Positions 1-64,000 of a stretch of 64,000 nucleotides of DNA are shown here, one piece after another. The notes under the pieces were generated by a model. The model was not told where the DNA came from. It ran no database searches and saw only the letters and a list, made by a program, of their open reading frames with translations. Positions within the stretch are counted from its first letter, which is position 1, and the number at the start of each line of letters is the position of its first letter. The position numbers were made by a program, and so were the translations under genes. Location: NCBI GenBank assembly GCA_017465475.1, contig JAFTWC010000050.1:26548-90547 (forward strand), read 5' to 3'. This stretch comes from Lachnospiraceae bacterium. GTDB lineage: Bacteria; Bacillota; Clostridia; Lachnospirales; Lachnospiraceae.

Positions 1-87
1 GATGTGTTGGATCGTTTCACGAAGGATAAAAAAGAAAAGGCCGACTTAGATAAGAAAGTAAATCAAGTAGTAGAAGGCATGGAATAA
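1..87 (+). CDS. 3' end of an unidentified gene
   Basis: An open frame runs from the window edge to a TAA at 85-87 and encodes the last 28 residues of a protein rich in Lys, Asp and Glu (ending NQVVEGME). The tail looks like a charged helix. Too little is present to name a family. It ends 130 nt before rpmB, which has its own promoter, so the two are probably separate units. Confidence 0.5.
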   Translation, partial: DVLDRFTKDKKEKADLDKKVNQVVEGME

Positions 88-135
88 GGAAATTCTCACG
101 AATTTTGAAGAAAAATAAAAAAATAAAAATTTTTC

Positions 136-164
136 TTGCATTCTTTCGCTTCTTCTGATAGAAT
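136..164 (+). promoter_or_regulatory. Promoter of rpmB
   Basis: TTGCAT at 136-141 and TAGAAT at 159-164 are separated by 17 nt, and a TG one base before the -10 makes it an extended -10 site. The transcript would begin about 45 nt before the L28 start codon. Assignment is by consensus match only. Confidence 0.6.
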
Positions 165-217
165 AGATTTGTTTGTAGGCCATAGCCTTGAATTTCTATT
201 AAGGAGGTGCAATTGAC

Positions 218-415
218 ATGGCTAGATGTGCGGTTTGCGACAAGGGAGCCCTGTTTGGTATGCAGATTAGTCATTCCAGAAGCCAGGTTTCCGGAAGAGC
301 TCATAAAATGTGGAAGTCTAACATTAAGTCCGTTAAGGTTAAGGTTAACGGCGGCGCAAAGAAGATGTACGTATGTGCAGCTTGCTTAAGAGCCGGCAAG
401 GTAGAGCGCGCTTAA
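218..415 (+). CDS. rpmB: 50S ribosomal protein L28
   Basis: A 65-residue protein with the L28 opening MARCAVCDKG and a basic middle. It is a structural component of the large ribosomal subunit. Cys4/Cys7 and Cys53/Cys56 form two CxxC pairs, so this is the zinc-binding (C+) form rather than the Cys-free paralogue some Firmicutes use under zinc limitation. The start is fixed by AAGGAGGTG at 201-209. A hairpin terminator follows, so it is monocistronic. It lies just upstream of the asp23 - fakA-like pair, as in Bacillus (rpmB - yloU - yloV). Confidence 0.97.
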   Translation: MARCAVCDKGALFGMQISHSRSQVSGRAHKMWKSNIKSVKVKVNGGAKKMYVCAACLRAGKVERA

Positions 416-443
416 TTGATGCTCACATAGCGGAACGAATATC

Positions 444-484
444 AGGGATTTTGCAGGGCGGAGTGTTTTGCAAAGTCCCTTTTC
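444..484 (+). terminator. Terminator of rpmB
   Basis: AGGGATTTTGCA at 444-455 pairs with TGCAAAGTCCCT at 469-480 (one G-U) and is followed by a short T run. It would end the rpmB transcript before the small gene on the opposite strand. Confidence 0.65.
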
Positions 485-499
485 GCGTGTAGTAGGAAA

Positions 500-637
500 T
501 TATCGGCAAAAAAGGTGATATCCTGCCACAAGAAAAAGAATCATGAGTATAACGGTGAGCAGGGTGCTGCGAAGAAAAAAGGTAAGTAACATTCCCACAG
601 CAATCCAAAACAGAACGAATCCCAGAACTTTTCTCAT
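500..637 (-). CDS. Small membrane protein, 45 residues
   Basis: The frame is open to 721, but the likely start is the internal ATG at 635-637, which has GAGGGA 5 nt upstream on its strand. The 45-residue product begins MRKVLGFVLFW and is almost entirely hydrophobic, with two short transmembrane segments separated by LRST. It lies convergent to rpmB and divergent from asp23. No family is recognised. The ribosome binding site and amphipathic layout argue for a real gene, but chance is possible at this length. Confidence 0.5.
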   Translation of the reverse strand: MRKVLGFVLFWIAVGMLLTFFLRSTLLTVILMILFLVAGYHLFCR

Positions 638-716
638 GAAAATCCCTCGAAGTTCCTGTATTATTACAGTGTATGCGTTTTTTTTTGCGGGGTTCGTGTT
701 TTTTTTGAAAAATAGG

Positions 717-745
717 TTCACTTTTTAGTTAAAATGAGGTATACT
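717..745 (+). promoter_or_regulatory. Promoter of the asp23 - fakA-like unit
   Basis: TTCACT at 717-722 and TATACT at 740-745 are separated by 17 nt, about 50 nt before the Asp23 start codon. Confidence 0.55.
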
Positions 746-797
746 AGAATAGATACATAATCCTTGAAAGAAGAAATCGATAAAAGGAGGGGTTATA

Positions 798-1154
798 ATG
801 AATGCTACAATGAATACAGATCTCGGTAATGTGGTTATCGAAAATGACGTAATTGCGAAGTATGCAGGCTCTGCTGCAGTAGAGTGTTTCGGTGTGGTAG
901 GTATGGCTGCTGTTAATGTAAGAGACGGTATCACGAAGCTCTTGCGCAAAGAAAGTCTGAACAGAGGTGTCAATATCTCGGTAAATGATAATAAGATTAC
1001 GGTAGATTTTCATATCATTGTATCTTACGGTGTAAGTATTTCCGCAGTAGCTGACAATCTTGTGAGCAGCGTGAGGTATAAGATTGAGGAGTTCTCCGGT
1101 CTGCCGGTAGAAAAGATAAATATTTACGTAGAGGGTGTCAGAGTCATCGATTAA
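798..1154 (+). CDS. Asp23/Gls24 family protein (YloU-like)
   Basis: This 118-residue protein has the Asp23 (DUF322) pattern: an N-terminal GNVVIENDVIAKYAG strand-helix unit, a GVVGMAAVNVRDG segment, and a C-terminal KINIYVEGVRV strand. Members are abundant cytoplasmic proteins linked to cell-envelope stress and, in Staphylococcus, to membrane-anchored Asp23 assemblies. The start has AAGGAGGGG at 783-791. The FakA-like gene starts 38 nt downstream and is probably cotranscribed; this adjacency is widespread in Firmicutes and suggests a shared role in envelope lipid homeostasis, though the exact function is not established. Confidence 0.9.
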   Translation: MNATMNTDLGNVVIENDVIAKYAGSAAVECFGVVGMAAVNVRDGITKLLRKESLNRGVNISVNDNKITVDFHIIVSYGVSISAVADNLVSSVRYKIEEFSGLPVEKINIYVEGVRVID

Positions 1155-1191
1155 GTATTATATGCATGGTATGCATTAAGGAGGATAAACG

Positions 1192-2865
1192 GTGAGTATG
1201 AAAACAATAGATGCTGCTATGGTTCAGAAGTGTTTCCTTTCCGGAGCAAAGCGCATCGAGGCAAATAAAGAGTATATCAATGAATTAAACGTATTTCCGG
1301 TTCCGGATGGTGATACCGGCACCAATATGACGCTTACGATTATGTCTGCGGCAAAGGATGTTGCAGCCCTTGAGAATCCTACCATGGAGCAGGTGTGTAA
1401 GGCGATTTCCAGCGGCTCCTTGCGTGGCGCAAGAGGTAACTCCGGTGTTATTTTGTCTCAGTTGTTCCGTGGTTTTACAAAGGAATTGCGTGAGTTTGAC
1501 GGTGTCAGTGTAACGGTTCTTGCGTCTGCTTTTGAACGGGCGGTAGAAACTGCGTATAAGGCAGTTATGAAGCCAAAGGAAGGAACTATTCTTACGGTGG
1601 CCAGAGGTGGTGCGGAACGTGCCAGACAGCTTGCGGAAGAAGGCGAAGAGGATATTTTGGTGTTTGCCGAAGAAGTGGTTGCGCATATGAAGGAAGTGCT
1701 TGATATTACTCCGGAGCTTCTGCCTGTATTAAAGGAAGCGGGAGTGGTTGACTCCGGCGGACAGGGACTTCTTACGATTATGCAGGGTGTTTTGGATGCA
1801 TTGAACGGCAACGAAGTGGACTTTACCCTTACTGTTTCCGCATCGTCGGGGAAAGCGGCTACCGGTGCTGCAAATGACAATATTTCTACGGCAGATATTA
1901 AGTTTGGATATTGTACCGAGTTCATTATTATGGTGGAGAAGCACTATGATATGGATGAAGAGTTAAAGTTTAAAGCTTATTTGGAATCCATCGGTGATTC
2001 CATCGTGGTGGTATCCGATGAGGATATTGTAAAGGTGCATGTGCATACCAATGACCCGGGTCTTGCCATTCAGAAAGCGTTGACGTACGGATCCCTCACA
2101 AAGATGAAGATTGATAACATGCGTGAGGAGCATAATGAGCGTGTGATTCAGGGGGCTTCTCAGGCACAGGCAGAAGAGGAAAAGCCGGCAGAACAGGCAC
2201 CTCGTAAGTCATACGGTTTTGTGACGGTTTCTATCGGTGAAGGTCTTAATGAGATTTTTAAGGGAATCGGTGCAGATTACATCATCGAAGGCGGTCAGAC
2301 CATGAATCCGTCTACGGAAGACATGTTGACTGCTATTGAGAAGGTGAATGCAGACGTCATCTATATCTTACCGAATAACTCTAATATCATTCTTGCGGCA
2401 GAGCAGGCTGCAAGCTTGACAGAGGATAAGAAGATTGTAGTGATTCCTTCCAAGACCGTTCCGCAGGGTATTACGGCACTGATTAACTTTATGCCGGATA
2501 AGTCTGTTGAGGATAATACCAAACGTATGACGGAGGAAATGCAGAATGTTAAGACCGGTCAGGTAACTTACGCGGTACGTGATACTTCCATGGACGGTAA
2601 GGAGATTAAAGCCGGGGACTATATGGGTATCGGCGATAAGACGATTCTTTCCGTCGGCAATAATATTGCGGATGTTACCTATGAGTTGTTGGAATCTTTG
2701 ATGGATGACGATTCTGAACTGGTAAGCCTTTACTATGGTCAGGAAACTTCTGAAGAGGATGCCAATGCACTTGCAGACAGAGTAATGGAAGCGTATCCGG
2801 ACGTGGACGTGGAGGTTCATCCGGGTGGACAGCCGATTTATTACTATGTGCTTTCGGTAGAATAA
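1192..2865 (+). CDS. fakA: DAK2-domain protein, fatty acid kinase FakA-like (YloV)
   Basis: A 557-residue protein of FakA length. The DhaL-type kinase domain covers roughly residues 5-200 and carries the nucleotide/metal motif PVPDGDTGTNM at 36-46 and GSLRGARGNSG near 80. The rest matches the FakA middle and C-terminal regions, including VHVHTNDPG. FakA phosphorylates fatty acids carried by FakB (DegV family), so they can enter phospholipid synthesis through PlsX/PlsY. No FakB gene is in this window. The start is the GTG at 1192, with AAGGAGGAT 5 nt upstream; an in-frame ATG at 1198 is the alternative. A strong terminator follows. Confidence 0.88.
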   Translation: MSMKTIDAAMVQKCFLSGAKRIEANKEYINELNVFPVPDGDTGTNMTLTIMSAAKDVAALENPTMEQVCKAISSGSLRGARGNSGVILSQLFRGFTKELREFDGVSVTVLASAFERAVETAYKAVMKPKEGTILTVARGGAERARQLAEEGEEDILVFAEEVVAHMKEVLDITPELLPVLKEAGVVDSGGQGLLTIMQGVLDALNGNEVDFTLTVSASSGKAATGAANDNISTADIKFGYCTEFIIMVEKHYDMDEELKFKAYLESIGDSIVVVSDEDIVKVHVHTNDPGLAIQKALTYGSLTKMKIDNMREEHNERVIQGASQAQAEEEKPAEQAPRKSYGFVTVSIGEGLNEIFKGIGADYIIEGGQTMNPSTEDMLTAIEKVNADVIYILPNNSNIILAAEQAASLTEDKKIVVIPSKTVPQGITALINFMPDKSVEDNTKRMTEEMQNVKTGQVTYAVRDTSMDGKEIKAGDYMGIGDKTILSVGNNIADVTYELLESLMDDDSELVSLYYGQETSEEDANALADRVMEAYPDVDVEVHPGGQPIYYYVLSVE

Positions 2866-2885
2866 TAAGAAAGAGAAAAGTGAAG

Positions 2886-2915
2886 GGCTGTTGCAAAAAA
2901 GCAACAGCCTTTTTT
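2886..2915 (+). terminator. Terminator after the fakA-like gene
   Basis: GGCTGTTGC at 2886-2894 pairs perfectly with GCAACAGCC at 2901-2909 across an A6 loop, followed by six or more T residues. This is a classic intrinsic terminator. Confidence 0.9.
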
Positions 2916-2967
2916 ACTCCTTGGGAAATTGTGTAAAGAGATTCTGTACTCAGAACGGGGGATGACG

Positions 2968-5007
2968 ATGCAGCAAACAGATAAGATTACATGTATCAAA
3001 GGAATCGGAGAAAAGACGGCAAAGCTTTTACAGAAAGTGGATGTAGTGACAGTGGGAGATTTGCTGTCTTATTATCCCCGTACCTATGAAACCTATGAGC
3101 TTCCCACCCCTATCGGAGAGTTAAAAGAGGGGAAAGTAGCTACCATTGAAGCTTCGATAATAAAAAGTGCCGATGTGACACGGTATCGGAATTTGCAGGT
3201 GCTGACCTGTGTGGTAAAAGATCCGTCCGGCAGCATGAAACTCACCTGGTACAATCAGCCTTATATGAAAAATCAATTAACCATGGGAACGAGACATTTG
3301 TTCCGAGGGAAGGTGGTACGCAAAAAGGGAGCGTTAGTATTAGAACAACCGAAACGGTATACGCGCGAAGAATACGGAAGGTTGTTAAAAGTATTGCAAC
3401 CGGTATACGGGTTAACGGAAGGATTACATAACAGTACCATTTCCAAAGCAGTTACGGCGGCGTTGGCTGAATGTGAGAAAGCGCCGGAGCGTCTGCCTGC
3501 TAAAATCGCAAAGGCTCACGATTTGATTTCTCACAGAGCTGCAGTGGAAGAAATACATTTTCCGAAAAGTATGGAGACCTTGACAGAAGCCAGAAGGCGT
3601 TTGGTGTTTGAAGAATTCTTTCGTTTTATGTTGTTGCTTACCCATCATAAAGAGCAAAAGGGGAAAACAGAAAACCTTTGTCCGATACGAGAGACGGAAG
3701 CATGTGAACAGTTGATATCCGAACTGCCTTATGAATTAACCAATGCCCAGAAGAAAGTTTGGGGAGAGATAAAGAAGGATATTGCAGGGGGAGGAACCAT
3801 GGCACGGTTGGTCCAGGGAGATGTAGGCTCCGGCAAAACTATCCTTGCCATGCTATCCATGCTTGCGGCGGTAAAGTCCGGTTATCAGGCAGCACTGATG
3901 GCACCTACCGAGGTGTTGGCCAGACAGCATATGGCAGATGCTGTTGCGTTATTTACCCGGTTCGGGGTGCGGTGTACTTTACTGGTGGGTTCCATGACGG
4001 AAAGTCAGAAAAAGAAAGCAAGACAGGAAATTGCTGCGGGAGATGCCGGTATCATTATCGGAACCCAGGCTCTGTTTCAGGAAAAAGTAGAATATCATAA
4101 GTTAGGACTTGTGATTACGGATGAACAGCATCGCTTTGGCGTACGGCAAAGAGAGCGTTTTTCGGAAAAGGGAGAACATCCGCATATTTTGGTTATGAGT
4201 GCCACACCGATTCCGCGAACGTTGGCGATTATTTTATACGGCGATTTGGACATTTCCATTGTGGACGAATTGCCGAAGGGGCGTAAGCCTATAAAAAACT
4301 GTGTTGTGGGAACAGGATACAGGGATACGGCCCACCGGTTTATTCGAAAGCAGATTGATGCAGGCCGGCAGGCATATGTAATTTGTGCCATGGTAGAGGA
4401 CAGCGAAACTACAGAAGCAGAAAATGTTTTGGACTATACGGAACTATTACGGGAGGCCCTTGGAAGAGATATTTGCGTGGAATTTCTGCATGGCAAGATG
4501 GCAGCAAAAGAAAAGACGGACCGGATGAACCGGTTTGCGGAAGGAGAAATTAAAGTATTGGTGTCTACCACGGTGGTGGAAGTAGGGGTCAATGTTCCCA
4601 ATGCCACGGTGATGATGATTGAGAACGCGGAACGCTTCGGCTTGGCACAGCTTCACCAGCTTCGGGGAAGAGTGGGAAGAGGGGATGCAGAGTCTTATTG
4701 CATTATGATTAGTTCATCCGATGATAAGGATACCATGGAGCGGTTGGAGATTTTAAACAAGTCCAATGACGGGTTCTTTATTGCCGGGGAGGATTTGCGC
4801 TTGAGAGGACCGGGTGATTTGTTCGGTATTCGACAGAGCGGTGAATTAGAATTTGCCATCGGAGATATTTATACGGATGCGGTGTTGTTAAAAGAAGTCA
4901 GTGACACGGTGAATGCGCTGGAAAAAAAGGAATCGGAACAGTTGTATTCATTATGGTTTGACGACGGAGTATCGGGAATGATTCGCGATATGGCGGAGTC
5001 CATATAA
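2968..5007 (+). CDS. recG: ATP-dependent DNA helicase RecG
   Basis: The product is about 679 residues, as expected for RecG, which unwinds and regresses branched DNA such as stalled forks and Holliday junctions. The N-terminal wedge region has a helix-hairpin-helix-like IKGIGEKTAKLLQKV and an OB fold. The helicase core shows Walker A GDVGSGKT near residue 284, the DEQH box with HRFGVRQRERF, SATPIPRTLA, and motif VI QLRGRVGRG. The C-terminal RGPGDLFGIRQSG belongs to the TRG region. A TTG at 2929 has no ribosome binding site; the ATG at 2968 has GGGGG 6 nt upstream, and 2962 is a close alternative. Confidence 0.96.
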   Translation: MQQTDKITCIKGIGEKTAKLLQKVDVVTVGDLLSYYPRTYETYELPTPIGELKEGKVATIEASIIKSADVTRYRNLQVLTCVVKDPSGSMKLTWYNQPYMKNQLTMGTRHLFRGKVVRKKGALVLEQPKRYTREEYGRLLKVLQPVYGLTEGLHNSTISKAVTAALAECEKAPERLPAKIAKAHDLISHRAAVEEIHFPKSMETLTEARRRLVFEEFFRFMLLLTHHKEQKGKTENLCPIRETEACEQLISELPYELTNAQKKVWGEIKKDIAGGGTMARLVQGDVGSGKTILAMLSMLAAVKSGYQAALMAPTEVLARQHMADAVALFTRFGVRCTLLVGSMTESQKKKARQEIAAGDAGIIIGTQALFQEKVEYHKLGLVITDEQHRFGVRQRERFSEKGEHPHILVMSATPIPRTLAIILYGDLDISIVDELPKGRKPIKNCVVGTGYRDTAHRFIRKQIDAGRQAYVICAMVEDSETTEAENVLDYTELLREALGRDICVEFLHGKMAAKEKTDRMNRFAEGEIKVLVSTTVVEVGVNVPNATVMMIENAERFGLAQLHQLRGRVGRGDAESYCIMISSSDDKDTMERLEILNKSNDGFFIAGEDLRLRGPGDLFGIRQSGELEFAIGDIYTDAVLLKEVSDTVNALEKKESEQLYSLWFDDGVSGMIRDMAESI

Positions 5008-5023
5008 GGGGACAAAAGTCTTT

Positions 5024-5058
5024 TAGGGGAAATTGATGTATTTTGTGTGTTTCCCCTA
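5024..5058 (+). terminator. Hairpin after recG, probable terminator
   Basis: TAGGGGAAA at 5024-5032 pairs perfectly with TTTCCCCTA at 5050-5058. A T-rich tract follows after a few bases. It lies between the recG stop and the promoter of the AAA+ gene. Confidence 0.55.
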
Positions 5059-5085
5059 CATTTCACTTTTCTTTTTAGAAAAATG

Positions 5086-5094
5086 TGGTATACT
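5086..5094 (+). promoter_or_regulatory. Extended -10 promoter of the AAA+ ATPase gene
   Basis: TGG followed by TATACT at 5089-5094 gives an extended -10 element about 50 nt before the start codon. A convincing -35 hexamer at 16-18 nt is not visible, which fits extended -10 promoters. Confidence 0.5.
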
Positions 5095-5146
5095 TATTAT
5101 GTGTGCGTATGCGCAAAAAAGTCAGATTAGAAAGGAGAACGGTACG

Positions 5147-6748
5147 ATGCAAAAACAATATACAAACGAGCAGTTGTATTCTGTTGCCAGTGATAATTAC
5201 CGACTTCTTTCAGAGTATTGCGGTACCTTGGAAGCGGAAGGATATTTTTCCAAGGCGGAGCAGATTTTGCATCTGTCAGCAGATGAGGTACTGGACTTTT
5301 ATGTGCAGTCGTTGATGGTGCAGTTTATGGTGTTCGGAAAGCGTTTGAATGAGGACGAGGTGCTGTTTGCGGCAGGTCTTACAAAGCAGGACATGCTGGG
5401 ACTGAAGGAGGCTTGGGAAAGCGGCGATATGACCGATGTAGTCAGCCGGTCCGCAAGGTTTCTGGAAGCACCGCCCATTCTTTTGCAATTACTCAGTTTG
5501 CGTGACCAGGAAAAAAAGCTGGGAGTTACGGGGTTATTCTTCGATGCTTTATTAAATGTGATGATTTGTTTGTCTTATTTGAATAAAGTCAGAGATACGC
5601 ATGTTTCTAAGTTTATCGGTTTATATTTTGATAAAGTGGCAATGTTTTTGGCAAATCGGGAGGAGGATTCCCGTACGGTGGACGGAAAGTACATATTCAA
5701 AAAATTGTGCTCCGGAAATCTGGCCGAAGGTTGCAGAATGCTTCGGGAAGCAGGGAACGATTTTGCTTCGTATAAAAAGAAGTATTATTATTACAGACAG
5801 AGTATGGGGACTGCCGCAGTGGCAGATGTGCAGACAGAGCGTCTGATGCATAAGGAAGAGGCCCCGGGGTATTTGCCGGAGATTCTGGCCGATGCGGCGG
5901 AAGAAGCGGTGGAAACCATGAAAGAAAAAAAGGCAGAAGCGGAAATCGACCGTCTGACCAATGAATTAAATCGTATGGTAGGTCTTTCGGAAGTAAAGGA
6001 AGAAATCCGTTCTTTAATCAATCTGATTAAGGTGAAAAAGCTTCGGGAAAGGTACAAGCTTCCGCAAATGAATATGTCGTATCATATGGTGTTTACCGGA
6101 AGTCCGGGCACCGGAAAGACTACGGTGGCGCGTCTGGTGGCACAGATTTACAAGGAACTGGGTATTTTAAGTAAAGGGACTCTGACGGAAACGGACCGGT
6201 CCGGGCTGGTGGCAGGTTATGTGGGACAGACTGCCCTTAAGGTGAAGGAAACGGTAGAACGGGCTTTAGGAGGTGTATTATTCATTGACGAAGCCTATGC
6301 ATTGGCACCGGAGAATGCAAGCAATGATTTCGGTGGAGAGGCCATTGATACCCTGGTGAAGCTGATGGAAGATCACCGGGACGATTTGGTGATTATCGTG
6401 GCCGGATATACGGCAGAAATGCAGCGATTCTTAAAAGCAAATACCGGGTTATATTCCCGATTTAATAAGTTTATTACCTTTGCGGATTATTCCGATGAGG
6501 AGCTTTTGGCAATTTTGGATTCTATGGCTTCGGATATGGGATTTTGTCTCACGGAAGGAGCAAGGGCGAAGGTGGAAGAATTTCTGAGGGGCATGGATGA
6601 GACAGAGAAAAAGGAGTTCGGAAACGCCAGAGGAATTCGCAATTTATTTGAACGATTGGTCAGCAATCAGGCCAATCGAATTATTGCTTACGATTCTCAG
6701 TCCATCAAGGATATTACCGTGATTACGGAAGAAGATGTGATTGAGTAG
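5147..6748 (+). CDS. AAA+ ATPase, CbbX/SpoVK type with a long helical N-terminus
   Basis: A 533-residue protein. The C-terminal 260 residues form a CbbX/SpoVK-type AAA+ module with Walker A GSPGTGKTT near residue 319, Walker B LFIDEAYAL near 378, and RGIRNLFERLV as the sensor-2 region. The N-terminal 260 residues are helical (NYRLLSEYCGTLEAEGYFSKAEQIL and on) with no family I recognise. SpoVK itself is about 320 residues, so this is an extended form. The start at 5147 is set by GAAAGGAGAAC; the frame is open to 5033 without another good site. Its substrate is unknown. A glycosyltransferase gene follows after 10 nt, so the surface-glycan genes may share the transcript. Confidence 0.85.
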   Translation: MQKQYTNEQLYSVASDNYRLLSEYCGTLEAEGYFSKAEQILHLSADEVLDFYVQSLMVQFMVFGKRLNEDEVLFAAGLTKQDMLGLKEAWESGDMTDVVSRSARFLEAPPILLQLLSLRDQEKKLGVTGLFFDALLNVMICLSYLNKVRDTHVSKFIGLYFDKVAMFLANREEDSRTVDGKYIFKKLCSGNLAEGCRMLREAGNDFASYKKKYYYYRQSMGTAAVADVQTERLMHKEEAPGYLPEILADAAEEAVETMKEKKAEAEIDRLTNELNRMVGLSEVKEEIRSLINLIKVKKLRERYKLPQMNMSYHMVFTGSPGTGKTTVARLVAQIYKELGILSKGTLTETDRSGLVAGYVGQTALKVKETVERALGGVLFIDEAYALAPENASNDFGGEAIDTLVKLMEDHRDDLVIIVAGYTAEMQRFLKANTGLYSRFNKFITFADYSDEELLAILDSMASDMGFCLTEGARAKVEEFLRGMDETEKKEFGNARGIRNLFERLVSNQANRIIAYDSQSIKDITVITEEDVIE

Positions 6749-6758
6749 AGGAGGAACT

Positions 6759-7706
6759 ATGGAAGGCGAGAAGCAAAAACGGATTTCTATTGTGGTGCCG
6801 GTCTATAACGAAGGTGCCCATATCCGGAACTCTATGGAGTATGTGGGAAATATATGCGACAAAGCAGGCATTTTATATGAGCTGGTATTAATCGATGACG
6901 GTTCTAAGGATAATTCCTGGGAAGAAATCAGTCGTATGGCCAAGGAAGACGAGCGGGTAACGGCGGTGCGGCTTTCTCGCAATTTTGGAAAAGAACCTGC
7001 GCTTTGTGCGGGGCTTGATGCGGCAAGAGGCGATGCGGTTATTGTAATGGATGCGGATTTGCAGCATCCGCCGGAAAAGATTCCGGAAATGGTGCGTCTT
7101 TGGGAAGAAGGAGCCGAGGTAGTGGAGGGAGTCAAGTCCTCCAGAGGAAAGGAAAAGAAGTCCTATCGTTTTTGTGCCAAGGTTTTTTACGGAATGATTA
7201 ATAGAGCTACCGGCATCGATTTTGACAATGCCTCGGACTTCAAGCTTTTGGATCGTAAAGTGATAGAGGCAATGAAACAGATGCCGGAGCGTATGACCTT
7301 TTTCCGCGGCATGTCTGCCTGGGTGGGATTTGAACGGAAAAGCTTTGAGTTTGAAGTGGCGGAGCGAGTAGACGGAACGTCCAAGTGGTCCTTAAAACGC
7401 CTGATTACGCTGGCGGTTACGGCAGTGACCTCTTATACATCCGCACCGCTTCACTGTATTACGTTTTTAGGTATTATTATGTTTTTCGGAGCCATTGTGT
7501 TGGGCATTCAAACGTTGTATATGAAGTTTGCCGGATATGCACAGGATGGATTTACTACGGTAATTTTGTTGCTGTTATTTATTGGTAGTATGATTATGAT
7601 CAGCCTCGGAATTATCGGCATTTATCTGATGAAGATTTATCATGAAATGAAAGGAAGACCTCGTTATCTGACCTCCAGAGTGATTCGTCAGAAAGAGGAA
7701 GAGTAG
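6759..7706 (+). CDS. Family 2 glycosyltransferase, GtrB/DPM1-like, membrane anchored
   Basis: A 315-residue enzyme with a GT-A domain (IVVPVYNEG at the start, LIDDGSKDNSW, and metal-binding DADLQHPPE) and two C-terminal transmembrane segments, the layout of GtrB-type polyprenyl-phosphate glycosyltransferases. It would load a sugar from a nucleotide donor onto undecaprenyl phosphate at the inner membrane face. AGAGGAGGAAC precedes the ATG at 6759. The next gene, a large polytopic protein, starts 4 nt after the stop and could use the lipid-linked sugar on the outer face. The specific sugar cannot be read from sequence. Confidence 0.9.
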   Translation: MEGEKQKRISIVVPVYNEGAHIRNSMEYVGNICDKAGILYELVLIDDGSKDNSWEEISRMAKEDERVTAVRLSRNFGKEPALCAGLDAARGDAVIVMDADLQHPPEKIPEMVRLWEEGAEVVEGVKSSRGKEKKSYRFCAKVFYGMINRATGIDFDNASDFKLLDRKVIEAMKQMPERMTFFRGMSAWVGFERKSFEFEVAERVDGTSKWSLKRLITLAVTAVTSYTSAPLHCITFLGIIMFFGAIVLGIQTLYMKFAGYAQDGFTTVILLLLFIGSMIMISLGIIGIYLMKIYHEMKGRPRYLTSRVIRQKEEE

Positions 7707-7710
7707 CAGT

Positions 7711-9873
7711 ATGGGCAGTATTTTATACTTGGCAATCGGTGTGTTGTTCGGTTTTGCAGTGTGTGAAACCTTATTCCCGAATTTAAGGGAGGTAGGGGCA
7801 AAGACATTTGACGGTAAAACTCTTTCGTTGTCTTCCTATTTTATCCGGGTTCCGGCTTGGGTGCTTTCCGGTGTACTTCCGCTTACCTGGGTGACATATT
7901 TATCCGCTTATGTGATAAAGGTTGTCTTTGGTACGGAGTATCCGCTGTTTGCGGCTAATGTGTTTTCCATGTTTTTTGTAGGCGGCGTAACGGTATTGTT
8001 GCTTATAAAGCTTTGGGATAAGCGAAAGAACATGGGAAAAGAAGTTCTTGCCAGCCGTACCATTATTGTTTGCGAGATTGTTTTCTTTGCAGTGTTATTC
8101 CTGTTTTTTACGGAGCTGATGTTCTATACATTCCGCGTATCCGACGGCACGATTCGCATCGGATATTCCGTATTCAGTGATTTTGCACCCCACATGGGTA
8201 TGATTCGTTCTTTCTCCTTCGGCAATAACTTTCCGACGGAGTACGCTCATTTTGCGGGGGAAGACATTAAGTATCATTTTATGTTCCAGTTTCTTGTGGG
8301 TAATCTGGAATTTTTGGGAATGCGTCTGGACTACGCGTTTAACATTCCAAGCGCCTTCGGTATGCTTGCAACCAGTGCTCTGTTGTATGCTTTGGGAGCA
8401 AAGCTGACGGGAAAGAGACTGGTGGGCGGACTTACGGTGCTGTTCTTTGTATTTCGCAGTTCTCCGAGCTTTTTCCGGTATGTGGCCGAACTTCCGAAGG
8501 AAGAACTGACATGGAAGCATTTGGCGGAACAGAGTGTTTTCTTAGGGTATACCGATAAAGAGAACTGGGGTCTTTGGAATATCAATGTGTATTGTAATCA
8601 GAGGCACTTAGCCTTTGCCATTGTGGCAATGTTGCTGGCCATTCATTTCTTTTTGCCTTATGTATACGAAATGGCGGAAAAGCTGGCGGCAAAGCGTGCA
8701 ATGTTAAAGGAAGCAGAAGCAGGAAAAGAAAAGAAAGCGTTTTCCGAGAGGTGTTCTTCTTTATGGAACCGGTTTATTTGTTATATTAAGCTGTTCTTTT
8801 TTACAAAGACTGCTTTCGGTGTGAAACATCCGGTTCGTGCCCTTTTTCTCGGTCTGTTATTGGGAGCATTGGCTTTTTTTAACGGTTCGGTATTGATTGC
8901 CTGTTGTTGCATGCTCTTTTTTATGGCGGCGGTATCCGACCACAGGCTGGATTATTTGATTACGGCGTTGACAGCACTCATTTTGTCTACCCTGGAGTCA
9001 AAGTTGTTTATTACGGGGTCTGCTGTATCGTTGCAGTTTTTCTTCGGCTTTTTGGCAGAAAACAAGACGTTACTCGGTATGATACAGTACATGTGGCAGT
9101 TGTGGGGTGTGTTGCTTTTGTTTATCGGAGCATACCTGTTACTGGGACGAGGCGTGAAACGTTATTTGGTAGTAGTGTTTTCCGTGCCTCTTGTTCTTGC
9201 CTTTTCCGTATTTTTGATTTCCGGTATTGAAGTAACTCCGGACAACTTGTATTTGGTTGAGTATTATATTTCCGTGAACCATAAGTTTGTGATGTTGGCA
9301 GAACTGTTACTGTCTGTTTTCCCGGCCATCATAATAGCAGAGTTATGTTCAAAGGAATCTGTGCTGTTAGAGCAAAGCGTTTTGATTCGCAGAATTACTG
9401 CGGTTTTACTGACGGTTATTTTGACGGCTACCGGCGTGTTTGAATATGTGATTGTGCGAAACCAAAATAAGGGTGCTTACGAATACAGTGTAAATGATCC
9501 GATTACCGTATGGATTGATGAAAATACGGATTCTTCGGATGTGATTTTGTCTCCGGAGTATTCGCTCCACGCCACGGTAATGGGAGGCGGAATGTTGTAT
9601 TACGGCCATGCCTATTATGCACAGTCGGCAGGCTATGATACGGATGCCAGGGCGAAGACGGTGAAGCAGATGTATCGTGCAAACAGTCCCGCACAACTGG
9701 ATGAGTTGGTGAAGGAGTGCGGTGTGGATTTTATTATTGTGGATCAGACTGCCCGGGAAGAACTTTATGCAAGGGAAGATGTGATTGCGGCCACCTATGA
9801 GGCAGTATTTACCACAGGGGAGGATGCATCTCGTTTTACAATTTATGATACGGGAAAATTGTTAGTTCAGTAA
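7711..9873 (+). CDS. Large polytopic membrane protein, probable GT-C-type glycosyltransferase
   Basis: The 720-residue product has about 12-14 hydrophobic segments and a soluble C-terminal part of about 130 residues. The segment FPTEYAHFAGEDIKYHFMFQ aligns by eye with MPPEDFWYSGTDLNYYYLGQ in the 862-residue DUF2298 protein downstream. Both carry an acidic-tyrosine motif in an apparent external loop, followed by LDYAFN or ITYAYN. GT-C enzymes use lipid-linked sugars and keep acidic residues in the first external loop, so a transferase that uses the product of the preceding GtrB-like enzyme is a reasonable inference. The start ATG at 7711 has GAGGAAGAG upstream, inside the preceding gene. Confidence 0.75.
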   Translation: MGSILYLAIGVLFGFAVCETLFPNLREVGAKTFDGKTLSLSSYFIRVPAWVLSGVLPLTWVTYLSAYVIKVVFGTEYPLFAANVFSMFFVGGVTVLLLIKLWDKRKNMGKEVLASRTIIVCEIVFFAVLFLFFTELMFYTFRVSDGTIRIGYSVFSDFAPHMGMIRSFSFGNNFPTEYAHFAGEDIKYHFMFQFLVGNLEFLGMRLDYAFNIPSAFGMLATSALLYALGAKLTGKRLVGGLTVLFFVFRSSPSFFRYVAELPKEELTWKHLAEQSVFLGYTDKENWGLWNINVYCNQRHLAFAIVAMLLAIHFFLPYVYEMAEKLAAKRAMLKEAEAGKEKKAFSERCSSLWNRFICYIKLFFFTKTAFGVKHPVRALFLGLLLGALAFFNGSVLIACCCMLFFMAAVSDHRLDYLITALTALILSTLESKLFITGSAVSLQFFFGFLAENKTLLGMIQYMWQLWGVLLLFIGAYLLLGRGVKRYLVVVFSVPLVLAFSVFLISGIEVTPDNLYLVEYYISVNHKFVMLAELLLSVFPAIIIAELCSKESVLLEQSVLIRRITAVLLTVILTATGVFEYVIVRNQNKGAYEYSVNDPITVWIDENTDSSDVILSPEYSLHATVMGGGMLYYGHAYYAQSAGYDTDARAKTVKQMYRANSPAQLDELVKECGVDFIIVDQTAREELYAREDVIAATYEAVFTTGEDASRFTIYDTGKLLVQ

Positions 9874-9921
9874 TGAGTCAGAGATAGAAAGAAAAGGATT
9901 GAAAGGAAAAGGAGAAGCGGT

Positions 9922-11019
9922 ATGAAGTTTGATTATGTAGTAGTAGGAGCGGGTCTTGCGGGACTTACGGTGGCAGAGCGTATTGCCAATGTGTTGGACA
10001 AGAAGGTGTTGGTAATCGAAAAGCGCAGCCATATCGGCGGAAATGTGTATGATTCTTATAATGAGGATGGGATATTAATCCATAATTACGGTCCGCACAT
10101 TTTCCATACCAATGATAAGGAAGTGTATGAGTATCTCAGTAAGTTTACCAAATGGAACGATTTCTGGCACAGAGTTCTTTCTTATGTAGACGGCAATCTC
10201 ATTCCGATGCCGATTACGGTGGAAACGGTAAATAAGCTGTATAATCTGAATTTGAATACCTTTGAAGTAGAAGAGTTTTTCAAAAAGCAGGCAGTGGATA
10301 TTCCGGAAATTAAGACCAGCCGTGATGTGGCATTAAGCAAGGTAGGGGAAGAGATTTATCAGAAGTTTTTTGAAAACTATACGAAGAAGCAGTGGGGCTT
10401 AGACCCGGCGGAAATCGATACTTCCATTATTTCCCGTATTCCGGTTCGTACTAACCGTGATACCAGATATTTTGCGGACAAGTACCAGGGAATGCCGCGC
10501 CACGGTTATACAAAGATGTGCGAGAATATGGTGAAGAACCCGAACATCAAGATTATGTTGAATACGGACTATAAGGAAATCATTGATGACTTGGAATATG
10601 ATGCTCTGATTTATACCGGACCGACGGATTATTTCTATGATTACAAGTACGGCAAGATGGCATACAGAAGTATCCGGTTTGAGTTTGAAACATTGGATTG
10701 TGAGTCTTATCAGGAGGCACCGGTGGTGAATTATCCGAATGATTATGACTTTACAAGAATTACCGAGTTTAAAAAGATGACCTGGCAGAAGCATGATAAG
10801 ACCACGATTTTAAAGGAGTTCCCGAACTCCGACGGTGAGCCGTATTATCCGTTCCCGACGGCTGAGTATAAGGAGCAGTTTGCAAAGTACCGTGCAGAAA
10901 TGGATAAGGAAACAAAGGTGTTCTTTCTCGGTCGTCTGGCAGAGTACCGCTATTACAACATGGATGCGGTGGTACGCAGTGCCTTGAATTTGTTTGAAGA
11001 AAAGCTTGCAAACCGATAG
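9922..11019 (+). CDS. glf: UDP-galactopyranose mutase
   Basis: A 365-residue flavoprotein. It opens with the Rossmann signature VVGAGLAGLTVAERIA, then EKRSHIGGNVYDS and HNYGPHIFHTND, both typical of Glf, and KKQWGLDPAEI and GRLAEYRYYNMD toward the C-terminus. It interconverts UDP-galactopyranose and UDP-galactofuranose using reduced FAD, so galactofuranose in a surface polysaccharide is expected. The start has AAAGGAGAAGC before ATG. A glycosyltransferase gene follows after 21 nt. This is the firmest functional anchor of the glycan block. Confidence 0.96.
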   Translation: MKFDYVVVGAGLAGLTVAERIANVLDKKVLVIEKRSHIGGNVYDSYNEDGILIHNYGPHIFHTNDKEVYEYLSKFTKWNDFWHRVLSYVDGNLIPMPITVETVNKLYNLNLNTFEVEEFFKKQAVDIPEIKTSRDVALSKVGEEIYQKFFENYTKKQWGLDPAEIDTSIISRIPVRTNRDTRYFADKYQGMPRHGYTKMCENMVKNPNIKIMLNTDYKEIIDDLEYDALIYTGPTDYFYDYKYGKMAYRSIRFEFETLDCESYQEAPVVNYPNDYDFTRITEFKKMTWQKHDKTTILKEFPNSDGEPYYPFPTAEYKEQFAKYRAEMDKETKVFFLGRLAEYRYYNMDAVVRSALNLFEEKLANR

Positions 11020-11040
11020 AATCAGAAAAGGAGAAAAAGA

Positions 11041-11769
11041 ATGGACAAGTTATATATTGTAATTCCGGCTTATAATGAGCAGGAAACGATTCAGAGTGTA
11101 ATCGAAGACTGGCATCCGGTGGCGGTGGCGGCAGGTGCTGAAAGCCGTCTGGTGATTATTGATGACGGAAGTAAGGATAATACCTATGCCATGATGCAGG
11201 CGGCACAGGAGAAGTATCCGCAGCTTATTGCACTGACCAAGCCAAACGGAGGTCACGGTGCTACGTTGTTATACGGTTATAACTATGCGTTGGAGCAGGG
11301 GGCGGATTTTGTGTTCCAGACAGACTCCGACGGACAGACTAAGGCAGAAGAGTTTGCGCAGTTTTGGGAGTTGAGAAACCAGTATGCTATGGTTATCGGA
11401 CATCGTAACAAGAGAGAAGACGGCGCATCCAGAGTTTTTGTTACAAAGACTTTAAAACTGGTATGTTTCTTGTTGTTCCATGTAAAGCTTACGGACGCCA
11501 ATACACCGTTCCGTTTGATGCAGGCAGGAGAACTTAAGAAGGTACTTCCGCTGATTCCGAAGGATTACAATTTGTCCAACGTGGTAATCTCGGTGATTTT
11601 TGCAAAGAAGAAGCTTCCGGTAAAGTATATTCCGATTACCTTCCGTCCGCGTCAGGGTGGTGTTAACTCCATCAATATGAAGCGTATTTTCAAAATCGGA
11701 AAGAAGGCAGTAGGGGATTTCATTAAAATCAATAAGATGGTGAATGCGGCCTGCAAGGAAGAAAAGTAA
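11041..11769 (+). CDS. Family 2 glycosyltransferase, soluble
   Basis: A 242-residue GT-A enzyme with IPAYNEQETI at the N-terminus, IIDDGSKDNTY, GGHGATLLYGY and the metal-site QTDSDGQT. Unlike the GtrB-like enzyme at 6759 it has no C-terminal transmembrane pair, so it would act at the membrane surface. Its position directly after glf suggests a role in the same polysaccharide, possibly a lipid-linked sugar step. Donor and acceptor are unknown. AAAGGAGAAAAAGA precedes the ATG. Confidence 0.88.
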   Translation: MDKLYIVIPAYNEQETIQSVIEDWHPVAVAAGAESRLVIIDDGSKDNTYAMMQAAQEKYPQLIALTKPNGGHGATLLYGYNYALEQGADFVFQTDSDGQTKAEEFAQFWELRNQYAMVIGHRNKREDGASRVFVTKTLKLVCFLLFHVKLTDANTPFRLMQAGELKKVLPLIPKDYNLSNVVISVIFAKKKLPVKYIPITFRPRQGGVNSINMKRIFKIGKKAVGDFIKINKMVNAACKEEK

Positions 11770-11810
11770 GAAAGCCCCGGTTTAGGCTGAATGTAAGTAT
11801 TTAAGAGAGT

Positions 11811-14399
11811 GTGGTACAGGATATGGATAAGAAAAAGAATTGGATCATAGAAGCCGGAATCGGTCTGGTAGGCCTACTTGCGTTCTTGGCAATTTGGGAG
11901 TATGCAAAAGGGCAGTTTCAGCCGGAGGATTTCGAACCGTTAACCAAGTGGTGGAGAGCGCTTCTTGTGTTGGGAATCGGATTTTTTCCGCTTTCGGCAT
12001 TTTTGTTCCGTAAGTTTTCGGATAAGGGATATATTTTCGGAAAGATATTGGGACTTGTCATAAGCGGTTGGCTTGTATGGGTGTTGTCTGCTCTTCATAT
12101 TGTGAAGTTTACTCCTACCGGTTGCTATGTGATTTTAATCCTTTGTATTGTGGTAAATTATGGACTTGCTATTTTCTTCTGCAGAAAAAAGAACGTATCA
12201 GTGGCAGAGTTTTTCGGATTTTCCGATTCCGCTGTGGTAACAAAAGCCATTTGGTATGAAGTGTTGTTTTTTGCGGTATTTGCATTGTTATTGTATTTGA
12301 AATGTTTCCGTCCGGATTTTTCCTGGCAGACGGAAGGCGGCATGGATTATGCGTTTATGATTAGTATGTTAAAGTCTGATTATATGCCGCCGGAGGATTT
12401 CTGGTATTCCGGTACGGATTTAAATTATTATTATCTTGGACAGTATTTCTGTACCTATTTGACCCAACTTTCCGGTGTGGACATTACGTATGCGTACAAC
12501 ATGGCACTTATGACAGTGGGAACGGTATGTATGGTATTAAGCTATGCACTGGCATCAAGGATTCTGGAAGTTTATATGAAGGAACGCAGTGCAGAATACC
12601 GGTTAATGGGAAAACGTACGGTAGCTTCTTCTACTGTGTTACAACAGATACTTCCGAGAGTGGCAGGTCTTTTGGCCGGATGCGGTGTAACCTTTGCCAG
12701 TACGAATCATTACTGGGTTTACCGAAAATTAGGACCGATATTGTGTGATATTATGGGCGTGGACGGAAATCATTCTTACTGGGTATCCGACCCGACCCGT
12801 TATATCGGATGGCAGGGCGAAGCTTTGGATCAGACCATTCATGAGTTCCCGGCGTATTCATTGATGCTGGGAGATTTGCATGCTCACGTCATCAATATTA
12901 TGTTTGTGCTTACATTACTTGGTGTATTATTTGCGTTTTTACTGGAGCGAAAAGATCGTATGACGCTTGCTGTAGCAGGTGTTATAGAACCTGTCAGCTA
13001 TAAGAAGGAAATGTTGCAGCCGCAAATTATTGTATTGAGTTTCTTTATCGGTATTTTCCAAATGACAAACTATTGGGACTTCCCGATTTACTTTGTGGTG
13101 TGCGGTGCAGTTATTTTAGTATCCAACGCAGTGATTTGCGGATTCAATAAAAAGTCATTGTTATTAACGGTTGTACATGCTGCGGAGTTTATTGTAATTG
13201 CATTTGTTACGGCACTTATGTTTACTGTGCATTTTGACAGTATGGCAAGCGGTATCGGTATTTGCAATCGTCATACGGAACCGTACCAGATGATTATTGT
13301 CTGGGGAATGCCGATTGCGGCGGTCATCGGATGTCTTGTACTGTCCATTAAGAGAGAACAGAAAAGAAGGGAAGCCGGTGTTACGGCAACGGAGCATAAA
13401 AATGTATTTTTTGCATGGTTGCAGAACTTAAAGGCGAGTGATTTGTTTCTTTTGATTATCGGTTTGTGTGCGGTAGGTTTGATTTTGATGCCCGAGCTTA
13501 TTTATATTAAAGATATTTACGGTGAAGTAAATCAGCGCACCAATACCATGTTTAAGCTGACGTATCAGGCATTTATTCTGTTCGGTATTTTTATGGGTGT
13601 ATTTATTACAAAGCTTGTTTTCCTTCCGAAGAGCGGAAAGCAGTTTGTTGCCGGAGCAATCATGTTGTTTATCCTTTGCCGTGATGTGGAGTATTACGGA
13701 TATGCATGGGAACGATGGGCAGGGGATTATAAAGATAAAGAGAACTACAAACATCTGGATGCTACCTGCAGTACGGATGTCAGCGAAGGAGACCGAAAAG
13801 CAGCTAAGTGGATTAATGAGAATATCGAAGGCAGACCGACGATATTGGAGGCTCACGGACCGAGTTATCTGACAGACCGCATTGTGCATTGTCGTATTTC
13901 TGCCTTGACCGGCTGTCCGACTGTGATCGGTTGGCGTACTCATGAATGGCTCTGGAAGGGTGATGTGGAAGCTGTGGATGAACGAGGCGAGGATGTAGAA
14001 GCGATTTACACCGGGTTTGATTTGGAAATTGCTGCTGAACTTTTAAAGGATTACGGCGTGGACAAATACGGAAGACCGAACGATGAAATGAGAGCCATGT
14101 TACAGGAAATGTTTGGTGTGGAAGTTGGAGACTATATGGATAAACAAACCACGGAAGCTTTACTTGAACTGATCGGAGTGGATCCGGGTATTTGTATGGG
14201 ACCGGAGATGGCAAAGAGGAAGCTTGCGGAATATGATGTGGATTATATTTATGTAGGCGAAGTGGAGTACTTAAAGTATGAAGACGAGCAAGGGTATTGT
14301 CTGTTGGACTATGAGTATTTGAAGTCCTTAGGTGAAGTAATCTATGAGGATACCGAGGAATCTGAGTATTATGAAACCTTTATCGTAAAATTAAAATAA
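11811..14399 (+). CDS. DUF2298-family polytopic membrane protein, probable GT-C enzyme
   Basis: The 862-residue protein has many transmembrane segments. FWYSGTDLNYYYLGQY, FASTNHYWVYRKLG, WVSDPTRYIGW and the loop around HEFPAYSLMLGDLHAHV are characteristic of the DUF2298 (Chlor_Arch_YYY) family, which is placed with GT-C glycosyltransferases. LGDLHAHV is strikingly polar for a membrane protein and probably lines the active site. The C-terminal 200 residues are soluble and include GWRTHEWLW and CLLDYEYL. Start choice is open: a GTG at 11811 after AAGAGAG, or an ATG at 11823; neither has a strong ribosome binding site. It ends the glycan block. Confidence 0.85.
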   Translation: MVQDMDKKKNWIIEAGIGLVGLLAFLAIWEYAKGQFQPEDFEPLTKWWRALLVLGIGFFPLSAFLFRKFSDKGYIFGKILGLVISGWLVWVLSALHIVKFTPTGCYVILILCIVVNYGLAIFFCRKKNVSVAEFFGFSDSAVVTKAIWYEVLFFAVFALLLYLKCFRPDFSWQTEGGMDYAFMISMLKSDYMPPEDFWYSGTDLNYYYLGQYFCTYLTQLSGVDITYAYNMALMTVGTVCMVLSYALASRILEVYMKERSAEYRLMGKRTVASSTVLQQILPRVAGLLAGCGVTFASTNHYWVYRKLGPILCDIMGVDGNHSYWVSDPTRYIGWQGEALDQTIHEFPAYSLMLGDLHAHVINIMFVLTLLGVLFAFLLERKDRMTLAVAGVIEPVSYKKEMLQPQIIVLSFFIGIFQMTNYWDFPIYFVVCGAVILVSNAVICGFNKKSLLLTVVHAAEFIVIAFVTALMFTVHFDSMASGIGICNRHTEPYQMIIVWGMPIAAVIGCLVLSIKREQKRREAGVTATEHKNVFFAWLQNLKASDLFLLIIGLCAVGLILMPELIYIKDIYGEVNQRTNTMFKLTYQAFILFGIFMGVFITKLVFLPKSGKQFVAGAIMLFILCRDVEYYGYAWERWAGDYKDKENYKHLDATCSTDVSEGDRKAAKWINENIEGRPTILEAHGPSYLTDRIVHCRISALTGCPTVIGWRTHEWLWKGDVEAVDERGEDVEAIYTGFDLEIAAELLKDYGVDKYGRPNDEMRAMLQEMFGVEVGDYMDKQTTEALLELIGVDPGICMGPEMAKRKLAEYDVDYIYVGEVEYLKYEDEQGYCLLDYEYLKSLGEVIYEDTEESEYYETFIVKLK

Positions 14400-14400
14400 G

Positions 14401-14432
14401 TCCGTTTTAAGGGACATAAGAAAGCTTATACT
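14401..14432 (+). promoter_or_regulatory. Repeated promoter-like element, copy 1
   Basis: This 32-nt block begins TCCGTTTTA and ends with TATACT at 14427-14432. It matches the block at 46854-46885 at 26 of 32 positions, and its first 15 nt resemble those at 60500. It is followed at once by a hairpin and then by the small membrane gene at 14521. A promoter with an unusual -35 region is the simplest reading, but this is inferred from repetition alone. Confidence 0.45.
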
Positions 14433-14477
14433 GGGAACCGTAATAAGGAATGAACCTTTTACGGTTCCCGGTTTTTT
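14433..14477 (+). terminator. Terminator after the glycan block
   Basis: GGGAACCGTA at 14433-14442 pairs perfectly with TACGGTTCCC at 14460-14469, followed by GG and a T6 run. It ends the DUF2298 gene transcript. It also lies directly after promoter-like element copy 1, so it could instead terminate a short RNA of about 45 nt. Confidence 0.85.
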
Positions 14478-14520
14478 GTGCTGACAAACAAAATGAATCA
14501 GCACGAAGGAGAAAGCACTT

Positions 14521-14718
14521 ATGGAGGAAAATACGATGACGGCAAAGATTTTTTCTATTTTTATGATTGGTTTGATTTTCTGGCTTGCGTTTCAGAACGG
14601 CGTACTTGCTTTTTTTGCGGCACTTTGTATCTTGGGATTGATTGCATTGTTTTTTGATGAGGCTCGCAAAGAAAGAGAAGAGGAACAGCATATGAAAAAG
14701 CAGGGAAGAACGGTTTAA
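14521..14718 (+). CDS. Small membrane protein, 65 residues
   Basis: The product has two adjoining hydrophobic stretches (IFSIFMIGLIFWLAF and VLAFFAALCILGLIALFF) followed by a highly charged tail (DEARKEREEEQHMKKQG), so a membrane hairpin with a cytoplasmic tail is likely. Two starts are plausible: ATG 14521 with AAGGAG 8 nt upstream, or ATG 14536 with GGAGG at a similar distance. No family is recognised. Its upstream region carries promoter-like element copy 1. Confidence 0.65.
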   Translation: MEENTMTAKIFSIFMIGLIFWLAFQNGVLAFFAALCILGLIALFFDEARKEREEEQHMKKQGRTV

Positions 14719-14787
14719 TCTTCCAGTTTAAAATCAGGTATATGACATATAATATCACCGTAATCAAGAGATACACACACGGCGAAA

Positions 14788-14840
14788 GCAGTGCGGGTAT
14801 CAAAGATTATGAAACTTTTGGAAACGCCCGCACTGCGGGC
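14788..14840 (+). promoter_or_regulatory. Leader with two mutually exclusive hairpins before the spore protein gene
   Basis: GCAGTGCGGG at 14788-14797 is the exact reverse complement of CCCGCACTGC at 14827-14836. The second arm can also fold locally: GCCCGC 14826-14831 with GCGGGC 14835-14840. The two pairings cannot coexist, and the local hairpin ends 4 nt before the GAGGAAGGAG ribosome binding site. A switching leader is possible. Confidence 0.4.
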
Positions 14841-14862
14841 AATTGAGGAAGGAGTGTATTTT

Positions 14863-15066
14863 ATGTCTAAGGGTAGAAATCGTGTAGAAGTTCCGGAAGC
14901 AAGAGAAGCTATGGATCGTTTTAAGATGGAAGTTGCATCTGAAATCGGTGTACCGTTAAAGCAGGGTTATAACGGTGACTTAACCAGCGCTCAGAACGGT
15001 TCTGTAGGTGGCGAGATGGTTCGTCAGATGATTAAGCGTCAGGAAGAGTCTATGTCCGGTAAGTAA
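14863..15066 (+). CDS. Alpha/beta-type small acid-soluble spore protein
   Basis: The 67-residue product starts MSKGRNRVEVPEAREAMDRF and contains the SASP blocks KMEVASEIGVPL (the GPR protease cleavage region, around EIGV) and NGDLTSAQNGSVGGEMVRQM. These proteins coat and protect spore DNA and are degraded at germination. The start is the ATG at 14863 after GAGGAAGGAG; an earlier in-frame GTG at 14791 would add residues from the leader and is unlikely. Expression in the forespore by sigma G is expected from the family, but I could not place a convincing sigma G promoter. Confidence 0.93.
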   Translation: MSKGRNRVEVPEAREAMDRFKMEVASEIGVPLKQGYNGDLTSAQNGSVGGEMVRQMIKRQEESMSGK

Positions 15067-15089
15067 GATTTTCTTGCTTTTGCGGATGC

Positions 15090-15114
15090 TTCTAATGTCA
15101 GGGTGGCATTAGAA
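15090..15114 (+). other. Small hairpin after the spore protein gene
   Basis: TTCTAATG at 15090-15097 pairs with CATTAGAA at 15107-15114. It precedes the main terminator and may stabilise the 3' end of the spore protein mRNA. Confidence 0.4.
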
Positions 15115-15127
15115 ACGGACGAAAAAC

Positions 15128-15165
15128 AGGGTCGTCGCATTGGTGCGGCGGCCCTAGTTTTTTTG
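15128..15165 (+). terminator. Terminator of the spore protein gene
   Basis: AGGGTCGTCGCA at 15128-15139 pairs with TGCGGCGGCCCT at 15144-15155 (12 pairs, two of them G-U) around a TTGG loop, followed by a T7 run. Confidence 0.9.
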
Positions 15166-15250
15166 TCCTAAATATCAAATAAAGGTTGCAATTCGGGGGA
15201 GAATGCGATACACTAAACTTATATCATTGTGCATGTTTGGAGGATGAGCT

Positions 15251-15805
15251 ATGAGAGTAATTGCGGGTTCCAGACGAAGTATCCGGCTGACCACCGTAAA
15301 GGGAGATAAAGTTCGTCCTACAACGGATCGGATTAAGGAGACCTTGTTCAATATATTGCAGCCGGACATTCCGGGAGCGAGCTTTTTGGATTTGTTTTCC
15401 GGAAGCGGCGCCATCGGGATTGAGGCCCTGAGTCGAGGTGCGAAGGAAGCAATTTTGGTTGAACAGGACCGGGATGCACTGGCCTGTATTCGAACGAATT
15501 TGAAAGCGACCCGGTTCGAGACGGAAGCTGTGGTAAAAGCAGGAGATGTGCTGAGTGTACTCCGTACATTACAACATGCACCTTTTGATTTGATTTTTAT
15601 GGACCCGCCTTATGGGCTTTCCTGGGAAGAAAAGGTACTGACTGTGTTGGCAGATGCACCTTATGTGGATGAGTACACGAAGATTGTGGTGGAAGGGCTT
15701 TCCGATATGGACCTTTCCTATGCGGATTCTTTGGGATTTTCCGTTACCAGGGAAAAGAGCTACGGTTCGAATAAACATATATTTTTGGAGAAGAAAAGAG
15801 TATGA
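15251..15805 (+). CDS. rsmD: 16S rRNA (guanine966-N2)-methyltransferase RsmD
   Basis: The 184-residue protein begins [13 protein letters not shown], as in RsmD. It has the SAM-binding motif [19 protein letters not shown] and the N-methyltransferase active-site motif FMDPPYGL. It modifies G966 of 16S rRNA in the small subunit. GGAGGATGAGCT precedes the start. Its stop overlaps the start of coaD by 4 nt, the usual rsmD - coaD coupling in Firmicutes (ylbH - ylbI). Confidence 0.95.
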
Positions 15806-16293
15806 GAAGAGGACTTTATCCGGGAAGCTTTGATCCGGTGACATTGGGACATTTGGATATTATCCACAGAGCGTCAGAATTGGTAGATGAGCTTATTATC
15901 GGAGTATTAAAAAACAGCACGAAGCGTAATCTGTTTTCTACGGAAGAACGGATTGATTTGTTAAAACGTGTGACGGCGGATTTGCCGAATGTGCGGATTA
16001 TTTCTTTTGACGGATTGTTGGTGGATTGTGCAGTAGAGTACGGGACCCACACGATTATCAGAGGTCTTCGTGCAGTAACGGATTTTGAGTATGAGTTACA
16101 GCTTGCCCAGACCAACAAACGGTTACGGCCGGATATTGATACCGTGTTTTTAACAACAAATGTAGAGTATGCGTATCTCAGTTCCAGCATTGTGCGGGAA
16201 ATTGCAAGTTACGGAGGGGATATCAGTCATTTTGTACCACAGTGTATTATGGATGACGTGTATAAAAAAGCAAAGCGAGGAGAGACAGTATGA
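15802..16293 (+). CDS. coaD: Phosphopantetheine adenylyltransferase
   Basis: A 163-residue enzyme of standard length. [19 protein letters not shown] contains the TxGH nucleotidyltransferase motif; [12 protein letters not shown] and SSSIVREIA complete the family pattern. It adenylates 4'-phosphopantetheine in coenzyme A synthesis. It overlaps rsmD by 4 nt upstream and the coiled-coil gene by 4 nt downstream, so all three are translationally coupled. Confidence 0.97.
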
Positions 16294-16967
16294 GTACAAA
16301 ACGTATTGAGCAGTTGATTGAGGAGATTTTTGAGTTTGTAGAAAGCTGTAAGGCATCTGCATTCTCCAGCAACAAGGTAATTGTACCGAAGGAAGAGTTG
16401 TACGATTTACTGGACGAATTGCGTTTAAAGGTTCCGGAAGAGATTAAGCGTTGTCAGAAGATGATTGCAAACCGTGATGCGATTATTGCGGATGCAGAGG
16501 ATAAGGCAGCGGCTATTGAGCAGGCAGCAAGAGCCCAGGCCCAGGTAATGATTAACGAGAACGAGATTACCCAGCAGGCATATTATCAGGCCAATGAGAT
16601 GGTGCGTCAGGCTACAGAGCATGCAGAAGCCATCGTAGCACAGGCAGAGGAAACTGCCATGCAGTATCGGGAAGGTTCCATCGGTTATGCCAACAACACG
16701 TTGGGACATGTGGAGCAGTTACTTGCCTCCCAGTATGAAACCATCAAAGTATATACTGACAATATGTTAGATACCTTGCGCCACAGTCTTGAAGTAGTGG
16801 TAAGCGACCGTAGAGAAATGAATGGTGAGGCGGCACCGGAGGAGTTAGAGCCGCAGCAGCAGATGAGACAGCAGATGTCCCAACAGATGCCTCAGCAGGA
16901 GCAGGGGGAAGAGGATTTTGAGTTTGACGAGAATGTATTTCTGGACAATATCGATACCGAGGAATAG
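16290..16967 (+). CDS. Coiled-coil protein with a Gln-rich tail, function unknown
   Basis: The 225-residue product is helical, with long Ala/Glu/Gln-rich heptads from about residue 60 to 130 (such as [21 protein letters not shown]), resembling ATP synthase subunit b/H or DivIVA-type coiled coils. The C-terminus has an [15 protein letters not shown] glutamine run and an acidic end ([14 protein letters not shown]). No enzymatic motif is seen. It overlaps coaD by 4 nt, and its stop is 1 nt from the convergent ylbJ stop. A structural or division-related role is only a guess. Confidence 0.75.
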
Positions 16968-16968
16968 A

Positions 16969-17913
16969 TTATCGTAATGCCAGGTATCCGGCCATAAGCA
17001 GGCCGGCAAGCAATCCGGCGATAAATTTTGTAATCAGATAGTGTGCGAACGGGAGCTTTGTTCCCGCCAGCACACTTTTTGTTTGGGCGGCGGTGGACAG
17101 ACCTCCGAAGGTGACAAATCCGGTAACAAGACATAAAAGCAGTGTCTCCGGGAAGGAAGACGATGCCAAAGCGGTACTTCCGGTGGTGATTTCAAGAAAG
17201 GAACCAAGACCGGAAAGGAAAACGGACGGGAGCGGAAGTTTTTCCAAAAGCTTTGCCAGAACAGAGAAGAGCACAATGTAGCCCCCCACTTTTGTAAGCA
17301 CGGAAAAGGCCTGTTCGATGGCAGCATCCAAAAGCAGGAAGGAAAAGGTAAAAGAGGATTTTTTAGGGGAGATCGGAGAAACCCGCGGCTCGTTACTAGG
17401 AGTCTTTGGACGGGTAAGCTTGGCAGCAAGAACGGATGAAAGCGTAACGATACAAAGAACCGCATAGCGTAAATCAGGGCGTTCCAGTACGGTGACGGAA
17501 ATAAAGCCCAGTAAAAACAGAGGGCTTGGATTATTGCAAAGAGGCAGAAGATACTGCCCTTCTTTTTTTGTGATTTTTCCGGACAAAAGAAGAGAAGAGA
17601 TGGTTTTTGCACCTACCGGCAGACCGGCAAGCAGACCGATAACCACCGCATAACAGCCGGAGGCACTGCACCGGAAAACAGGGGACAGGACCGGGGCAAG
17701 CCGGAGGGCAATGCTGTCGGAAAGCCCGGTGGAGAGTAATAAGGAAGAAATAATCAAAAAGGGAAGCAGGCTTGGTAATACCTGATTGAACCAAAGAAGT
17801 AAACCGCTTTTGGCACCGGCCAGGGCGGTGTCGGGAAATAACAAAAGGCAGCAAAGAAAACAGAGCATGCCGCCTTTTACCAAATAAGAGCGAATTTTTT
17901 TGGATAGAGCCAT
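16969..17913 (-). CDS. ylbJ: Sporulation integral membrane protein YlbJ
   Basis: The 314-residue polytopic protein has the nucleoside-recognition (Gate) domain features seen in YlbJ: LLLWFNQVLPSLLPFLIISSLL, GLLAGLPVGAKTISSLLLSGKI, LPLCNNPSPLFLLGF and TGFVTFGGLSTAAQT. In Bacillus YlbJ is made under sigma E and is needed for heat-resistant spores. It starts 12 nt after the tmcAL stop on the same strand (GAGGC before ATG). Its neighbourhood with rsmD, coaD and tmcAL is the ylbH - ylbI - ylbJ - ylbM group of Firmicutes, here with the last two inverted. Confidence 0.9.
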   Translation of the reverse strand: MALSKKIRSYLVKGGMLCFLCCLLLFPDTALAGAKSGLLLWFNQVLPSLLPFLIISSLLLSTGLSDSIALRLAPVLSPVFRCSASGCYAVVIGLLAGLPVGAKTISSLLLSGKITKKEGQYLLPLCNNPSPLFLLGFISVTVLERPDLRYAVLCIVTLSSVLAAKLTRPKTPSNEPRVSPISPKKSSFTFSFLLLDAAIEQAFSVLTKVGGYIVLFSVLAKLLEKLPLPSVFLSGLGSFLEITTGSTALASSSFPETLLLCLVTGFVTFGGLSTAAQTKSVLAGTKLPFAHYLITKFIAGLLAGLLMAGYLALR

Positions 17914-17924
17914 AACTGCCTCAG

Positions 17925-19148
17925 TTAACTGTTTTTGATACTATATGAAAAATCTTCCGGTAAAAGAACTCCGTACTTTTGGTAAACTACCGCATTATAT
18001 AAGTCGGTAGCTGCAATGTCATAGGAAAGCAGACGGTTTTCTGCTTCATTACACCGCTTTCCCTTTTGAGCTAACTTTGTCAGAAGAGGAAGGGTGGCAG
18101 TGTTCTTCATCTGCTTTAATAAAGCTGTGGCAGGTTCCTGAAAACCGAGGATTCTGGCATAGCAGACTTCTTCGGCGCGGAATATATCCAGGGCTTCTTT
18201 GGTAAGGTTAAATAAAATGTGGAGAAGACAACGTTCTATCCGGGTTCGAGTGTATTGCTTGGTTTTGACGGAATCAAGAAAAGCTTCATAGTCACAGACC
18301 GGGAGGCGTTTTTTTAGTCTGCCGGCAAGTTCCGTCGAAACATCCGCATAAGACGTTAAGCAGTCTTTCTTTTGAATCAAGGCGTAGCGGTACAAGGAAA
18401 GGAAATCCTCCGAAAAAACCGGTGCGTACGGCTTTTTTGATAAAGTCCGGGCAGCGGCATCCGGCAGAGCGGATAAAAAGGCCTCCGAATAGGAGGTTTC
18501 ATTTTTCAGTAAGGTACGAAGAGCGGTTGCGGAAGCAAAACGGTCTTCGGTAACGACGGTATCATGATACCCTGCACCTATACGTTTGATGGCATATGGG
18601 GTGATACTACTGTGTTTGCGGTACAAGGCTTTACAATATTCCAAACCAAGAAGTGCATTGGGAGAGGAAAGAAGCGCCAGAGCTTCTTCGGACAAATAGG
18701 GCTGCGCTGCCGCCAATCGAGCCTTAGGAAAGGTTAGACCGTTTTTCAGACCTTCCTGCAGTACCTTCTTATAATCTGCCGGTTCGTTACAAAGAAATTC
18801 CGCAGTTTGTTGATATAACTCCATGGAAGCTTCTGCCTCCGTGCCGAAGCAAAGATAGTCCACACATCCCAGTTTTTCAAGAATGGTAACGGCACCTTCC
18901 GCAAAATATTCCGCACTGCCGGTAGCATAACAGAAGGGTAGCTCTAACACCACATCCGCGCCGCAAGCTAAAGCACATTCTGCTCTTGTAAATTTGTCAA
19001 AGCAGGCAGGAATTCCTCGTTCCGTAAAGTTTCCGCTCATAACGGCCACCACAAAATCCGCCCCGGTAACGCGGCGTGTTTCTTTGATGTGGTATTCGTG
19101 TCCCTTGTGGAAGGGATTGTACTCTACAATAATTCCTGCGACTTTCAT
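17925..19148 (-). CDS. tmcAL: tRNA(Met) cytidine acetate ligase TmcAL (YlbM)
   Basis: A 407-residue nucleotidyltransferase-fold protein opening MKVAGIIVEYNPFHKGHEYHI; the HxGH motif binds ATP. SGNFTERGIPACFDKFTRAECAL and ELPFCYATGSAEYFAEGAV are typical of the family. It uses acetate and ATP to form N4-acetylcytidine at the wobble position of elongator tRNA-Met. The frame extends to 19169, but AAAGGAGCAACTG lies 9 nt before the ATG at 19146-19148, which fixes the start. It is cotranscribed with ylbJ. Confidence 0.92.
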   Translation of the reverse strand: MKVAGIIVEYNPFHKGHEYHIKETRRVTGADFVVAVMSGNFTERGIPACFDKFTRAECALACGADVVLELPFCYATGSAEYFAEGAVTILEKLGCVDYLCFGTEAEASMELYQQTAEFLCNEPADYKKVLQEGLKNGLTFPKARLAAAQPYLSEEALALLSSPNALLGLEYCKALYRKHSSITPYAIKRIGAGYHDTVVTEDRFASATALRTLLKNETSYSEAFLSALPDAAARTLSKKPYAPVFSEDFLSLYRYALIQKKDCLTSYADVSTELAGRLKKRLPVCDYEAFLDSVKTKQYTRTRIERCLLHILFNLTKEALDIFRAEEVCYARILGFQEPATALLKQMKNTATLPLLTKLAQKGKRCNEAENRLLSYDIAATDLYNAVVYQKYGVLLPEDFSYSIKNS

Positions 19149-19232
19149 AAGCACAGTTGCTCCTTTCAAATCAGTGGTGGCAATCGGGAGTAGTTAACGG
19201 ATAGAAAGGTGAGTTTCTCACCGCAACAAGAA

Positions 19233-19859
19233 CTAGGCCCGGATATGCTTATAGTAATAAATGGCAAGCTGGGTGCGATCCCGGAGGTTAAGCTTTTCCA
19301 AGGTACTGCTTAGGTAATTTCGTACCGTACCCTCCGAAAGGAAAAGACTCTGTGCAATTTCTTTATTATTGAGTCCTTCTGCCACCAGTTTCATGATTTC
19401 AATCTCTTTTTCGTTTAGAGGGAGCTCCGATACATCCGGTTCTTTCGGTGCGGAAAGAATGTCCGGAATCTTTTTTACTACCTCACTTCCGAATACATTC
19501 TGCCCACCGTATACTGCATGGAGAGCAGGCACAATATGTTCAAAGTCCTGTTTTAGCAAGTAGCCTTTTGCCCCCAGTCTAAGTGCACGAATGATATACT
19601 CATCATCGGAAAAGGTAGTTAGAAATAGTATTTTGGCAGACGGGTCTGTAGCCAAAATAGTAGTGGCGGCGTCTAACCCGTTCATTCCTTCCATTCGGAT
19701 GTCCATGAGAAGAATGTCCGGTTGATGTTCTTTATAGAGGGCAATGGCTTCTGTGCCGTCTCTGCCTAAAGCAGGAACCGTAATGTCCGGTTCGGCTTCT
19801 AAAATAGTTTTTAAAGAAATGCCGACCACGCGGTCGTCGTCTACTACCAGTACTTTCAT
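19233..19859 (-). CDS. NarL/LuxR-family response regulator
   Basis: The 208-residue protein has a receiver domain with acidic residues VVDDD at the N-terminus, the phosphoacceptor Asp53 in LLMDIRMEG, and the conserved Lys in GYLLKQD. The C-terminal LuxR-type helix-turn-helix is LPLNEKEIEIMKLVAEGLNNKEIAQ and onward. It pairs with the histidine kinase gene 9 nt upstream and probably controls the divergent ABC exporter at 21143. Confidence 0.95.
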   Translation of the reverse strand: MKVLVVDDDRVVGISLKTILEAEPDITVPALGRDGTEAIALYKEHQPDILLMDIRMEGMNGLDAATTILATDPSAKILFLTTFSDDEYIIRALRLGAKGYLLKQDFEHIVPALHAVYGGQNVFGSEVVKKIPDILSAPKEPDVSELPLNEKEIEIMKLVAEGLNNKEIAQSLFLSEGTVRNYLSSTLEKLNLRDRTQLAIYYYKHIRA

Positions 19860-19868
19860 AAAATCCTC

Positions 19869-20933
19869 CTAATTGTGGTCCTTTGGAACGGATACGAAAA
19901 TATGGAATCCGTTCTGGGTGGAAATGCGAATGGTGCCCTTTAAGGCAGAAACACGGGCCTGCATGTTGTCTAAGCCCATACCGGCATGTTCGCCGGAAAG
20001 GGCAATGTCGGTACCGTTATCTGCAATGGAAAGACGGTACATGGATGAGTATTCCTTCATGCTGATCCGGATGGTATCTCCGTTGCTGTGTTTAGCAATA
20101 TTGGAAAGAGCTTCTTTGGTGATGGTAAGGAAACAATAGGTTACCGCCACCGGAAGTTCCGGAGCAATATCATATTCAAATTGTGTCCGGTATGCCGTGA
20201 AATCTGCCAACAGTTGTTTGGCGGAAGTTTCCAAATCCAGTGCATCGTCTCTTAAATCGTGGACACTGTTCCGAATTCCCTGCATGGCGGCGTCCAGACT
20301 TTCTTTTAATAACAGTAAGGATTCGTCGTCTTTTTTTACCGTCAGCATGGCACCCACCTGAAGTAAGGAACGGGACAGTAAATGTCCCACGTTATCGTGA
20401 ATCTCTCTGGCAATACGGGTACGCTCCTGCAGGGTGGCAATTTTGATTTGCGCATCCTGGTTTTCAATTAAGGTTTGGGCCTGTTCCTTTAGGGAAAGGC
20501 GTTCTTCCGTGTCGGAATCCCGAAGGGAAATATAGTTTGCACTCATATCGGAATACTGACGTTCTCTGTAGGATAACAGTAAAGCCACACAAAGCAAAAA
20601 TAAAATAAGAAAACCGGTGACAAGGGATGCAGCAAGAAAGAAATACCGGAGAACCGGAAGGAGTGCACAAAGCAGTGCCGGCGTAGGTTTCTTCACACAA
20701 AGGGGATAACAAAGTACCGGAAGGAAAAACAGTACATCCGGAATAAAAAGACTAAGAACCACTCCTAAGCCGAATAATCCGTAGGAGAAGGGCAGGGAGG
20801 AAACCAGTTCTTCCGCAGCCAGTGCAATAAAGACGAAGAGCAGGAGGATAATGGGAGTTATGGCCGGCTCTGTGGTGAGCAGCAATACAAGACCAAAAAG
20901 TAACAGTATGATTTTATCAACGATTCCTCGCAC
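19869..20933 (-). CDS. NarL-type sensor histidine kinase
   Basis: About 354 residues when started at the GTG at 20931-20933, which has AAAGGAGGAA at good spacing; the frame is open to 21038 without support. The N-terminal 120 residues form five or six transmembrane segments with no large outside domain, the intramembrane-sensing type common near ABC exporters. The HisKA_3 dimerisation box RTRIAREIHDNVGHLLSR contains the phosphoacceptor His179. The HATPase region includes TKEALSNIAKHS and a GMGLDNMQARV G box. It would phosphorylate the adjacent LuxR-type regulator. Confidence 0.93.
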   Translation of the reverse strand: MRGIVDKIILLLFGLVLLLTTEPAITPIILLLFVFIALAAEELVSSLPFSYGLFGLGVVLSLFIPDVLFFLPVLCYPLCVKKPTPALLCALLPVLRYFFLAASLVTGFLILFLLCVALLLSYRERQYSDMSANYISLRDSDTEERLSLKEQAQTLIENQDAQIKIATLQERTRIAREIHDNVGHLLSRSLLQVGAMLTVKKDDESLLLLKESLDAAMQGIRNSVHDLRDDALDLETSAKQLLADFTAYRTQFEYDIAPELPVAVTYCFLTITKEALSNIAKHSNGDTIRISMKEYSSMYRLSIADNGTDIALSGEHAGMGLDNMQARVSALKGTIRISTQNGFHIFVSVPKDHN

Positions 20934-21031
20934 GGAACTTCCTCCTTTCTGCTTTCCGGGATAAATATGCCATAAGTTTAATCTAACAATCAGTGTACCA
21001 TAGTTTCTTCTGATTGAAAAGCAAAAAACAA

Positions 21032-21045
21032 ATGACATTTGTCAT
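21032..21045. promoter_or_regulatory. Palindromic operator candidate ATGACA-TT-TGTCAT
   Basis: A perfect 6-bp inverted repeat with a 2-nt centre lies between the divergent histidine kinase and ABC exporter genes, with a further TTGACA at 21055-21060 and an extended -10 (TGG TATGAT, 21089-21097) toward the exporter. Its size and place suit a dimeric LuxR-type regulator binding site. Confidence 0.45.
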
Positions 21046-21088
21046 ATTCTCTTTTTGACAAACGACACTGGAATGTGATTTTTATCTT

Positions 21089-21097
21089 TGGTATGAT
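21089..21097 (+). promoter_or_regulatory. Extended -10 promoter of the ABC exporter operon
   Basis: TGG followed by TATGAT at 21092-21097 lies 46 nt before the start codon. No -35 hexamer is at correct spacing (the TTGACA is 31 nt away), which fits a promoter that needs an activator. Confidence 0.45.
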
Positions 21098-21142
21098 AGG
21101 GGCATAAGATGCGAAACCGTGTTAGAGATGAAAGGAGACACT

Positions 21143-22090
21143 ATGAATACAGTTGTTAAGATTGAAAATTTGGTAAAGCGGTATAAGGAACTGGTGGCAG
21201 TGGACCACATGAATCTGGCCATTGAGCAAGGGGAGATTTTCGGACTGTTGGGACCTAACGGCAGCGGAAAGTCTACCATCATCAATTGCCTGCTTTCTTT
21301 AACCAGTTATGACAAGGGAGAAATCACCGTATTCGGAGAAAAGATGCGGGCGGACAATTACTCCGTGAAGGGACGTATCGGCGTGGTACTTCAGAACGTA
21401 GCCGTGTTTGACGAGCTTACGGTATACGAGAATATCGATTACTTTTGTAGCTTGTATATAAAGGATAAGGCAAAGAGAAAGGAATTGGTAAAAGAGGCCA
21501 TTGCTTTTGTCGGGCTGGAGGACTTTGTGAAGTTCTATCCGAAGAAGCTTTCCGGTGGTCTTCTTCGCCGTCTGAATATTGCTTGTGGTATTGCCCATAA
21601 ACCGGAGCTGATTATTTTCGATGAGCCTACGGTGGCAGTAGACCCTCAGAGCCGTAACAAGATTTTGGAGGGAATTCAGGAGCTAAATCGTCAGGGGGCG
21701 ACAGTAATTTATACCTCTCACTATATGGAAGAAGTGGAGCAGATTTGTTCCAGAATTGCCATTATTGATAAGGGACAGCTGGTGGCTACCGGAACCAAGG
21801 AAGAGTTAAAGAGTATGATTCAGACCGGTGAAACCATTCGTGTGGAAGTGCCGGAGATGACCGACGAAGTATTGTTTGGACTTGAGAAGCTTTCTCATGT
21901 ACTTTCCGTGGAGTATAACGAAGGATTGGCTACCATTAAGTGCAGCGGAGGCAGACACAATGTGTTGCATGTATTGGAGTACTTAAACAACACGGAAACT
22001 TCCTTCGGAAGAGTGTTTGCGGAGCAGCCGACGTTAAACGATGTGTTCCTTGAGATTACCGGTAAGGAACTCCGGGACGAAGTACAGTAA
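21143..22090 (+). CDS. ABC transporter ATP-binding protein, ABC-2 exporter type
   Basis: The 315-residue ATPase has Walker A GLLGPNGSGKST, signature LSGGLLRRLN (a variant of LSGGQ), Walker B LIIFDEPT and the H-loop TSHYMEEVEQ. The last 80 residues form the accessory C-terminal domain of DrrA/CcmA-type exporters. The start at 21143 is set by GAAAGGAGACACT. Two permease genes follow without gaps, giving a three-gene exporter under the divergent two-component system. Substrate is unknown; drugs, peptides or lipids are typical. Confidence 0.93.
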   Translation: MNTVVKIENLVKRYKELVAVDHMNLAIEQGEIFGLLGPNGSGKSTIINCLLSLTSYDKGEITVFGEKMRADNYSVKGRIGVVLQNVAVFDELTVYENIDYFCSLYIKDKAKRKELVKEAIAFVGLEDFVKFYPKKLSGGLLRRLNIACGIAHKPELIIFDEPTVAVDPQSRNKILEGIQELNRQGATVIYTSHYMEEVEQICSRIAIIDKGQLVATGTKEELKSMIQTGETIRVEVPEMTDEVLFGLEKLSHVLSVEYNEGLATIKCSGGRHNVLHVLEYLNNTETSFGRVFAEQPTLNDVFLEITGKELRDEVQ

Positions 22091-22101
22091 GGGGGATGAC
22101 T

Positions 22102-23253
22102 ATGGTTTACTATTTGTATCGCGTAAAGCGGTTATTTCGGAATAAAATTTTGTTTTTCTGGTCCATTATTTTTCCGCTTGTGTTGGCAACCTTTTTTAAA
22201 CTGGCCTTTTCCGCCATTACGGAAAAGGATTGGGGATTTGATACCATTGCGGTGGCAGTGACCACAGAAGAGGGAAGCACTCCGGATGAGATGTTGATTT
22301 CCTTCTTGGAAGAAATGAAAAATGAGGATCAGGCGTTTTTTGAAGTGACGGAAACAGATCCGGAAACAGCGGACCGGATGCTTTCCGAAAAAGAAGTGAC
22401 CGCAGTAATCGTAGTGGGAGAAGAAACGGTGATAAAACTTCGGGAAAACGGATTGGATTCCACTGTAGTAAAGACGGTCATTGACGGTTATTTACAGAGT
22501 AAGGACATTTTTATGGAAGCGGCTGTGACGGGAAAACTGGCCCAGGTGACAGAAGCGTTTTCCGACGAGATGGAAACCCTTGCGGTGAGAGAATTTAAGG
22601 GAGCGAGTAAAGATCCTTTAATACAGTATTTCCAGGCACTTATTGCTATGGCTAGCTTATACGGAGCTATGTATGGGCTTATGAATTCCAATGAGCTGAA
22701 TACGAAGGCAAATACTGCGGATGTGGCAGCGAGACGTTTAGCTTCCCCGATGAAAAAGATTCCCACGGTACTTGCGGATGTGGCAGCGGCATTTACCATT
22801 CAGTATGTTCAGTTTTTGATTATTATTGCGTATTACCTGTTGGTGTTAAAGGTGGATTTCGGCACCATAAACGGTTGGTTGTTCCTTGGGGGAGCGGCAT
22901 ATAGTTTGTTTGGTGTGTTAATCGGTTATTGTATCGGCAGTGTGGTAAGACAAAAGGAAAATATTCAGAATGCCCTTATGATGGGAACGGTGATGTTCAG
23001 TAGTTTTCTTGCGGGACTTATGGTAGGTGGTCTTCGTATTACCATTGAACTTTCGGCACCGATTGTAAATCGGATTAATCCGGCTACTTTGATTGCGGAT
23101 TCCATGCAGGCTCTTTGTATTATGAGGGATATGGACCGTTTTGCAACATGTATGATAGGCATCTTGATTTGGTGCGTAGCCTTGATTGTGGTGAGTGTAC
23201 TTGCTATGGGATTTCGTCAGATGGCAGAAGGAAGGAGAGTGAAGAATGTATGA
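22102..23253 (+). CDS. ABC-2 type transporter permease 1
   Basis: About 383 residues. One N-terminal transmembrane helix (ILFFWSIIFPLVLATFFKLAF), a soluble outside domain of roughly 150 residues, then five helices including GGAAYSLFGVLIGYCIGSVV and FSSFLAGLMVGG. This is the YhgE/ABC2_membrane_3 layout. The ATG at 22102 has GGGGG 6 nt upstream; 22096 is also possible. It overlaps the second permease gene in an ATGA arrangement and should form a heterodimer with it. Confidence 0.88.
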   Translation: MVYYLYRVKRLFRNKILFFWSIIFPLVLATFFKLAFSAITEKDWGFDTIAVAVTTEEGSTPDEMLISFLEEMKNEDQAFFEVTETDPETADRMLSEKEVTAVIVVGEETVIKLRENGLDSTVVKTVIDGYLQSKDIFMEAAVTGKLAQVTEAFSDEMETLAVREFKGASKDPLIQYFQALIAMASLYGAMYGLMNSNELNTKANTADVAARRLASPMKKIPTVLADVAAAFTIQYVQFLIIIAYYLLVLKVDFGTINGWLFLGGAAYSLFGVLIGYCIGSVVRQKENIQNALMMGTVMFSSFLAGLMVGGLRITIELSAPIVNRINPATLIADSMQALCIMRDMDRFATCMIGILIWCVALIVVSVLAMGFRQMAEGRRVKNV

Positions 23254-24380
23254 AAACCGTGTTTAAAATAGCAAAAAAGGCATTGCCGGCGGCAAGCATA
23301 TACTTCTGCATTTTCTGCGGTCTGATGATTGCATTCACTTTTTTGGCAGGAAAGGATCAGGAGAAAAACTTTCAGGCAACAAAGCTTGATATTTTGTTGG
23401 AGGATAAGGACAATTCGGTACTGTCGGAGGCACTTACGGAGTATTTGGGAAAAGAGAATGAGGTATCCGAAGACTTTAACAGAGAACTGGTGTCGGAACT
23501 TATTTTTAACGGTGTATCGGATTACGTGGTCTACATTGAGGATGGCTTTGAAGAAAAATTTCTCTCCGGTGAGCAAGGTGGTTTGGAACGGCAAAGTATC
23601 CGTGCCAATGTGGCGTTTTTGGATGAAAAGATAGAACTGTTTTTCCGCTATGTACGAGCAGAACTGGCGCTGGGGAAAACCACGGAAGAAGCCTGTAAGG
23701 CAGTGCTGTTAAACTGTGAGAAACAGGCAAAGACGGTGGTGACCTCCGATAAAGGACAGAGCATGCTGTCACCGGGATATTATTTCTTTACGTATATTTC
23801 TTATATTTTGCCGGCCATTTTGATTATGGTGTTAGGCCCGATTATGAATGCCTACTATAAAAAGGAAATAAAGATGCGTACGGATTGCGGTAAGTTAAGT
23901 ACCCGTAAGCAAAATATTGCAATTGTAAGCGGAATTGCAGCGGTGGCCATGATGCTTTGGGGGTTATTAATGATTATGGGAGTTTGTATTTATGGAAGAG
24001 ATTTTACAGTGTCTACGTACCTGTGCGGTATGTTTAACAGCTTTTTATTCCTGCTTGTGTCTGTGGCAATTTCTGTGTTAATCGGCGTATTGGTAAGGGG
24101 CGGAGATGCCTTAAACGGAGCAAGCAACTTAATCGGTATGGGAATGGCATTTATGTGCGGTGTGTTCGTACCGTCGGAAATGTTGCCGGACGGAGTAAAC
24201 AAGTTTGCGGAATTTTTACCGGCAAGCTGGTATATGAAAAACGTAAGGATGTTGTATGAAACGGATAATATGGCGGATGTGATAGGGGAATACCTTGGAA
24301 ATTGTGGTGTGATTGCGATTTTTGCGGTGGCAATCTTCTGCATTTTCCTGGTGTTTGTAAAGAGAAAGAGAGTGGTGTAA
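23250..24380 (+). CDS. ABC-2 type transporter permease 2
   Basis: A 376-residue protein with the same plan as the preceding one: an N-terminal helix (SIYFCIFCGLMIAFTFLAG), an outside domain containing DSTVLSEAL-like segments, and a C-terminal five-helix bundle. The start ATG at 23250 overlaps the upstream stop and has GGAAGGAG 11 nt before it. The frame is open to 23115, inside the first permease, but that is not a credible start. A strong terminator ends the operon. Confidence 0.88.
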   Translation: MKTVFKIAKKALPAASIYFCIFCGLMIAFTFLAGKDQEKNFQATKLDILLEDKDNSVLSEALTEYLGKENEVSEDFNRELVSELIFNGVSDYVVYIEDGFEEKFLSGEQGGLERQSIRANVAFLDEKIELFFRYVRAELALGKTTEEACKAVLLNCEKQAKTVVTSDKGQSMLSPGYYFFTYISYILPAILIMVLGPIMNAYYKKEIKMRTDCGKLSTRKQNIAIVSGIAAVAMMLWGLLMIMGVCIYGRDFTVSTYLCGMFNSFLFLLVSVAISVLIGVLVRGGDALNGASNLIGMGMAFMCGVFVPSEMLPDGVNKFAEFLPASWYMKNVRMLYETDNMADVIGEYLGNCGVIAIFAVAIFCIFLVFVKRKRVV

Positions 24381-24421
24381 GGAGGATTTGATTCTTTAAG
24401 TTAAGAGATGGTTAGGAAAGT

Positions 24422-24467
24422 GGCTGTGTATGTATTTTTAAGCAAAGAATACATACACGGCCTTTTT
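24422..24467 (+). terminator. Terminator of the ABC exporter operon
   Basis: A 15-bp stem (24422-24436 with 24448-24462, one G-U) around an 11-nt loop, followed by T5. Confidence 0.9.
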
Positions 24468-24528
24468 GGCGTTTGTACAGTATAAAATAAACATTTCTTA
24501 TTATTTTATGAAAAAAGAGTAAACTTCA

Positions 24529-24556
24529 TTGACAGAGCGTTTTCTTGTTTTATAAT
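24529..24556 (+). promoter_or_regulatory. Promoter of the DUF5685 - J - DnaK operon
   Basis: A consensus TTGACA at 24529-24534 and a consensus TATAAT at 24551-24556 with 16-nt spacing, the best sigma A match in the window. No CIRCE-like inverted repeat (TTAGCACTC type) is seen here, so HrcA control of this DnaK operon is unlikely. Confidence 0.85.
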
Positions 24557-24604
24557 TAAAAAATAGAATTTTTCAGATAATTGGAAGTGGAGGCATGTAC
24601 AGTC

Positions 24605-25435
24605 ATGTTCGGGTATATTATTTGTAATAAGTCAGGATTGTCGGAAGAAGAGTTTGCGAGATACCGAAGATTTTATTGCGGTGTGTGTAAATCTTTAGAG
24701 AAGAAATTTGGTCAGATGGGGCAATTCTGTTTGAGTTTTGATATGACGTTTTTGGCGTTATTTTTGTCTTCTATGTATGAGCCGGAAGAAAGAAGAAGTC
24801 GTTTTTTATGTCCGGCTCATCCTGTACATAAAAGAGAAGCGGTGGAACAGGAATTTACAGAGTATGCGGCAGATATGACAGTGGCTCTTTCTTATCATAA
24901 ATGCCTGGATGATTGGGCGGATGAGAAAAAGTCGGGAAAGCGGTTGTATGGGAAATTATTGGAAAAGCATTATGAGGGAGTAAAATTACGTTATCCAAAG
25001 CAGTGCAGCGTAATTGAGGAAAGCTTAAAGGAACTGATGAGGTTGGAAAAAGAAGCACCGGCGGAAGTAGATGCCATATTGCAGTGCTCCGGAAAAATGT
25101 TATCGGAAGTATTTGTATATCGTGAAGACTTTTGGAGCAATAGTTTACGTGAATTCGGCTACGCGTTGGGACGGTTTATTTATCTTATGGATGCAGCGAT
25201 GGATTACGAAAAGGATAAGAAAAAGAAAAACTATAATCCGCTGTTTTTCATGGATAAACAGCCGGAGGATGCGGAGGAGCTTCTGACGATGTTAATCGGT
25301 GATGCAACGCAGATTTATGAAAAGTTGCCGATGGTACAGGATGCACACCTTATCGGGAATATTTTGTATGGGGGAGTATGGCAGCAGTATTACACTAAAA
25401 TAAAGGAGAAAAAAGATGGTAACGGATCCGTATAA
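24605..25435 (+). CDS. DUF5685 family protein
   Basis: The 276-residue protein begins MFGYIICNKSGLSEEEFARY and has the YCGVCKSLEKKFG motif typical of DUF5685, whose two cysteines suggest metal or redox chemistry. The family is rich in helices, and its function is not known to me. The start is the ATG at 24605; GGAGG at 24588-24592 is 12 nt away, slightly far. The next gene starts inside its last 20 nt, and the operon goes on with a J-domain protein and a DnaK, so a role with that chaperone pair is inferred. Confidence 0.8.
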   Translation: MFGYIICNKSGLSEEEFARYRRFYCGVCKSLEKKFGQMGQFCLSFDMTFLALFLSSMYEPEERRSRFLCPAHPVHKREAVEQEFTEYAADMTVALSYHKCLDDWADEKKSGKRLYGKLLEKHYEGVKLRYPKQCSVIEESLKELMRLEKEAPAEVDAILQCSGKMLSEVFVYREDFWSNSLREFGYALGRFIYLMDAAMDYEKDKKKKNYNPLFFMDKQPEDAEELLTMLIGDATQIYEKLPMVQDAHLIGNILYGGVWQQYYTKIKEKKDGNGSV

Positions 25436-26189
25436 GGTACTGGGAATTTCACAAGGGGCAAGTAAAGACGAAATCAAACGTGCCTACAGACAAAAGGCAA
25501 AGGAATATCATCCGGATTTACATCCCAATGACCCACTGGCGGTGGAGAAAATGAATGAAGTGAATGAAGCCTATGATATGTTAAACAATCCGGAAAAGTA
25601 TAGAGGACGTCAGCAGTCGGGAGGATACGGTGCAGGCTATGGAGGAAGTCAGGGCGGTGCCTATGGAACGGGAGGCTATAGTGGTGCATACGGCGGTCAG
25701 GGACAAAATTCCGATTACAGAGGACAAGGTCAGAACAGTGGCTGGGGAACAGAGTTTGACCCGTTTGGGTTCGAAGACTTTTTTCATTTCGGACAACGAA
25801 GAGGCGGCGGTCCGGATCGTCCGGTGGCAGAGCCGGGGGACAGCGTGGAATTACGCCGTGTTATTGACTTTATTCATGCGGGAAATTATCGGTATGCAAG
25901 AAATGAATTAAATGTTATGGTCAGTGGTTTGCGGAATGCCAGATGGTACTACTTAAGTGCGATTACCGCTTTCGGGTTGGGAGATTATGTACAGGCCACG
26001 GAGCATATTGCACGGGCGGTGCAGGCGGAACCGGACAACGCGGTATACGCAAAGGCAATGCAGGATATCCGAAGCTCGGAGACGGCGTATAATTCCGCCG
26101 GGGCGGAATATTCCAGATACGGAGACGGATTCGGCAGATTTTGCAGAACCTGTTGCGCAATGCAACTGTTCTGTACCTGTTGTTGTTAA
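25416..26189 (+). CDS. J-domain protein with Gly/Tyr/Gln-rich linker and Cys-rich tail
   Basis: Of 257 residues, the first 65 form a J domain (DPYKVLGISQGASKDEIKRAY, with HPD in EYHPDLHPND) that should stimulate an Hsp70 ATPase. Residues 67-110 are Gly/Tyr/Gln/Ser-rich low complexity. Residues 140-225 look like a tetratricopeptide-type helical repeat (DFIHAGNYRYARNEL, YYLSAITAFGLGDYVQATEHI). The tail has eight cysteines in the last 20 residues, including TCCCAM-like and TCCC clusters, which may bind metal. It is not a canonical DnaJ, because the zinc-finger repeats are absent. The DnaK gene is 78 nt downstream. Confidence 0.88.
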   Translation: MVTDPYKVLGISQGASKDEIKRAYRQKAKEYHPDLHPNDPLAVEKMNEVNEAYDMLNNPEKYRGRQQSGGYGAGYGGSQGGAYGTGGYSGAYGGQGQNSDYRGQGQNSGWGTEFDPFGFEDFFHFGQRRGGGPDRPVAEPGDSVELRRVIDFIHAGNYRYARNELNVMVSGLRNARWYYLSAITAFGLGDYVQATEHIARAVQAEPDNAVYAKAMQDIRSSETAYNSAGAEYSRYGDGFGRFCRTCCAMQLFCTCCC

Positions 26190-26267
26190 AACGGGATATA
26201 CGTGGTGCTACAAAGTTCGGCAGCAGGTGCGGCTGCGGCGCAATGAAACAATAAACGGAGGTGTAAG

Positions 26268-28037
26268 ATGGGAAAGGTCATCGGAATTGATTTAGGAACA
26301 ACAAACAGTTGTGTTTCAGTAGTAGAAAACGGCGCTCCGATAATGGTGCCAAACGGTACCGGGAAAATGACCACGCCAAGCGTGGTGGCATTTTCGAAAA
26401 ACGGAGAGCGTTTGGTTGGAGAGACAGCAAGACGACAGGCAGTAACCAATACGGATCGTACGATTAGTTCGGTAAAGAGACAAATGGGGACGGATTGGAG
26501 TGTCCGCATTGATGGAACGGAATACAAGCCGCAAACAGTTAGTGCTATGATTTTAATGCAGCTTAAGAAGGATGCGGAAAATTATCTGGGGGAACCGGTG
26601 ACGGATGCGGTCATTACCGTACCGGCGTATTTTAATGATATTCAGCGACAGGCTACGAAAGATGCGGGGCGGATTGCAGGGCTAAATGTGCTTCGCATCG
26701 TGAATGAGCCGACCGGTGCGGCACTTTCCTACGGATTAAATCACGGAGAAAATCAAAAGGTAATGGTGTACGATTTGGGTGGCGGTACCTTTGATGTTTC
26801 CATTATCGAAATCGGCGAAGGAGTTATCGAAGTACTGGCAACTTCCGGTGACAATCATCTGGGAGGCGATGACTTTGATGAACGGATTGCAAACTGGATG
26901 GTAAAGCAGTTTAAGGAAGAGCAGCATTATGATTTGTCCAGGGATTTAGCTGTTATGCAAAGAGTTAGAGAGGCGGCGGAGCAGGCAAAGAAGGAGTTGT
27001 CTTCTGCAGAAACTGCCCATATTGTGCTGCCGTATCTGGTGCAGACCAAGGGAGAGCCGTTACATCTGGATATGACCTTGTCCAGAACGCAGTTTGAGGA
27101 ATTGGTGAAGGATTTGGTAGAACGTACAGCGGTTCCGGTACAAAATGCCCTGGCGGATGCAGGAATCGCAGCATCCGAACTTGGCAGAGTGCTTTTGGTG
27201 GGTGGCTCCACCCGAATGCCGGTGGTACAAAAGAAAGTGAGGGAATTAACCGGAAAAGAACCGTCTCGGAATATTAATCCGGATGAGTGTGTGGCAACAG
27301 GTGCTGCGATTTTAGGAAGTACCCTACAGGGGAATGCTTTAATGACAGTGGGAAACGGAAGTAATTTGTTACTGTTGGATGTGATACCGTTGAGTCTTTC
27401 TATTGAAACCGTCGGTGGAGTGGCAACTCGGCTCATAGAACGGAATTCTACCTTGCCGGTGAAATATTCGAAGGTCTTTACCACGGCCGCTCCGTATCAG
27501 AGAGATGTAGAAATTAATGTATTGCAAGGGGAACGTCCGATGGCAAGGGATAATAAAACGATCGGTAAATTCCGTTTAAAAGGAATTCGAAAGGCTCCTG
27601 CAGGAGTGCCGCAAATCGAAGTAACCTTTGATATTGATACCAATGGTATTTTAAAGGTGTCCGCAAAGGATTTGGATACCTTAAAAGAGCAGTCCATTAC
27701 CATTACCGCCGGAGACCGGATGTCGGATGCGGAAATCGAGCAGGCCATCCGGGATGCCCGTCAGTATGCCGGCCAGGATAATCTGCGTACGGAGGCACTG
27801 GAGGTAATGGGAGATGCACAGCATCTTCTTAACCGGGTACAGCAGGCCTTAAAGGCTGCGGGAAAGCAGGCAGATAAGGCCAAGAAAAAGCAAATCAAAA
27901 CAGACAGTGTACAACTTCAGAAGCTTCTGACTAAGATGCGTGTGGATAAAATTACGAAGGAAGAAGTGGAAGATTTACGCCGGTGTAAGACACAGCTGGA
28001 GATGTCTGCCGGCAGTCTGTTAAACGGCGGGATGTAG
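26268..28037 (+). CDS. DnaK/Hsp70-type chaperone, operon-specific paralogue
   Basis: A 589-residue Hsp70, slightly shorter than the usual 610-640 of bacterial DnaK. The ATPase domain has [53 protein letters not shown] and LVGGSTRMP. The substrate-binding domain follows from about residue 375 ([17 protein letters not shown]). The lid is short and ends without the acidic tail of general DnaK. There is no hrcA, grpE or canonical dnaJ nearby, so it is probably a second Hsp70 dedicated to the adjacent J-domain protein. AACGGAGGTG precedes the start. Confidence 0.9.
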
Positions 28038-28078
28038 TACATCATAAAAGGATGTATGGTTGGAAGGAGTAAAAGAAA

Positions 28079-28462
28079 ATGAAAAAAATCGGTAACTTTT
28101 TTCGGAATTTCATGCAGGGAAGAAACGGAACGGATGATTTGGCAAAGGTTGTGCTGTGGATAGCGATTGCGTGTTATTTGCTTTCGCTTTTGACAAAGCA
28201 ACCGGGATTATATATGCTGGGAATCGCGGGAATTGCTTATGCGCTGTATCGATGTATGTCAAAGGATATCATGAACCGGAGTGCGGAAAACAGACGGTTT
28301 CAGAAGTTTTTAAGCCTACAGAAGCTAAAATGGGAACAGCGTAAAGACTACAAAATCTTTGCTTGTAAACGGTGCGGCAGAACCATCCGTGTGCCGAAGA
28401 AAAAGGGCAAGATAGAAGTAACTTGCCCTACCTGCGGACACAAATCCATTCACAGGACATAA
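28079..28462 (+). CDS. Membrane protein with C-terminal zinc ribbon
   Basis: A 127-residue protein. Two transmembrane helices cover about residues 24-60 (VVLWIAIACYLLSLL and LYMLGIAGIAYALY). The C-terminal soluble part ends with a zinc ribbon: CKRCGRTIRVPKKKG followed by CPTCGHKS, two CxxC pairs. Last gene of the chaperone-like operon, 41 nt after dnaK. It could recruit the chaperone system to the membrane, which is inference. Its stop lies 2 nt from the convergent histidine kinase stop, with no terminator between. Confidence 0.8.
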   Translation: MKKIGNFFRNFMQGRNGTDDLAKVVLWIAIACYLLSLLTKQPGLYMLGIAGIAYALYRCMSKDIMNRSAENRRFQKFLSLQKLKWEQRKDYKIFACKRCGRTIRVPKKKGKIEVTCPTCGHKSIHRT

Positions 28463-28464
28463 AA

Positions 28465-29517
28465 CTAATGCAACATGACGGTAAAGCGACAGCCACCGGC
28501 CGGAAGGTTTTCTGCGTAGATTTCGCCTCCGGTGTTAAGGAGAATTTGTTTCACAAGGGCAAGGCCAAGGCCGTTGCCCTCTTCTTTATGAGAACTGTCG
28601 GCCTGATAAAATTTATCGAATAAATGCTTTAGGGCTTCGTCGGGCAGACCGGGACCGTTATCGTCGATGGTGAAAGTAATCGTATGTTCCTGTTTTGTAA
28701 GCCGGAGCGTGATGAGACCGCACGGAGGGCTGAATTTTACCGCATTTCCGATTAAATTGTCCCATACGTGATGCAAAAGGCCTTCGTTGCCCAGGTATTC
28801 GATACATTCCAGTTCCACATCGAATTCAATTTCCTTTGGTTCCCATGCAGGTTCCAATGCAACAATGGACTGACGGATTTGTTCATCCAGACGAAAGGTG
28901 CTTTGCTTTGTCTGGATGGACCGGTTTTCAATTTTAGAGAGTAATAAAATATTTCCTACAAGGGAGGAAAGACGTTGGGTATTAAATAATATTTTATCTA
29001 CATATCGTTCTTGTTCGGCATCCAGAGCTTCACTGCCTTGCAAAAGAGTGGTATAACCCTCGATTGCATTAATCGGTGTTTTAAATTCGTGGGAAACATT
29101 GGAAACAAAATCGGTTTGCAGGATTTCCGTAGCTGCCAGTTCGTGTACCATCAGATTGAAACCGGAATAGATTTCCCTGATTTCCTTAGAGGAAGTTTTG
29201 GTTTCCAACCGAACGGAAAAGTCGCCGTCTGCCACCTGTTCCATAGCTTTCTGCAGTTTTTTTATCGGCTCAAAAAATAAGCGGGCTAACAGGCTTGTAA
29301 CGAAAATACCGATAAGCAGGCTGATTCCCAACAGTGAAAAAACAAGGAATAGGTTGGAGTCGTACCGAAACAAAAAACGTTCAAATACAGTGGCAAGCCC
29401 CAAAGCGATAAAAATACTGAAAATTAACTCCGCGGTAACCAATAGGGTAAGTTTGACCCGGAGACTCAGTTTGTTTTTCTGATGTCGGATTTGTTCGAAA
29501 GCATCTCGTCTTTTCAT
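28465..29517 (-). CDS. HAMP-type sensor histidine kinase
   Basis: The 350-residue kinase has two N-terminal transmembrane helices with almost no outside loop, a HAMP linker (EPIKKLQKAMEQVADGDFSV), HisKA with the phosphoacceptor His in FVSNVSHEFKTPINAIEGY, and HATPase boxes DNLIGNAVKFSP, DDNGPGLPDE and GNGLGLALVKQI. The lack of an outside sensor domain points to membrane or protein-partner sensing. Its start overlaps the response regulator stop by 4 nt. The CmpB-family gene upstream on the same strand may be its partner. Confidence 0.94.
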   Translation of the reverse strand: MKRRDAFEQIRHQKNKLSLRVKLTLLVTAELIFSIFIALGLATVFERFLFRYDSNLFLVFSLLGISLLIGIFVTSLLARLFFEPIKKLQKAMEQVADGDFSVRLETKTSSKEIREIYSGFNLMVHELAATEILQTDFVSNVSHEFKTPINAIEGYTTLLQGSEALDAEQERYVDKILFNTQRLSSLVGNILLLSKIENRSIQTKQSTFRLDEQIRQSIVALEPAWEPKEIEFDVELECIEYLGNEGLLHHVWDNLIGNAVKFSPPCGLITLRLTKQEHTITFTIDDNGPGLPDEALKHLFDKFYQADSSHKEEGNGLGLALVKQILLNTGGEIYAENLPAGGCRFTVMLH

Positions 29518-30185
29518 AGTTTCACCACCTTATAACCTACACCACGCATGGTGACAATTTTAAAATCGGGATTATCCCGAAAACGTTCCCGAAGTCTGCC
29601 GATGTGGACATCCACTGTATGTGGATCGCTGTTTGAGTCATATCCCCAAATTTCATCCATTAGTTGTTGTCTCGTAAAGATACGCCCCGGATAGGAAACC
29701 ATTTTATACAGTAGCATGAACTCTTTTTGAGGAAGTATAACGGATTCGTTGCCCGTGTGAACCGAAAGAGAATCGCACTCCAAAAACGTGTTGCCGATGA
29801 CCTGACGTCGTTCGTTAATCATCTGGGCACGCCGGAGCAAAGCACCGACGCGCAACACCATTTCATTTACGTTAACCGGCTTTACCATATAGTCGTCACT
29901 GCCGGAGAGAAAACCGAGGCGCATGTCGTCAAAGGCATCTTTTGCCGTAATCATAAGAACCGGTGTGGTATATCCGGAGTCACGTAATGATCGGACAAAT
30001 TCGTACCCGTCCATGACCGGCATCATGATATCCGAAATGATTAAATCATAGTAGTTGTTTTGTATGGCGTCCAAGGCTTCCCGACCGTTGGAAACCCCTT
30101 GTACGGTATAGCCGTTTTTTAACAGGACATGGGAAAAAAGCTGGCATAACTCCCGGTCGTCTTCTGCGATGAGTATTTTTAACAT
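29514..30185 (-). CDS. OmpR-family response regulator
   Basis: A 223-residue regulator. The receiver has IAEDD at the start, phosphoacceptor Asp52 in IISDIMMPVMDG and Lys in YMVKPVN; the winged helix ends with DVHIGRLRERFR and VRGVGYK-like MRGVGYKVVKL. Start at the ATG 30183-30185 after CAGGAGG; the frame extends to 30227. It lies 19 nt downstream of the CmpB-family gene and overlaps the kinase, forming one unit of three. Confidence 0.95.
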   Translation of the reverse strand: MLKILIAEDDRELCQLFSHVLLKNGYTVQGVSNGREALDAIQNNYYDLIISDIMMPVMDGYEFVRSLRDSGYTTPVLMITAKDAFDDMRLGFLSGSDDYMVKPVNVNEMVLRVGALLRRAQMINERRQVIGNTFLECDSLSVHTGNESVILPQKEFMLLYKMVSYPGRIFTRQQLMDEIWGYDSNSDPHTVDVHIGRLRERFRDNPDFKIVTMRGVGYKVVKL

Positions 30186-30204
30186 ACATACCTCCTGAGA
30201 GAAA

Positions 30205-30936
30205 TTAGTTCTTTTTGCGGTGTTCAAAAGAGTCCCTGATGTCTTTTAAGATATCCGGTAGCGGACGGTTGCTATGTAGAGGGCGGAAAAAACGGTATTT
30301 TTTTGCACTCGCCGTGTAGGATGTGCGAATTCCTTCTTTGAAGGTCTCATAGCGAACAATGACATTGTTTTCTTCTGCAAACTTTTTCAGTTTTGCGACA
30401 AGCTGTGCTGAGTGCGCGACGTCTATGAAAAAGACGCCGAAGAACATGCCGATGAAAAAGGAGAAGGTAAGGTTATGGGATAACCAGATCAGAGCGGTTT
30501 TGATAAATGGGTGAATCATAAAGTAATAAACGGCACCTAGAATTGCCCAAATAGCGGAAAATCGAGGACAGATAATTCCTTGAAGATTCCCCCACTCGTT
30601 ACTGTAGTCCCAAAGACGTACTTTCAGTATTTTTAGTGCAAAGACACCGGAGATATACTCAATTAATGTCATACATGCGGTCATAACGAGAAAAAGAACA
30701 GTTTTGTTCCAAAAAGACCGTTCGATCGGAATCATATTTTCCAGAGAAGCAATCAGATAAAGTGCGCATAAGCAAAATCCGTACAGGGGAAGATACGGTC
30801 CGGTACAAAAGCCCGGATTAATCCATTTTCGCTCCGGATTGGTATAAGATACGAATCTTCGGAAAAGTACTTCCAACCCCCAACCGATGACAGACCCCAT
30901 GAAAAATAAGAAAGCCAATTGTAACAACATAGTCAT
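30205..30936 (-). CDS. CmpB-family membrane protein (putative ABC transporter permease)
   Basis: The 243-residue protein begins with FLFFMGSVIGWGLEVLFRRF, then KWINPGFCTGPYLPLYGFC and YISGVFALKILKVRLWDYS, the pattern of the PF06541 CmpB family. About five transmembrane helices are followed by a positively charged tail. Despite the database name, transport has not been shown for most members. It is the first gene of a minus-strand unit with a response regulator and a kinase that lacks its own sensor domain, so it might act as a co-sensor or target. Confidence 0.82.
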   Translation of the reverse strand: MTMLLQLAFLFFMGSVIGWGLEVLFRRFVSYTNPERKWINPGFCTGPYLPLYGFCLCALYLIASLENMIPIERSFWNKTVLFLVMTACMTLIEYISGVFALKILKVRLWDYSNEWGNLQGIICPRFSAIWAILGAVYYFMIHPFIKTALIWLSHNLTFSFFIGMFFGVFFIDVAHSAQLVAKLKKFAEENNVIVRYETFKEGIRTSYTASAKKYRFFRPLHSNRPLPDILKDIRDSFEHRKKN

Positions 30937-31004
30937 TCTACCATACCTTTCGTAAATAATCCATAAAGAGAGTATAAAGTCGATGTATCAATTCAGTATC
31001 AACT

Positions 31005-31028
31005 AAACTTCAACATTTGTTGAAGTTT
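31005..31028. promoter_or_regulatory. Perfect 11-bp inverted repeat between divergent genes
   Basis: AAACTTCAACA at 31005-31015 and its exact reverse complement at 31018-31028 surround a 2-nt centre. It lies 68 nt before the CmpB-family start on the minus strand and 121 nt before the response regulator start on the plus strand. TATACT at 31037-31042 lies just downstream. An operator shared by both promoters is likely; a bidirectional terminator is less likely because both genes point away. Confidence 0.5.
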
Positions 31029-31149
31029 TAATGAAGTATACTTGAAGAAAACAGGCAGGATATGATAGTATGATAGACAGAGTTTATGATTATGGGAACA
31101 TACCGTAAGGAAAGCAGAAGATGGAATGCTTCGGAGAAGGGGCGATTGG

Positions 31150-31827
31150 ATGAACAGAGTATTGATTATAGAAGATGATACGGCATTGGGACAGGGAATA
31201 TGTCTGGCACTGCAAAGTGAAGCGTTGGGAGTAACGGTTTGCAGGACACTTTCGGAGGCGAAGAAACTGCAAGAAGAGGAATTGTTTGACTTGTTGTTAT
31301 TGGATGTGAATCTTCCGGACGGAAACGGAATGGAATATTTGACGGAATTGCGGACGGGGAGCAGAGTTCCGGTGATTTTATTAACCGCCAATGATTTGGA
31401 GACGGACATTGTGGCGGGGCTTGAACTGGGAGCGGACGATTATATTACAAAACCTTTTTCTTTGGCGGTGTTGCGGGCAAGAGTAAATACCCAGCTTAGG
31501 AAGGCTTCGGAAAGAAAAAGAGATTTTGTAGAAATCGACAGATATCGGTTTGATTTCGAGCGGATGGAGTTTTATAAAGGAGAGCAGGAAGTGGTTCTTA
31601 GTAAAACAGAGCAGAAGCTTCTTCGAACGTTAGTGGTTAATCGAGGAATTACATTAAGAAGAAATGATTTGATTGACCGGATTTGGACGGATGGTGCGGA
31701 GTATGTGGACGAAAATGCGCTTTCCGTGGCAGTAAAACGACTGAGGGACAAATTGGAGGATACACCGGCGAAACCGAAGTATTTAAAGACGGTATACGGC
31801 ATCGGATATACGTGGGAGGGAAAATAG
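31150..31827 (+). CDS. OmpR-family response regulator (ABC-linked)
   Basis: The 225-residue regulator has IIEDD, phosphoacceptor Asp52 in LLLDVNLPDGNG, Lys in YITKPFS, and a C-terminal winged helix ending KTVYGIGYTWEG. Start at the ATG 31150; GGAGAAGGGG lies 8-17 nt upstream. The kinase starts directly after its stop. Together with the MacB/FtsX-like transporter at 32847 this forms a sensor-regulator-transporter set of the type Firmicutes use against cell-wall-active peptides. Confidence 0.95.
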   Translation: MNRVLIIEDDTALGQGICLALQSEALGVTVCRTLSEAKKLQEEELFDLLLLDVNLPDGNGMEYLTELRTGSRVPVILLTANDLETDIVAGLELGADDYITKPFSLAVLRARVNTQLRKASERKRDFVEIDRYRFDFERMEFYKGEQEVVLSKTEQKLLRTLVVNRGITLRRNDLIDRIWTDGAEYVDENALSVAVKRLRDKLEDTPAKPKYLKTVYGIGYTWEGK

Positions 31828-32742
31828 ATGCAATATGAAGTTATTTGTATGATGGCCTGCGGAGTGACGTTATGTGCCCTTGGGGGGGTGCTGTGGTACC
31901 GCCATCGGGAAAAGAAGCTGTTGGAACGGCTGAATGGGATGTTGGATGCAGCTATTAACGGCACGTTTTCCAACGATACCTTTGATGAAAGTTTACTGGC
32001 GGAAGTGGAAGCGAAATTCGGCCAATATTTATCCACCTCTGCTATTTCTGCAAAAAATGTATCCAGGGAAAAAGAAGAAATCAAAGAAATGATATCTGAT
32101 TTATCCCATCAGACAAAAACCCCCCTTACGAATCTTTTGCTGTATACGGAGCTTTTGGAGGAACAGAAGCTATCCGAGGAAGGGCGTGCCTACGTGGAAA
32201 TGATTGCGGGACAAATAAAACGTTTGGCGTTTTTGATGGAGTCATTTATAAAAACATCCCGATTGGAGACAGGTGTGTTTCAATTTCATAAAAAAGAAAC
32301 AGAGGTGCACCCGGTTTTAGAAGAGACGGCGCAAGCGTTTAAAAAGCAGGCGGAAGAGAAGAAAATTGCACTACGGGTGGATGCCGCAGAGGAAAAGGTT
32401 ACGGCGGTGTTTGATACAAAGTGGACGAAAGAAGCCCTGGGAAACCTTTTGGATAATGCCATAAAATATACGCCGGAAGGCGGGCGGGTGACGTTGCGTG
32501 CCGATTCTTACGAAATGTTCATAAAAATCGATGTGGAAGATACCGGGATTGGTATTCCGGAAGAGGAGAAAAGTAAGGTGTTCGGACGATTTTACCGTTC
32601 GGAAGCGGTGGCAGAAGAAGAGGGCATCGGAATCGGACTGTATCTTGTACGACAGATTGTATCGGGGCAGGGAGGCTATGTAAAGATTTCCGACGGCAAA
32701 GAAGGCGGAACTACGTTTTCCTTATATTTGCCGAAAAACTAA
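31828..32742 (+). CDS. Sensor histidine kinase (ABC-linked)
   Basis: A 304-residue kinase with a single N-terminal transmembrane helix (VICMMACGVTLCALGGVLWY), a short cytoplasmic linker, HisKA with phosphoacceptor His94 in DLSHQTKTPLTNLLLYTEL, and HATPase boxes DNAIKYTPEGG, EDTGIGIPEEE and GIGIGLYLVRQI. It has no input domain. Kinases of this kind often rely on their ABC transporter to sense substrate, and such a transporter follows. Confidence 0.93.
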   Translation: MQYEVICMMACGVTLCALGGVLWYRHREKKLLERLNGMLDAAINGTFSNDTFDESLLAEVEAKFGQYLSTSAISAKNVSREKEEIKEMISDLSHQTKTPLTNLLLYTELLEEQKLSEEGRAYVEMIAGQIKRLAFLMESFIKTSRLETGVFQFHKKETEVHPVLEETAQAFKKQAEEKKIALRVDAAEEKVTAVFDTKWTKEALGNLLDNAIKYTPEGGRVTLRADSYEMFIKIDVEDTGIGIPEEEKSKVFGRFYRSEAVAEEEGIGIGLYLVRQIVSGQGGYVKISDGKEGGTTFSLYLPKN

Positions 32743-32802
32743 GTTTTAAAATCTTTCAAAACTGATAGATTTCGGAAAGAACAAGGAAAGATTTGTGTGA
32801 TA

Positions 32803-32835
32803 AAGTCTGTGTTGTAAATCAATACAGACTTTTTT
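32803..32835 (+). terminator. Hairpin terminator abutting the ABC gene ribosome binding site
   Basis: AAGTCTGTGTTG at 32803-32814 pairs with CAATACAGACTT at 32820-32831 (12 pairs, one G-U), followed by T run to 32835 and then directly by GGAGG. It should partly or conditionally separate the two-component genes from the transporter. Confidence 0.75.
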
Positions 32836-32846
32836 GGAGGTAGGAT

Positions 32847-33518
32847 ATGGCAATATTGGAAACGACAGGCCTAAAAAAATATTACGGAACCGGAGAGACC
32901 ATGGTACGGGCATTAGACGATGTCAGTTTTTCCGTGGAAAAAGGCGAGTTTGTGGCAATTGTGGGGACTTCCGGCTCCGGTAAATCCACATTATTACATA
33001 TGTTAGGCGGATTGGACCGCCCGACGGAAGGAACAGTACGGGTAGACGGCAGGGAGTTATCAGCACTCAGTGATGAAGAGTTGACGATTTTTCGGCGCAG
33101 AAAAATCGGATTTGTGTTTCAAAACTATAATCTTGTTCCGGTGTTAAATGTGTATGAAAATATTGTATTACCGATTAAGCTGGACGGAAATAAAGTGGAC
33201 GAAGAGTACGTGAACCGGGTCATAGATGCATTGGGGCTGGAAGAAAAGCTTCTGAACCTGCCGAATCAGCTTTCCGGAGGACAGCAGCAGAGAGTGGCCA
33301 TTGCCAGAGCACTGGCAACAAAACCGGCTATTCTTTTGGCAGATGAGCCTACAGGAAACTTAGACAGTAAAACGGGCCTTGATGTAATGGGACTTTTAAA
33401 AGTGACAGGAGAGCGGTTTGCCCAGACCATGGTTATGATTACCCATAACGAAGAAATTGCCCAGATGGCCGACCGTATTGTGCGTATTGAGGACGGAAAG
33501 ATTACGGTCAGGGGGTGA
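32847..33518 (+). CDS. ABC transporter ATP-binding protein, MacB/LolD/BceA type
   Basis: The 223-residue ATPase has Walker A GTSGSGKST, the Q loop FVFQNYNLVPVLNV typical of the MacB/LolD/BceA class, signature LSGGQQQRVAIARAL and Walker B LLADEPTGNLDSKTG. It drives the FtsX-type permease encoded next (4-nt overlap if the GTG start is used, otherwise 5 nt apart). These pumps do not transport across the membrane in the usual way but extract or shield envelope-active compounds. Confidence 0.95.
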   Translation: MAILETTGLKKYYGTGETMVRALDDVSFSVEKGEFVAIVGTSGSGKSTLLHMLGGLDRPTEGTVRVDGRELSALSDEELTIFRRRKIGFVFQNYNLVPVLNVYENIVLPIKLDGNKVDEEYVNRVIDALGLEEKLLNLPNQLSGGQQQRVAIARALATKPAILLADEPTGNLDSKTGLDVMGLLKVTGERFAQTMVMITHNEEIAQMADRIVRIEDGKITVRG

Positions 33519-33523
33519 TTGGG

Positions 33524-36043
33524 ATGGTAAAGGTGGCAAATAAACGATGTATCAGGGAATTGTCAATAAATAGCCTTCGAGCATCAAAATCCCGTAATAT
33601 AGTGGCAAGTTGTGCAATTGCCCTGACGACTATATTGTTTACGGTGTTGTTTACCGTATTGCTTTCTTTGAATCATTCTTTACAGGAGTCAAACTTTAGA
33701 CAGGCAGGAAGCAGAGCTCACGGAAGTTTTAAGTCTTTGACAAAGGAACAGGCGGATGAATTAAAGGGAGATTCCCGTATAAAGGAATATGGTATAAGAC
33801 ATCTTTTGGGAATGGCAGTGGGGGAAGCATTTGCAAAAACATCGGTGGAAGTCAGTTATTGTGATGAAAATCATGCCTCTTGGACCTTTTTGACACCCAT
33901 AGAAGGAGGGTTGCCGAAGGAGGGTACAAATGAGGCGGCTACGGATACGGAGGTGCTTCATCTGCTGGGGGTGGTGCCGAAAGTAGGTGCAGAGTTTACA
34001 CTTCCTATGGAAGTAGGGGGAGTACAAACGGAGCAGACCTTTACCTTGTCCGGATGGTGGGAAAGTGACGCAGTGGCGCCGGCACATCATGTGTTGGTTC
34101 CGGATAGTACGGTAAACGAAATGCTAAATCGTGTGGGAGTTGCGGGAACGGACGAAACCGGTGTCTGCGGGTCTCTGACATTGGACGTCATGTTAAAGAA
34201 TGCCATGCATATCGAGGATGATTTAGTGGAGATTCTGGAAAAACACGGATATTCTCCGGAAGGGATGCGTATAGGTGTGAACTGGGGGTATACCGGGGCC
34301 ACTTTGTTTAACCGCATGGAGCCGGGAGCGGTGATTGCCATGGCTGTTATTCTGCTTTTGATGATGGGAACAGGATATTTAATTATTTACAATGTATTTC
34401 AGATTTCAGTGGTGGGAGAAATTCGTTTTTTCGGGTTATTAAAAACAATCGGAACCACACAGAAGCAAATACAGTGCATTATTCGGAATCAGGCATTATT
34501 GCTCAGCGGAGCCGGGATTCCGGCCGGTGCCCTTTTGGGATGGCTTTTGGGTGTTAAGCTGACACCGGTTATTTTGGGCAAAATGAATGTGGCAACCGTA
34601 AATGCAGTGTTTCATCCGTTTATTTTTCTGTTTGCCGCAGTATTTTCTTTGATTACCGTATTGATTTCCTGTCGCAGACCGGGACGTGTGGCAGCGGCAG
34701 TGTATCCGGTAGAAGCGCTTCGTTACACGGAAGGAAGCAAAAAGGGGCAGTCGGGAACGAAAAGGAAAGGAAGCGGTTCTCTGCTTTCCATGGCAAAAGA
34801 TAATTTGGCACGAAGTAAAAGCAAAACCGTGATAACGATTGTTTCCATGGCGTTGTCGGTGGTACTTTTAAATCTGACCGTGGTGTTTACCGGTGGTTTT
34901 GATATGGATAAGTATGTGTCGAATTTTTTCAATGCGGATTTTGTAGTTGCAGATGAGGCATATTTTCAGTTTAAACATTTTTGTGAAGAACAGACGGTAT
35001 CCCGAAATGTGGTGGATAGGATTTCTGCGCAAAACGGAGTGGAAGAGGTTGCAAAGGTGTTTGCAACAAAAAACGGAGAAGCTCATGCATACATGACGGA
35101 GGAGCTGTTTGTTAAGGTGGAAAGTGTATGGAATCCGCCTGAGACAATAGAGATGTTGTTGGAATCTGTGCCGAGAAGTGATGACGGCAGAGTGAAGTGG
35201 CAGGCACAGGTGCTGGGAATGGAGGAAGGAGCCTTAAAGTATGCGGAAACGATAGAAGGGGATATGACAAAGTTAAATGACCCTGACGGAAAGTATATTG
35301 CGGTAGTAGAGGCGAACCTGCGTTGGGCGGAACCGGGGGACACGGTTACGTTAGACTATGATGGCAGGGTATATGAGTATGAAGTGGCTGCAGTGGTATC
35401 CGTGCCTTATTCGTTGGGATATCGCTATAGCGGAGGCAACTATTTTTTATTGCCGGCAGAAATTCTGTGTGAGCATAGTGAAAGAGAAGATATTTTATGT
35501 GCCGCCTTTGAAGTGGAGGATGCGGAAGAGGAAGCAATGGAGCAATTTCTAAGACACTATATCGAAAAGCAGGAGACGGAGTACGATTATGAAAGTAAGT
35601 TTACGATAAGAGAAGAGTTTGAAGAAACACGCAGGATGTTTTTCCTTGTGGGAGTCGTGTTGAGCTTTGTCGTAGGAATGATTGGTGTATTAAATTTTTT
35701 CAATTCGATTTTGACAGGAATTCTGACCAGAAGGAGAGAGTTTGCTATGCTGCAAGCCATCGGTATGACGGGACGGCAGCTAAAGCGTATGTTGGTATAT
35801 GAAGGCTTGATGTATGCCGTAGGCGCTGTGGGCTGTGCTGTTTTTGTGAGTCTGTTGTCGGCACCGGTTATGAAAATCGCATTGGAGGGAATCCTTTGGT
35901 TCTTTACTTACCGGCTGACGGTACTTCCGTTAGTTGTTGTACTGCCGATATTTGTTCTTTTGGGAGTAGCAGTACCGATTGGAATGTATCGGATTGTGGC
36001 AAAGCAAACTGTGGTGGAACGATTACGGGAATGTGAGAATTAG
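33524..36043 (+). CDS. FtsX-type ABC transporter permease
   Basis: An 839-residue permease. One N-terminal helix, an outside MacB-like domain of about 230 residues, three helices with the FtsX core (VFQISVVGEIRFFGLLKTIG), a second helix and outside domain (res 440-700), and a final three-helix FtsX block (GILTRRREFAMLQAIGMT). This double layout differs from BceB, which has one large loop between helices 7 and 8. The ATG at 33524 has GGGGG 8 nt upstream; a GTG at 33515 overlaps the ATPase gene. Probable role: response to envelope-active peptides. Confidence 0.9.
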   Translation: MVKVANKRCIRELSINSLRASKSRNIVASCAIALTTILFTVLFTVLLSLNHSLQESNFRQAGSRAHGSFKSLTKEQADELKGDSRIKEYGIRHLLGMAVGEAFAKTSVEVSYCDENHASWTFLTPIEGGLPKEGTNEAATDTEVLHLLGVVPKVGAEFTLPMEVGGVQTEQTFTLSGWWESDAVAPAHHVLVPDSTVNEMLNRVGVAGTDETGVCGSLTLDVMLKNAMHIEDDLVEILEKHGYSPEGMRIGVNWGYTGATLFNRMEPGAVIAMAVILLLMMGTGYLIIYNVFQISVVGEIRFFGLLKTIGTTQKQIQCIIRNQALLLSGAGIPAGALLGWLLGVKLTPVILGKMNVATVNAVFHPFIFLFAAVFSLITVLISCRRPGRVAAAVYPVEALRYTEGSKKGQSGTKRKGSGSLLSMAKDNLARSKSKTVITIVSMALSVVLLNLTVVFTGGFDMDKYVSNFFNADFVVADEAYFQFKHFCEEQTVSRNVVDRISAQNGVEEVAKVFATKNGEAHAYMTEELFVKVESVWNPPETIEMLLESVPRSDDGRVKWQAQVLGMEEGALKYAETIEGDMTKLNDPDGKYIAVVEANLRWAEPGDTVTLDYDGRVYEYEVAAVVSVPYSLGYRYSGGNYFLLPAEILCEHSEREDILCAAFEVEDAEEEAMEQFLRHYIEKQETEYDYESKFTIREEFEETRRMFFLVGVVLSFVVGMIGVLNFFNSILTGILTRRREFAMLQAIGMTGRQLKRMLVYEGLMYAVGAVGCAVFVSLLSAPVMKIALEGILWFFTYRLTVLPLVVVLPIFVLLGVAVPIGMYRIVAKQTVVERLRECEN

Positions 36044-36046
36044 GGG

Positions 36047-36075
36047 TTGGTTTTTTGAAACTTTTGGGATATAAT
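36047..36075 (+). promoter_or_regulatory. Promoter of the flavin oxidoreductase gene
   Basis: TTGGTT at 36047-36052 and TATAAT at 36070-36075 are separated by 17 nt, starting 4 nt after the permease stop and 64 nt before the oxidoreductase start. Confidence 0.55.
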
Positions 36076-36138
36076 GGTTTTGAGTTAATTAGAAATCGAA
36101 TACATAGAGTGTATTATATTGCAAAGGAGAGGCAATTT

Positions 36139-38130
36139 ATGAAGTACAAAGAACTGTTTACCCCGGTAAAAATCGGTAATGTGGAGATTAAAAACCGTTT
36201 TGCCATGGCACCGATGGGACCGCTTGGACTTTCGGATTCCGAGGGCGGTTGGAATCAGAGAGGTATTGATTATTATGTGGAGCGCGCAAAGGGCGGTACC
36301 GGTCTTATTATTACCGGTGTTACCTTTTGTGATCAGCAGGTAGAGCCACAGAATCAGTCCATTATTCCGGTGTCTACCCACAATGCGGTGCATTTTACAA
36401 GAACCAGTAAGGAGATGACCGAGCGTGTACATGCCTACGGCAGTAAGATTTTCTTACAGATGTCCGGCGGGTTCGGTCGTGTAACCATTCCGACAAATTT
36501 AGGTGAATTTCCGCCGGTAGCTCCGTCGGAGATTCCGCATCGTTGGCTTGACAAAATGTGTCGCTCCATTACGAAGGAAGAAATCCGCAGTATTGTGAAG
36601 TCCTTCGGTGACGGTGCGTACAACGCTATGCGGGGCGGATTTGACGGTATTCAGATTCATGCGGTACATGAAGGTTATTTATTAGACCAGTTTGCGATTT
36701 CCATGTTCAACTTAAGAACCGACGAATACGGCGGTTCCCTTGAGAACAGACTTCGTTTTGCAAAGGAAATTGTGGAAGAGATTAAGTCACGTTGCGGTAA
36801 GGACTTCCCGGTTACCCTTCGTTACAGCGTAAAGAGTATGATTAAGGACTGGAGACAGGGTGCTCTTCCGGGAGAAGAGTTTGAAGAAAAGGGAAGAGAT
36901 ATTGAAGAGGGTATCGAGGCTGCGAAACTTCTGGCACAGTATGGTTATGATGCATTGGATGTAGACGCGGGTTCCTACGACTCCTGGTGGTGGAGTCATC
37001 CGCCGATGTATCAGGAGAAGGGCCTGTTCCGTCCGTTCTGTAAGATTGTAAAGGAAGTGGTAGATATTCCGGTAATCTGTGCAGGACGTATGGATGACCC
37101 GGATACGGCTCTTGAGGCACTTACAAACGGTGAGTGTGATATGATTTCCCTGGGAAGACCGCTTCTTGCAGACCCGGATTACTGTAATAAGCTTCGTTCC
37201 GGAAGAACTTGTCAGATTCGTCCGTGTATTTCCTGTCACGAGGGTTGTATGGGACGTATTGCAACCTATTCTCTTATTAACTGTGCGGTAAACCCGCAGG
37301 CAGCAAGAGAGCGTGCCATGGCGTATGAACCGATTTTACAGAAGAAGAAGGTGCTTGTAGTAGGCGGCGGTGTGGCAGGCTGTGAGGCGGCAAGAGTGCT
37401 TGCAATCCGCGGACATCAGCCGGTATTGTTTGAAAAGAGCGGAAGACTCGGGGGGAATTTACTTCCGGGCGGTGCACCGAAGTTTAAGGAAGACGATATT
37501 GCTTTGGCAAATTGGTATGCACAGGAAATGGACCGCTTAAAGGTTGAGGTACATTTGAACACGGAAGTTACCAAGAAAAATATTTTAGAAGGTGACTACG
37601 ATACGGTTATTATGGCTACCGGTTCCACACCGAAGGTATTTTCCTTAGGGGATGATGAGAAGGTATATACGGCAGCCCAGGTACTGATGAAGGAAAAGGA
37701 TTGCGGCGATACCACAGTGGTTGTCGGCGGCGGTCTGGTGGGTTGTGAGACTGCGTTGTGGTTGGCACAGGCAGGTAAGAAGGTAACCATCGTAGAGGCA
37801 CAGGATAAGATTATGAAGGTGAACGGACCTCTTTGTCATTCCAACTCTGACATGCTGGCAGCTTTGCTTCCGTTTAACAACGTAGAGATTCTGACAAGTG
37901 CAAAGGTAACCGGTTTTGCAGGCGGGAAACTTTCTGTTGAAACGCCGGAAGGAGCGAAGAACCTGGCTTGTGACAGTGTTATTCTTTCCGTGGGATATAA
38001 CGAGGAGAATTCCTTGTATCATGAAGTAGAGTTTGATGTACCGGAGATTTATCTTCTCGGTGACGCCAAGAAGGTGGCAAATATTATGTACGCAATTTGG
38101 GATGCCTTTGAGGTGGCAAACCATATTTAA
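36139..38130 (+). CDS. Iron-sulfur flavin ene-reductase (2,4-dienoyl-CoA reductase / enoate reductase type)
   Basis: A 663-residue three-domain enzyme. The N-terminal FMN-binding TIM barrel (Old Yellow Enzyme type) shows LFTPVKIGNVEIKNRF, IHAVHEGYLLDQF and NLRTDEYGGSLENR. A CxxxxCxxCxxxC cluster near residues 358-372 (QIRPCISCHEGC), with a further Cys in NCAVNP, should bind a 4Fe-4S cluster. The C-terminus has FAD and NAD(P) dinucleotide motifs VLVVGGGVAGCEAARVL and VVVGGGLVGCETALWL. It transfers hydride to an activated double bond. The substrate cannot be told: FadH, enoate reductase and the bile-acid enzymes BaiCD/BaiH share this layout. The ATG at 36139 follows AAAGGAGAGG. Confidence 0.92.
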   Translation: MKYKELFTPVKIGNVEIKNRFAMAPMGPLGLSDSEGGWNQRGIDYYVERAKGGTGLIITGVTFCDQQVEPQNQSIIPVSTHNAVHFTRTSKEMTERVHAYGSKIFLQMSGGFGRVTIPTNLGEFPPVAPSEIPHRWLDKMCRSITKEEIRSIVKSFGDGAYNAMRGGFDGIQIHAVHEGYLLDQFAISMFNLRTDEYGGSLENRLRFAKEIVEEIKSRCGKDFPVTLRYSVKSMIKDWRQGALPGEEFEEKGRDIEEGIEAAKLLAQYGYDALDVDAGSYDSWWWSHPPMYQEKGLFRPFCKIVKEVVDIPVICAGRMDDPDTALEALTNGECDMISLGRPLLADPDYCNKLRSGRTCQIRPCISCHEGCMGRIATYSLINCAVNPQAARERAMAYEPILQKKKVLVVGGGVAGCEAARVLAIRGHQPVLFEKSGRLGGNLLPGGAPKFKEDDIALANWYAQEMDRLKVEVHLNTEVTKKNILEGDYDTVIMATGSTPKVFSLGDDEKVYTAAQVLMKEKDCGDTTVVVGGGLVGCETALWLAQAGKKVTIVEAQDKIMKVNGPLCHSNSDMLAALLPFNNVEILTSAKVTGFAGGKLSVETPEGAKNLACDSVILSVGYNEENSLYHEVEFDVPEIYLLGDAKKVANIMYAIWDAFEVANHI

Positions 38131-38163
38131 GTAGGGACGGTGTCCCTGCCATAAAATATCTAA

Positions 38164-38230
38164 GCTCGTTTTACGGTTATAGGACTCGTGTCTTTGTGTG
38201 TGTAGGATTTAACCGTAAAACGAGCCTTTT
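38164..38230 (+). terminator. Terminator of the flavin oxidoreductase gene
   Basis: A perfect 16-bp stem (38164-38179 with 38210-38225) around a 30-nt loop, followed by TTTT-GTTTT. Confidence 0.8.
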
Positions 38231-38295
38231 GTTTTGATACAGGGACACCTATGTAGGTATCTTTTTTCTTATGTTTGGCGTTTTTTGGGGGACTG

Positions 38296-38334
38296 AACCC
38301 AACTAAAATGCTGTTTTGTGAATTTAGTTGGGTT
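38296..38334. repeat. Perfect 12-bp inverted repeat
   Basis: AACCCAACTAAA at 38296-38307 and TTTAGTTGGGTT at 38323-38334 are exact reverse complements with a 15-nt loop. There is no T run on either side, so it is not a normal terminator. Confidence 0.6.
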
Positions 38335-38367
38335 GGCACGACAGAATCACAGATTATTTAGATAAGA

Positions 38368-38413
38368 AAAGCTATCGCATCTACGAATTAAGTGTAAATA
38401 CGATAGCTTTTTT
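38368..38413 (-). terminator. Terminator of the minus-strand ABC exporter, probably bidirectional
   Basis: AAAGCTATCG at 38368-38377 pairs with CGATAGCTTT at 38401-38410. T runs follow in both directions (T6 on plus; TTTTCTTATC on minus), so it can stop both convergent transcripts. Confidence 0.8.
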
Positions 38414-38447
38414 ATACAGGAGGTGCATGCTCACTTTGCCTGCACGA

Positions 38448-40172
38448 TTACTCCTGGGCCTTTAACATCTGTGCATAAATTCCGCCCAGGGCCAGCAGTT
38501 CTTCGTGGCTTCCCTGCTCTTTGATTTCACCTTCATGAATGACTAAAATCAAGTCCGCGTTTTTTATGGTGGACAGGCGGTGGGCAATGGCTACAATGGT
38601 ACGCTTGCCTGCCATGCCTGCGATGGCAGCCTGTATCTGGCGTTCGGTCTGTACGTCTACGGAAGCGGTAGCTTCGTCTAAGATAATAATCGGTGACTGA
38701 CGAAGGATGGCACGGGCGATGACAACACGTTGTTTCTGACCGCCGGAAAGGCGCAGTCCCCGTTCACCTACCTGAGTTTCGTATTCCTCCGGCATATGTA
38801 AAATGTCTTCGTGAATGTTGGCCGCCTTTGCAGCTGCAATGATTTCCTCACGAGTGGCATCCGGCTTTGCATAACCGATGTTGTCGGCAATGGAGCCGTG
38901 GAAAAGGAATGTATCCTGTAATACCGGGGAAATGTTTTTACGAAGGCTTTCTAACGTAACGTCCCGTACATCCTGACCGTCCACCAGTACCGCACCTTCT
39001 ACCGGATCATAGAAGCGGGAGATAAGCTGGGTAATGGTAGTTTTTCCAACGCCGGTAGGGCCTACAAGAGCCACCATTTGTCCCGGTTTACAGGTGAAGG
39101 AAATGTCTTTTAATACCGGCACCTTGTTACTGTAATGGAAGGAAACGTTCCGAAACGTTATTTCGCCGGAGACATGTTCCAGATTTTTTGCATTGTCTTT
39201 ATTTTCAATGGCAGACGGAGTATCTAAAATTAAAGTAACACGCTCTGCACCTGCCAGAGATTGTTGCAAATTTTCAAGCCACGACGCAAGGCCGGAAATC
39301 GGTGCATAGAACAAAGATAAGTATAAAACAAAGGCTACAATATCTTCTACGGAAAGTTGTTCAAGGTAAGCCAGGTAACCGCCCACGGCTACGACTAAAA
39401 CCGTACCGATGGAGGAAACGAACTCAACGCTGGGATGGAAAATGGCACTGGCGCGCAGAGCACGAAGCATGGCCCGAACCTGAGTGAAGTTACTTTCACT
39501 GACTAAGGCGGCTTCTTCGTTTTCCTGACCGAAGGACTGGATTTCATGGAGACCGGATAAGTTATCCTGTAACTTTGCATTTAATTCACCCATGCTTTTT
39601 TGGGACGCCTTAAAAAACGGACGTACCTTTTTAGCAAAGATGACACCGGAAATGAGAATCAGCGGAATCGGAAAACAAGTAATTAGGGCCAGTTTCCAGT
39701 TGATTATCAGAAGAATGGTAAGTACGCCGCCGAAGGTGACAAGATTGGTAATCATGTCAGGAATCATATGAGCGTATAACAGTTCAAAATCTCTTGTATC
39801 ATTTACAACACGGCTCATTAAATCACCGGTCTGTTTGTCGTGGAAGAATCCAAGGTCCAGACTCTGAAGCTTTTTATACATACGATCGCGCAAATCACCT
39901 ACCAGATACCAGGCAGCTTTATGGGCAAGATAGTTGTTCATAAAACGAAAAACAATGCGGAGCAGATAGAGTATCAAAAGTCCCATTGCAAGAAATACAA
40001 TTTGCCTTAATGCTTCGTTATTTACACCGCCACCAACAATACCGGTCATTTTTGACAGCAATTTCGGCGCAGTAAGGTTAATGCCGGTGAGCAAAAGTGT
40101 GGAAAGTATGGCCAAAATATAAAGTCCTTTATAGCGAGCGGCTTCTTTGGTAAGTTTCCATAACATCTTCAT
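38448..40172 (-). CDS. ABC exporter, fused transmembrane and ATPase domains
   Basis: A 574-residue half-transporter of the MsbA/LmrA class. The first 320 residues hold six helices and coupling segments (FHDKQTGDLMSRVVNDTRDFE; FGQENEEAALVSE). The ATPase has Walker A GPTGVGKTT, signature LSGGQKQRVVIARAI and Walker B IIILDEATASVD. The usual serine of Walker A (GxSGSGKST) is replaced by Thr-Gly-Val, still functional in the family. It is encoded alone, so a homodimer is likely. The start follows AAGGGAGTACATT. Substrate unknown: lipids, peptides and drugs are typical. Confidence 0.93.
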   Translation of the reverse strand: MKMLWKLTKEAARYKGLYILAILSTLLLTGINLTAPKLLSKMTGIVGGGVNNEALRQIVFLAMGLLILYLLRIVFRFMNNYLAHKAAWYLVGDLRDRMYKKLQSLDLGFFHDKQTGDLMSRVVNDTRDFELLYAHMIPDMITNLVTFGGVLTILLIINWKLALITCFPIPLILISGVIFAKKVRPFFKASQKSMGELNAKLQDNLSGLHEIQSFGQENEEAALVSESNFTQVRAMLRALRASAIFHPSVEFVSSIGTVLVVAVGGYLAYLEQLSVEDIVAFVLYLSLFYAPISGLASWLENLQQSLAGAERVTLILDTPSAIENKDNAKNLEHVSGEITFRNVSFHYSNKVPVLKDISFTCKPGQMVALVGPTGVGKTTITQLISRFYDPVEGAVLVDGQDVRDVTLESLRKNISPVLQDTFLFHGSIADNIGYAKPDATREEIIAAAKAANIHEDILHMPEEYETQVGERGLRLSGGQKQRVVIARAILRQSPIIILDEATASVDVQTERQIQAAIAGMAGKRTIVAIAHRLSTIKNADLILVIHEGEIKEQGSHEELLALGGIYAQMLKAQE

Positions 40173-40226
40173 AATGTACTCCCTTCAGATTTGTAAAATG
40201 AGATTTCATAAGGAATAATGAAGTTC

Positions 40227-40255
40227 ATTTTATCATATGAAATAGGAGAAAACAA
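40227..40255 (-). promoter_or_regulatory. Promoter of the ABC exporter gene
   Basis: On the minus strand TTGTTT (40250-40255) and TAAAAT (40227-40232) are 17 nt apart, with TGA before the -10 (extended). It lies 55 nt before the exporter start codon. Confidence 0.6.
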
Positions 40256-40312
40256 GGTGAGAGACAAAAATCATTATTTATTGAAATAATATGCTAAAAA
40301 AATGATGTTTGC

Positions 40313-40341
40313 TTGTAATGTTACGGATTATTTGATATAAT
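40313..40341 (+). promoter_or_regulatory. Promoter of the hybrid histidine kinase gene
   Basis: TTGTAA at 40313-40318 and TATAAT at 40336-40341 are 17 nt apart, with TGA before the -10 (extended). The start codon is 56 nt downstream. Confidence 0.75.
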
Positions 40342-40396
40342 AAACATGGGATTTGGGAATTTCAGGAACTGTCAGGTCCGAAGGAGAAGGAGAGCA

Positions 40397-42754
40397 ATGA
40401 AGGTGCAAAGAAAGAAAACGATAGAGTGTATTTTAGGCGGAATACTGTGTGTTGTATTACTATACCTTGTTCTGGGTGAAATCTTCGGAACACAGGAGAT
40501 AACCATGGATGAGGGGACCTGTGGTGTGTTGCAGACCAGCTGGGAGCGTGTGTATGAGGACGGTACCAGAGAACCGGTTACATTACCGGGAGTATGGAAT
40601 GAAGAACCGAAGAAAGCTGTACGTGCGGAAGCTGTATTGCCGGAACTGCAAGACGGTATCTACGGTTGCATGCGTGCGTCCCAACAAGACGTATGGATTT
40701 ATGTGGGTGGAGAGTTACGAAAAGAATATTCTACCAAGGATACAAGACCTTTTGGCAAAACCAGCGCCAGCGCCTATGTATTTTTCCCGCTTTATGAGGA
40801 AGATGCCGGTAAGGTGCTTGCTGTTGTGACCGTAAGTGATTCTGAGTATTCCGGACGGATGAGCCAGATAACGGTGGGAACAAAACAAGATATCATCAGT
40901 TCTTATTTGAGAGGAAGCGGACTGTTGATGTTGGTTGCGTTTACCACGGTAATTCTCAGTATGGTTACTGTGGTGGTAAGTCTTGTTCTTTGCATTATAC
41001 ATAAAAAAGAAGTGGATATTATTTATTTGGGCTTGGGGTCTTTGATTACATCCCTTATTATGCTTGCGGAATCCTCTATTCGCCAGTTTTTCCTTCCGAA
41101 CATAACGGTGGCTTCCAATGTGGGGTTCTTTTTGACAATGTTAGCGCCGTATCCTTTTGTAATTTATGCAAACCGGATTCAGAAACAACGTTATCAGAAG
41201 TTTTTATTTCCGATACTGATATTGGTTATTGTAAATATTGTGGGCTCCTTTTCCTTACATGTGTTCGGAATTGTAGATTTTATGGACTCAATGATTACGG
41301 ATTATGTCATCATCGGACTTGCTCTTGTGATAGGTTCAGGAACGTTGATTGCCGACATTGTGAATAAACACATAAGAGACTATTGGGAAGTAGGGATAGG
41401 CTTAATCGGTGTTATACTTGCGTCTGCGTGGGAAATCTATCAGGTGTATGATCCGGGGGTAAAAAAGGGAGGTTTTGCCTTTTGTACCGGCCTGTGCTTT
41501 TTACTGGTAATGGCAGCATTTAAGACCGGACGTGACATGCAGGCACTGGAAAAGGAAAAGCAAAGAGCTATTGTGACGGGAGAAGCCAAAGCGCAGTTTT
41601 TGGCACAAATGTCCCATGAAATCCGTACTCCGATTAATACCATTATCGGTATGAATGAGATGATTTTGAGAGAAAACAAAGACGAGTCGGTAAAAGAGTA
41701 CGCTGATAATATTGCCGGTTCCAGCAGGATGTTACTGGGGCTGATTAACGATATTTTGGATTTTTCGAAAATTGATGCCGGCAAATTAGAGCTTACGATT
41801 GGTAGTTATGAAACAGCGAAATTATTTGATACGGTAGTACAGGAATTGAAGTTTAAGGCAAATCTAAAAGGTCTGCGTGTGATAGTGGAAAGAGATACCG
41901 CTCTTCCCGAGTGTTTGGTAGGGGACGAGATTCGCATTCGTCAGATTTTGACGAACCTAATGTCCAATGCCATAAAGTATACGAAAGAGGGTACCGTTAC
42001 ATTTAAGGTAAAGGGAATGGAGGACGAGGGAGTCTTTTCTCTTGTGATGTTGGTGGAGGATACCGGAATCGGAATCCGAAAGGAAGATATTCCGCGGTTG
42101 TTTCAGAGCTTCCAAAGAATGGAAGAGAGAAAGCATCGTCATATTGAAGGAACCGGTCTTGGACTTGCCATTACCAAACAGTTGACGGAACTGATGAACG
42201 GACATATTTCCGTACGAAGTGAGTATGGAAAGGGAACCTGTTTTACGGTGGTGATTCCGCAGAAAATTTCGGACCGGTCAAAACAAACGGAAATGAATAC
42301 TACTGCAAAGAATGTGAACGAAAAGACAGAAGTAAAGAAGATGTTGTATGCCCCGAAGGCAGAAATTCTTGCGGTAGATGACAATGCTATGAATTTGCGG
42401 GTAGTACAGATGCTTCTGAAAAGAACGGGAATTCAGATTGATGTTGCGCCGGGAGGAGAAGAATGTCTGCAGATGTGCAGAAGAAAAAAATATGATTTGA
42501 TTTTGATGGATCATATGATGCCGGATTTGGACGGAATCGAGACGTTGCGTCTGCTTCGACAGGAAAAAGAGAATCTTAATGCAGAAACGGAAGTTATCGT
42601 GTTGACGGCCAACGCAATTGCCGGAAGCGAGGAGCAATATCTGGCGGAAGGATTTGCCGGTTACTTATCCAAACCATTGGTGCCGGACGAGTTAGAGAAA
42701 ATGTTAACGGCGCATCTTCCGAAGGAAAAACTGGAAGACCGGGAGGAAGAATAA
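40397..42754 (+). CDS. Hybrid sensor histidine kinase / response regulator with 7-helix membrane module
   Basis: A 785-residue protein. An N-terminal helix and an outside domain of about 140 residues precede roughly seven transmembrane helices (res 175-370), the 7TMR-DISM-like layout for sensing small ligands. HisKA holds the phosphoacceptor His in MSHEIRTPINTIIGMNEM, HATPase boxes are NLMSNAIKYTKEG, EDTGIGIRKED and GTGLGLAITKQL. The C-terminal receiver has Asp in LILMDHMMPDLDGIETL. No DNA-binding domain is attached, so output passes to another protein not found nearby. The ATG at 40397 follows GGAGAAGGAGAG. Confidence 0.93.
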   Translation: MKVQRKKTIECILGGILCVVLLYLVLGEIFGTQEITMDEGTCGVLQTSWERVYEDGTREPVTLPGVWNEEPKKAVRAEAVLPELQDGIYGCMRASQQDVWIYVGGELRKEYSTKDTRPFGKTSASAYVFFPLYEEDAGKVLAVVTVSDSEYSGRMSQITVGTKQDIISSYLRGSGLLMLVAFTTVILSMVTVVVSLVLCIIHKKEVDIIYLGLGSLITSLIMLAESSIRQFFLPNITVASNVGFFLTMLAPYPFVIYANRIQKQRYQKFLFPILILVIVNIVGSFSLHVFGIVDFMDSMITDYVIIGLALVIGSGTLIADIVNKHIRDYWEVGIGLIGVILASAWEIYQVYDPGVKKGGFAFCTGLCFLLVMAAFKTGRDMQALEKEKQRAIVTGEAKAQFLAQMSHEIRTPINTIIGMNEMILRENKDESVKEYADNIAGSSRMLLGLINDILDFSKIDAGKLELTIGSYETAKLFDTVVQELKFKANLKGLRVIVERDTALPECLVGDEIRIRQILTNLMSNAIKYTKEGTVTFKVKGMEDEGVFSLVMLVEDTGIGIRKEDIPRLFQSFQRMEERKHRHIEGTGLGLAITKQLTELMNGHISVRSEYGKGTCFTVVIPQKISDRSKQTEMNTTAKNVNEKTEVKKMLYAPKAEILAVDDNAMNLRVVQMLLKRTGIQIDVAPGGEECLQMCRRKKYDLILMDHMMPDLDGIETLRLLRQEKENLNAETEVIVLTANAIAGSEEQYLAEGFAGYLSKPLVPDELEKMLTAHLPKEKLEDREEE

Positions 42755-42774
42755 ATATTCTGTTTTAGACAGAA

Positions 42775-42805
42775 AAGGGAATCTGAAAATCAGGTTCCCT
42801 TTTTC
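42775..42805 (+). terminator. Terminator of the hybrid kinase gene
   Basis: AAAGGGAA-T-CTGA pairs with TCAG-G-TTCCCTTT (13 pairs with one wobble) around an AAA loop, then T5. Confidence 0.85.
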
Positions 42806-42814
42806 TGTGTTTTG

Positions 42815-42823
42815 TGTTATACT
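42815..42823 (+). promoter_or_regulatory. Extended -10 promoter of the riboswitch RNA
   Basis: TGT followed by TATACT at 42818-42823 lies 7 nt before P1 of the riboswitch, at the expected distance for transcription to start near 42830. No clear -35 is visible. Confidence 0.5.
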
Positions 42824-42829
42824 CTCTTT

Positions 42830-43060
42830 TGTTATGTGTCGGGGAAACAGGTGAAACTCCTGTACGAGCCCGTCGCCGTGAGACATGTTTTACCCTTTTT
42901 TCTACCGGAGTGCCACAACTTCCGGGACAAGCCATTGGAGCATTTCCGAGAAGGCGAGAAAAGAAATGTCGAGTCGAAATACCCGGACATAACAAGCCTC
43001 TGTTATACTACGCCGCGAGCGCCGGCATTGAATCGGAGGAAATACAATTTAAAGGAGAAA
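42830..43060 (+). ncRNA. Cobalamin riboswitch with expression platform
   Basis: The core reads GGTGAAACTCC, TGTACGAGCCC, then GTCGCCGTGA, which is the cobalamin riboswitch consensus (GGTGnAAnTCC - CnGnCCCGCnACTGTGA). P1 pairs TGTTATGT plus CGGG (42830-42844) with CCCGG plus ACATAACA (42982-42994), closing a 165-nt aptamer. A weak B12-box-like AGCCATTGGAG lies at 42950. Downstream to the start codon comes a GC-rich segment (GCCGCGAGCGCCGGC) and the AAAGGAG ribosome binding site; there is no terminator, so translational control is more likely. It governs the DUF4430 lipoprotein and ECF S genes. Confidence 0.87.
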
Positions 43061-43064
43061 ATAT

Positions 43065-43586
43065 ATGCAAAGAAAAATGAAAAGCAACTTAGTTTCACGT
43101 ATCCTTTGTATGATGCTGATTGTGGCTATGGCATTGTTTACAGTAGGATGTAACAAAGCGGAGGAAAAAGAAACCCCGTCCGGAGACGTGGCAAACGTGA
43201 CCGCACCGGCTGATAACTCACAGGACGATGCATCCGGTGATGCGGATGCCAATCAGGCAGAGAATGAGGCAAACGGTGTAACGGAACTGGGAGAAGGCGC
43301 ACTTAGTTTCAACTTTTCCGTGGTGGATAAGGATGGGAATGAAACCAAATTTTTGATTCATACCGATAAGACGACGGTAGGAGATGCCCTTTTGGAACTT
43401 GGCTTGATTGAAGGGGATGCAGGCGATTACGGTTTGTACGTAAAGAAGGTAAACGGCATTCTTGCAGATTACGATGTAGACCAGACCTACTGGGGCTTTT
43501 TCGTGAACGGTGAGTATGCAATGAGCGGTGTAGACAGTACGGATGTTGTGGCTGGAGAGAGCTACGCCTTCAAAGTGTCGAAGTAA
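43065..43586 (+). CDS. DUF4430 lipoprotein, probable B12-linked binding protein
   Basis: A 173-residue lipoprotein. A basic N-terminus and hydrophobic stretch lead to Cys29 (ALFTVGC), followed by an acidic low-complexity linker to about residue 90. The C-terminal DUF4430 domain has TTVGDALLELGLI, YVKKVNGILADYDVDQTYW and FFVNGEYAMSGVD. DUF4430 is related to the C-terminal domain of vertebrate transcobalamin, and the upstream cobalamin riboswitch supports a role in capturing B12 or a precursor at the cell surface. The ATG at 43065 has AAAGGAGAAAAT; the next gene starts within its stop. Confidence 0.88.
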   Translation: MQRKMKSNLVSRILCMMLIVAMALFTVGCNKAEEKETPSGDVANVTAPADNSQDDASGDADANQAENEANGVTELGEGALSFNFSVVDKDGNETKFLIHTDKTTVGDALLELGLIEGDAGDYGLYVKKVNGILADYDVDQTYWGFFVNGEYAMSGVDSTDVVAGESYAFKVSK

Positions 43587-44104
43587 TGAAGCTGACGATT
43601 CGTGAAATGGCAGTGTTTTCCATGTTGGGAGCACTGATGTATGCCTCTAAAGTGATTATGGAGTTTGCTCCGAATATACATTTACTGGGTGTGTTTATTA
43701 TTGCATTTACAGTTGTTTACCGGGCAAAGGCCTTATATCCGATTTACATATTTGTGTTACTTAATGGTATGTTTGCAGGATTTGCAACCTGGTGGATTCC
43801 CTATCTGTATATTTGGACGGTTCTGTGGGGGATTACCATGCTTTTGCCCAAAAAGATGCCGAAAGTTTTGAAACCTGTGGTGTATGCGATAGTGAATGCA
43901 TTACACGGATTCGGCTTCGGAGTGCTGTATGCACCGGCACAGGCAGTATTGTTCGGTTTGAATTTTAAAGGAATGGTAGCCTGGATTGTGGCCGGTTTGC
44001 CTTTTGATATGATACACGGTGTCAGCAACTTGATTTGCGGGTTGTTAATTGTACCCATTGTAATGATTTTGCAAAAAATGGAAAATATCACAAAATTAAA
44101 GTAA
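43586..44104 (+). CDS. ECF transporter S component, probable cobalamin or precursor uptake
   Basis: The 172-residue protein has about five or six hydrophobic segments and the ECF S shape (GALMYASKVIMEFAPNIHLLGVFIIAFTVVYRAKALYPIYIF pattern: GxxxYxxK, then long helices). S components bind the vitamin and work with an EcfA/A'/T energising module, encoded elsewhere. It starts in the stop codon of the lipoprotein gene, so translation is coupled. The cobalamin riboswitch predicts a corrinoid substrate, as for CbrT, but specificity is inferred. Confidence 0.82.
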   Translation: MKLTIREMAVFSMLGALMYASKVIMEFAPNIHLLGVFIIAFTVVYRAKALYPIYIFVLLNGMFAGFATWWIPYLYIWTVLWGITMLLPKKMPKVLKPVVYAIVNALHGFGFGVLYAPAQAVLFGLNFKGMVAWIVAGLPFDMIHGVSNLICGLLIVPIVMILQKMENITKLK

Positions 44105-44106
44105 AA

Positions 44107-44155
44107 AAGAAGGGACTATGTAGGAAATTAGGGCTATATAGTCCTTTCTTTTTTT
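44107..44155 (+). terminator. Terminator of the B12 operon
   Basis: An 18-bp stem with two wobbles, AAAGAAGGGACTATGTAG with CTATATAGTCCTTTCTTT, around a 10-nt loop and followed by a T run. Confidence 0.85.
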
Positions 44156-44171
44156 GTTTTTCCTATTTTAC

Positions 44172-44200
44172 TTCACAAATGTCTGATAATGTGATATAAT
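44172..44200 (+). promoter_or_regulatory. Promoter of the chemotaxis receptor gene
   Basis: TTCACA at 44172-44177 and TATAAT at 44195-44200 are 17 nt apart, with TGA before the -10. This looks like a sigma A promoter rather than the flagellar sigma 28 type. Confidence 0.75.
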
Positions 44201-44264
44201 ATATAAAAGTGCATAAAATACGCAAAAATGAGTGTGAAAATTTGAAAAATTGTGGAGGAGTATT

Positions 44265-45989
44265 ATGAAACGTAAGACAAGAATATTGAGTATCAGAGTA
44301 AAACTTCTTTTGCCGGTGGTAGTTTTGGTGGCTTTATTATGCGTTATTCTCGGAATGAGTTCCTACCGGCGTATGGAAGACGGAATGGTTGCCATGGGGG
44401 TAGAAGAGGCAGACATGGTATCCAAAATGGCTGTACAGGTAATCGACGGTGATCTGTTAAAAACGTTGGAACCGGGCTGTGAGGAAAGTGCAGAGTACCT
44501 GAACCTTTGGAACACATTAAGTGAAATACAGCAATCTTACAAAGTGAAATATCTATACACACTGCATACGGACGGTGAAACGGTATTTTATGGTATTGAT
44601 ACCGACTTGTCCGAGGAAAGAGCCGAGTACGGTGATGAGTTTGAGGTTTCCTATGAGGAGTTGCAGGATTGTTTTGCCGGAGAAGAGTATGTGCAGGATT
44701 ATATCGATAAAACGGTAGACGGTCATTTGATATCCGTATATAAACCGATTTTTGACAGCGAAGGAGCTGTAGTTGCGGTGCTTGGATGTGACTACGATGC
44801 GTATTCCGTATCGGAGCGCCTGAGTGAATCCTTAAAACAGATTACAATTATTTCCGTTATTGTTCTTTTGGTGGGCCTGGTTGTTATCGGGGTTGTAATC
44901 AACGCAATGATGCGGGGATTGAAACAGGTAGAAAAGAAAATGTATGAATTGGTACATAGCGAAGGGGATTTGACAAAGAAGTTTGAAATTAAGAGCGGAG
45001 ACGAATTGGAAGTAATCGGAGACAATTTGAATGCATTACTTGATTATATTCGACAGATTATGGTAAACATTTCCGAGAATTCCAAGCGATTGGACGCTTC
45101 TTCCTCTTCTGTGGTGAAGAAGCTTTCAACGGCAGAAATCGGTATTTCGGATATTTCGGCGTTTATGGAAGAGATGAGTGCATCCATGGAGCAGACCAAT
45201 TATTCTCTGAATCAGATGACGGAATCCATTGTTCAGGTGTATGAGACAATAGAAACGATTTCAGGTCAGGCTGGAGAAGGAAGTACTTCTTCCGAAAGTA
45301 TCCGGAAGAATGCGGAGATACTGTATCGAAATGCATCCGATGAGCGTGAGGAAGCAAAGAAAAAAGCGGATGCTATGTCTTTGGCGGTAAATGAGAAGAT
45401 AGAGAGATCCAAGGCAGTAGAAGAAATCAGCGTGTTGACAAACAACATTATCGGAATTACCGAACAGACAAACCTGTTGGCATTGAATGCAAGTATCGAG
45501 GCGGCAAGAGCCGGAGAAGCAGGACGCGGTTTTGCAGTGGTTGCGGATGAAATCAGTAAGCTGGCAACGGATTCTGCGGAAGCGGCTACTGCGATTCAAA
45601 AGGTGAGTGCAGAAGTAATCAAAGCCGTAAACGATTTAGCCGGGGAAGCGGAAGAAATGCTCCATTTTATGGATGAGACAGCCATGAAGGGGTATGAGAA
45701 GTTGTTGGAGATCAGTGAAAATTATCAGGGGGATGTAGGAAGCCTGAACGGCATGATGCAGGAATTCGCTTCCGAAAGTGCAAAGTTAAAAGAAAATATG
45801 GATGGCATCAAGGCCGCTGTAGAGGCAGTCAGAGTAGCTGTGGGAGAATGCACAGCCGGTGTTACGGATGTGACGGAGCGCTCTGTTGATCTGACCGTAA
45901 ATGTGGGAGAAATTGAACATGAGGCAAACGAAAACAAATCCATTGCGGATAACTTAAACGTTGAGGTAACGAAGTTTAAGTTAGAGTAA
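44265..45989 (+). CDS. Methyl-accepting chemotaxis protein
   Basis: A 574-residue receptor. A transmembrane helix at about 12-34 and a second near 195-217 bracket an outside domain with [24 protein letters not shown] and [21 protein letters not shown], a Cache-like pattern. A HAMP segment follows, and the signalling tip is [34 protein letters not shown]. It relays ligand binding to CheA/CheW to steer flagellar motility. No CheA or other Che gene is in the window. The start follows TGGAGGAG. Confidence 0.95.
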
Positions 45990-46035
45990 CGGAAGCGGGT
46001 GTTTGACCCTACGTTATACGGAAAGGAGAAACAGT

Positions 46036-46083
46036 ATGGAAAAGAAGCAAAGAACAGGTAAAAAGAAAAGAAAAGAAAAGTAG
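46036..46083 (+). CDS. 15-codon basic ORF with strong ribosome binding site; leader peptide or frameshifted N-terminus
   Basis: ATG at 46036 follows GGAAAGGAGAAACAGT and encodes MEKKQRTGKKKRKEK, ending TAG at 46081-46083. The run of A-rich codons sits directly before the membrane gene at 46089, which is in another frame. A single-base slip in the A tracts would fuse this basic stretch to the hydrophobic N-terminus of that protein. It is either a leader peptide, the true start of the next gene lost to a sequencing or real frameshift, or chance. Confidence 0.35.
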   Translation: MEKKQRTGKKKRKEK

Positions 46084-46088
46084 GGCGT

Positions 46089-46847
46089 ATGATACTGGGA
46101 ATTATCGGCGGACTGATTTTGATTATAGCAATTTTTGTGCTTGTGAATGCGTCGCGTAATGTAAAAGCCATGAATCGGACCATTGATACGGTGTTAGAGG
46201 AACTGAACAAACATTATACTTTGACCGAGGTGGACCCGGAAGAGTACAAAGAGATGAAGATGTACGGTATCATGAAGTTTAAGGTGGAACAGTATGATAT
46301 CGAGGGGGTGGGAAATATTTCACTGATGCGTGTCAATGCAGGAGTGATGCAGATGGCCACTATTGTGATTACTCCAAAGGATAAAAATTTACCGCTTATG
46401 TCGGCGGATTATATGTACATTTTAGGGAACAGAAAATCTTATTTAGAGTTTTATGACGTGGTGAAAGAAAAAGATGCAACGTATAATCAGTTGATGACGG
46501 CACTTTCCGATGTGGTGAACAATTACACTCATTTGGAAGATTTTGAAGCATCGGAAGCCTGGTATGAGCATTTGTTGACCGTGGATGCCTATAAGGCAGG
46601 AAAAGCAAAGAATGATTTGGAAGTGGAAAAGCTGTTGGCGGATAGTTTAAAAGTGTATTTAGAGCACGGTAAAGCGCTTCCGGAGCTTTCTGCGGAAGAT
46701 AAAAAGGAGAAGCGTAATATCACCGTTGCTTATACTGATGGCTTGATTGAAAAGGGCGGTATCTCAACCGACGTGTTTAAAGCGCAGTTGGGACCGGAAG
46801 TGACCAAGGATTTCTTTGATCAGGTATTTTTCGGGACATTAAGATAG
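46089..46847 (+). CDS. Membrane-anchored protein of unknown function, 252 residues
   Basis: The N-terminus is a transmembrane helix (MILGIIGGLILIIAIFVLVN), followed by a soluble domain with VKAMNRTIDTVLEELNKHY, DPEEYKEMKMYGIMKFKVEQY and LPLMSADYMYILGNRKSYLEFY. The helical C-terminus ends KDFFDQVFFGTLR. No family is recognised. Its own start has only a weak ribosome binding site (GTAGGG), unlike the upstream 15-codon ORF. A terminator follows. Confidence 0.7.
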   Translation: MILGIIGGLILIIAIFVLVNASRNVKAMNRTIDTVLEELNKHYTLTEVDPEEYKEMKMYGIMKFKVEQYDIEGVGNISLMRVNAGVMQMATIVITPKDKNLPLMSADYMYILGNRKSYLEFYDVVKEKDATYNQLMTALSDVVNNYTHLEDFEASEAWYEHLLTVDAYKAGKAKNDLEVEKLLADSLKVYLEHGKALPELSAEDKKEKRNITVAYTDGLIEKGGISTDVFKAQLGPEVTKDFFDQVFFGTLR

Positions 46848-46853
46848 CAATAG

Positions 46854-46885
46854 TCCGTTTTATGGTACACTACATAGCTTATACT
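46854..46885 (+). promoter_or_regulatory. Repeated promoter-like element, copy 2
   Basis: TCCGTTTTATGGTAC at 46854-46868 and TATACT at 46880-46885, the same 32-nt span as copy 1 at 14401 with 26 of 32 identical positions. It is followed by a terminator-like hairpin and the 37-residue gene at 46947. Confidence 0.45.
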
Positions 46886-46886
46886 C

Positions 46887-46929
46887 AGAACCAAGATAAG
46901 AGAAACCCTATCTTGGTTCTGTTTCTTTT
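46887..46929 (+). terminator. Terminator after the 252-residue protein gene
   Basis: AGAACCAAGATA at 46887-46898 pairs perfectly with TATCTTGGTTCT at 46909-46920, followed by GTTTCTTTT. As at 14433, the hairpin starts one or two bases after the promoter-like element. Confidence 0.8.
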
Positions 46930-46946
46930 GAAAGGAGAGATGAGCT

Positions 46947-47060
46947 ATGGAAGTGAGAAATGTGATGGATCATTATGAGATTTATATGGATGGGAAGTTT
47001 GTGTGCTCCTGCGATGCAAATGAATTAGAGGAAGTTGTGGAAGAACTGGAAGTAAGATAA
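46947..47060 (+). CDS. Small acidic protein, 37 residues
   Basis: ATG 46947 follows AAAGGAGAGATGAGCT. The product is MEVRNVMDHYEIYMDGKFV then CSCDANELEEVVEELEVR. A beta-type start (DHYEIYMDGKFVCSCD) leads into a short acidic helix. The coding pattern, strong ribosome binding site and place right after promoter-like element copy 2 support a real gene. No family known. Confidence 0.6.
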   Translation: MEVRNVMDHYEIYMDGKFVCSCDANELEEVVEELEVR

Positions 47061-47123
47061 GAGTGTCAGGGGAAGCAGGAAGCGGACGGACAATTACTGT
47101 GTTTGAAACGGAGGTTGGATTGT

Positions 47124-47807
47124 ATGCAGATGAAGTATCCTGTTGTTACATTATGTGGCAGTACCAGATTTAAAGATGAGTTTATGGAAGCACAAAAGCG
47201 TTTAACGTTGAGTGGATTTGTTGTCATTTCTGTCGGTTTGTTCGGACATTCAGGGGATGCAGAAGTTTGGGAAGGCAAAGACGAGAATGCGGTAACGCAG
47301 ACGAAACAGATGTTAGATGATATGCATAAGGCAAAAATTGATATGGCAGACGAGATTTTTTTGGTAAATCCGGATGGCTATATCGGAAGCAGTACGTGGT
47401 CGGAAATTTGTTATGCGAGAATGACAGGAAAGGCGATTAAATCATTGGAACCGATTCCGGAACGGGACGTTAATGATATGGTTTTTAAGCATATGGAAAC
47501 TGCAAAGAAATTGGCATTTCAGCAGATTGATGCCTGGTGGCATTTTTGTGGAGGGCCGGAGTTACAAGAAGCTTATTTGAGGAATATGGTTGTGTTAGAA
47601 CATAAAGGGCAGATGATATTAGATCCGTGGATGCCGGATGAAGATGCAGATTCAAAGCAGAACGTTACACATGGATTTGATCCCTTTACGGTATACGGAA
47701 AGAAAAAGATGGCTCGTTTTATCGAAGAACTTGTTCAAAAGGGACAGGAAATAGAGGAAAAAAGTTGGATATGGTCGGAGTTTGAGCCGGTACAAGAGAG
47801 CCGGTAG
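47124..47807 (+). CDS. Nucleoside 2-deoxyribosyltransferase-like protein (DUF4406 type)
   Basis: The 227-residue protein begins VVTLCGSTRFKDEF and has GFVVISVGLFGHSGDAE, ADEIFLVNPDGYIGSSTWSEICYARMTGK, the fold of nucleoside 2-deoxyribosyltransferase and DUF4406 proteins, with a possible catalytic Glu in SEICYA. The C-terminal 80 residues (AWWHFCGGPELQEAY) are an extension I do not recognise. Such proteins cleave or bind nucleotide N-glycosidic bonds. The ATG at 47124 has GGAGG 8 nt upstream. Confidence 0.8.
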   Translation: MQMKYPVVTLCGSTRFKDEFMEAQKRLTLSGFVVISVGLFGHSGDAEVWEGKDENAVTQTKQMLDDMHKAKIDMADEIFLVNPDGYIGSSTWSEICYARMTGKAIKSLEPIPERDVNDMVFKHMETAKKLAFQQIDAWWHFCGGPELQEAYLRNMVVLEHKGQMILDPWMPDEDADSKQNVTHGFDPFTVYGKKKMARFIEELVQKGQEIEEKSWIWSEFEPVQESR

Positions 47808-47818
47808 GAGGAAATGTG

Positions 47819-48502
47819 ATGGCAGGTAAGAAAGGGAAAGAAAAGCCAAGAGTAGTAGATATTGAATTATCTTGCTTGAAAGAAATGTTGAGAAAAGCAG
47901 AAGGTGATGAAGACGGTATAATCTATCAGGTGGGTGATACTGAAAAACAATATCGTTATGTTTTATGGGAAAAAGGAAACAATCCGCTCATTTGCATCGG
48001 AGCAAATCCCAGTGAGGCAGGAAGGGACGAGAATCATCCGACAGATCCTACGATTACAAGAATTCGTAATCTTGTGAAAAGGATAAATGAAACCGAAGGA
48101 GATGAATTCGATGGTTGGATTATGTTGAATTTGTATCCGCAAAGAACGCCAAAGCCGAAAGCGTTACATAAAGAAGAAACGTATGATAAAGAAGTGATGA
48201 AAAAGAATCATGAAATTATTCAAATAATGTTTGATGAATTTAAAAAAGCAAAAACGCTGTTGGCATGGGGAAATATAATTGATTTAGAGGAAAGAGAATA
48301 TTTGAAAGAGAGTTTTAAAAAGATAGTCTCCATAGGTGGACAACGAAAATGGTGTATACGAGGGGAAATGACCCTAAAGAATAATCCGAGGCATCAGTTA
48401 TATGTAAAAGGTGGAACAAAAATGGAACCGGTAAGAATTGACGAAGGAGGGAAAATATGCAAAATCGGTATGCAGGAGATGTCGGAGATTTTGGGAAAAT
48501 AG
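47819..48502 (+). CDS. DUF1643 domain protein
   Basis: The 227-residue protein has the DUF1643 core: YRYVLWEKGNNPLICIGANPSEAGRDENHPTDPTI, GWIMLNLYPQRTPKPKAL, and LLAWGNIIDLEEREYLK. NPSxA with a later Trp-Gly motif is typical. The family is found in phages and genome islands; its biochemical role is not established. AGGAGG at 47806-47811 sets the ATG at 47819. The next gene starts within its last 46 nt. Confidence 0.85.
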   Translation: MAGKKGKEKPRVVDIELSCLKEMLRKAEGDEDGIIYQVGDTEKQYRYVLWEKGNNPLICIGANPSEAGRDENHPTDPTITRIRNLVKRINETEGDEFDGWIMLNLYPQRTPKPKALHKEETYDKEVMKKNHEIIQIMFDEFKKAKTLLAWGNIIDLEEREYLKESFKKIVSIGGQRKWCIRGEMTLKNNPRHQLYVKGGTKMEPVRIDEGGKICKIGMQEMSEILGK

Positions 48503-49179
48503 GATTATTGAGAGCATTGGAGCAGGAAGGACTCCGAGTGGGCGTTAATTGGTATTTGGTTGGAGATGAGAGTCATAATAATGATGGAAAACACGTTGGG
48601 TATTTGAATGATAAACAATACGTAGACTGTGACAATGAGCTTCTGTATTTGCTTAGTGAGATGGTATTGCAAAAGAAAAGATCGGTGGAACAGTTGGAAT
48701 GTTTGAATGCGTTACAAACGCAAAGGTATTATCATAGAGTGATTCCTTTGCCAAATGATATCAAAGGCAAGGCGAGAAGAGAATGGCATAAGAATGCGGT
48801 AGAAGCTATGCGTGGATGTGATTTGGTTTTTTTGGACCCGGATAATGGGCTGCTTCCGAAAAGTGTGGGTTTTGGAAGCGCGAAAAGTGTAAAATATGTT
48901 TTATCGGAAGAAATAATTGATTATTACAAGAACGGCTATAGCGTGGTGTTTTATAGTCATCGTACGCGTGAACAGTTAGATGTGTATCTGGAAAGGTTTA
49001 TGAATTTGTTCTGTACGAAAGAATTAGAAGAAGCAACGATAAAGGGAATATCGTTTAAGAGGGGAACAATAAGAGATTATTTCTTTCTGATCCATAAAGA
49101 GCATGAAGAAAAGTGCATTTCTTGTTTGGAATCGTTTGTAAAAGGGAAGTGGGGACAACATTTTAGTATGATACTTTAA
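48457..49179 (+). CDS. Conserved protein of unknown function with FLDPDNG motif
   Basis: A 240-residue protein opening MQNRYAGDVGDFGKIGLLRAL, then VGVNWYLVGDESHNNDGKHV and, near residue 125, CDLVFLDPDNGLLPKSVGFG. The acidic DPDNG motif, which follows a strand, recalls a nucleotide or metal site such as methyltransferase motif IV (DPPY/DPPF), but there is no clear glycine-rich SAM motif. The gene overlaps DUF1643 by 46 nt and is preceded by GAAGGAGGG, so both are made together. I do not know its function. Locally A/T-rich codon use suggests transfer. Confidence 0.75.
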   Translation: MQNRYAGDVGDFGKIGLLRALEQEGLRVGVNWYLVGDESHNNDGKHVGYLNDKQYVDCDNELLYLLSEMVLQKKRSVEQLECLNALQTQRYYHRVIPLPNDIKGKARREWHKNAVEAMRGCDLVFLDPDNGLLPKSVGFGSAKSVKYVLSEEIIDYYKNGYSVVFYSHRTREQLDVYLERFMNLFCTKELEEATIKGISFKRGTIRDYFFLIHKEHEEKCISCLESFVKGKWGQHFSMIL

Positions 49180-49198
49180 AATAAAAAGGAGGTGTACC

Positions 49199-50320
49199 AT
49201 GCCTTTTAAAATTGTAAGGAATGACATTACGAAGATGCAAGTGGATGCCATAGTCAATACCGCCAATGCGCAACCGGTGTATTCTTCCGGTACGGATACG
49301 GCAGTGTACCGGGCAGCGGGGGAAGAGGAACTGCTTGCGGAAAGAAAAAAGATTGGAGTATTAAAAGAGGGAGACGTGGCCCTGACACCGGGCTTTGCTC
49401 TTCCGGCAAAGTATATTCTTCATGCAGTGAGTCCCAAGTATCGAGGTGGTTTATTCAGTGAGGAAAAGAAGCTTCGGGCCTGTTATAAAAAGAGTTTGGA
49501 ATTGGCGTATGAGAAGCAGTGCGAGAGTATTGCCTTTCCGCTGATTGCCACCGGTGGGTTTGGTTATCCGAAGGAAGAGGGGATTCGGATTGCGATAGAC
49601 GAGATAAACGGATTTTTGCTGTCCCATGAAATGCTTGTATATCTGGTGGTGTTTGATGAGGCATCTACAGAGCTGGGGAGAAAGCTTGCTCCGGATCTTA
49701 AGTCGTACATAGATCGGAACTATGTAGAAGAGAAGCAGGAGGAAGAGTACAGCGAAGCCTGTGTAAGAGTGCCTACAGAGGCAGAGGAAACGGTTTGCAT
49801 AAGAGCGCCGCATTTTCTAAGTGAGAGAAGGGCGTCCGCTGATGACTCTGAGGAGTTTGAGGAACAGGTGGTATATAGCCGGTGCGCCGCTCCAAGCAGA
49901 AACACGAAAAAAGCGGAGAGTTCCTATGATGACTTTGTGGAAGAAAGCCAAGCGGCAATAAAAGAGCGTTTAAAGCACCGGGCGGATACGTTCCAGCAGT
50001 ACCTGTTTTATCTGATAAAGATAAAAGGATTGTCTAACGCGGAAGTGTATAGGCGGGCGATTGTTACGAAGCAGTTGTTTTCCAAAATAAAGATGAACCC
50101 GGACTATCACCCGGATAAAGCCACTGCTATGCGGCTTTGTGTAGGGGTGGGACTGAGTCTGGATGAAACAAAGGATTTACTGGCGCGGGCAGGATACGCT
50201 TTGTCGCCCAGTGACATGCGGGATATTATCTTTTCCTTTTTCATTGAGCAGGAAGTATTTGATATGATAGAAATCGATATTGCACTGGAAGAGTATGGAT
50301 TGCCGTGTTTTATTGAGTAA
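49199..50320 (+). CDS. Macro-domain protein with C-terminal helical (HTH-like) domain
   Basis: A 373-residue protein. The N-terminal 175 residues form a macro domain: IVRNDITKMQVDAIVNTANAQPVY, GTDTAVYRAAG, YILHAVSPKYRGG and IAFPLIATGGFGYPKEEG. The usual glycine-rich loop (GGGVDGAI) is changed to YSSGTDTAV, as in a Clostridia subgroup. Residues 175-255 are an acidic linker. The C-terminal 115 residues (FQQYLFYLIKIKGLSNAEVYRR and LDETKDLLARAGYALSPSDMRD) form an HTH-like helical domain. Macro domains bind or hydrolyse ADP-ribose derivatives. GGAGGTGTACC precedes the start; a terminator follows, then a VWA gene. Confidence 0.9.
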   Translation: MPFKIVRNDITKMQVDAIVNTANAQPVYSSGTDTAVYRAAGEEELLAERKKIGVLKEGDVALTPGFALPAKYILHAVSPKYRGGLFSEEKKLRACYKKSLELAYEKQCESIAFPLIATGGFGYPKEEGIRIAIDEINGFLLSHEMLVYLVVFDEASTELGRKLAPDLKSYIDRNYVEEKQEEEYSEACVRVPTEAEETVCIRAPHFLSERRASADDSEEFEEQVVYSRCAAPSRNTKKAESSYDDFVEESQAAIKERLKHRADTFQQYLFYLIKIKGLSNAEVYRRAIVTKQLFSKIKMNPDYHPDKATAMRLCVGVGLSLDETKDLLARAGYALSPSDMRDIIFSFFIEQEVFDMIEIDIALEEYGLPCFIE

Positions 50321-50325
50321 GTCAG

Positions 50326-50354
50326 GGTCGCCCTCACGGCGACCTCTCTTTTTT
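50326..50354 (+). terminator. Terminator of the macro-domain gene
   Basis: GGTCGCC at 50326-50332 and GGCGACC at 50338-50344 form a perfect 7-bp stem around CTCAC, followed by TCTCTTTTTTC. Confidence 0.8.
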
Positions 50355-50361
50355 CTCTTTA

Positions 50362-50370
50362 TGATATAGT
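50362..50370 (+). promoter_or_regulatory. Extended -10 promoter of the VWA gene
   Basis: TGA followed by TATAGT at 50365-50370. The sequence CTCAGAACCAAGA downstream also follows the -10 at 46880, 13 identical bases at both places. Confidence 0.4.
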
Positions 50371-50426
50371 TACCTCAGAACCAAGAAAACACAAAAAAGT
50401 TTATGAAAGAAAACGGAGGTACTATT

Positions 50427-51095
50427 ATGAGAAAAGGATTGACAGAAATCGTATTTATTTTGGACCGAAGCGGGTCCATGAGCGGTCTGGAGGCGGACAC
50501 CATCGGCGGCTACAACTCCTTGATGGAAAAGCAGAAGAAAGAAGAAGGGGAGGCTATCGTATCCACGGTGTTGTTTGATGATCAGACAGAGGTGTTGTAT
50601 GACCGGGTGGAACTTAAGAAGGTGCCGACCATGACCGAAAAGGAATACTTTGTGCGAGGCAGCACAGCGCTCCTTGATGCTCTGGGTGGGGCCATTCATC
50701 ACATCGGAAACGTACATAAGTATGCCAGAGAAGAGGACCGGCCGGAAAAGACGTTATTTATTATTACAACCGACGGAGAGGAAAACTCCAGCTGCACTTA
50801 CACCTACGATAAGGTGAAAAAGATGGTGGAGCGGCAGAAAAAAAAGTACGGTTGGGAGTTTTTATTCCTTGGCGCCAACATGGATGCTGTGGCAGAAGCA
50901 GCCAGATTCGGGATTGCATCGGAGCGGGCGGTGCGGTATCAGTGTGACCGTGAAGGAACTGAGGTGAACTACACGGTTCTTAGTAAGGCAATCAGTAAGG
51001 TTCGTAGTTGCGCCGCGGATGAAATGGAGCTTGCTTTGGCACCGGGCTGGAAGGAAGAGATTGAGGCGGATTATAAGAGGAGGGGGAAACGGTAA
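50427..51095 (+). CDS. VWA domain protein
   Basis: A 222-residue von Willebrand factor A domain with a complete MIDAS metal site: DRSGSMS (Asp13, Ser15, Ser17), Thr in RGSTALLDALG, and Asp in TTDGEENSS. A short C-terminal tail has RVQ-like charge. No signal peptide, so it acts in the cytoplasm, probably as a Mg-dependent binding partner. The ATG at 50427 follows AACGGAGGTAC. It is next to the macro-domain gene, a recurring pair in Firmicutes as far as I recall; the joint function is unknown. Confidence 0.9.
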   Translation: MRKGLTEIVFILDRSGSMSGLEADTIGGYNSLMEKQKKEEGEAIVSTVLFDDQTEVLYDRVELKKVPTMTEKEYFVRGSTALLDALGGAIHHIGNVHKYAREEDRPEKTLFIITTDGEENSSCTYTYDKVKKMVERQKKKYGWEFLFLGANMDAVAEAARFGIASERAVRYQCDREGTEVNYTVLSKAISKVRSCAADEMELALAPGWKEEIEADYKRRGKR

Positions 51096-51189
51096 ATTTA
51101 CTTGTCTGACCGGTGTATTTGTCGTTGGCTGTGCATTTGTAACTTTGTAAGTAAAGAATATAAGAATAAGTAATATATATTTGAAAACG

Positions 51190-51223
51190 ACAGAAAATGC
51201 GGTCACATGACCGCATTTTCTGT
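51190..51223. promoter_or_regulatory. 16-bp perfect palindrome, operator candidate of the toxin-antitoxin pair
   Basis: ACAGAAAATGCGGTCA at 51190-51205 and its exact reverse complement at 51208-51223 flank CA. The right arm ends on the first base of the -35 of the downstream promoter. Antitoxins of the MqsA type bind such palindromes to repress themselves. It could also help terminate the VWA gene, though no T run follows. Confidence 0.6.
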
Positions 51224-51250
51224 TGACAAACCTATAAAAATGGATATAAT
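51223..51250 (+). promoter_or_regulatory. Promoter of the toxin-antitoxin pair
   Basis: A consensus TTGACA at 51223-51228 and TATAAT at 51245-51250 with 16-nt spacing. The start codon of the toxin-like gene is 24 nt downstream. Confidence 0.85.
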
Positions 51251-51273
51251 ATATAATACAGGGAGGTAATCAG

Positions 51274-51624
51274 ATGGGGAATCAAGCTAGCGTGGCAGAT
51301 ATTACAGCATTCCTCGAAAGAGCGAAAAGACTTATATCTGCGGGGAAATATGATTTTGTTCCAAGAAGAAAGAATATGCAGGCATTGGCTCAGTACGGAA
51401 TGACAATTGCGGATGCCAAAGATGAGCTTTTGGGGCTTGTTGTGGGCGATTACTATAAGGGACCTAAGCGGGATTTTGATCAGAGCAAACCCGGAGATAT
51501 ATGGGAGTTCAAAAAGAATGTGGATGGAATTCGAAATCCGTTTTATGTAAAAGTTAAGATTGTACAAGAGAACGGGCAAGATATTTTGAAATGTATTGGA
51601 TTCCATGACGATGACTATGCTTAG
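51274..51624 (+). CDS. MqsR-like toxin candidate
   Basis: The 116-residue protein compares by eye with MqsR: an ITAFLERAKRLISAGKYDFVP helix, MTIADAKDELLGLVVGDYYKG (MqsR: GMCNVIIGLSESDFYKS), IWEFKKNVDG (MqsR: TIWQDVY) and YVKVKIVQENGQDILKCIGFH (MqsR: YLKITVIHDVLIVSFKE). MqsR is a GCU-cleaving ribonuclease in E. coli. Catalytic residues are not confirmed. GGGAGGTAATCAG precedes the ATG. The antitoxin gene is 20 nt downstream, in the toxin-first order usual for mqsRA. Confidence 0.7.
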   Translation: MGNQASVADITAFLERAKRLISAGKYDFVPRRKNMQALAQYGMTIADAKDELLGLVVGDYYKGPKRDFDQSKPGDIWEFKKNVDGIRNPFYVKVKIVQENGQDILKCIGFHDDDYA

Positions 51625-51643
51625 GCTATAGGAGGTGGCATCA

Positions 51644-52648
51644 ATGAAAAGATATTGCGAAGAATGTGACAGAGAGGTAGAAACAAAAGTAATTACAAGA
51701 AGGGAATCCTACAAGGTATGTGGAGAAGTAATCGAAGTCGATGCTCAGATTCTTATATGTGCAGAATGTGGAGAGGATTTTTTCTGCGAAGAATTGGATA
51801 ACGCCACTTTGGTTATTGCGTATAATGAATATCGTAGGAAGCATAAACTTTTGCTCCCGGAAGAAATCAAAAAGATAAGAGAACAGTATGGGTTGAGTCA
51901 GAGAAGTTTTGCCAAACTTTTAAACTGGGGCGATAAGACCATATACAGATATGAAAACGGTTCCATTCAGGATAAGGCGCACAATAGTCTTCTGTTGTTT
52001 TTACGTGACCCGGAAAATATGAAGACTTATCTTGTGGAAAATGAGATTTCACTGGATGCGAGACAAAGAGTAAAATTACTTGATGTGGTTGAGAAGCTTG
52101 AGCAAGATAGAGAGTATCGTATGAGCCGTAGATTTTTGGATTCGTTTTTTTCAAAGATTCCGTGTGAAGAAAATGGATTTAGAGCGTTTGATTATGAGAA
52201 ATTCTGCGCGATGGTATTGTTTTTTGCACACAAAAGCGGAGAGTTACTCAAGACAAAGTTGATGAAGTTATTGAATTATTCAGATATGGTTTTCTACAAA
52301 GAGAATGGCATATCCATATCGGGTGCAAAATATGCGCATTTGCCATATGGACCGGTTCCGGAGAATTTTGATATTCTCTTAGGGACAATGGCGGCGGATC
52401 ATATTGCACATATTGAGATTCTTTATGATAACGGCTATGAGAAGCATCATGTGATTCCTGATTGCGATATTCCGGAGGGGATTCTTTCTGAAGAAGAATG
52501 TGCAGTACTAGAACGTATTTATGAAAAGTTTGCGGAGTTCGGTTCTGTAGATATTTCCAATTATTCGCATAGAGAACGAGGATATAATTCAACAAAGCAG
52601 GGTGATATTATTTCTTATGCTTATGCGAAAGATATACAGTTGAATTGA
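51644..52648 (+). CDS. MqsA-type antitoxin with HTH and Panacea (SocA/DUF4065) domain
   Basis: A 334-residue protein. Cys5/Cys8 and Cys39/Cys42 (RYCEECDREV; LICAECGEDF) form an MqsA-like zinc domain. An Xre-type helix-turn-helix follows (IKKIREQYGLSQRSFAKLLNWGDKTIYRYENG). Residues 185-300 carry the Panacea/SocA pattern (LLNYSDMVFYKENGISISGAKYAHLPYGPVP). Panacea domains neutralise many unrelated toxins, so the fusion of an MqsA body with Panacea is notable. Start at 51644 after AGGAGGTGG. It would bind the upstream palindrome. Confidence 0.85.
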   Translation: MKRYCEECDREVETKVITRRESYKVCGEVIEVDAQILICAECGEDFFCEELDNATLVIAYNEYRRKHKLLLPEEIKKIREQYGLSQRSFAKLLNWGDKTIYRYENGSIQDKAHNSLLLFLRDPENMKTYLVENEISLDARQRVKLLDVVEKLEQDREYRMSRRFLDSFFSKIPCEENGFRAFDYEKFCAMVLFFAHKSGELLKTKLMKLLNYSDMVFYKENGISISGAKYAHLPYGPVPENFDILLGTMAADHIAHIEILYDNGYEKHHVIPDCDIPEGILSEEECAVLERIYEKFAEFGSVDISNYSHRERGYNSTKQGDIISYAYAKDIQLN

Positions 52649-52661
52649 GAGTGATTTAAAT

Positions 52662-52692
52662 AGTGACCGTTGGTGTAGTACTAGCGGTCACT
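52662..52692. other. Hairpin after the antitoxin gene
   Basis: AGTGACCG at 52662-52669 pairs with CGGTCACT at 52685-52692. No T run follows, so it is a weak terminator at best or a regulatory site before the xylanase gene. Confidence 0.4.
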
Positions 52693-52813
52693 GTTAAAGT
52701 GAAAATGCAAGTTTTTTACACTCCCGGAATAATGACTTTTTCGTTATATTATGGTAAAATTATAAGAAAACAGTCCGTTTTTACCGAATTCTAAACGAAA
52801 AGAGGAAAACAGT

Positions 52814-55800
52814 ATGAAAAAGATACGTTTATTTCTTGGATGCCTTGTGACGATGGCGCTACTGCTTGGGGCGTGCGGCTCGGCGAATACCGCCGCTACG
52901 CCTACCGAAGCGCCAAAGGCGACGGAAGCTCCAATAGAATCGAATACTCCGGGAAGTTCGGATATCACCGATACGCAGGCAGAAGGTGTGACACCAGTAC
53001 CGGGAGAAGGAAAAGCCCCGACGAATCAGGGGGATTTGACTTATGATGTAGGAACCTTCACTTGTTTGAGCACCTTCGCTTCTTCCTGTGAAGCGGCAGA
53101 AGACGGCGGGCTGGAAGTTCACTTTGAGAAGCAGTGGGGAGAGGTTCGTTTGGCTTTGCCGGAAGCAGTAGATTTAAGTCAGTGCATGTACATCGGATTG
53201 ACAATGAATACTTACGGTAATGACGTTTCTTTTCACTTTTTCGGAGAAAAGGCCCTTACAGTTTCCACGGCTAAAGCGGTGGAGTCACAGTATGGTTGCT
53301 TTCAAAAGGGGACAACCGAGTATCGGATGAATCCTGTCTCGGGAAAAGAAGTGTATGCAATGAGCCTTTCTGCGGTACAGGAGGTAACGGATCCGGAGTC
53401 ATATAAGGCTACGGTATACAGTGTGACCTTTTATATGAAGTCCGGGGCGAAAGTCGAACTGCCGACGGATGTGGCACCGGATGTGACGGAAGATATGACC
53501 CTTCGTTCCACTTACGGAAAAGAATTCGGATACGCAGGAACGGCGGTGTCCTTGGATGAACTGCAGAATCCGGCCTATTTGGAAGAAATTAAAAAGAATT
53601 ACAACAGTTTGACGGCCGGCTGGCAGATGAAGTTAGACCAGCTGCTTGTTTCTTCACCGACTTTAATTTCTGTGGAAGAAGCGAAGAATCTGGGCTATGT
53701 GATTCCGGATAATTATAAGGAGTCTGTGGTGCCTACCTTCCGGTTTGAAGATATGGACGCAATGTTAAAGATATGCAGTGAGAACGGTCTTAAGATGCGG
53801 TTCCATACGTTAGTATGGCATCAGCAGGCATTGGATTGGTTTTTCCGTACCGATTATAACCCGGGAGCAGCCTATGTGGCACCGGAGGTAATGGATGCAC
53901 GATTGGAGCTTTATATCCGGACTGTGATGAAACATGTGCTGGACGGAGCCTACGGTTCTGTGGTGTATGCCTGGGATGTGGTAAACGAATATTTGCATTT
54001 TGACAATGTAGATTATGAGAACTGGACCGCCGTGTACGGCAAAATCAATGAAAAGCCTTCGTATGTAAAGCTTGCCTTTGAGATTGCGGATGAGATGTTA
54101 AAGGAACGTGGTCTCAGAGAAGAGATGTCGTTGTTCTATAACGATTACAATACCTACATGACCGAGTGGAACGGTAGGGATATGACAAAGGCAATCATAG
54201 ATCTGATAGATTATATCAATTCTGACGGTAAGATTTGCGACGGTGTGGGAATGCAGACCCACATGGATATCAACGAGAATGCAAACTGGAGGGAGGACTA
54301 TAAAAACGCATTACAGGCGTTTTCGGATGCCGGTCTGGAAATACAGCTGACGGAAGTGGATGTGTTTGCAAGTACGGAGGCTATTACGGAACAGGTTCAG
54401 GAAGAGGTTTACGTAGGTCTTATGGCGGAAGTGCTGAAAGCAAGGAAAGCAGGTGGAAAGATTACCGGTATTACTTTCTGGGGAATCGCTGACAGTACCA
54501 GCAATTTAAAGGAGTATAAGCCACTGTTGTTTGAGTATCCGGGCAGACCGAAGACGGCATATTACAGAGTGTTGCAGACCTATTTGGACGGCGGAGAGGA
54601 GAAGGTACCGACGGGAACCAAAGCCCCGGCTCCGACGGAGGCTCCAAAGGCAACGGAGACTCCAAAACCGACGGAAGCTCCGAAGCCGACAGATACTCCG
54701 AAGGCAACGGCCACTCCGAAGCCGACGGCAACACCAAGGCCGACTGCTACACCGGTGCCGACGGCAACCCCGAAGCCGATAAAAAAGCCGAATCAGGAGG
54801 GGGAACTTACCTTTACCTTTGACGAAATGGAGTGTATGACTGAGTTTAACGGAACCTATGAGTTGAAGTCGGACGGTTCCGTCCGGGCACAGTTTGACGC
54901 CCAGTGGGCTCAGGCCATTTATGCCCTGCCACAGGGTGTGGATTTGACCAAATGTGAGTATATTACGGTAAAAGCAAAGAGTGAAAACTATCCATTGGGT
55001 GTGAAGTTATTCCATAAAGGGGTGTTTACCGATGTATGGAATTCGGAACTTTATTGTAAGTATGACTGTTACGGCAAGGGTACGGCGGTGTATGTATTAT
55101 CCCCGGAGATGACAGAGACGGTTTGGGGCGTGGGCCTGATGGCCATGGAGGATGTGCAGGACTTTTCCAAGTACACGGCAGAAGCTTACAGTATTACCTT
55201 CCACATGAAGCAGGAAGAGGGAGCAACCAACATCAAGGAACAGACTATGTGGGGGGATGTGACCTATGATTTCAATGACTTGAAAACGGTGTATACCGAC
55301 CATTCCTCCTATACGGTAAACAGAGACGGTTCCGTTACGTTGTCTTACGATGAACGGTGGAAGGATGTGAGATTTGCATTTCCGAAAGCCGTGGATCTGA
55401 ATTATTGTATGGGTATCACCGTAAAGGCGGATACCACAAATCCCATGGCAGTGAAATTCTTCGATAAGAAATTTTCCATTGACCCGGGCTGCAATGAAAT
55501 CTTTATTGATTATAACTACAATAAGGAGGGCGTGAATATTTATTCCAGTTTCCCGGAAGTATTGAAGGAGCTTTACGGCATCGGTTTTATGTCCATGGAG
55601 GAGAAGGAGCCGGGAAAAGATTATAAGGTAACAATATACAGTATCACCTTCCATATGGCATCGAAAAACGATGCGTCCGTACCGAAGCAGATTGCGCCGG
55701 ATGTGACGAAGCAGATGACCTTTAAGAATACTTACGCGACGGTGTTTGAACGGTTCGGGGCAGCGGTATCCATTCAGGAACTGCGTCATCCGCTGGTGCT

Positions 55801-56824
55801 TTCCGAGATTAAGGAGCAGTATACCAGTATTACCCTGGGAAATGATATGAAACCGGATTTTTTGTTCGGTTGGGACCCTAAGTTCATTTCTGTAGCAGAA
55901 GCAAAAGAGCAGGGGTATATTATTCCTGCGAATTATAAAGAGAAAACCGTACCGGTACTTTACTTTGATGTGGTGGATGAGGCCCTGCGGATTTGTGCGG
56001 AAAACGGGTTGGAGCTCCGGGCTCACACTCTTTTGTGGCATGAGCAGACCCAAACCTGGTTTTTCAGAGAAGGATATTCCTACGACAATGGGTTTGTCAC
56101 TCCGGAAGTAATGGATGCCAGACTGGAGTACTATATCCGGAATGTCATGAATTATGTGTACAATCACGAGTACGGACATTTGATTTATGCATGGGATGTG
56201 GTAAACGAGTATTTCCACTCGAATATTGACAGCTCTGACTGGTTGCACGTGTATGGTGGGCAGGGTCTGACGCCTTGCTTTGTAAAGTTGGCATATCAGG
56301 TGGCGGACGATGTGCTTCGTGACTTCGGAATTAGAGATCAGGTGTCTTTGATTTTTAATGATTTTAATACCTTTGAGGTGAATTCTTATGTGAACACCCC
56401 GGAAGCACTGCTTTCCATTGTGAGGTTTATTAACTCCGACGGCAAGATTTGTGACGGTATCGGTATGCAGGCTCATATGGATGTTTACTGGCCGGAAGAC
56501 CAAAACTCCATTGCAAATACGGCGAAAAAGTTCCTGGCAGCGGGCCTGGAAGTACAGATTACGGAGTTGGATATCACCATTCAAAATCCTCGTTCCAACA
56601 GCGAGGAGGACCAGCGGAAGTTGTTCCGGAAGGTGTTTACGGATTTACTGGAAATCAAGAGAAGCGGAGGGGATATTTCTTCCGTGACCATCTGGGGAAT
56701 TGCGGATAATACATCCTGGCTGAAGGAGTACTCGCCGTTGATGTTTAAAAATTATGACACGCCGAAGGATGCCTACTATGAGGTGTTGCAGGCATACCTG
56801 GATGCGGGCTTTCGAATGAAGTAA
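52814..56824 (+). CDS. Surface lipoprotein with two GH10 endo-xylanase modules
   Basis: A 1336-residue lipoprotein. Residues 1-21 are a signal peptide with lipobox LLGAC (Cys21), followed by an Ala/Thr/Pro linker. A first beta-sandwich-like repeat (about 75-215) precedes GH10 module 1 (about 216-593), with acid/base Glu392 in WDVVNE and nucleophile Glu514 in LTEVD. A Pro/Thr-rich linker (about 598-655) leads to two more repeats (about 660-810 and 815-955) and GH10 module 2 (about 956-1336), with Glu1132 (WDVVNE) and Glu1251 (ITELD). HTLVWHQQ and HTLLWHEQ are GH10 hallmarks. It should cut xylan at the cell surface. The repeats share the pattern FALPxAVDLxxC and YSITFHM and may be carbohydrate-binding. 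Confidence 0.94.
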   Translation: MKKIRLFLGCLVTMALLLGACGSANTAATPTEAPKATEAPIESNTPGSSDITDTQAEGVTPVPGEGKAPTNQGDLTYDVGTFTCLSTFASSCEAAEDGGLEVHFEKQWGEVRLALPEAVDLSQCMYIGLTMNTYGNDVSFHFFGEKALTVSTAKAVESQYGCFQKGTTEYRMNPVSGKEVYAMSLSAVQEVTDPESYKATVYSVTFYMKSGAKVELPTDVAPDVTEDMTLRSTYGKEFGYAGTAVSLDELQNPAYLEEIKKNYNSLTAGWQMKLDQLLVSSPTLISVEEAKNLGYVIPDNYKESVVPTFRFEDMDAMLKICSENGLKMRFHTLVWHQQALDWFFRTDYNPGAAYVAPEVMDARLELYIRTVMKHVLDGAYGSVVYAWDVVNEYLHFDNVDYENWTAVYGKINEKPSYVKLAFEIADEMLKERGLREEMSLFYNDYNTYMTEWNGRDMTKAIIDLIDYINSDGKICDGVGMQTHMDINENANWREDYKNALQAFSDAGLEIQLTEVDVFASTEAITEQVQEEVYVGLMAEVLKARKAGGKITGITFWGIADSTSNLKEYKPLLFEYPGRPKTAYYRVLQTYLDGGEEKVPTGTKAPAPTEAPKATETPKPTEAPKPTDTPKATATPKPTATPRPTATPVPTATPKPIKKPNQEGELTFTFDEMECMTEFNGTYELKSDGSVRAQFDAQWAQAIYALPQGVDLTKCEYITVKAKSENYPLGVKLFHKGVFTDVWNSELYCKYDCYGKGTAVYVLSPEMTETVWGVGLMAMEDVQDFSKYTAEAYSITFHMKQEEGATNIKEQTMWGDVTYDFNDLKTVYTDHSSYTVNRDGSVTLSYDERWKDVRFAFPKAVDLNYCMGITVKADTTNPMAVKFFDKKFSIDPGCNEIFIDYNYNKEGVNIYSSFPEVLKELYGIGFMSMEEKEPGKDYKVTIYSITFHMASKNDASVPKQIAPDVTKQMTFKNTYATVFERFGAAVSIQELRHPLVLSEIKEQYTSITLGNDMKPDFLFGWDPKFISVAEAKEQGYIIPANYKEKTVPVLYFDVVDEALRICAENGLELRAHTLLWHEQTQTWFFREGYSYDNGFVTPEVMDARLEYYIRNVMNYVYNHEYGHLIYAWDVVNEYFHSNIDSSDWLHVYGGQGLTPCFVKLAYQVADDVLRDFGIRDQVSLIFNDFNTFEVNSYVNTPEALLSIVRFINSDGKICDGIGMQAHMDVYWPEDQNSIANTAKKFLAAGLEVQITELDITIQNPRSNSEEDQRKLFRKVFTDLLEIKRSGGDISSVTIWGIADNTSWLKEYSPLMFKNYDTPKDAYYEVLQAYLDAGFRMK

Positions 56825-56870
56825 GAAGTCATAATTCTGCAGGAAGCGAATCAAAATATAGGATAGCAAG

Positions 56871-56921
56871 AGAGGCTGTTGCAGTTACGAGTGAGAATCG
56901 TAGTGCGACGGCCTCTTTTTT
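56871..56921 (+). terminator. Terminator of the xylanase gene
   Basis: AGAGGCTGTTGCA at 56871-56883 pairs with TGCGACGGCCTCT at 56904-56916 (13 pairs, two G-U), with a further inner stem, then T6. Confidence 0.85.
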
Positions 56922-57007
56922 GATTGCATGGCTTTAAAAAGAGAAGGCAGATAGTGCGGATTTATCAAATGGTATAGCGGAATAATTTTTAAGCGGAATT
57001 TCCGGTT

Positions 57008-57114
57008 GACTTGGCGCCTTTGAGTGACTAGGTGCTGTTGATAGACTTGGCGCTTTTGATAGACTTGGCGCCTTTGAGTGACTAGGTGCTGTTAAGTGAC
57101 CTGCGCTTTTGAGG
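57008..57114. repeat. Tandem array of six 18-bp units
   Basis: Units start at 57008, 57026, 57044, 57062, 57080 and 57098, with consensus GACTTGGCGCTTTTGAKW (last unit 17 bp). Units 1 and 4 are identical; 2 and 5 are near-identical (GACTAGGTGCTGTT-), so the array also has a 54-bp higher-order period. It is not coding in any frame on the plus strand; on the minus strand one frame is open from unit 4 to unit 1. Confidence 0.85.
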
Positions 57115-57507
57115 GTGAGTTTCTCAAAAGACGCGTTTGAGACGAAATTGACCCAAAAGTGATAGCAGGAAGGGATAGCGACGAGGTGTTTGGTGGTGTT
57201 TTTGGGGGGATTTTCTCAGAATCGTTCATTTTAGTGGTTTGTGCCCAAGAAAGTATTAAACCGTTTCTCAAATAAAGGCTTTTAGTAGAATTAGAGAAAA
57301 TGAAGTAGACAGATGTTTGAAAAACCACCGAAATCATCCGGAAAATGCCGGAATAGAGGGAGAAATTGGGTCAGAGGTTATGAAAAGTAATGAAATGCCC
57401 CAAAATGTATAGAGCCCCTTCAATACAAGGCCAAAGTGCAGTTGTATTTTTTATCTCAAATGTGGATGCCTTGTTTCTTGCAATCTAGTTAGAATTCAAA
57501 TTAGTGA

Positions 57508-57536
57508 TTGAATATATAAAAATATTGTGATATAAT
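57508..57536 (+). promoter_or_regulatory. Promoter of the esterase gene
   Basis: TTGAAT at 57508-57513 and TATAAT at 57531-57536 are 17 nt apart; TGA precedes the -10 (extended). The start codon is 112 nt downstream, leaving a long leader. Confidence 0.8.
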
Positions 57537-57647
57537 GGAGAAGTGGTTGATGTGAGAATAACGATTAGAAACGGATGATATTTTGTCTGTTTGAGAGGAA
57601 GATTTCTAACATCGGCGCAAGAGAAAGGATTTGAGGAGGATTTTGAT

Positions 57648-59246
57648 ATGGCAATGATGGAACGTCCGGTTGTCAGCACAATGGCTGACGGCGGCAAGTA
57701 TTGGGAACACGAGTTTGAGAAGTTTTATTTAAAGACCTATCTTCCGGCAACGGAGATTGACGGTCAGGTAAATAACTATACCTTCCGTGCACCGCTTTTA
57801 TTAGTATTTGAAGAAAACAGACAGAGCATGGATGACGCCATTGCTTTTGCAAAAAAGAGCGGTTTGGCAGACGTGGCTTCTGCGGTGGATTCTGCAGTGC
57901 TTTTTGTGTATCCGACCTGTGAAGGCGGTTGGGCAAACGCTACGGAAGAGCTGTATGCTTCTTTGATTGAGGAAGTAAAGATGGACCCGAATTATAAAGA
58001 CGGTATCGTAGAACAGCATGACTTCTTCAAGCGTGAGTTCAAGGGATTCTTTATCCGCGGTGCGATTTTCAGAGCCGACATTTACAGCTACGGTGCATCC
58101 GCAGACTATGTGGCAAAGAATTTACTTAAGACCTTGCAGGGTCAGTATTTGTGGGGACCGGGTGAGATTACTCCGGCTATGTGTTCCATGGAGAACCTTT
58201 CCGTAATTCCGCAGGTAGAGCGTACCGATATCGGTATTTTAAGCGTAGGAAACTCCGACGAAGTAAACGCTGCATTTAAGGATTGCAAGAATTTGCTTGT
58301 AAAGGCTGAAGCAGATTATAAGGCAGATTTTAAGGCATTTGTACGCAAGTTTAAGATGTGGTGCGGCAACATGGAAATGGAACCGAACTTCGAAGAAATG
58401 AACATGACGGAAGAAGCAGGCTGTGTTGTTGTCAAGACTTCTCCGGACAACATGGGCATGTTTAAGGGAACCACAGAGCATGCAGTAGGTTACTTTGCAT
58501 ATTATAACAACGATTTGTTTGATAAGGGACCGGCTCCGCTTATGATGGGCTTCCACGGCGGCGGAGATACCTCCATGTACTTAACCTTTGTAGCAGGCTG
58601 GTATGAGATTGCACACAGATACGGCTTCTTGTTTGTATCCTTAGAGAATCACCAGAACGTAACTGCTACCGAGGTAATGGAAGTAATCGAAGACTTGAAG
58701 AAGAAGTACAACATTGACGAGAAGCGTATTTACGCAACGGGCTTCTCCATGGGTAGCGGAAAGACCTGGAACATGTACCAGGAGTATCCGGAAGCATTCG
58801 CAGGAGTGGCTCCGGCCAGTGCATTATTCCCGGTGAAGAACAACCCGATGGCTCAGTCCAACAGCGGCAGATTCAACACCACGGTACCGGTGCCGATTTT
58901 CTACTCCGGCGGCGAGAAGTCTCATTTACCGGAACTTCCGTTCCAGGCAGAATCGGGTCTCGAGCGTATTCAGTATTGTGCAGAGACCAATAAGCTTAAG
59001 AAGAAGTTCGACGCAGTCAACTATGCCGATAAGGATAATTGGGCAAATCCGATTTGGGGCATTGAAGGAGACCGTGTGGAGAAAGTACACGACGATTCCC
59101 GCGGAAGCGATTTAACCATTCACTACTTTGACAGTGAAGACGGTGTATGTCGTACCGCATTTGCAAGTGTAAGCGAGCAGGTACATGAGTGCAGACATCA
59201 TACCAATGAAAATGCATGGAAGTTTATCTCTCAGTTTACCAGATAA
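57648..59246 (+). CDS. Alpha/beta-hydrolase, PHB-depolymerase/esterase-like, two-domain
   Basis: A 532-residue cytoplasmic protein (no signal peptide). The N-terminal half (about 1-275) is unfamiliar, with [25 protein letters not shown] and [16 protein letters not shown]. The C-terminal half is an alpha/beta hydrolase: [10 protein letters not shown] as oxyanion region and [12 protein letters not shown] with nucleophile Ser367; a C-terminal His in [13 protein letters not shown] is a possible catalytic His. Position after the xylanase gene suggests an ester-cleaving role on imported xylan fragments, but this is not shown. The ATG at 57648 follows GAGGAGGA; the frame starts earlier at 57591 without support. 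Confidence 0.8.
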
Positions 59247-59460
59247 GAATGGGATTACAAACATCCAATAAAGTAACAAGTGCAAAGGCAGCCATCACCA
59301 CCCCCGGCGACGGCTGCTTTTTGCGTGTCGGAATGTGCAGCCCGCATGTTTCCATTTGACAAGAGGGGCAGATATGTGTATGATATTCTTAGGAAAACTA
59401 TAATAAAAAGATATGATGCACGTAAGATACGTTGTTCATAGATACGAGGAGGATTTTTCA

Positions 59461-60411
59461 ATGGAAGTGAAGTTTCATTTGCCGGGGTTACGCAGAAACT
59501 ATCCGTTAAACGTTATGTTTTGCGGATTGCTTAAGGGACACCCGGAATTTTTTAGAGAAGGCGTTACCATCGGTTCCTGCTTTGGTGAGTTTCCCACATC
59601 CCTTTGGAACGGCGGAAGAAACTCCAGAGGAGACCAGTGCAGTACCAATTTTGTCAACGTGGTTATTCAAAGCTTAAATGCCTGGAACATTCCGGTCAGA
59701 TTTACCTATACCAACATGCTGTTGGAGGAAGAAGACTTACAGGACCCGTATTGTAACTATTGCCTGAAAGCGGCCCATAACGGTATGAACGGAGTAATTT
59801 TGGTTTCTCCGCTGTTGGAAGAGTATGTGCGCAAGAATTATCCGATGATGAAGATTACCAGCTCCACCTGCAAGCAGATCAAAGGGGTGGAAGGGGTAAA
59901 TGCCGAATTGGAAAAAGGCTATGACATGGTTGTGTTGGATTACAACATGAACAACCGATTCGAGGAATTGGAAAAAATTACGGACAAGGGCAGATGTGAG
60001 ATCCTGATCAATGCTGCCTGTGAGCCGAATTGTGCAAGAAGAGGCGCACACTACAGAAACATTTCCGAGAACCAGAAAAAGATTGTGAAAAACATGAACC
60101 TCCCGCCGGAACAGCACCTTCCGTTAAAAGAGTGGGATTGTAAATATGCCTGCGGAGCACAGCAGAATGTATATACCATTCAGGATTACTGTACTTACGT
60201 GTCTCCGGAAGCAATTTGGGAAAAGTATGTACCGATGGGCTTTCACAACTTCAAGATCGAAGGACGTACCGATGACCTTTTCGTTGTATTGGAGGCCTAC
60301 TGTCATTACATGATTAAGCCGGAGTACCAGGGCCAGGTACGTATTATGATGTTGCGCAATATGGAAGATAAGAAGCTTCTGTATCTGATGCCGCCGCAGC
60401 AGTTGGGATAA
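59461..60411 (+). CDS. U32-family-like protein
   Basis: The 316-residue product resembles collagenase-like U32 proteins, a TIM-barrel family that includes UbiU/UbiV and RlhA. FKIEGRT near residue 263 is the U32 hallmark (xKIEGR), and cysteines in NAACEPNCARRGAHYRN and CKYACGAQQN match the Fe-S-type positions. Family roles include prephenate-type hydroxylation steps (UbiU/V) and rRNA modification, not just peptidase activity. ATG at 59461 follows CGAGGAGGATT. It is 214 nt after the esterase gene; a functional link is not clear. Confidence 0.65.
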   Translation: MEVKFHLPGLRRNYPLNVMFCGLLKGHPEFFREGVTIGSCFGEFPTSLWNGGRNSRGDQCSTNFVNVVIQSLNAWNIPVRFTYTNMLLEEEDLQDPYCNYCLKAAHNGMNGVILVSPLLEEYVRKNYPMMKITSSTCKQIKGVEGVNAELEKGYDMVVLDYNMNNRFEELEKITDKGRCEILINAACEPNCARRGAHYRNISENQKKIVKNMNLPPEQHLPLKEWDCKYACGAQQNVYTIQDYCTYVSPEAIWEKYVPMGFHNFKIEGRTDDLFVVLEAYCHYMIKPEYQGQVRIMMLRNMEDKKLLYLMPPQQLG

Positions 60412-60448
60412 GATGAAAAAAGGAAAAATAAATATAGGATAACCGTGG

Positions 60449-60480
60449 GACCTTCCGCATTGCGCGGGAGGTCTTTTTTT
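60449..60480 (+). terminator. Terminator of the U32-like gene
   Basis: GACCTTCCGC at 60449-60458 pairs with GCGGGAGGTC at 60464-60473 (10 pairs, one G-U) around a 5-nt loop, followed by T7. Confidence 0.9.
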
Positions 60481-60499
60481 GCTAACGGGGCAGAATAAG

Positions 60500-60532
60500 T
60501 CCGTTTTATTGTACTTGATTTTTGCTATTCTT
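60500..60532 (+). promoter_or_regulatory. Repeated promoter-like element, copy 3
   Basis: TCCGTTTTATTGTAC at 60500-60514 matches copy 2 in 14 of 15 positions; the following hexamer TATTCT is at the same distance as TATACT in copies 1 and 2. The downstream gene is the 158-residue Cys/Ser-rich protein at 60564. Confidence 0.45.
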
Positions 60533-60563
60533 ACGGTATAGAGCAGAAAGGAACGTTGATTCT

Positions 60564-61040
60564 ATGAGTAAGAGAGACGAAGAAAAGATTGCAAATGTTT
60601 TAGCTGTGGTGATTGTGTTGGGAATCATTACTTTAATCGGGCTGATTGGGGGTTCGGATAAAGAGAAGGAATGCATAAGGTATGGGTGCGACAGAACGGT
60701 ATCGGGAAGCAGTAACTATTGTTTTCTGCATAAGTCTTATACGGCATCTTTCGGAACATCGGGCTCTTACACCGGTTCCTCCGGAAGTTCAGGTAAAAGC
60801 ACGACAAGTGAAAGCAGCACAGGGAAGAGTTCTTCCGGTTCCTACGCATCGAGCAGCATAAAAAAGAGTTCTTCCCAAAAGAGTAGTTATCCTTCATGGA
60901 GCTCTTATGACGAAGGCTATGATTCGGTTTATGAGGACTATGATTATGACTGGGACCGGTACCAGAGCGACAGCGATTATGCGAACGGAGTAGAGGATGC
61001 CTGGTCGGATCTGGAAGATGAGTGGGAATGGGGTTGGTAG
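60564..61040 (+). CDS. Membrane protein with Cys/His motif and Ser- and Asp/Tyr/Trp-rich tail
   Basis: A 158-residue protein. A single transmembrane helix (IANVLAVVIVLGIITLIGLIG) is followed by CIRYGCDRTVSGSSNYCFLH, a CxxxxC...CxxH group that could bind zinc. A Ser/Thr/Gly-rich segment of about 60 residues leads to an acidic aromatic tail (DEGYDSVYEDYDYDWDRY; WSDLEDEWEWGW). This is a low-complexity surface- or cytoplasm-exposed tail of unknown role. The ATG at 60564 has AAAGGA 11 nt upstream. Confidence 0.7.
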   Translation: MSKRDEEKIANVLAVVIVLGIITLIGLIGGSDKEKECIRYGCDRTVSGSSNYCFLHKSYTASFGTSGSYTGSSGSSGKSTTSESSTGKSSSGSYASSSIKKSSSQKSSYPSWSSYDEGYDSVYEDYDYDWDRYQSDSDYANGVEDAWSDLEDEWEWGW

Positions 61041-61063
61041 TACCATGTGAACTGCGAAGAAAA

Positions 61064-61080
61064 GTCGCCGTAAAGGCGAC
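61064..61080. other. Small hairpin GTCGCC/GGCGAC
   Basis: A 6-bp perfect stem in the 100-nt gap between the 158-residue protein gene and the ADP-ribosylglycohydrolase gene. The same GTCGCC arms appear in the terminator at 50326, but here no T run follows. Confidence 0.35.
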
Positions 61081-61141
61081 CGGGGAATCTGTAAAACATG
61101 ATACAATAGACATTGCAGTATTAGGAAGGAGAGGAATAGCT

Positions 61142-62113
61142 ATGAGAAATAAATGGATTGACGGAATGATGGGCGTCGTGGTAGGGGATGCCCTTGGTAT
61201 GCCGGTACAGTTTGTGAGTCGGGAAGAACTTAGGCAAAATCCGGTAAAGACCATGGAAGGCTACGGAACTTATAATATGCCGCCGGGAACCTGGTCAGAT
61301 GACAGCAGCATGGCATTGGCAACTCTGGTGAGCATCAGGGAGAACAGAGGAATTGACTGCAATGACATTATGGAACGATTCGTTGCGTGGAACTTATACG
61401 GTGAGTATACCCCTGCGGGGAAGTCATTTGATCAAGGGAATACCTGTATGGAAGCTATTTGCAACTACATGTGGAAGCAGGATGCAACGACGTGCGGAAA
61501 AACCGGAGAATGGGCCAACGGAAACGGAGCCCTGATGAGAATTATGCCGGTGTGCCTGTATGCCTATGAAAAGATGAACTGCGGAGCGTGGACGGAAGAG
61601 GAAGCTATGGAACAGGTGCAGCAAGTGGCTGCGCTGACCCATAATCATCTTCGTTCCCATATTGCTTGTGTTATGTATTGCTATATGGTTCGGAGCATTT
61701 TGGATGAAACGGGGACGTTGCGGGAACGGTTGCAAAAAGGCGTGGACGATACGATGCGGTATTACCACAAGGATATATCAACCTATGTAGAACTGGCACA
61801 TTACGGACGGCTGTTTCATTTGGATGAATTTGCGACCTGCAAGGAAGAGAACATTAAAAGTACCGGGTATGTGGTGGATAGTTTAGAGGCCGCTGTGTGG
61901 AGTCTGCTTACGACAGAATCGCTGGAAGAGGCACTGCTTCGTGCGGTAAATCTGGGAGACGATACGGACACGGTGGGTGCCATTGCCGGTGGACTGGCGG
62001 CCCTGTATTACGGATATGAAAGTGCGCCGGAAGAGTGGCGGAGCCGGATTATTAAGCCGGAGCTGTTTGTGGCGGTTTGTGAAGAGATGGAGGGGTGTGC
62101 CGGAGGTGTTTAG
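61142..62113 (+). CDS. ADP-ribosylglycohydrolase family protein
   Basis: A 323-residue enzyme of the ARH/DraG family. Metal and substrate motifs are visible: GVVVGDALGMPVQF near the start, WSDDSSMALA near residue 57, AALTHNHLRS, and GDDTDTVGAIAGGLAALYYG near residue 275. These supply the two-Mg site that removes ADP-ribose from proteins or other targets. The ATG at 61142 follows GGAAGGAGAGG; an open frame from 61022 is not supported. It may pair functionally with the macro-domain protein at 49199, which also acts on ADP-ribose, but the two are 11 kb apart. Confidence 0.92.
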   Translation: MRNKWIDGMMGVVVGDALGMPVQFVSREELRQNPVKTMEGYGTYNMPPGTWSDDSSMALATLVSIRENRGIDCNDIMERFVAWNLYGEYTPAGKSFDQGNTCMEAICNYMWKQDATTCGKTGEWANGNGALMRIMPVCLYAYEKMNCGAWTEEEAMEQVQQVAALTHNHLRSHIACVMYCYMVRSILDETGTLRERLQKGVDDTMRYYHKDISTYVELAHYGRLFHLDEFATCKEENIKSTGYVVDSLEAAVWSLLTTESLEEALLRAVNLGDDTDTVGAIAGGLAALYYGYESAPEEWRSRIIKPELFVAVCEEMEGCAGGV

Positions 62114-62417
62114 GCGGTGAGATTTTGTTATACCCGTTATACGGGGGCATTATGACGAGGTCAAATGAAAAACTAAATTCCAGTCAGGATTAACTTGACC
62201 TTGTATTTTCGATTTTAAGCAAGTTTTTTGAAGATACCCTATGCAAAATACCTTGAAACGTGCTATAATTCGTATTGTTAAGTCTGTTTGTTTGCATGGC
62301 AAACAGACAGCTGGAGCAGTTTGAGCAAAAATAAATTCCACCTGTCTGACGAGATTTTGAGATGAAAATTAGGTTGTACAAGTGGTTGTCTGTCTGCTCT
62401 TTATAGTTTAATCGTGA
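62114..62417. other. Gap between ARH gene and IS30 transposase, with hairpin
   Basis: No gene. GTCTGTTTG (62282-62290) and CAAACAGAC (62300-62308) form a perfect 9-bp hairpin. ACCCGTTATACGGGG near 62133 is a weak terminator-like palindrome behind the ARH gene. The IS left end begins near 62383. Confidence 0.6.
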
Positions 62418-63785
62418 TTAGTGGTCACGATGTTCAATTAATTCCGGTTTTAGCATGACTTCGTCTGGGGAGACTTTGAATTGTCCTGCTAGTGCCGGAA
62501 TTTTTTTGTCCAGAAGCAACATTGCCAGGTCGTATGGCGTGGCACCATTCAAACTGTCTCGTGCTGTGGAGTTGATATGACTTGTCATAAGGTTGATGTC
62601 GTCTTGTGTGTATCTATGCATGCTACGTCCTTTGGGAATAACATATCGGATGTATTCGTGATTCTTTTCCAACCGGGCCTTTTGGTTGGAAACATAGGGA
62701 TCACAGTAGAATACATAGGTACGATGTGTGCCGGTCTGTGTTTTCTCGATGTCCCATGGATTCTTGAATTCGGAGCCGTTGTCTGTAAGGAGTACGGGGA
62801 AATACTTCTTAAATGTACGTATTCCGAGTGTTTCTGTTAGGTTGTTAACTGCATCAATCACACTTTTTTGTGTACAGTTCGGAAGCAGAATAATCAACAT
62901 AAAACTGCAACTTCGAAAAAGAAAGGTCAGAAGACATTTGCCGGCAGCACGGCTTCCTTTTACGGTGTCCATTTCGACTACATCGAGATCGGGATGTGCT
63001 GCCATGAAACGCTCGAAATCAACATAGGTACGTTTATTCCGATATGTTTGGATGAGTTGTTTTGTTTTGCGAGGTTCAGTTCTTTTCTTTCTCTTTTTAT
63101 AACGAACACGTCGTGGGAGGTCAATGTTTCTGGCCTGAAACACGCGTTGGTCGAGATAGTTGTAAAGCGTCCTTCGACAAACAGGAATCTCATCGGCGTG
63201 AACGGCAAAGATATGACTTAAAGGCTGTCCTTTTAGGATAAGAGGAGAGATAAGGACGTTTAGTTCTTGCAGTTCTTCCGGAGTCATGTTGATACCTTCG
63301 CGGGATTTAGACAATGTCTTCTCGTATTGCCGTTGTGCGTAGGCAGCATCGTAAATTCGTTTGACTAATGGACACTTTTTCTGGTTGTCACAGTAGTTAC
63401 AAACATACGGAGGCTTGTTGAGTTTGTCACACTTAAAAGGTAAAAAGTAAATGCAGTGATAGGTTGGATGTTTCCAACACTTTTTGCAGAAGAAAGTACA
63501 ACGGCGTGAGTCATATCTGGAACAATGCTGCTCTTTGCTTGTGAGATCGCAATCGTCGAAATGCTTACAACGCATACAGTCTTTGCTAAGCTTTGGAACA
63601 ACCTCTTTACTATAGCGTTTTACTTCCTTTGCAATGGTTGTAGGGTCTTTGTGTAAAGTGATTGCAATGGAGGAGAAGGAGCTTTTTTGGAGCAACTCCT
63701 GCTCAATGTATATCCGGTTGGATAGAGTTAAATGTTTTTGGTTATGATTTTTCATGGTGAATCCTTTCCGACAGACAGATAACCA
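62383..63785. mobile_element. IS30-family insertion sequence
   Basis: The transposase gene is flanked by imperfect terminal repeats: TGGTTGTCTGTCTG at 62383-62396 and the reverse complement of TGGTTATCTGTCTG at 63772-63785 (13 of 14 identical). Element length about 1.4 kb fits the family's longer members. No target site duplication is evident next to these ends, so the true ends may lie a few bases away or the element may be old. Confidence 0.75.
62418..63755 (-). CDS. IS30-family transposase
   Basis: A 445-residue DDE transposase. The N-terminal HTH is HLTLSNRIYIEQELLQKSSFSSIA, followed by several Cys pairs (CMRCKHFDDCDL; CYC-type, CNYCDNQKKC) that may bind zinc. The catalytic triad is in VEMDTVKGS, LLTDNGSEF and the QKARLEKNHEYIR region with Glu. 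It is about 60 residues longer than the typical IS30 transposase (383) because of the Cys-rich segment. AAAGGATTCACC precedes the start. The frame is intact, so activity is possible. Confidence 0.93.
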   Translation of the reverse strand: MKNHNQKHLTLSNRIYIEQELLQKSSFSSIAITLHKDPTTIAKEVKRYSKEVVPKLSKDCMRCKHFDDCDLTSKEQHCSRYDSRRCTFFCKKCWKHPTYHCIYFLPFKCDKLNKPPYVCNYCDNQKKCPLVKRIYDAAYAQRQYEKTLSKSREGINMTPEELQELNVLISPLILKGQPLSHIFAVHADEIPVCRRTLYNYLDQRVFQARNIDLPRRVRYKKRKKRTEPRKTKQLIQTYRNKRTYVDFERFMAAHPDLDVVEMDTVKGSRAAGKCLLTFLFRSCSFMLIILLPNCTQKSVIDAVNNLTETLGIRTFKKYFPVLLTDNGSEFKNPWDIEKTQTGTHRTYVFYCDPYVSNQKARLEKNHEYIRYVIPKGRSMHRYTQDDINLMTSHINSTARDSLNGATPYDLAMLLLDKKIPALAGQFKVSPDEVMLKPELIEHRDH

Positions 63786-63878
63786 TGTATTATCATAACA
63801 AAAACTATGTGCAAGAGTAAGTTCCAGATTTTGATTTTTTATAGGTGGTAATACGGAATTTAAATTTTCACTTTACGG

Positions 63879-63906
63879 TTGACAAACAGTAATCTTATGA
63901 TATAAT
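63879..63906 (+). promoter_or_regulatory. Promoter of the gene starting at 63968
   Basis: Consensus TTGACA at 63879-63884 and TATAAT at 63901-63906, spacing 16, with TGA before the -10. Confidence 0.85.
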
Positions 63907-63967
63907 TAAAGCAAACATCCGCAAAAAGAGTAAAAAGCGGAAGAATATTAAAAATGGAGGTGAGAGG

Positions 63968-64000
63968 ATGTTATATACTTATCAAGAGTGTATAGAGAAA
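63968..64000 (+). CDS. Start of an unidentified gene cut by the window end
   Basis: ATG at 63968 follows TGGAGGTGAGAGG and encodes MLYTYQECIEK before the window ends. Strong promoter and ribosome binding site support a real gene, but 11 residues do not allow a name. Confidence 0.6.
   Translation, partial: MLYTYQECIEK

What the first reader, a model, noticed from the sequence alone, without database searches (positions are those of the whole stretch)
46947..51095. Accessory run combining nucleotide-glycosidic, DUF1643, DPDNG, macro and VWA proteins
Five genes in a row with no housekeeping function: a nucleoside-deoxyribosyltransferase-like protein, DUF1643, an unassigned protein overlapping it by 46 nt, a macro protein with a C-terminal HTH-like domain, and a VWA protein. 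Macro and nucleotide glycosidic folds act on ADP-ribose or nucleotides, and this kind of gene mix is found in conflict islands. Locally A/T-rich codon use in 47.8-49.2 kb and the toxin-antitoxin pair next door fit a mobile or defence island. A shared system is inference.
Basis: partly seen in the sequence, partly recalled or inferred. Interest (0 to 1): 0.7.

Follow-up and report, generated by a model that had tools for sequence, protein, structure and literature searches.

The report
Macro-domain regulator controlling ADP-ribose genes
The five-gene run is really two things: three hitch-hiking accessory genes, and beside them a gut-bacterial switch in which a predicted DNA-binding protein with an ADP-ribose-type (macro) domain appears to control a von Willebrand-type gene and an ADP-ribose-removing enzyme through one conserved DNA site.

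Summary
The five genes are as described, but they are not one system. B, C and D (47124-49179) look inserted: they are absent from the same place in same-genus G005 and G001, and C shows no tie to the others elsewhere. D is a rare gene of restriction/defence loci; 4 of 21 D clusters (window included) sit beside a macro-HTH gene. E (macro plus XRE-like HTH) and F (VWA) are a real pair: next to each other, or one gene apart, in 15 of 16 genomes with F. Upstream of F lies a conserved dyad, GTCGC-N7-GCGACC, 20 nt before a TATAAT-like -10. In 1.84 Mb of fetched module loci this composite promoter (at most 1 mismatch) occurs 96 times: 89 before a VWA gene, 7 before an ADP-ribosylglycohydrolase (ARG), none elsewhere. 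In the window's own genome it occurs twice: before F, and 10.7 kb away before an ARG gene (61142-62113). Operator variants track E's recognition helix: TTGAC half-sites carry S-[RK]-Q in 9 of 9 loci, GCGAC-type in 1 of 90. Best reading: E is a one-component regulator, probably an activator, of VWA and ARG; the macro domain is the likely ADP-ribose sensor. Closest published kind: the predicted ARG-centred systems of PMC9503650.

The parts
46947..47060 (+). 37-aa ORF, conserved in same-genus G005 upstream of the HTH gene; marks the left edge of the B-C-D insertion
   Evidence: Translation; DNA match window 46946-47044 to L048 10104-10006; no Pfam match
47124..47807 (+). B: nucleotide-fold-like protein, N-terminal ~110 aa widespread, C-terminal half rarely matched; passenger
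   Evidence: 8 of 61 relatives, own included; no meaningful Pfam/NCBIfam match; next to D in viral loci L262 and L263
47819..48502 (+). C: DUF1643 protein; passenger, no recurrent tie to the others found
   Evidence: PF07799 E 2.7e-19; none of B, D, E, F in 11 fetched of 13 other DUF1643 places
48457..49179 (+). D: unassigned 'DPDNG' family, found at restriction/defence loci, occasional neighbour of macro-HTH
   Evidence: Alignment; 4 of 21 clusters next to macro-HTH, window included; McrC, GmrSD, RhuM and RT-like neighbours
49199..50320 (+). E: macro domain (about aa 1-163), variable linker, XRE-like HTH domain (about aa 241-373); predicted DNA-binding regulator
   Evidence: PF01661; hhalign of HTH alignment to an XRE profile prob 79.9, E 1.4e-5, five column shuffles 0.1-0.7
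50326..50344 (+). Operator dyad GGTCGC-N7-GCGACC, predicted binding site of E upstream of F
50365..50370 (+). Predicted -10 (TATAGT) of F, 20 nt after the dyad; predicted start of transcription near 50377
50427..51095 (+). F: VWA protein with intact MIDAS residues; predicted target of E
   Evidence: A1 alignment, D13/S15/S17/T80/D116 invariant in 13 of 13; phrog_7371 E 3.7e-56
61063..61081 (+). Second operator copy AGTCGC-N7-GCGACC in the same genome, with -10 TACAAT at 61102-61107
61142..62113 (+). ADP-ribosylglycohydrolase (ARG) gene, second predicted target of E
   Evidence: PF03747 E 3.8e-75; coordinates
51274..52648 (+). MqsR-like toxin and MqsA/Panacea antitoxin; separate insertion, not part of the regulon
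   Evidence: absent at this place in G005; GC3 0.38/0.35

Best explanation
E is a one-component transcription regulator: its XRE-like HTH, as a homodimer, binds the 17-bp dyad GTCGC-N7-GCGAC centred near -42 of two promoters and most likely activates them. The targets are F (a MIDAS-type VWA protein) and an ADP-ribosylglycohydrolase gene, so the regulon is built around removal of ADP-ribose. The macro domain most likely senses ADP-ribose or a derivative (or ADP-ribosylated protein) and gates the switch. Plausible use: answering ADP-ribosylation inflicted by phage or toxin transferases, or internal ADP-ribose stress. Shown by sequence: the E-F pair, the operator, its spacing, its restriction to VWA and ARG genes in the loci scanned, and its covariation with E's recognition helix. 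Inferred: that E is the binder (strong), activation rather than repression (moderate), the ligand (weaker), the biological trigger (weak). B, C and D are inserted passengers.
For: Pair: VWA in 16 of 61 genomes (own included), HTH gene directly adjacent in 13 and one gene apart in 2. Of 72 genome-collection loci with at least 1300 nt upstream, 59 have a same-strand macro-HTH within 4.5 kb. Operator: strict dyad upstream of VWA in 75 of 111 loci, with a -10 at constant distance. 96 composite sites with at most 1 mismatch in 1,844,220 bases: 89 VWA, 7 ARG, 0 other; reversed pattern 0. Two sites with at most 1 mismatch in the own genome, F and ARG. VWA loci with an HTH on the stretch: 87 of 102 have a site with at most 2 mismatches; without one, 9 of 71. 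The site stays with VWA in 27 of 31 loci where E and F lie more than 420 nt apart. Covariation: TTGAC operators carry S-[RK]-Q in 9 of 9, GCGAC-type in 1 of 90; at least 4 operator changes on a VWA tree. XRE-like fold.
Against: No experiment. Phylogeny-aware pairs are few (3 of 3 concordant, sign test p 0.25), and near-identical loci inflate the counts. Operator class was read from the best-matching segment: the nine TTGAC loci have 3-7 mismatches to the canonical pattern, and L103 (7) is at background level. The window's own E reads T-K-Q and L067 reads S-K-Q with a GCGAC operator, so the helix rule is not absolute. Nine VWA loci have the site with no HTH on the stretch. The dyad alone at 1 mismatch is no more frequent in the own genome than its reversed control (12 against 11); at 3 mismatches the composite is rarer than its control (32 against 84). 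Six clear HTH proteins lack the macro domain yet keep a site, G005 by in-frame loss, so ADP-ribose sensing is not indispensable. The macro active-site loop varies. No such site precedes E. The poor -35 partly follows from the site occupying that place; TG before the -10 in 29 of 93 could allow -35-independent promoters. No fold prediction was possible.
Confidence: 0.62

Rival explanations
1. The dyad is an intrinsic terminator or RNA hairpin of E's transcript, not an operator; E and F are merely neighbours.
For: The scan calls 50325-50345 terminator-like, 8 pairs then a T-rich tail; half-site covariation (L178, L090, L056 symmetric variants) would also keep an RNA stem.
Against: The site stays with VWA in 27 of 31 loci where E and F are more than 420 nt apart; it precedes ARG genes too; spacing to the -10 is constant while T tails are only weakly conserved; only 10 of 47 tight pairs pass my perfect-stem terminator test; variants track E's recognition helix.
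Confidence: 0.08
2. E represses rather than activates: it sits over the -35 region and leaves when ADP-ribose binds, as proposed for the Nudix/WYL regulators of ARG systems.
For: PMC9503650 calls the TFs of similar systems negative regulators; TG before the -10 in 29 of 93 could make promoters -35-independent.
Against: At the -35 place matches are poorer than at random positions (87 of 93 with at most 2 of 6, random 248 of 465), though the site itself fixes part of that stretch; the dyad centre lies near -42 of the predicted start, the place of a class II activator (recalled: lambda cI at PRM, CRP class II).
Confidence: 0.27
3. The five-gene run is one defence system.
For: D beside macro-HTH in 3 of 20 other clusters (L252, L264, L287), B beside D in 2 of 20; McrBC, GmrSD or type I R-M neighbours of D and of viral pair copies.
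Against: B in 8, C in 2, D in 4 of 61 relatives, beside the pair only in the window; B-C-D absent at the syntenic place in G005; composition differs from E and F; C unlinked in 11 regions.
Confidence: 0.05
4. E-F regulation is real but has nothing to do with ADP-ribose: the macro domain is a dispensable add-on and the true signal is something else, perhaps read through the VWA protein.
For: Macro lost in frame in G005 with HTH, site and VWA kept; variable macro active-site loops.
Against: ARG is the only other target found, next door in 12 of 64 loci and by its own operator in 7; the macro domain is fused in all 59 HTH genes counted within 4.5 kb upstream in the genome set.
Confidence: 0.3

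Closest known systems
ARG-centred ADP-ribose systems predicted in PMC9503650, section 3.8 (section read in full, other passages seen)
   Same: ARG gene, vWA gene, an HTH transcription factor with an ADP-ribose-type sensor, macro and restriction genes as occasional companions; WYL regulators lie near three viral copies here.
   Different: There the TF sensor is Nudix or WYL, macro is an accessory gene, the lineages named include actinobacteria, planctomycetes and proteobacteria, phosphatases are frequent, and that section describes no operator. Here a macro domain fused to an XRE-like HTH takes the sensor place, the hosts are Clostridia and relatives, and operator and regulon are visible.
NrtR-type Nudix transcription regulators (known here only through PMC9503650 passages)
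   Same: One-component regulator whose enzyme-derived domain reads ADP-ribose.
   Different: Different sensor fold (macro versus Nudix) and different targets.
DarT-DarG and other macro-containing toxin-antitoxin systems (recalled; search listing only)
   Same: Macro domain acting in ADP-ribose biology on mobile elements.
   Different: No ADP-ribosyltransferase was identified beside the pair among the neighbours annotated here (none was searched for with a transferase model); E carries a DNA-binding domain instead of being paired with a toxin.
MoxR-vWA and TerY-P systems (PMC7159879, PMC11090510, passages)
   Same: vWA protein as partner in conflict-type loci.
   Different: No MoxR ATPase, PP2C phosphatase or Ser/Thr kinase appears among the recurrent neighbour clusters printed for 80 loci (not searched for by model). 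The distant VWA of G035 does have a kinase-like neighbour and lacks both HTH and site.

Membership tests
ARG-centred ADP-ribose systems (PMC9503650) | ARG gene in the same neighbourhood or regulon | tested here: met
   Window ARG 61142-62113 under the same operator; ARG within 3 kb on the same strand in 12 of 64 loci
ARG-centred ADP-ribose systems (PMC9503650) | vWA chaperone-like gene | tested here: met
   F, MIDAS residues invariant in 13 of 13
ARG-centred ADP-ribose systems (PMC9503650) | TF with Nudix or WYL sensor (in over 42% of them) | tested here: not met
   E carries macro plus HTH, no Nudix or WYL match; WYL genes only downstream in L171, L174, L177
ARG-centred ADP-ribose systems (PMC9503650) | Coupled phosphatase (in over 55%) | tested here: inconclusive
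   No phosphatase cluster seen among the recurrent neighbours printed for 80 loci; an HD phosphohydrolase next to VWA in phage L149
XRE-like HTH DNA-binding proteins | Profile match to XRE HTH | tested here: met
   hhalign prob 79.9, E 1.4e-5; five column shuffles 0.1-0.7; PDB top hit SinR, E 0.12, not significant alone; a comparison with the single MqsA HTH sequence failed
XRE-like HTH DNA-binding proteins | Binds a short dyad operator | not testable with these tools
   Inferred from operator-helix covariation
Macro-domain ADP-ribose hydrolases | Macro family by sequence | tested here: met
   PF01661; PDB match 9w48 E 1.1e-28
Macro-domain ADP-ribose hydrolases | Loop GGGVD..H of active relatives (recalled as catalytic; aligned) | tested here: not met
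   Window reads SSGTD..Y; among 54 copies that my pattern could class the loop varies, GGGVD..H in 19
One defence system of five genes | Same gene set recurs elsewhere | tested here: not met

The most novel reading that the evidence does not exclude
A macro domain serves as the ligand sensor of a one-component transcription activator: ADP-ribose (or ADP-ribose-1''-phosphate, a cyclic form, or an ADP-ribosylated protein) binds E and turns on an ADP-ribosylglycohydrolase and a VWA chaperone-like protein from a -42 site, giving Clostridia and their phages an inducible defence against ADP-ribosylation.
Probability: 0.38. Interest if true: 0.85.

Novelty: new variant of a known kind. Interest (0 to 1): 0.72.

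Why it matters
Eight searches of the open PMC library about this pair or regulator (listings, with passages of a few papers) showed no description of a macro-HTH regulator or its operator; subscription papers are not held there. If right, this names a regulator, its DNA code and a regulon that link ADP-ribose chemistry to gene control in gut and rumen Clostridia. It turns 'macro-domain protein of unknown function' and 'VWA protein of unknown function' into a testable switch: binding site, two targets and a short list of ligands can be tried directly.

Tried and rejected
Rejected: one five-gene system. Rejected: the pair as a general defence-island gene; tblastn with McrBC, GmrSD and HsdM proteins hits 5 of 80 genome loci against 7 of 20 viral macro-HTH loci (L147, L149, L164, L166, L171, L177, L264; some of the query proteins come from those very loci). 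Rejected: D as an RlmJ-like methyltransferase; comparison with E. coli RlmJ gave prob 0.2, Pfam nothing meaningful for nine members, PDB nothing convincing. Rejected as unproven: AGAACCAAGA repeats near 46887 and 50377; the paired copy at 46887-46920 is unique in the genome and looks like a terminator. Gave little: PADLOC on the window genes (weak AbiN hit for D, E 0.0077; weak HTH hits for MqsA); viral scan for C; PF04378 in relatives.

Limits: the 80 genome loci are the best-scoring of at least 594, so they favour close relatives, and all loci were fetched because of the VWA, HTH or D gene, so 'no site elsewhere' holds for those neighbourhoods, not for whole genomes. Outside fetched stretches the operator was sought only in the window's own genome (dyad alone; composite) and in viral contigs with an exact pattern. 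Of the 11 viral hits, 3 stretches (L325, L329, L332; two of them near-copies) precede a VWA gene and 8 look like chance. Random-window controls include some windows that overlap true sites. The 96 sites are not all independent: a second, slightly smaller set of loci gave 93 distinct sequences. In one search, 100 of 113 loci had both genes and enough upstream sequence; L056 was left out of the table as a third operator type, and L126 and L103 were classed from background-level segments. Two of 13 other DUF1643 places were not fetched (G801:C15, G840:C70).
Full report
OBSERVATION. The genes exist at the stated places. One search gives the ORFs; one search names DUF1643, Macro and VWA (the last under its cut-off); the 46-nt overlap of C and D is real, with D's conserved N-terminus inside C. 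The first coordinate of the finding is a 37-aa ORF. B has no meaningful Pfam or NCBIfam match. F's family start is 50427. Third-position GC separates B, C, D and the MqsRA pair (0.33-0.41) from E and F (0.50, 0.59).

TWO UNITS. In 61 genomes (own included) F's family occurs in 16; an HTH gene of E's family is directly adjacent in 13 and one gene apart in 2 (G016, G019); in G012 and G038 the two genes are on opposite strands; the exception is G035, a distant VWA. B occurs in 8, C in 2 and D in 4 of the 61 (two of the D hits are short fragments), beside the pair only in the window. DNA of same-genus G005 is collinear with the window up to 47044, then resumes at 49924 (HTH, VWA), then at 57622. 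So B-C-D and the MqsRA-GH10 stretch are absent there. G001 has E and F beside the same backbone genes, also without B-C-D.

THE PAIR IS WIDESPREAD. Of 72 with at least 1300 nt upstream, 43 have a same-strand HTH within 420 nt and 59 within 4.5 kb, all 59 fused to a macro domain; 11 have none upstream on that strand, two of which (L079, L120) have macro-HTH on the other side. ARG is the most frequent recurrent neighbour (13 loci), same strand within 3 kb in 12 of 64 loci. Genes between E and F vary: ARG, D, DUF4268, nucleotidyltransferase and others.

D AND B. D is rare: 5 of 291 genomes of the class and 10 of 398 of the phylum, own included and with several fragments. Thirty-one D loci form 21 clusters; 4 (window, L252, L264, L287) lie next to a macro-HTH gene and 3 (window, L262, L263) next to B. 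Under a crude density model 3 of 20 outside the window would be unlikely by chance (5e-7 to 5e-4); viral contigs are not random DNA, so this is only a guide. D's other neighbours include McrBC, GmrSD, RhuM and an RT-like protein (PF00078, under cut-off). C has none of B, D, E or F in 11 fetched DUF1643 regions; one of them, L308, has weak ARG matches. PMC10581047 (one passage) reports DUF1643 in a staphylococcal cassette-type island.

E'S C-TERMINUS IS AN XRE-LIKE HTH. Against a small XRE profile built from fetched loci, the 65-row alignment scored probability 79.9 and E 1.4e-5; five column-shuffled copies scored 0.1-0.7, the VWA alignment 4.5 and the D alignment 0.6. A PDB sequence search had SinR on top at E 0.12, not significant alone, and a comparison with the single MqsA HTH sequence found nothing.

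THE OPERATOR. Intergenic k-mers between E and F led to GTCGC-N7-GCGACC. A relaxed form lies within 260 nt upstream of VWA in 88 of 130 loci; random windows of the same loci have it in 50 of 2600. The strict dyad is upstream of VWA in 75 of 111 module loci, and aligning on it shows a TATAAT-like -10 starting 20 nt after the dyad (T, A and T at 95-97%), with flanks otherwise less conserved. Composite sites with at most one mismatch number 96 in 1,844,220 bases: 89 upstream of VWA, 7 upstream of ARG (window, L055, L085, L126, L161, L163, L264), none elsewhere; the reversed pattern gives 0. In the 3.07-Mb own genome (88.8% complete) only two composite sites have at most one mismatch: before F and at 61064. 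The gene after the latter, 61142-62113, is an ADP-ribosylglycohydrolase, PF03747, E 3.8e-75. The dyad alone at one mismatch is at background there (12 hits, reversed control 11), and so is the composite at three (32, control 84): only the best two sites count.

WHY E IS THE LIKELY BINDER. VWA loci with an HTH on the stretch have a site with at most 2 mismatches in 87 of 102; VWA loci without one in 9 of 71; random windows in 19 of 1500. The site stays with VWA in 27 of 31 loci in which E and F are more than 420 nt apart. Half-sites change together: GTCAA/TTGAC in L178, GTCGT/ACGAC in L090, GTTTC/GAAAC in L056. Operators with a TTGAC half carry S-[RK]-Q at three recognition-helix positions in 9 of 9 loci; GCGAC-type operators carry it in 1 of 90 (L067), and L056 has R-K-S. 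The nine TTGAC segments have 3-7 mismatches to the canonical pattern; L103, with 7, is at background. The Fisher p of 6e-12 ignores relatedness. On a VWA tree the operator class changes at least 4 times and the signature 5; the 3 supported independent pairs all agree, sign test p 0.25.

DIRECTION. The dyad centre is about 42 nt before the likely start. Matches to a -35 at 16-18 nt are fewer than at random positions (87 of 93 promoters with at most 2 of 6, random 248 of 465), though the site fixes part of that stretch; TG precedes the -10 in 29 of 93. This is the geometry of a class II activator (recalled); repression stays possible.

THE MACRO DOMAIN. It is fused in most copies, but six clear HTH proteins lack it and keep an operator-like site: four with at most 1 mismatch, L060 with 2, L056 as a symmetric variant. 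In G005 the protein runs from the first 13 residues of the macro domain straight into the linker. The active-site loop differs among the 54 copies classed. Sensing ADP-ribose is therefore the best guess, not a result.

LITERATURE. PMC9503650, section 3.8 (read in full), predicts ARG-centred systems with Nudix- or WYL-HTH regulators, vWA proteins and occasional macro or restriction genes, acting against viral ADP-ribosylation. The present system matches that kind in ARG, vWA and HTH regulator, and differs in the macro sensor and in its hosts. PMC11090510, PMC7824862 and PMC7159879 were seen in passages. Eight searches on the pair or regulator and one on DUF1643 listed nothing on this regulator or operator; subscription papers are not in the library.

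Noticed in passing
window 46947-47060: A 37-aa ORF conserved in same-genus G005 directly upstream of the HTH gene; function unknown.
   Followed up: partly
L161:4664-6298 and L163:4108-6888: After macroHTH-ARG-VWA come an AAA_28 ATPase gene and a second macro gene (both loci), and in L163 a nucleoside 2-deoxyribosyltransferase: a larger nucleotide/ADP-ribose cluster on viral contigs.
   Followed up: partly
L085: A second VWA gene about 7.3 kb upstream of the first also carries the strict dyad.
   Followed up: no
L063:5004-9122: In same-genus G003 a D homologue follows a 1012-aa reverse-transcriptase-like protein (PF00078 under cut-off), possibly a defence RT.
   Followed up: partly
L168:9563-10396: A NADAR-domain gene (PF08719, E 1e-48) lies about 0.9 kb downstream of the VWA gene on a viral contig.
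   Followed up: no
L104, L167, L168, L070, L117, L093, L173, L178, L103: A distinct operator class, TTGAC half-sites, linked to S-[RK]-Q recognition helices: a natural specificity switch.
   Followed up: yes
phages collection: VWA relatives (39-40% identity among the actinophage rows listed) occur in 222 phage records, many from Streptomyces and Microbacterium phages; the HTH query matched only 3 phage records.
   Followed up: partly
L177:5758-6255: A 166-aa ORF with a YHFTS...IL motif directly upstream of macro-HTH; by eye it recalls ADP-ribosyltransferase-like proteins, but Pfam finds nothing at E 0.01.
   Followed up: partly
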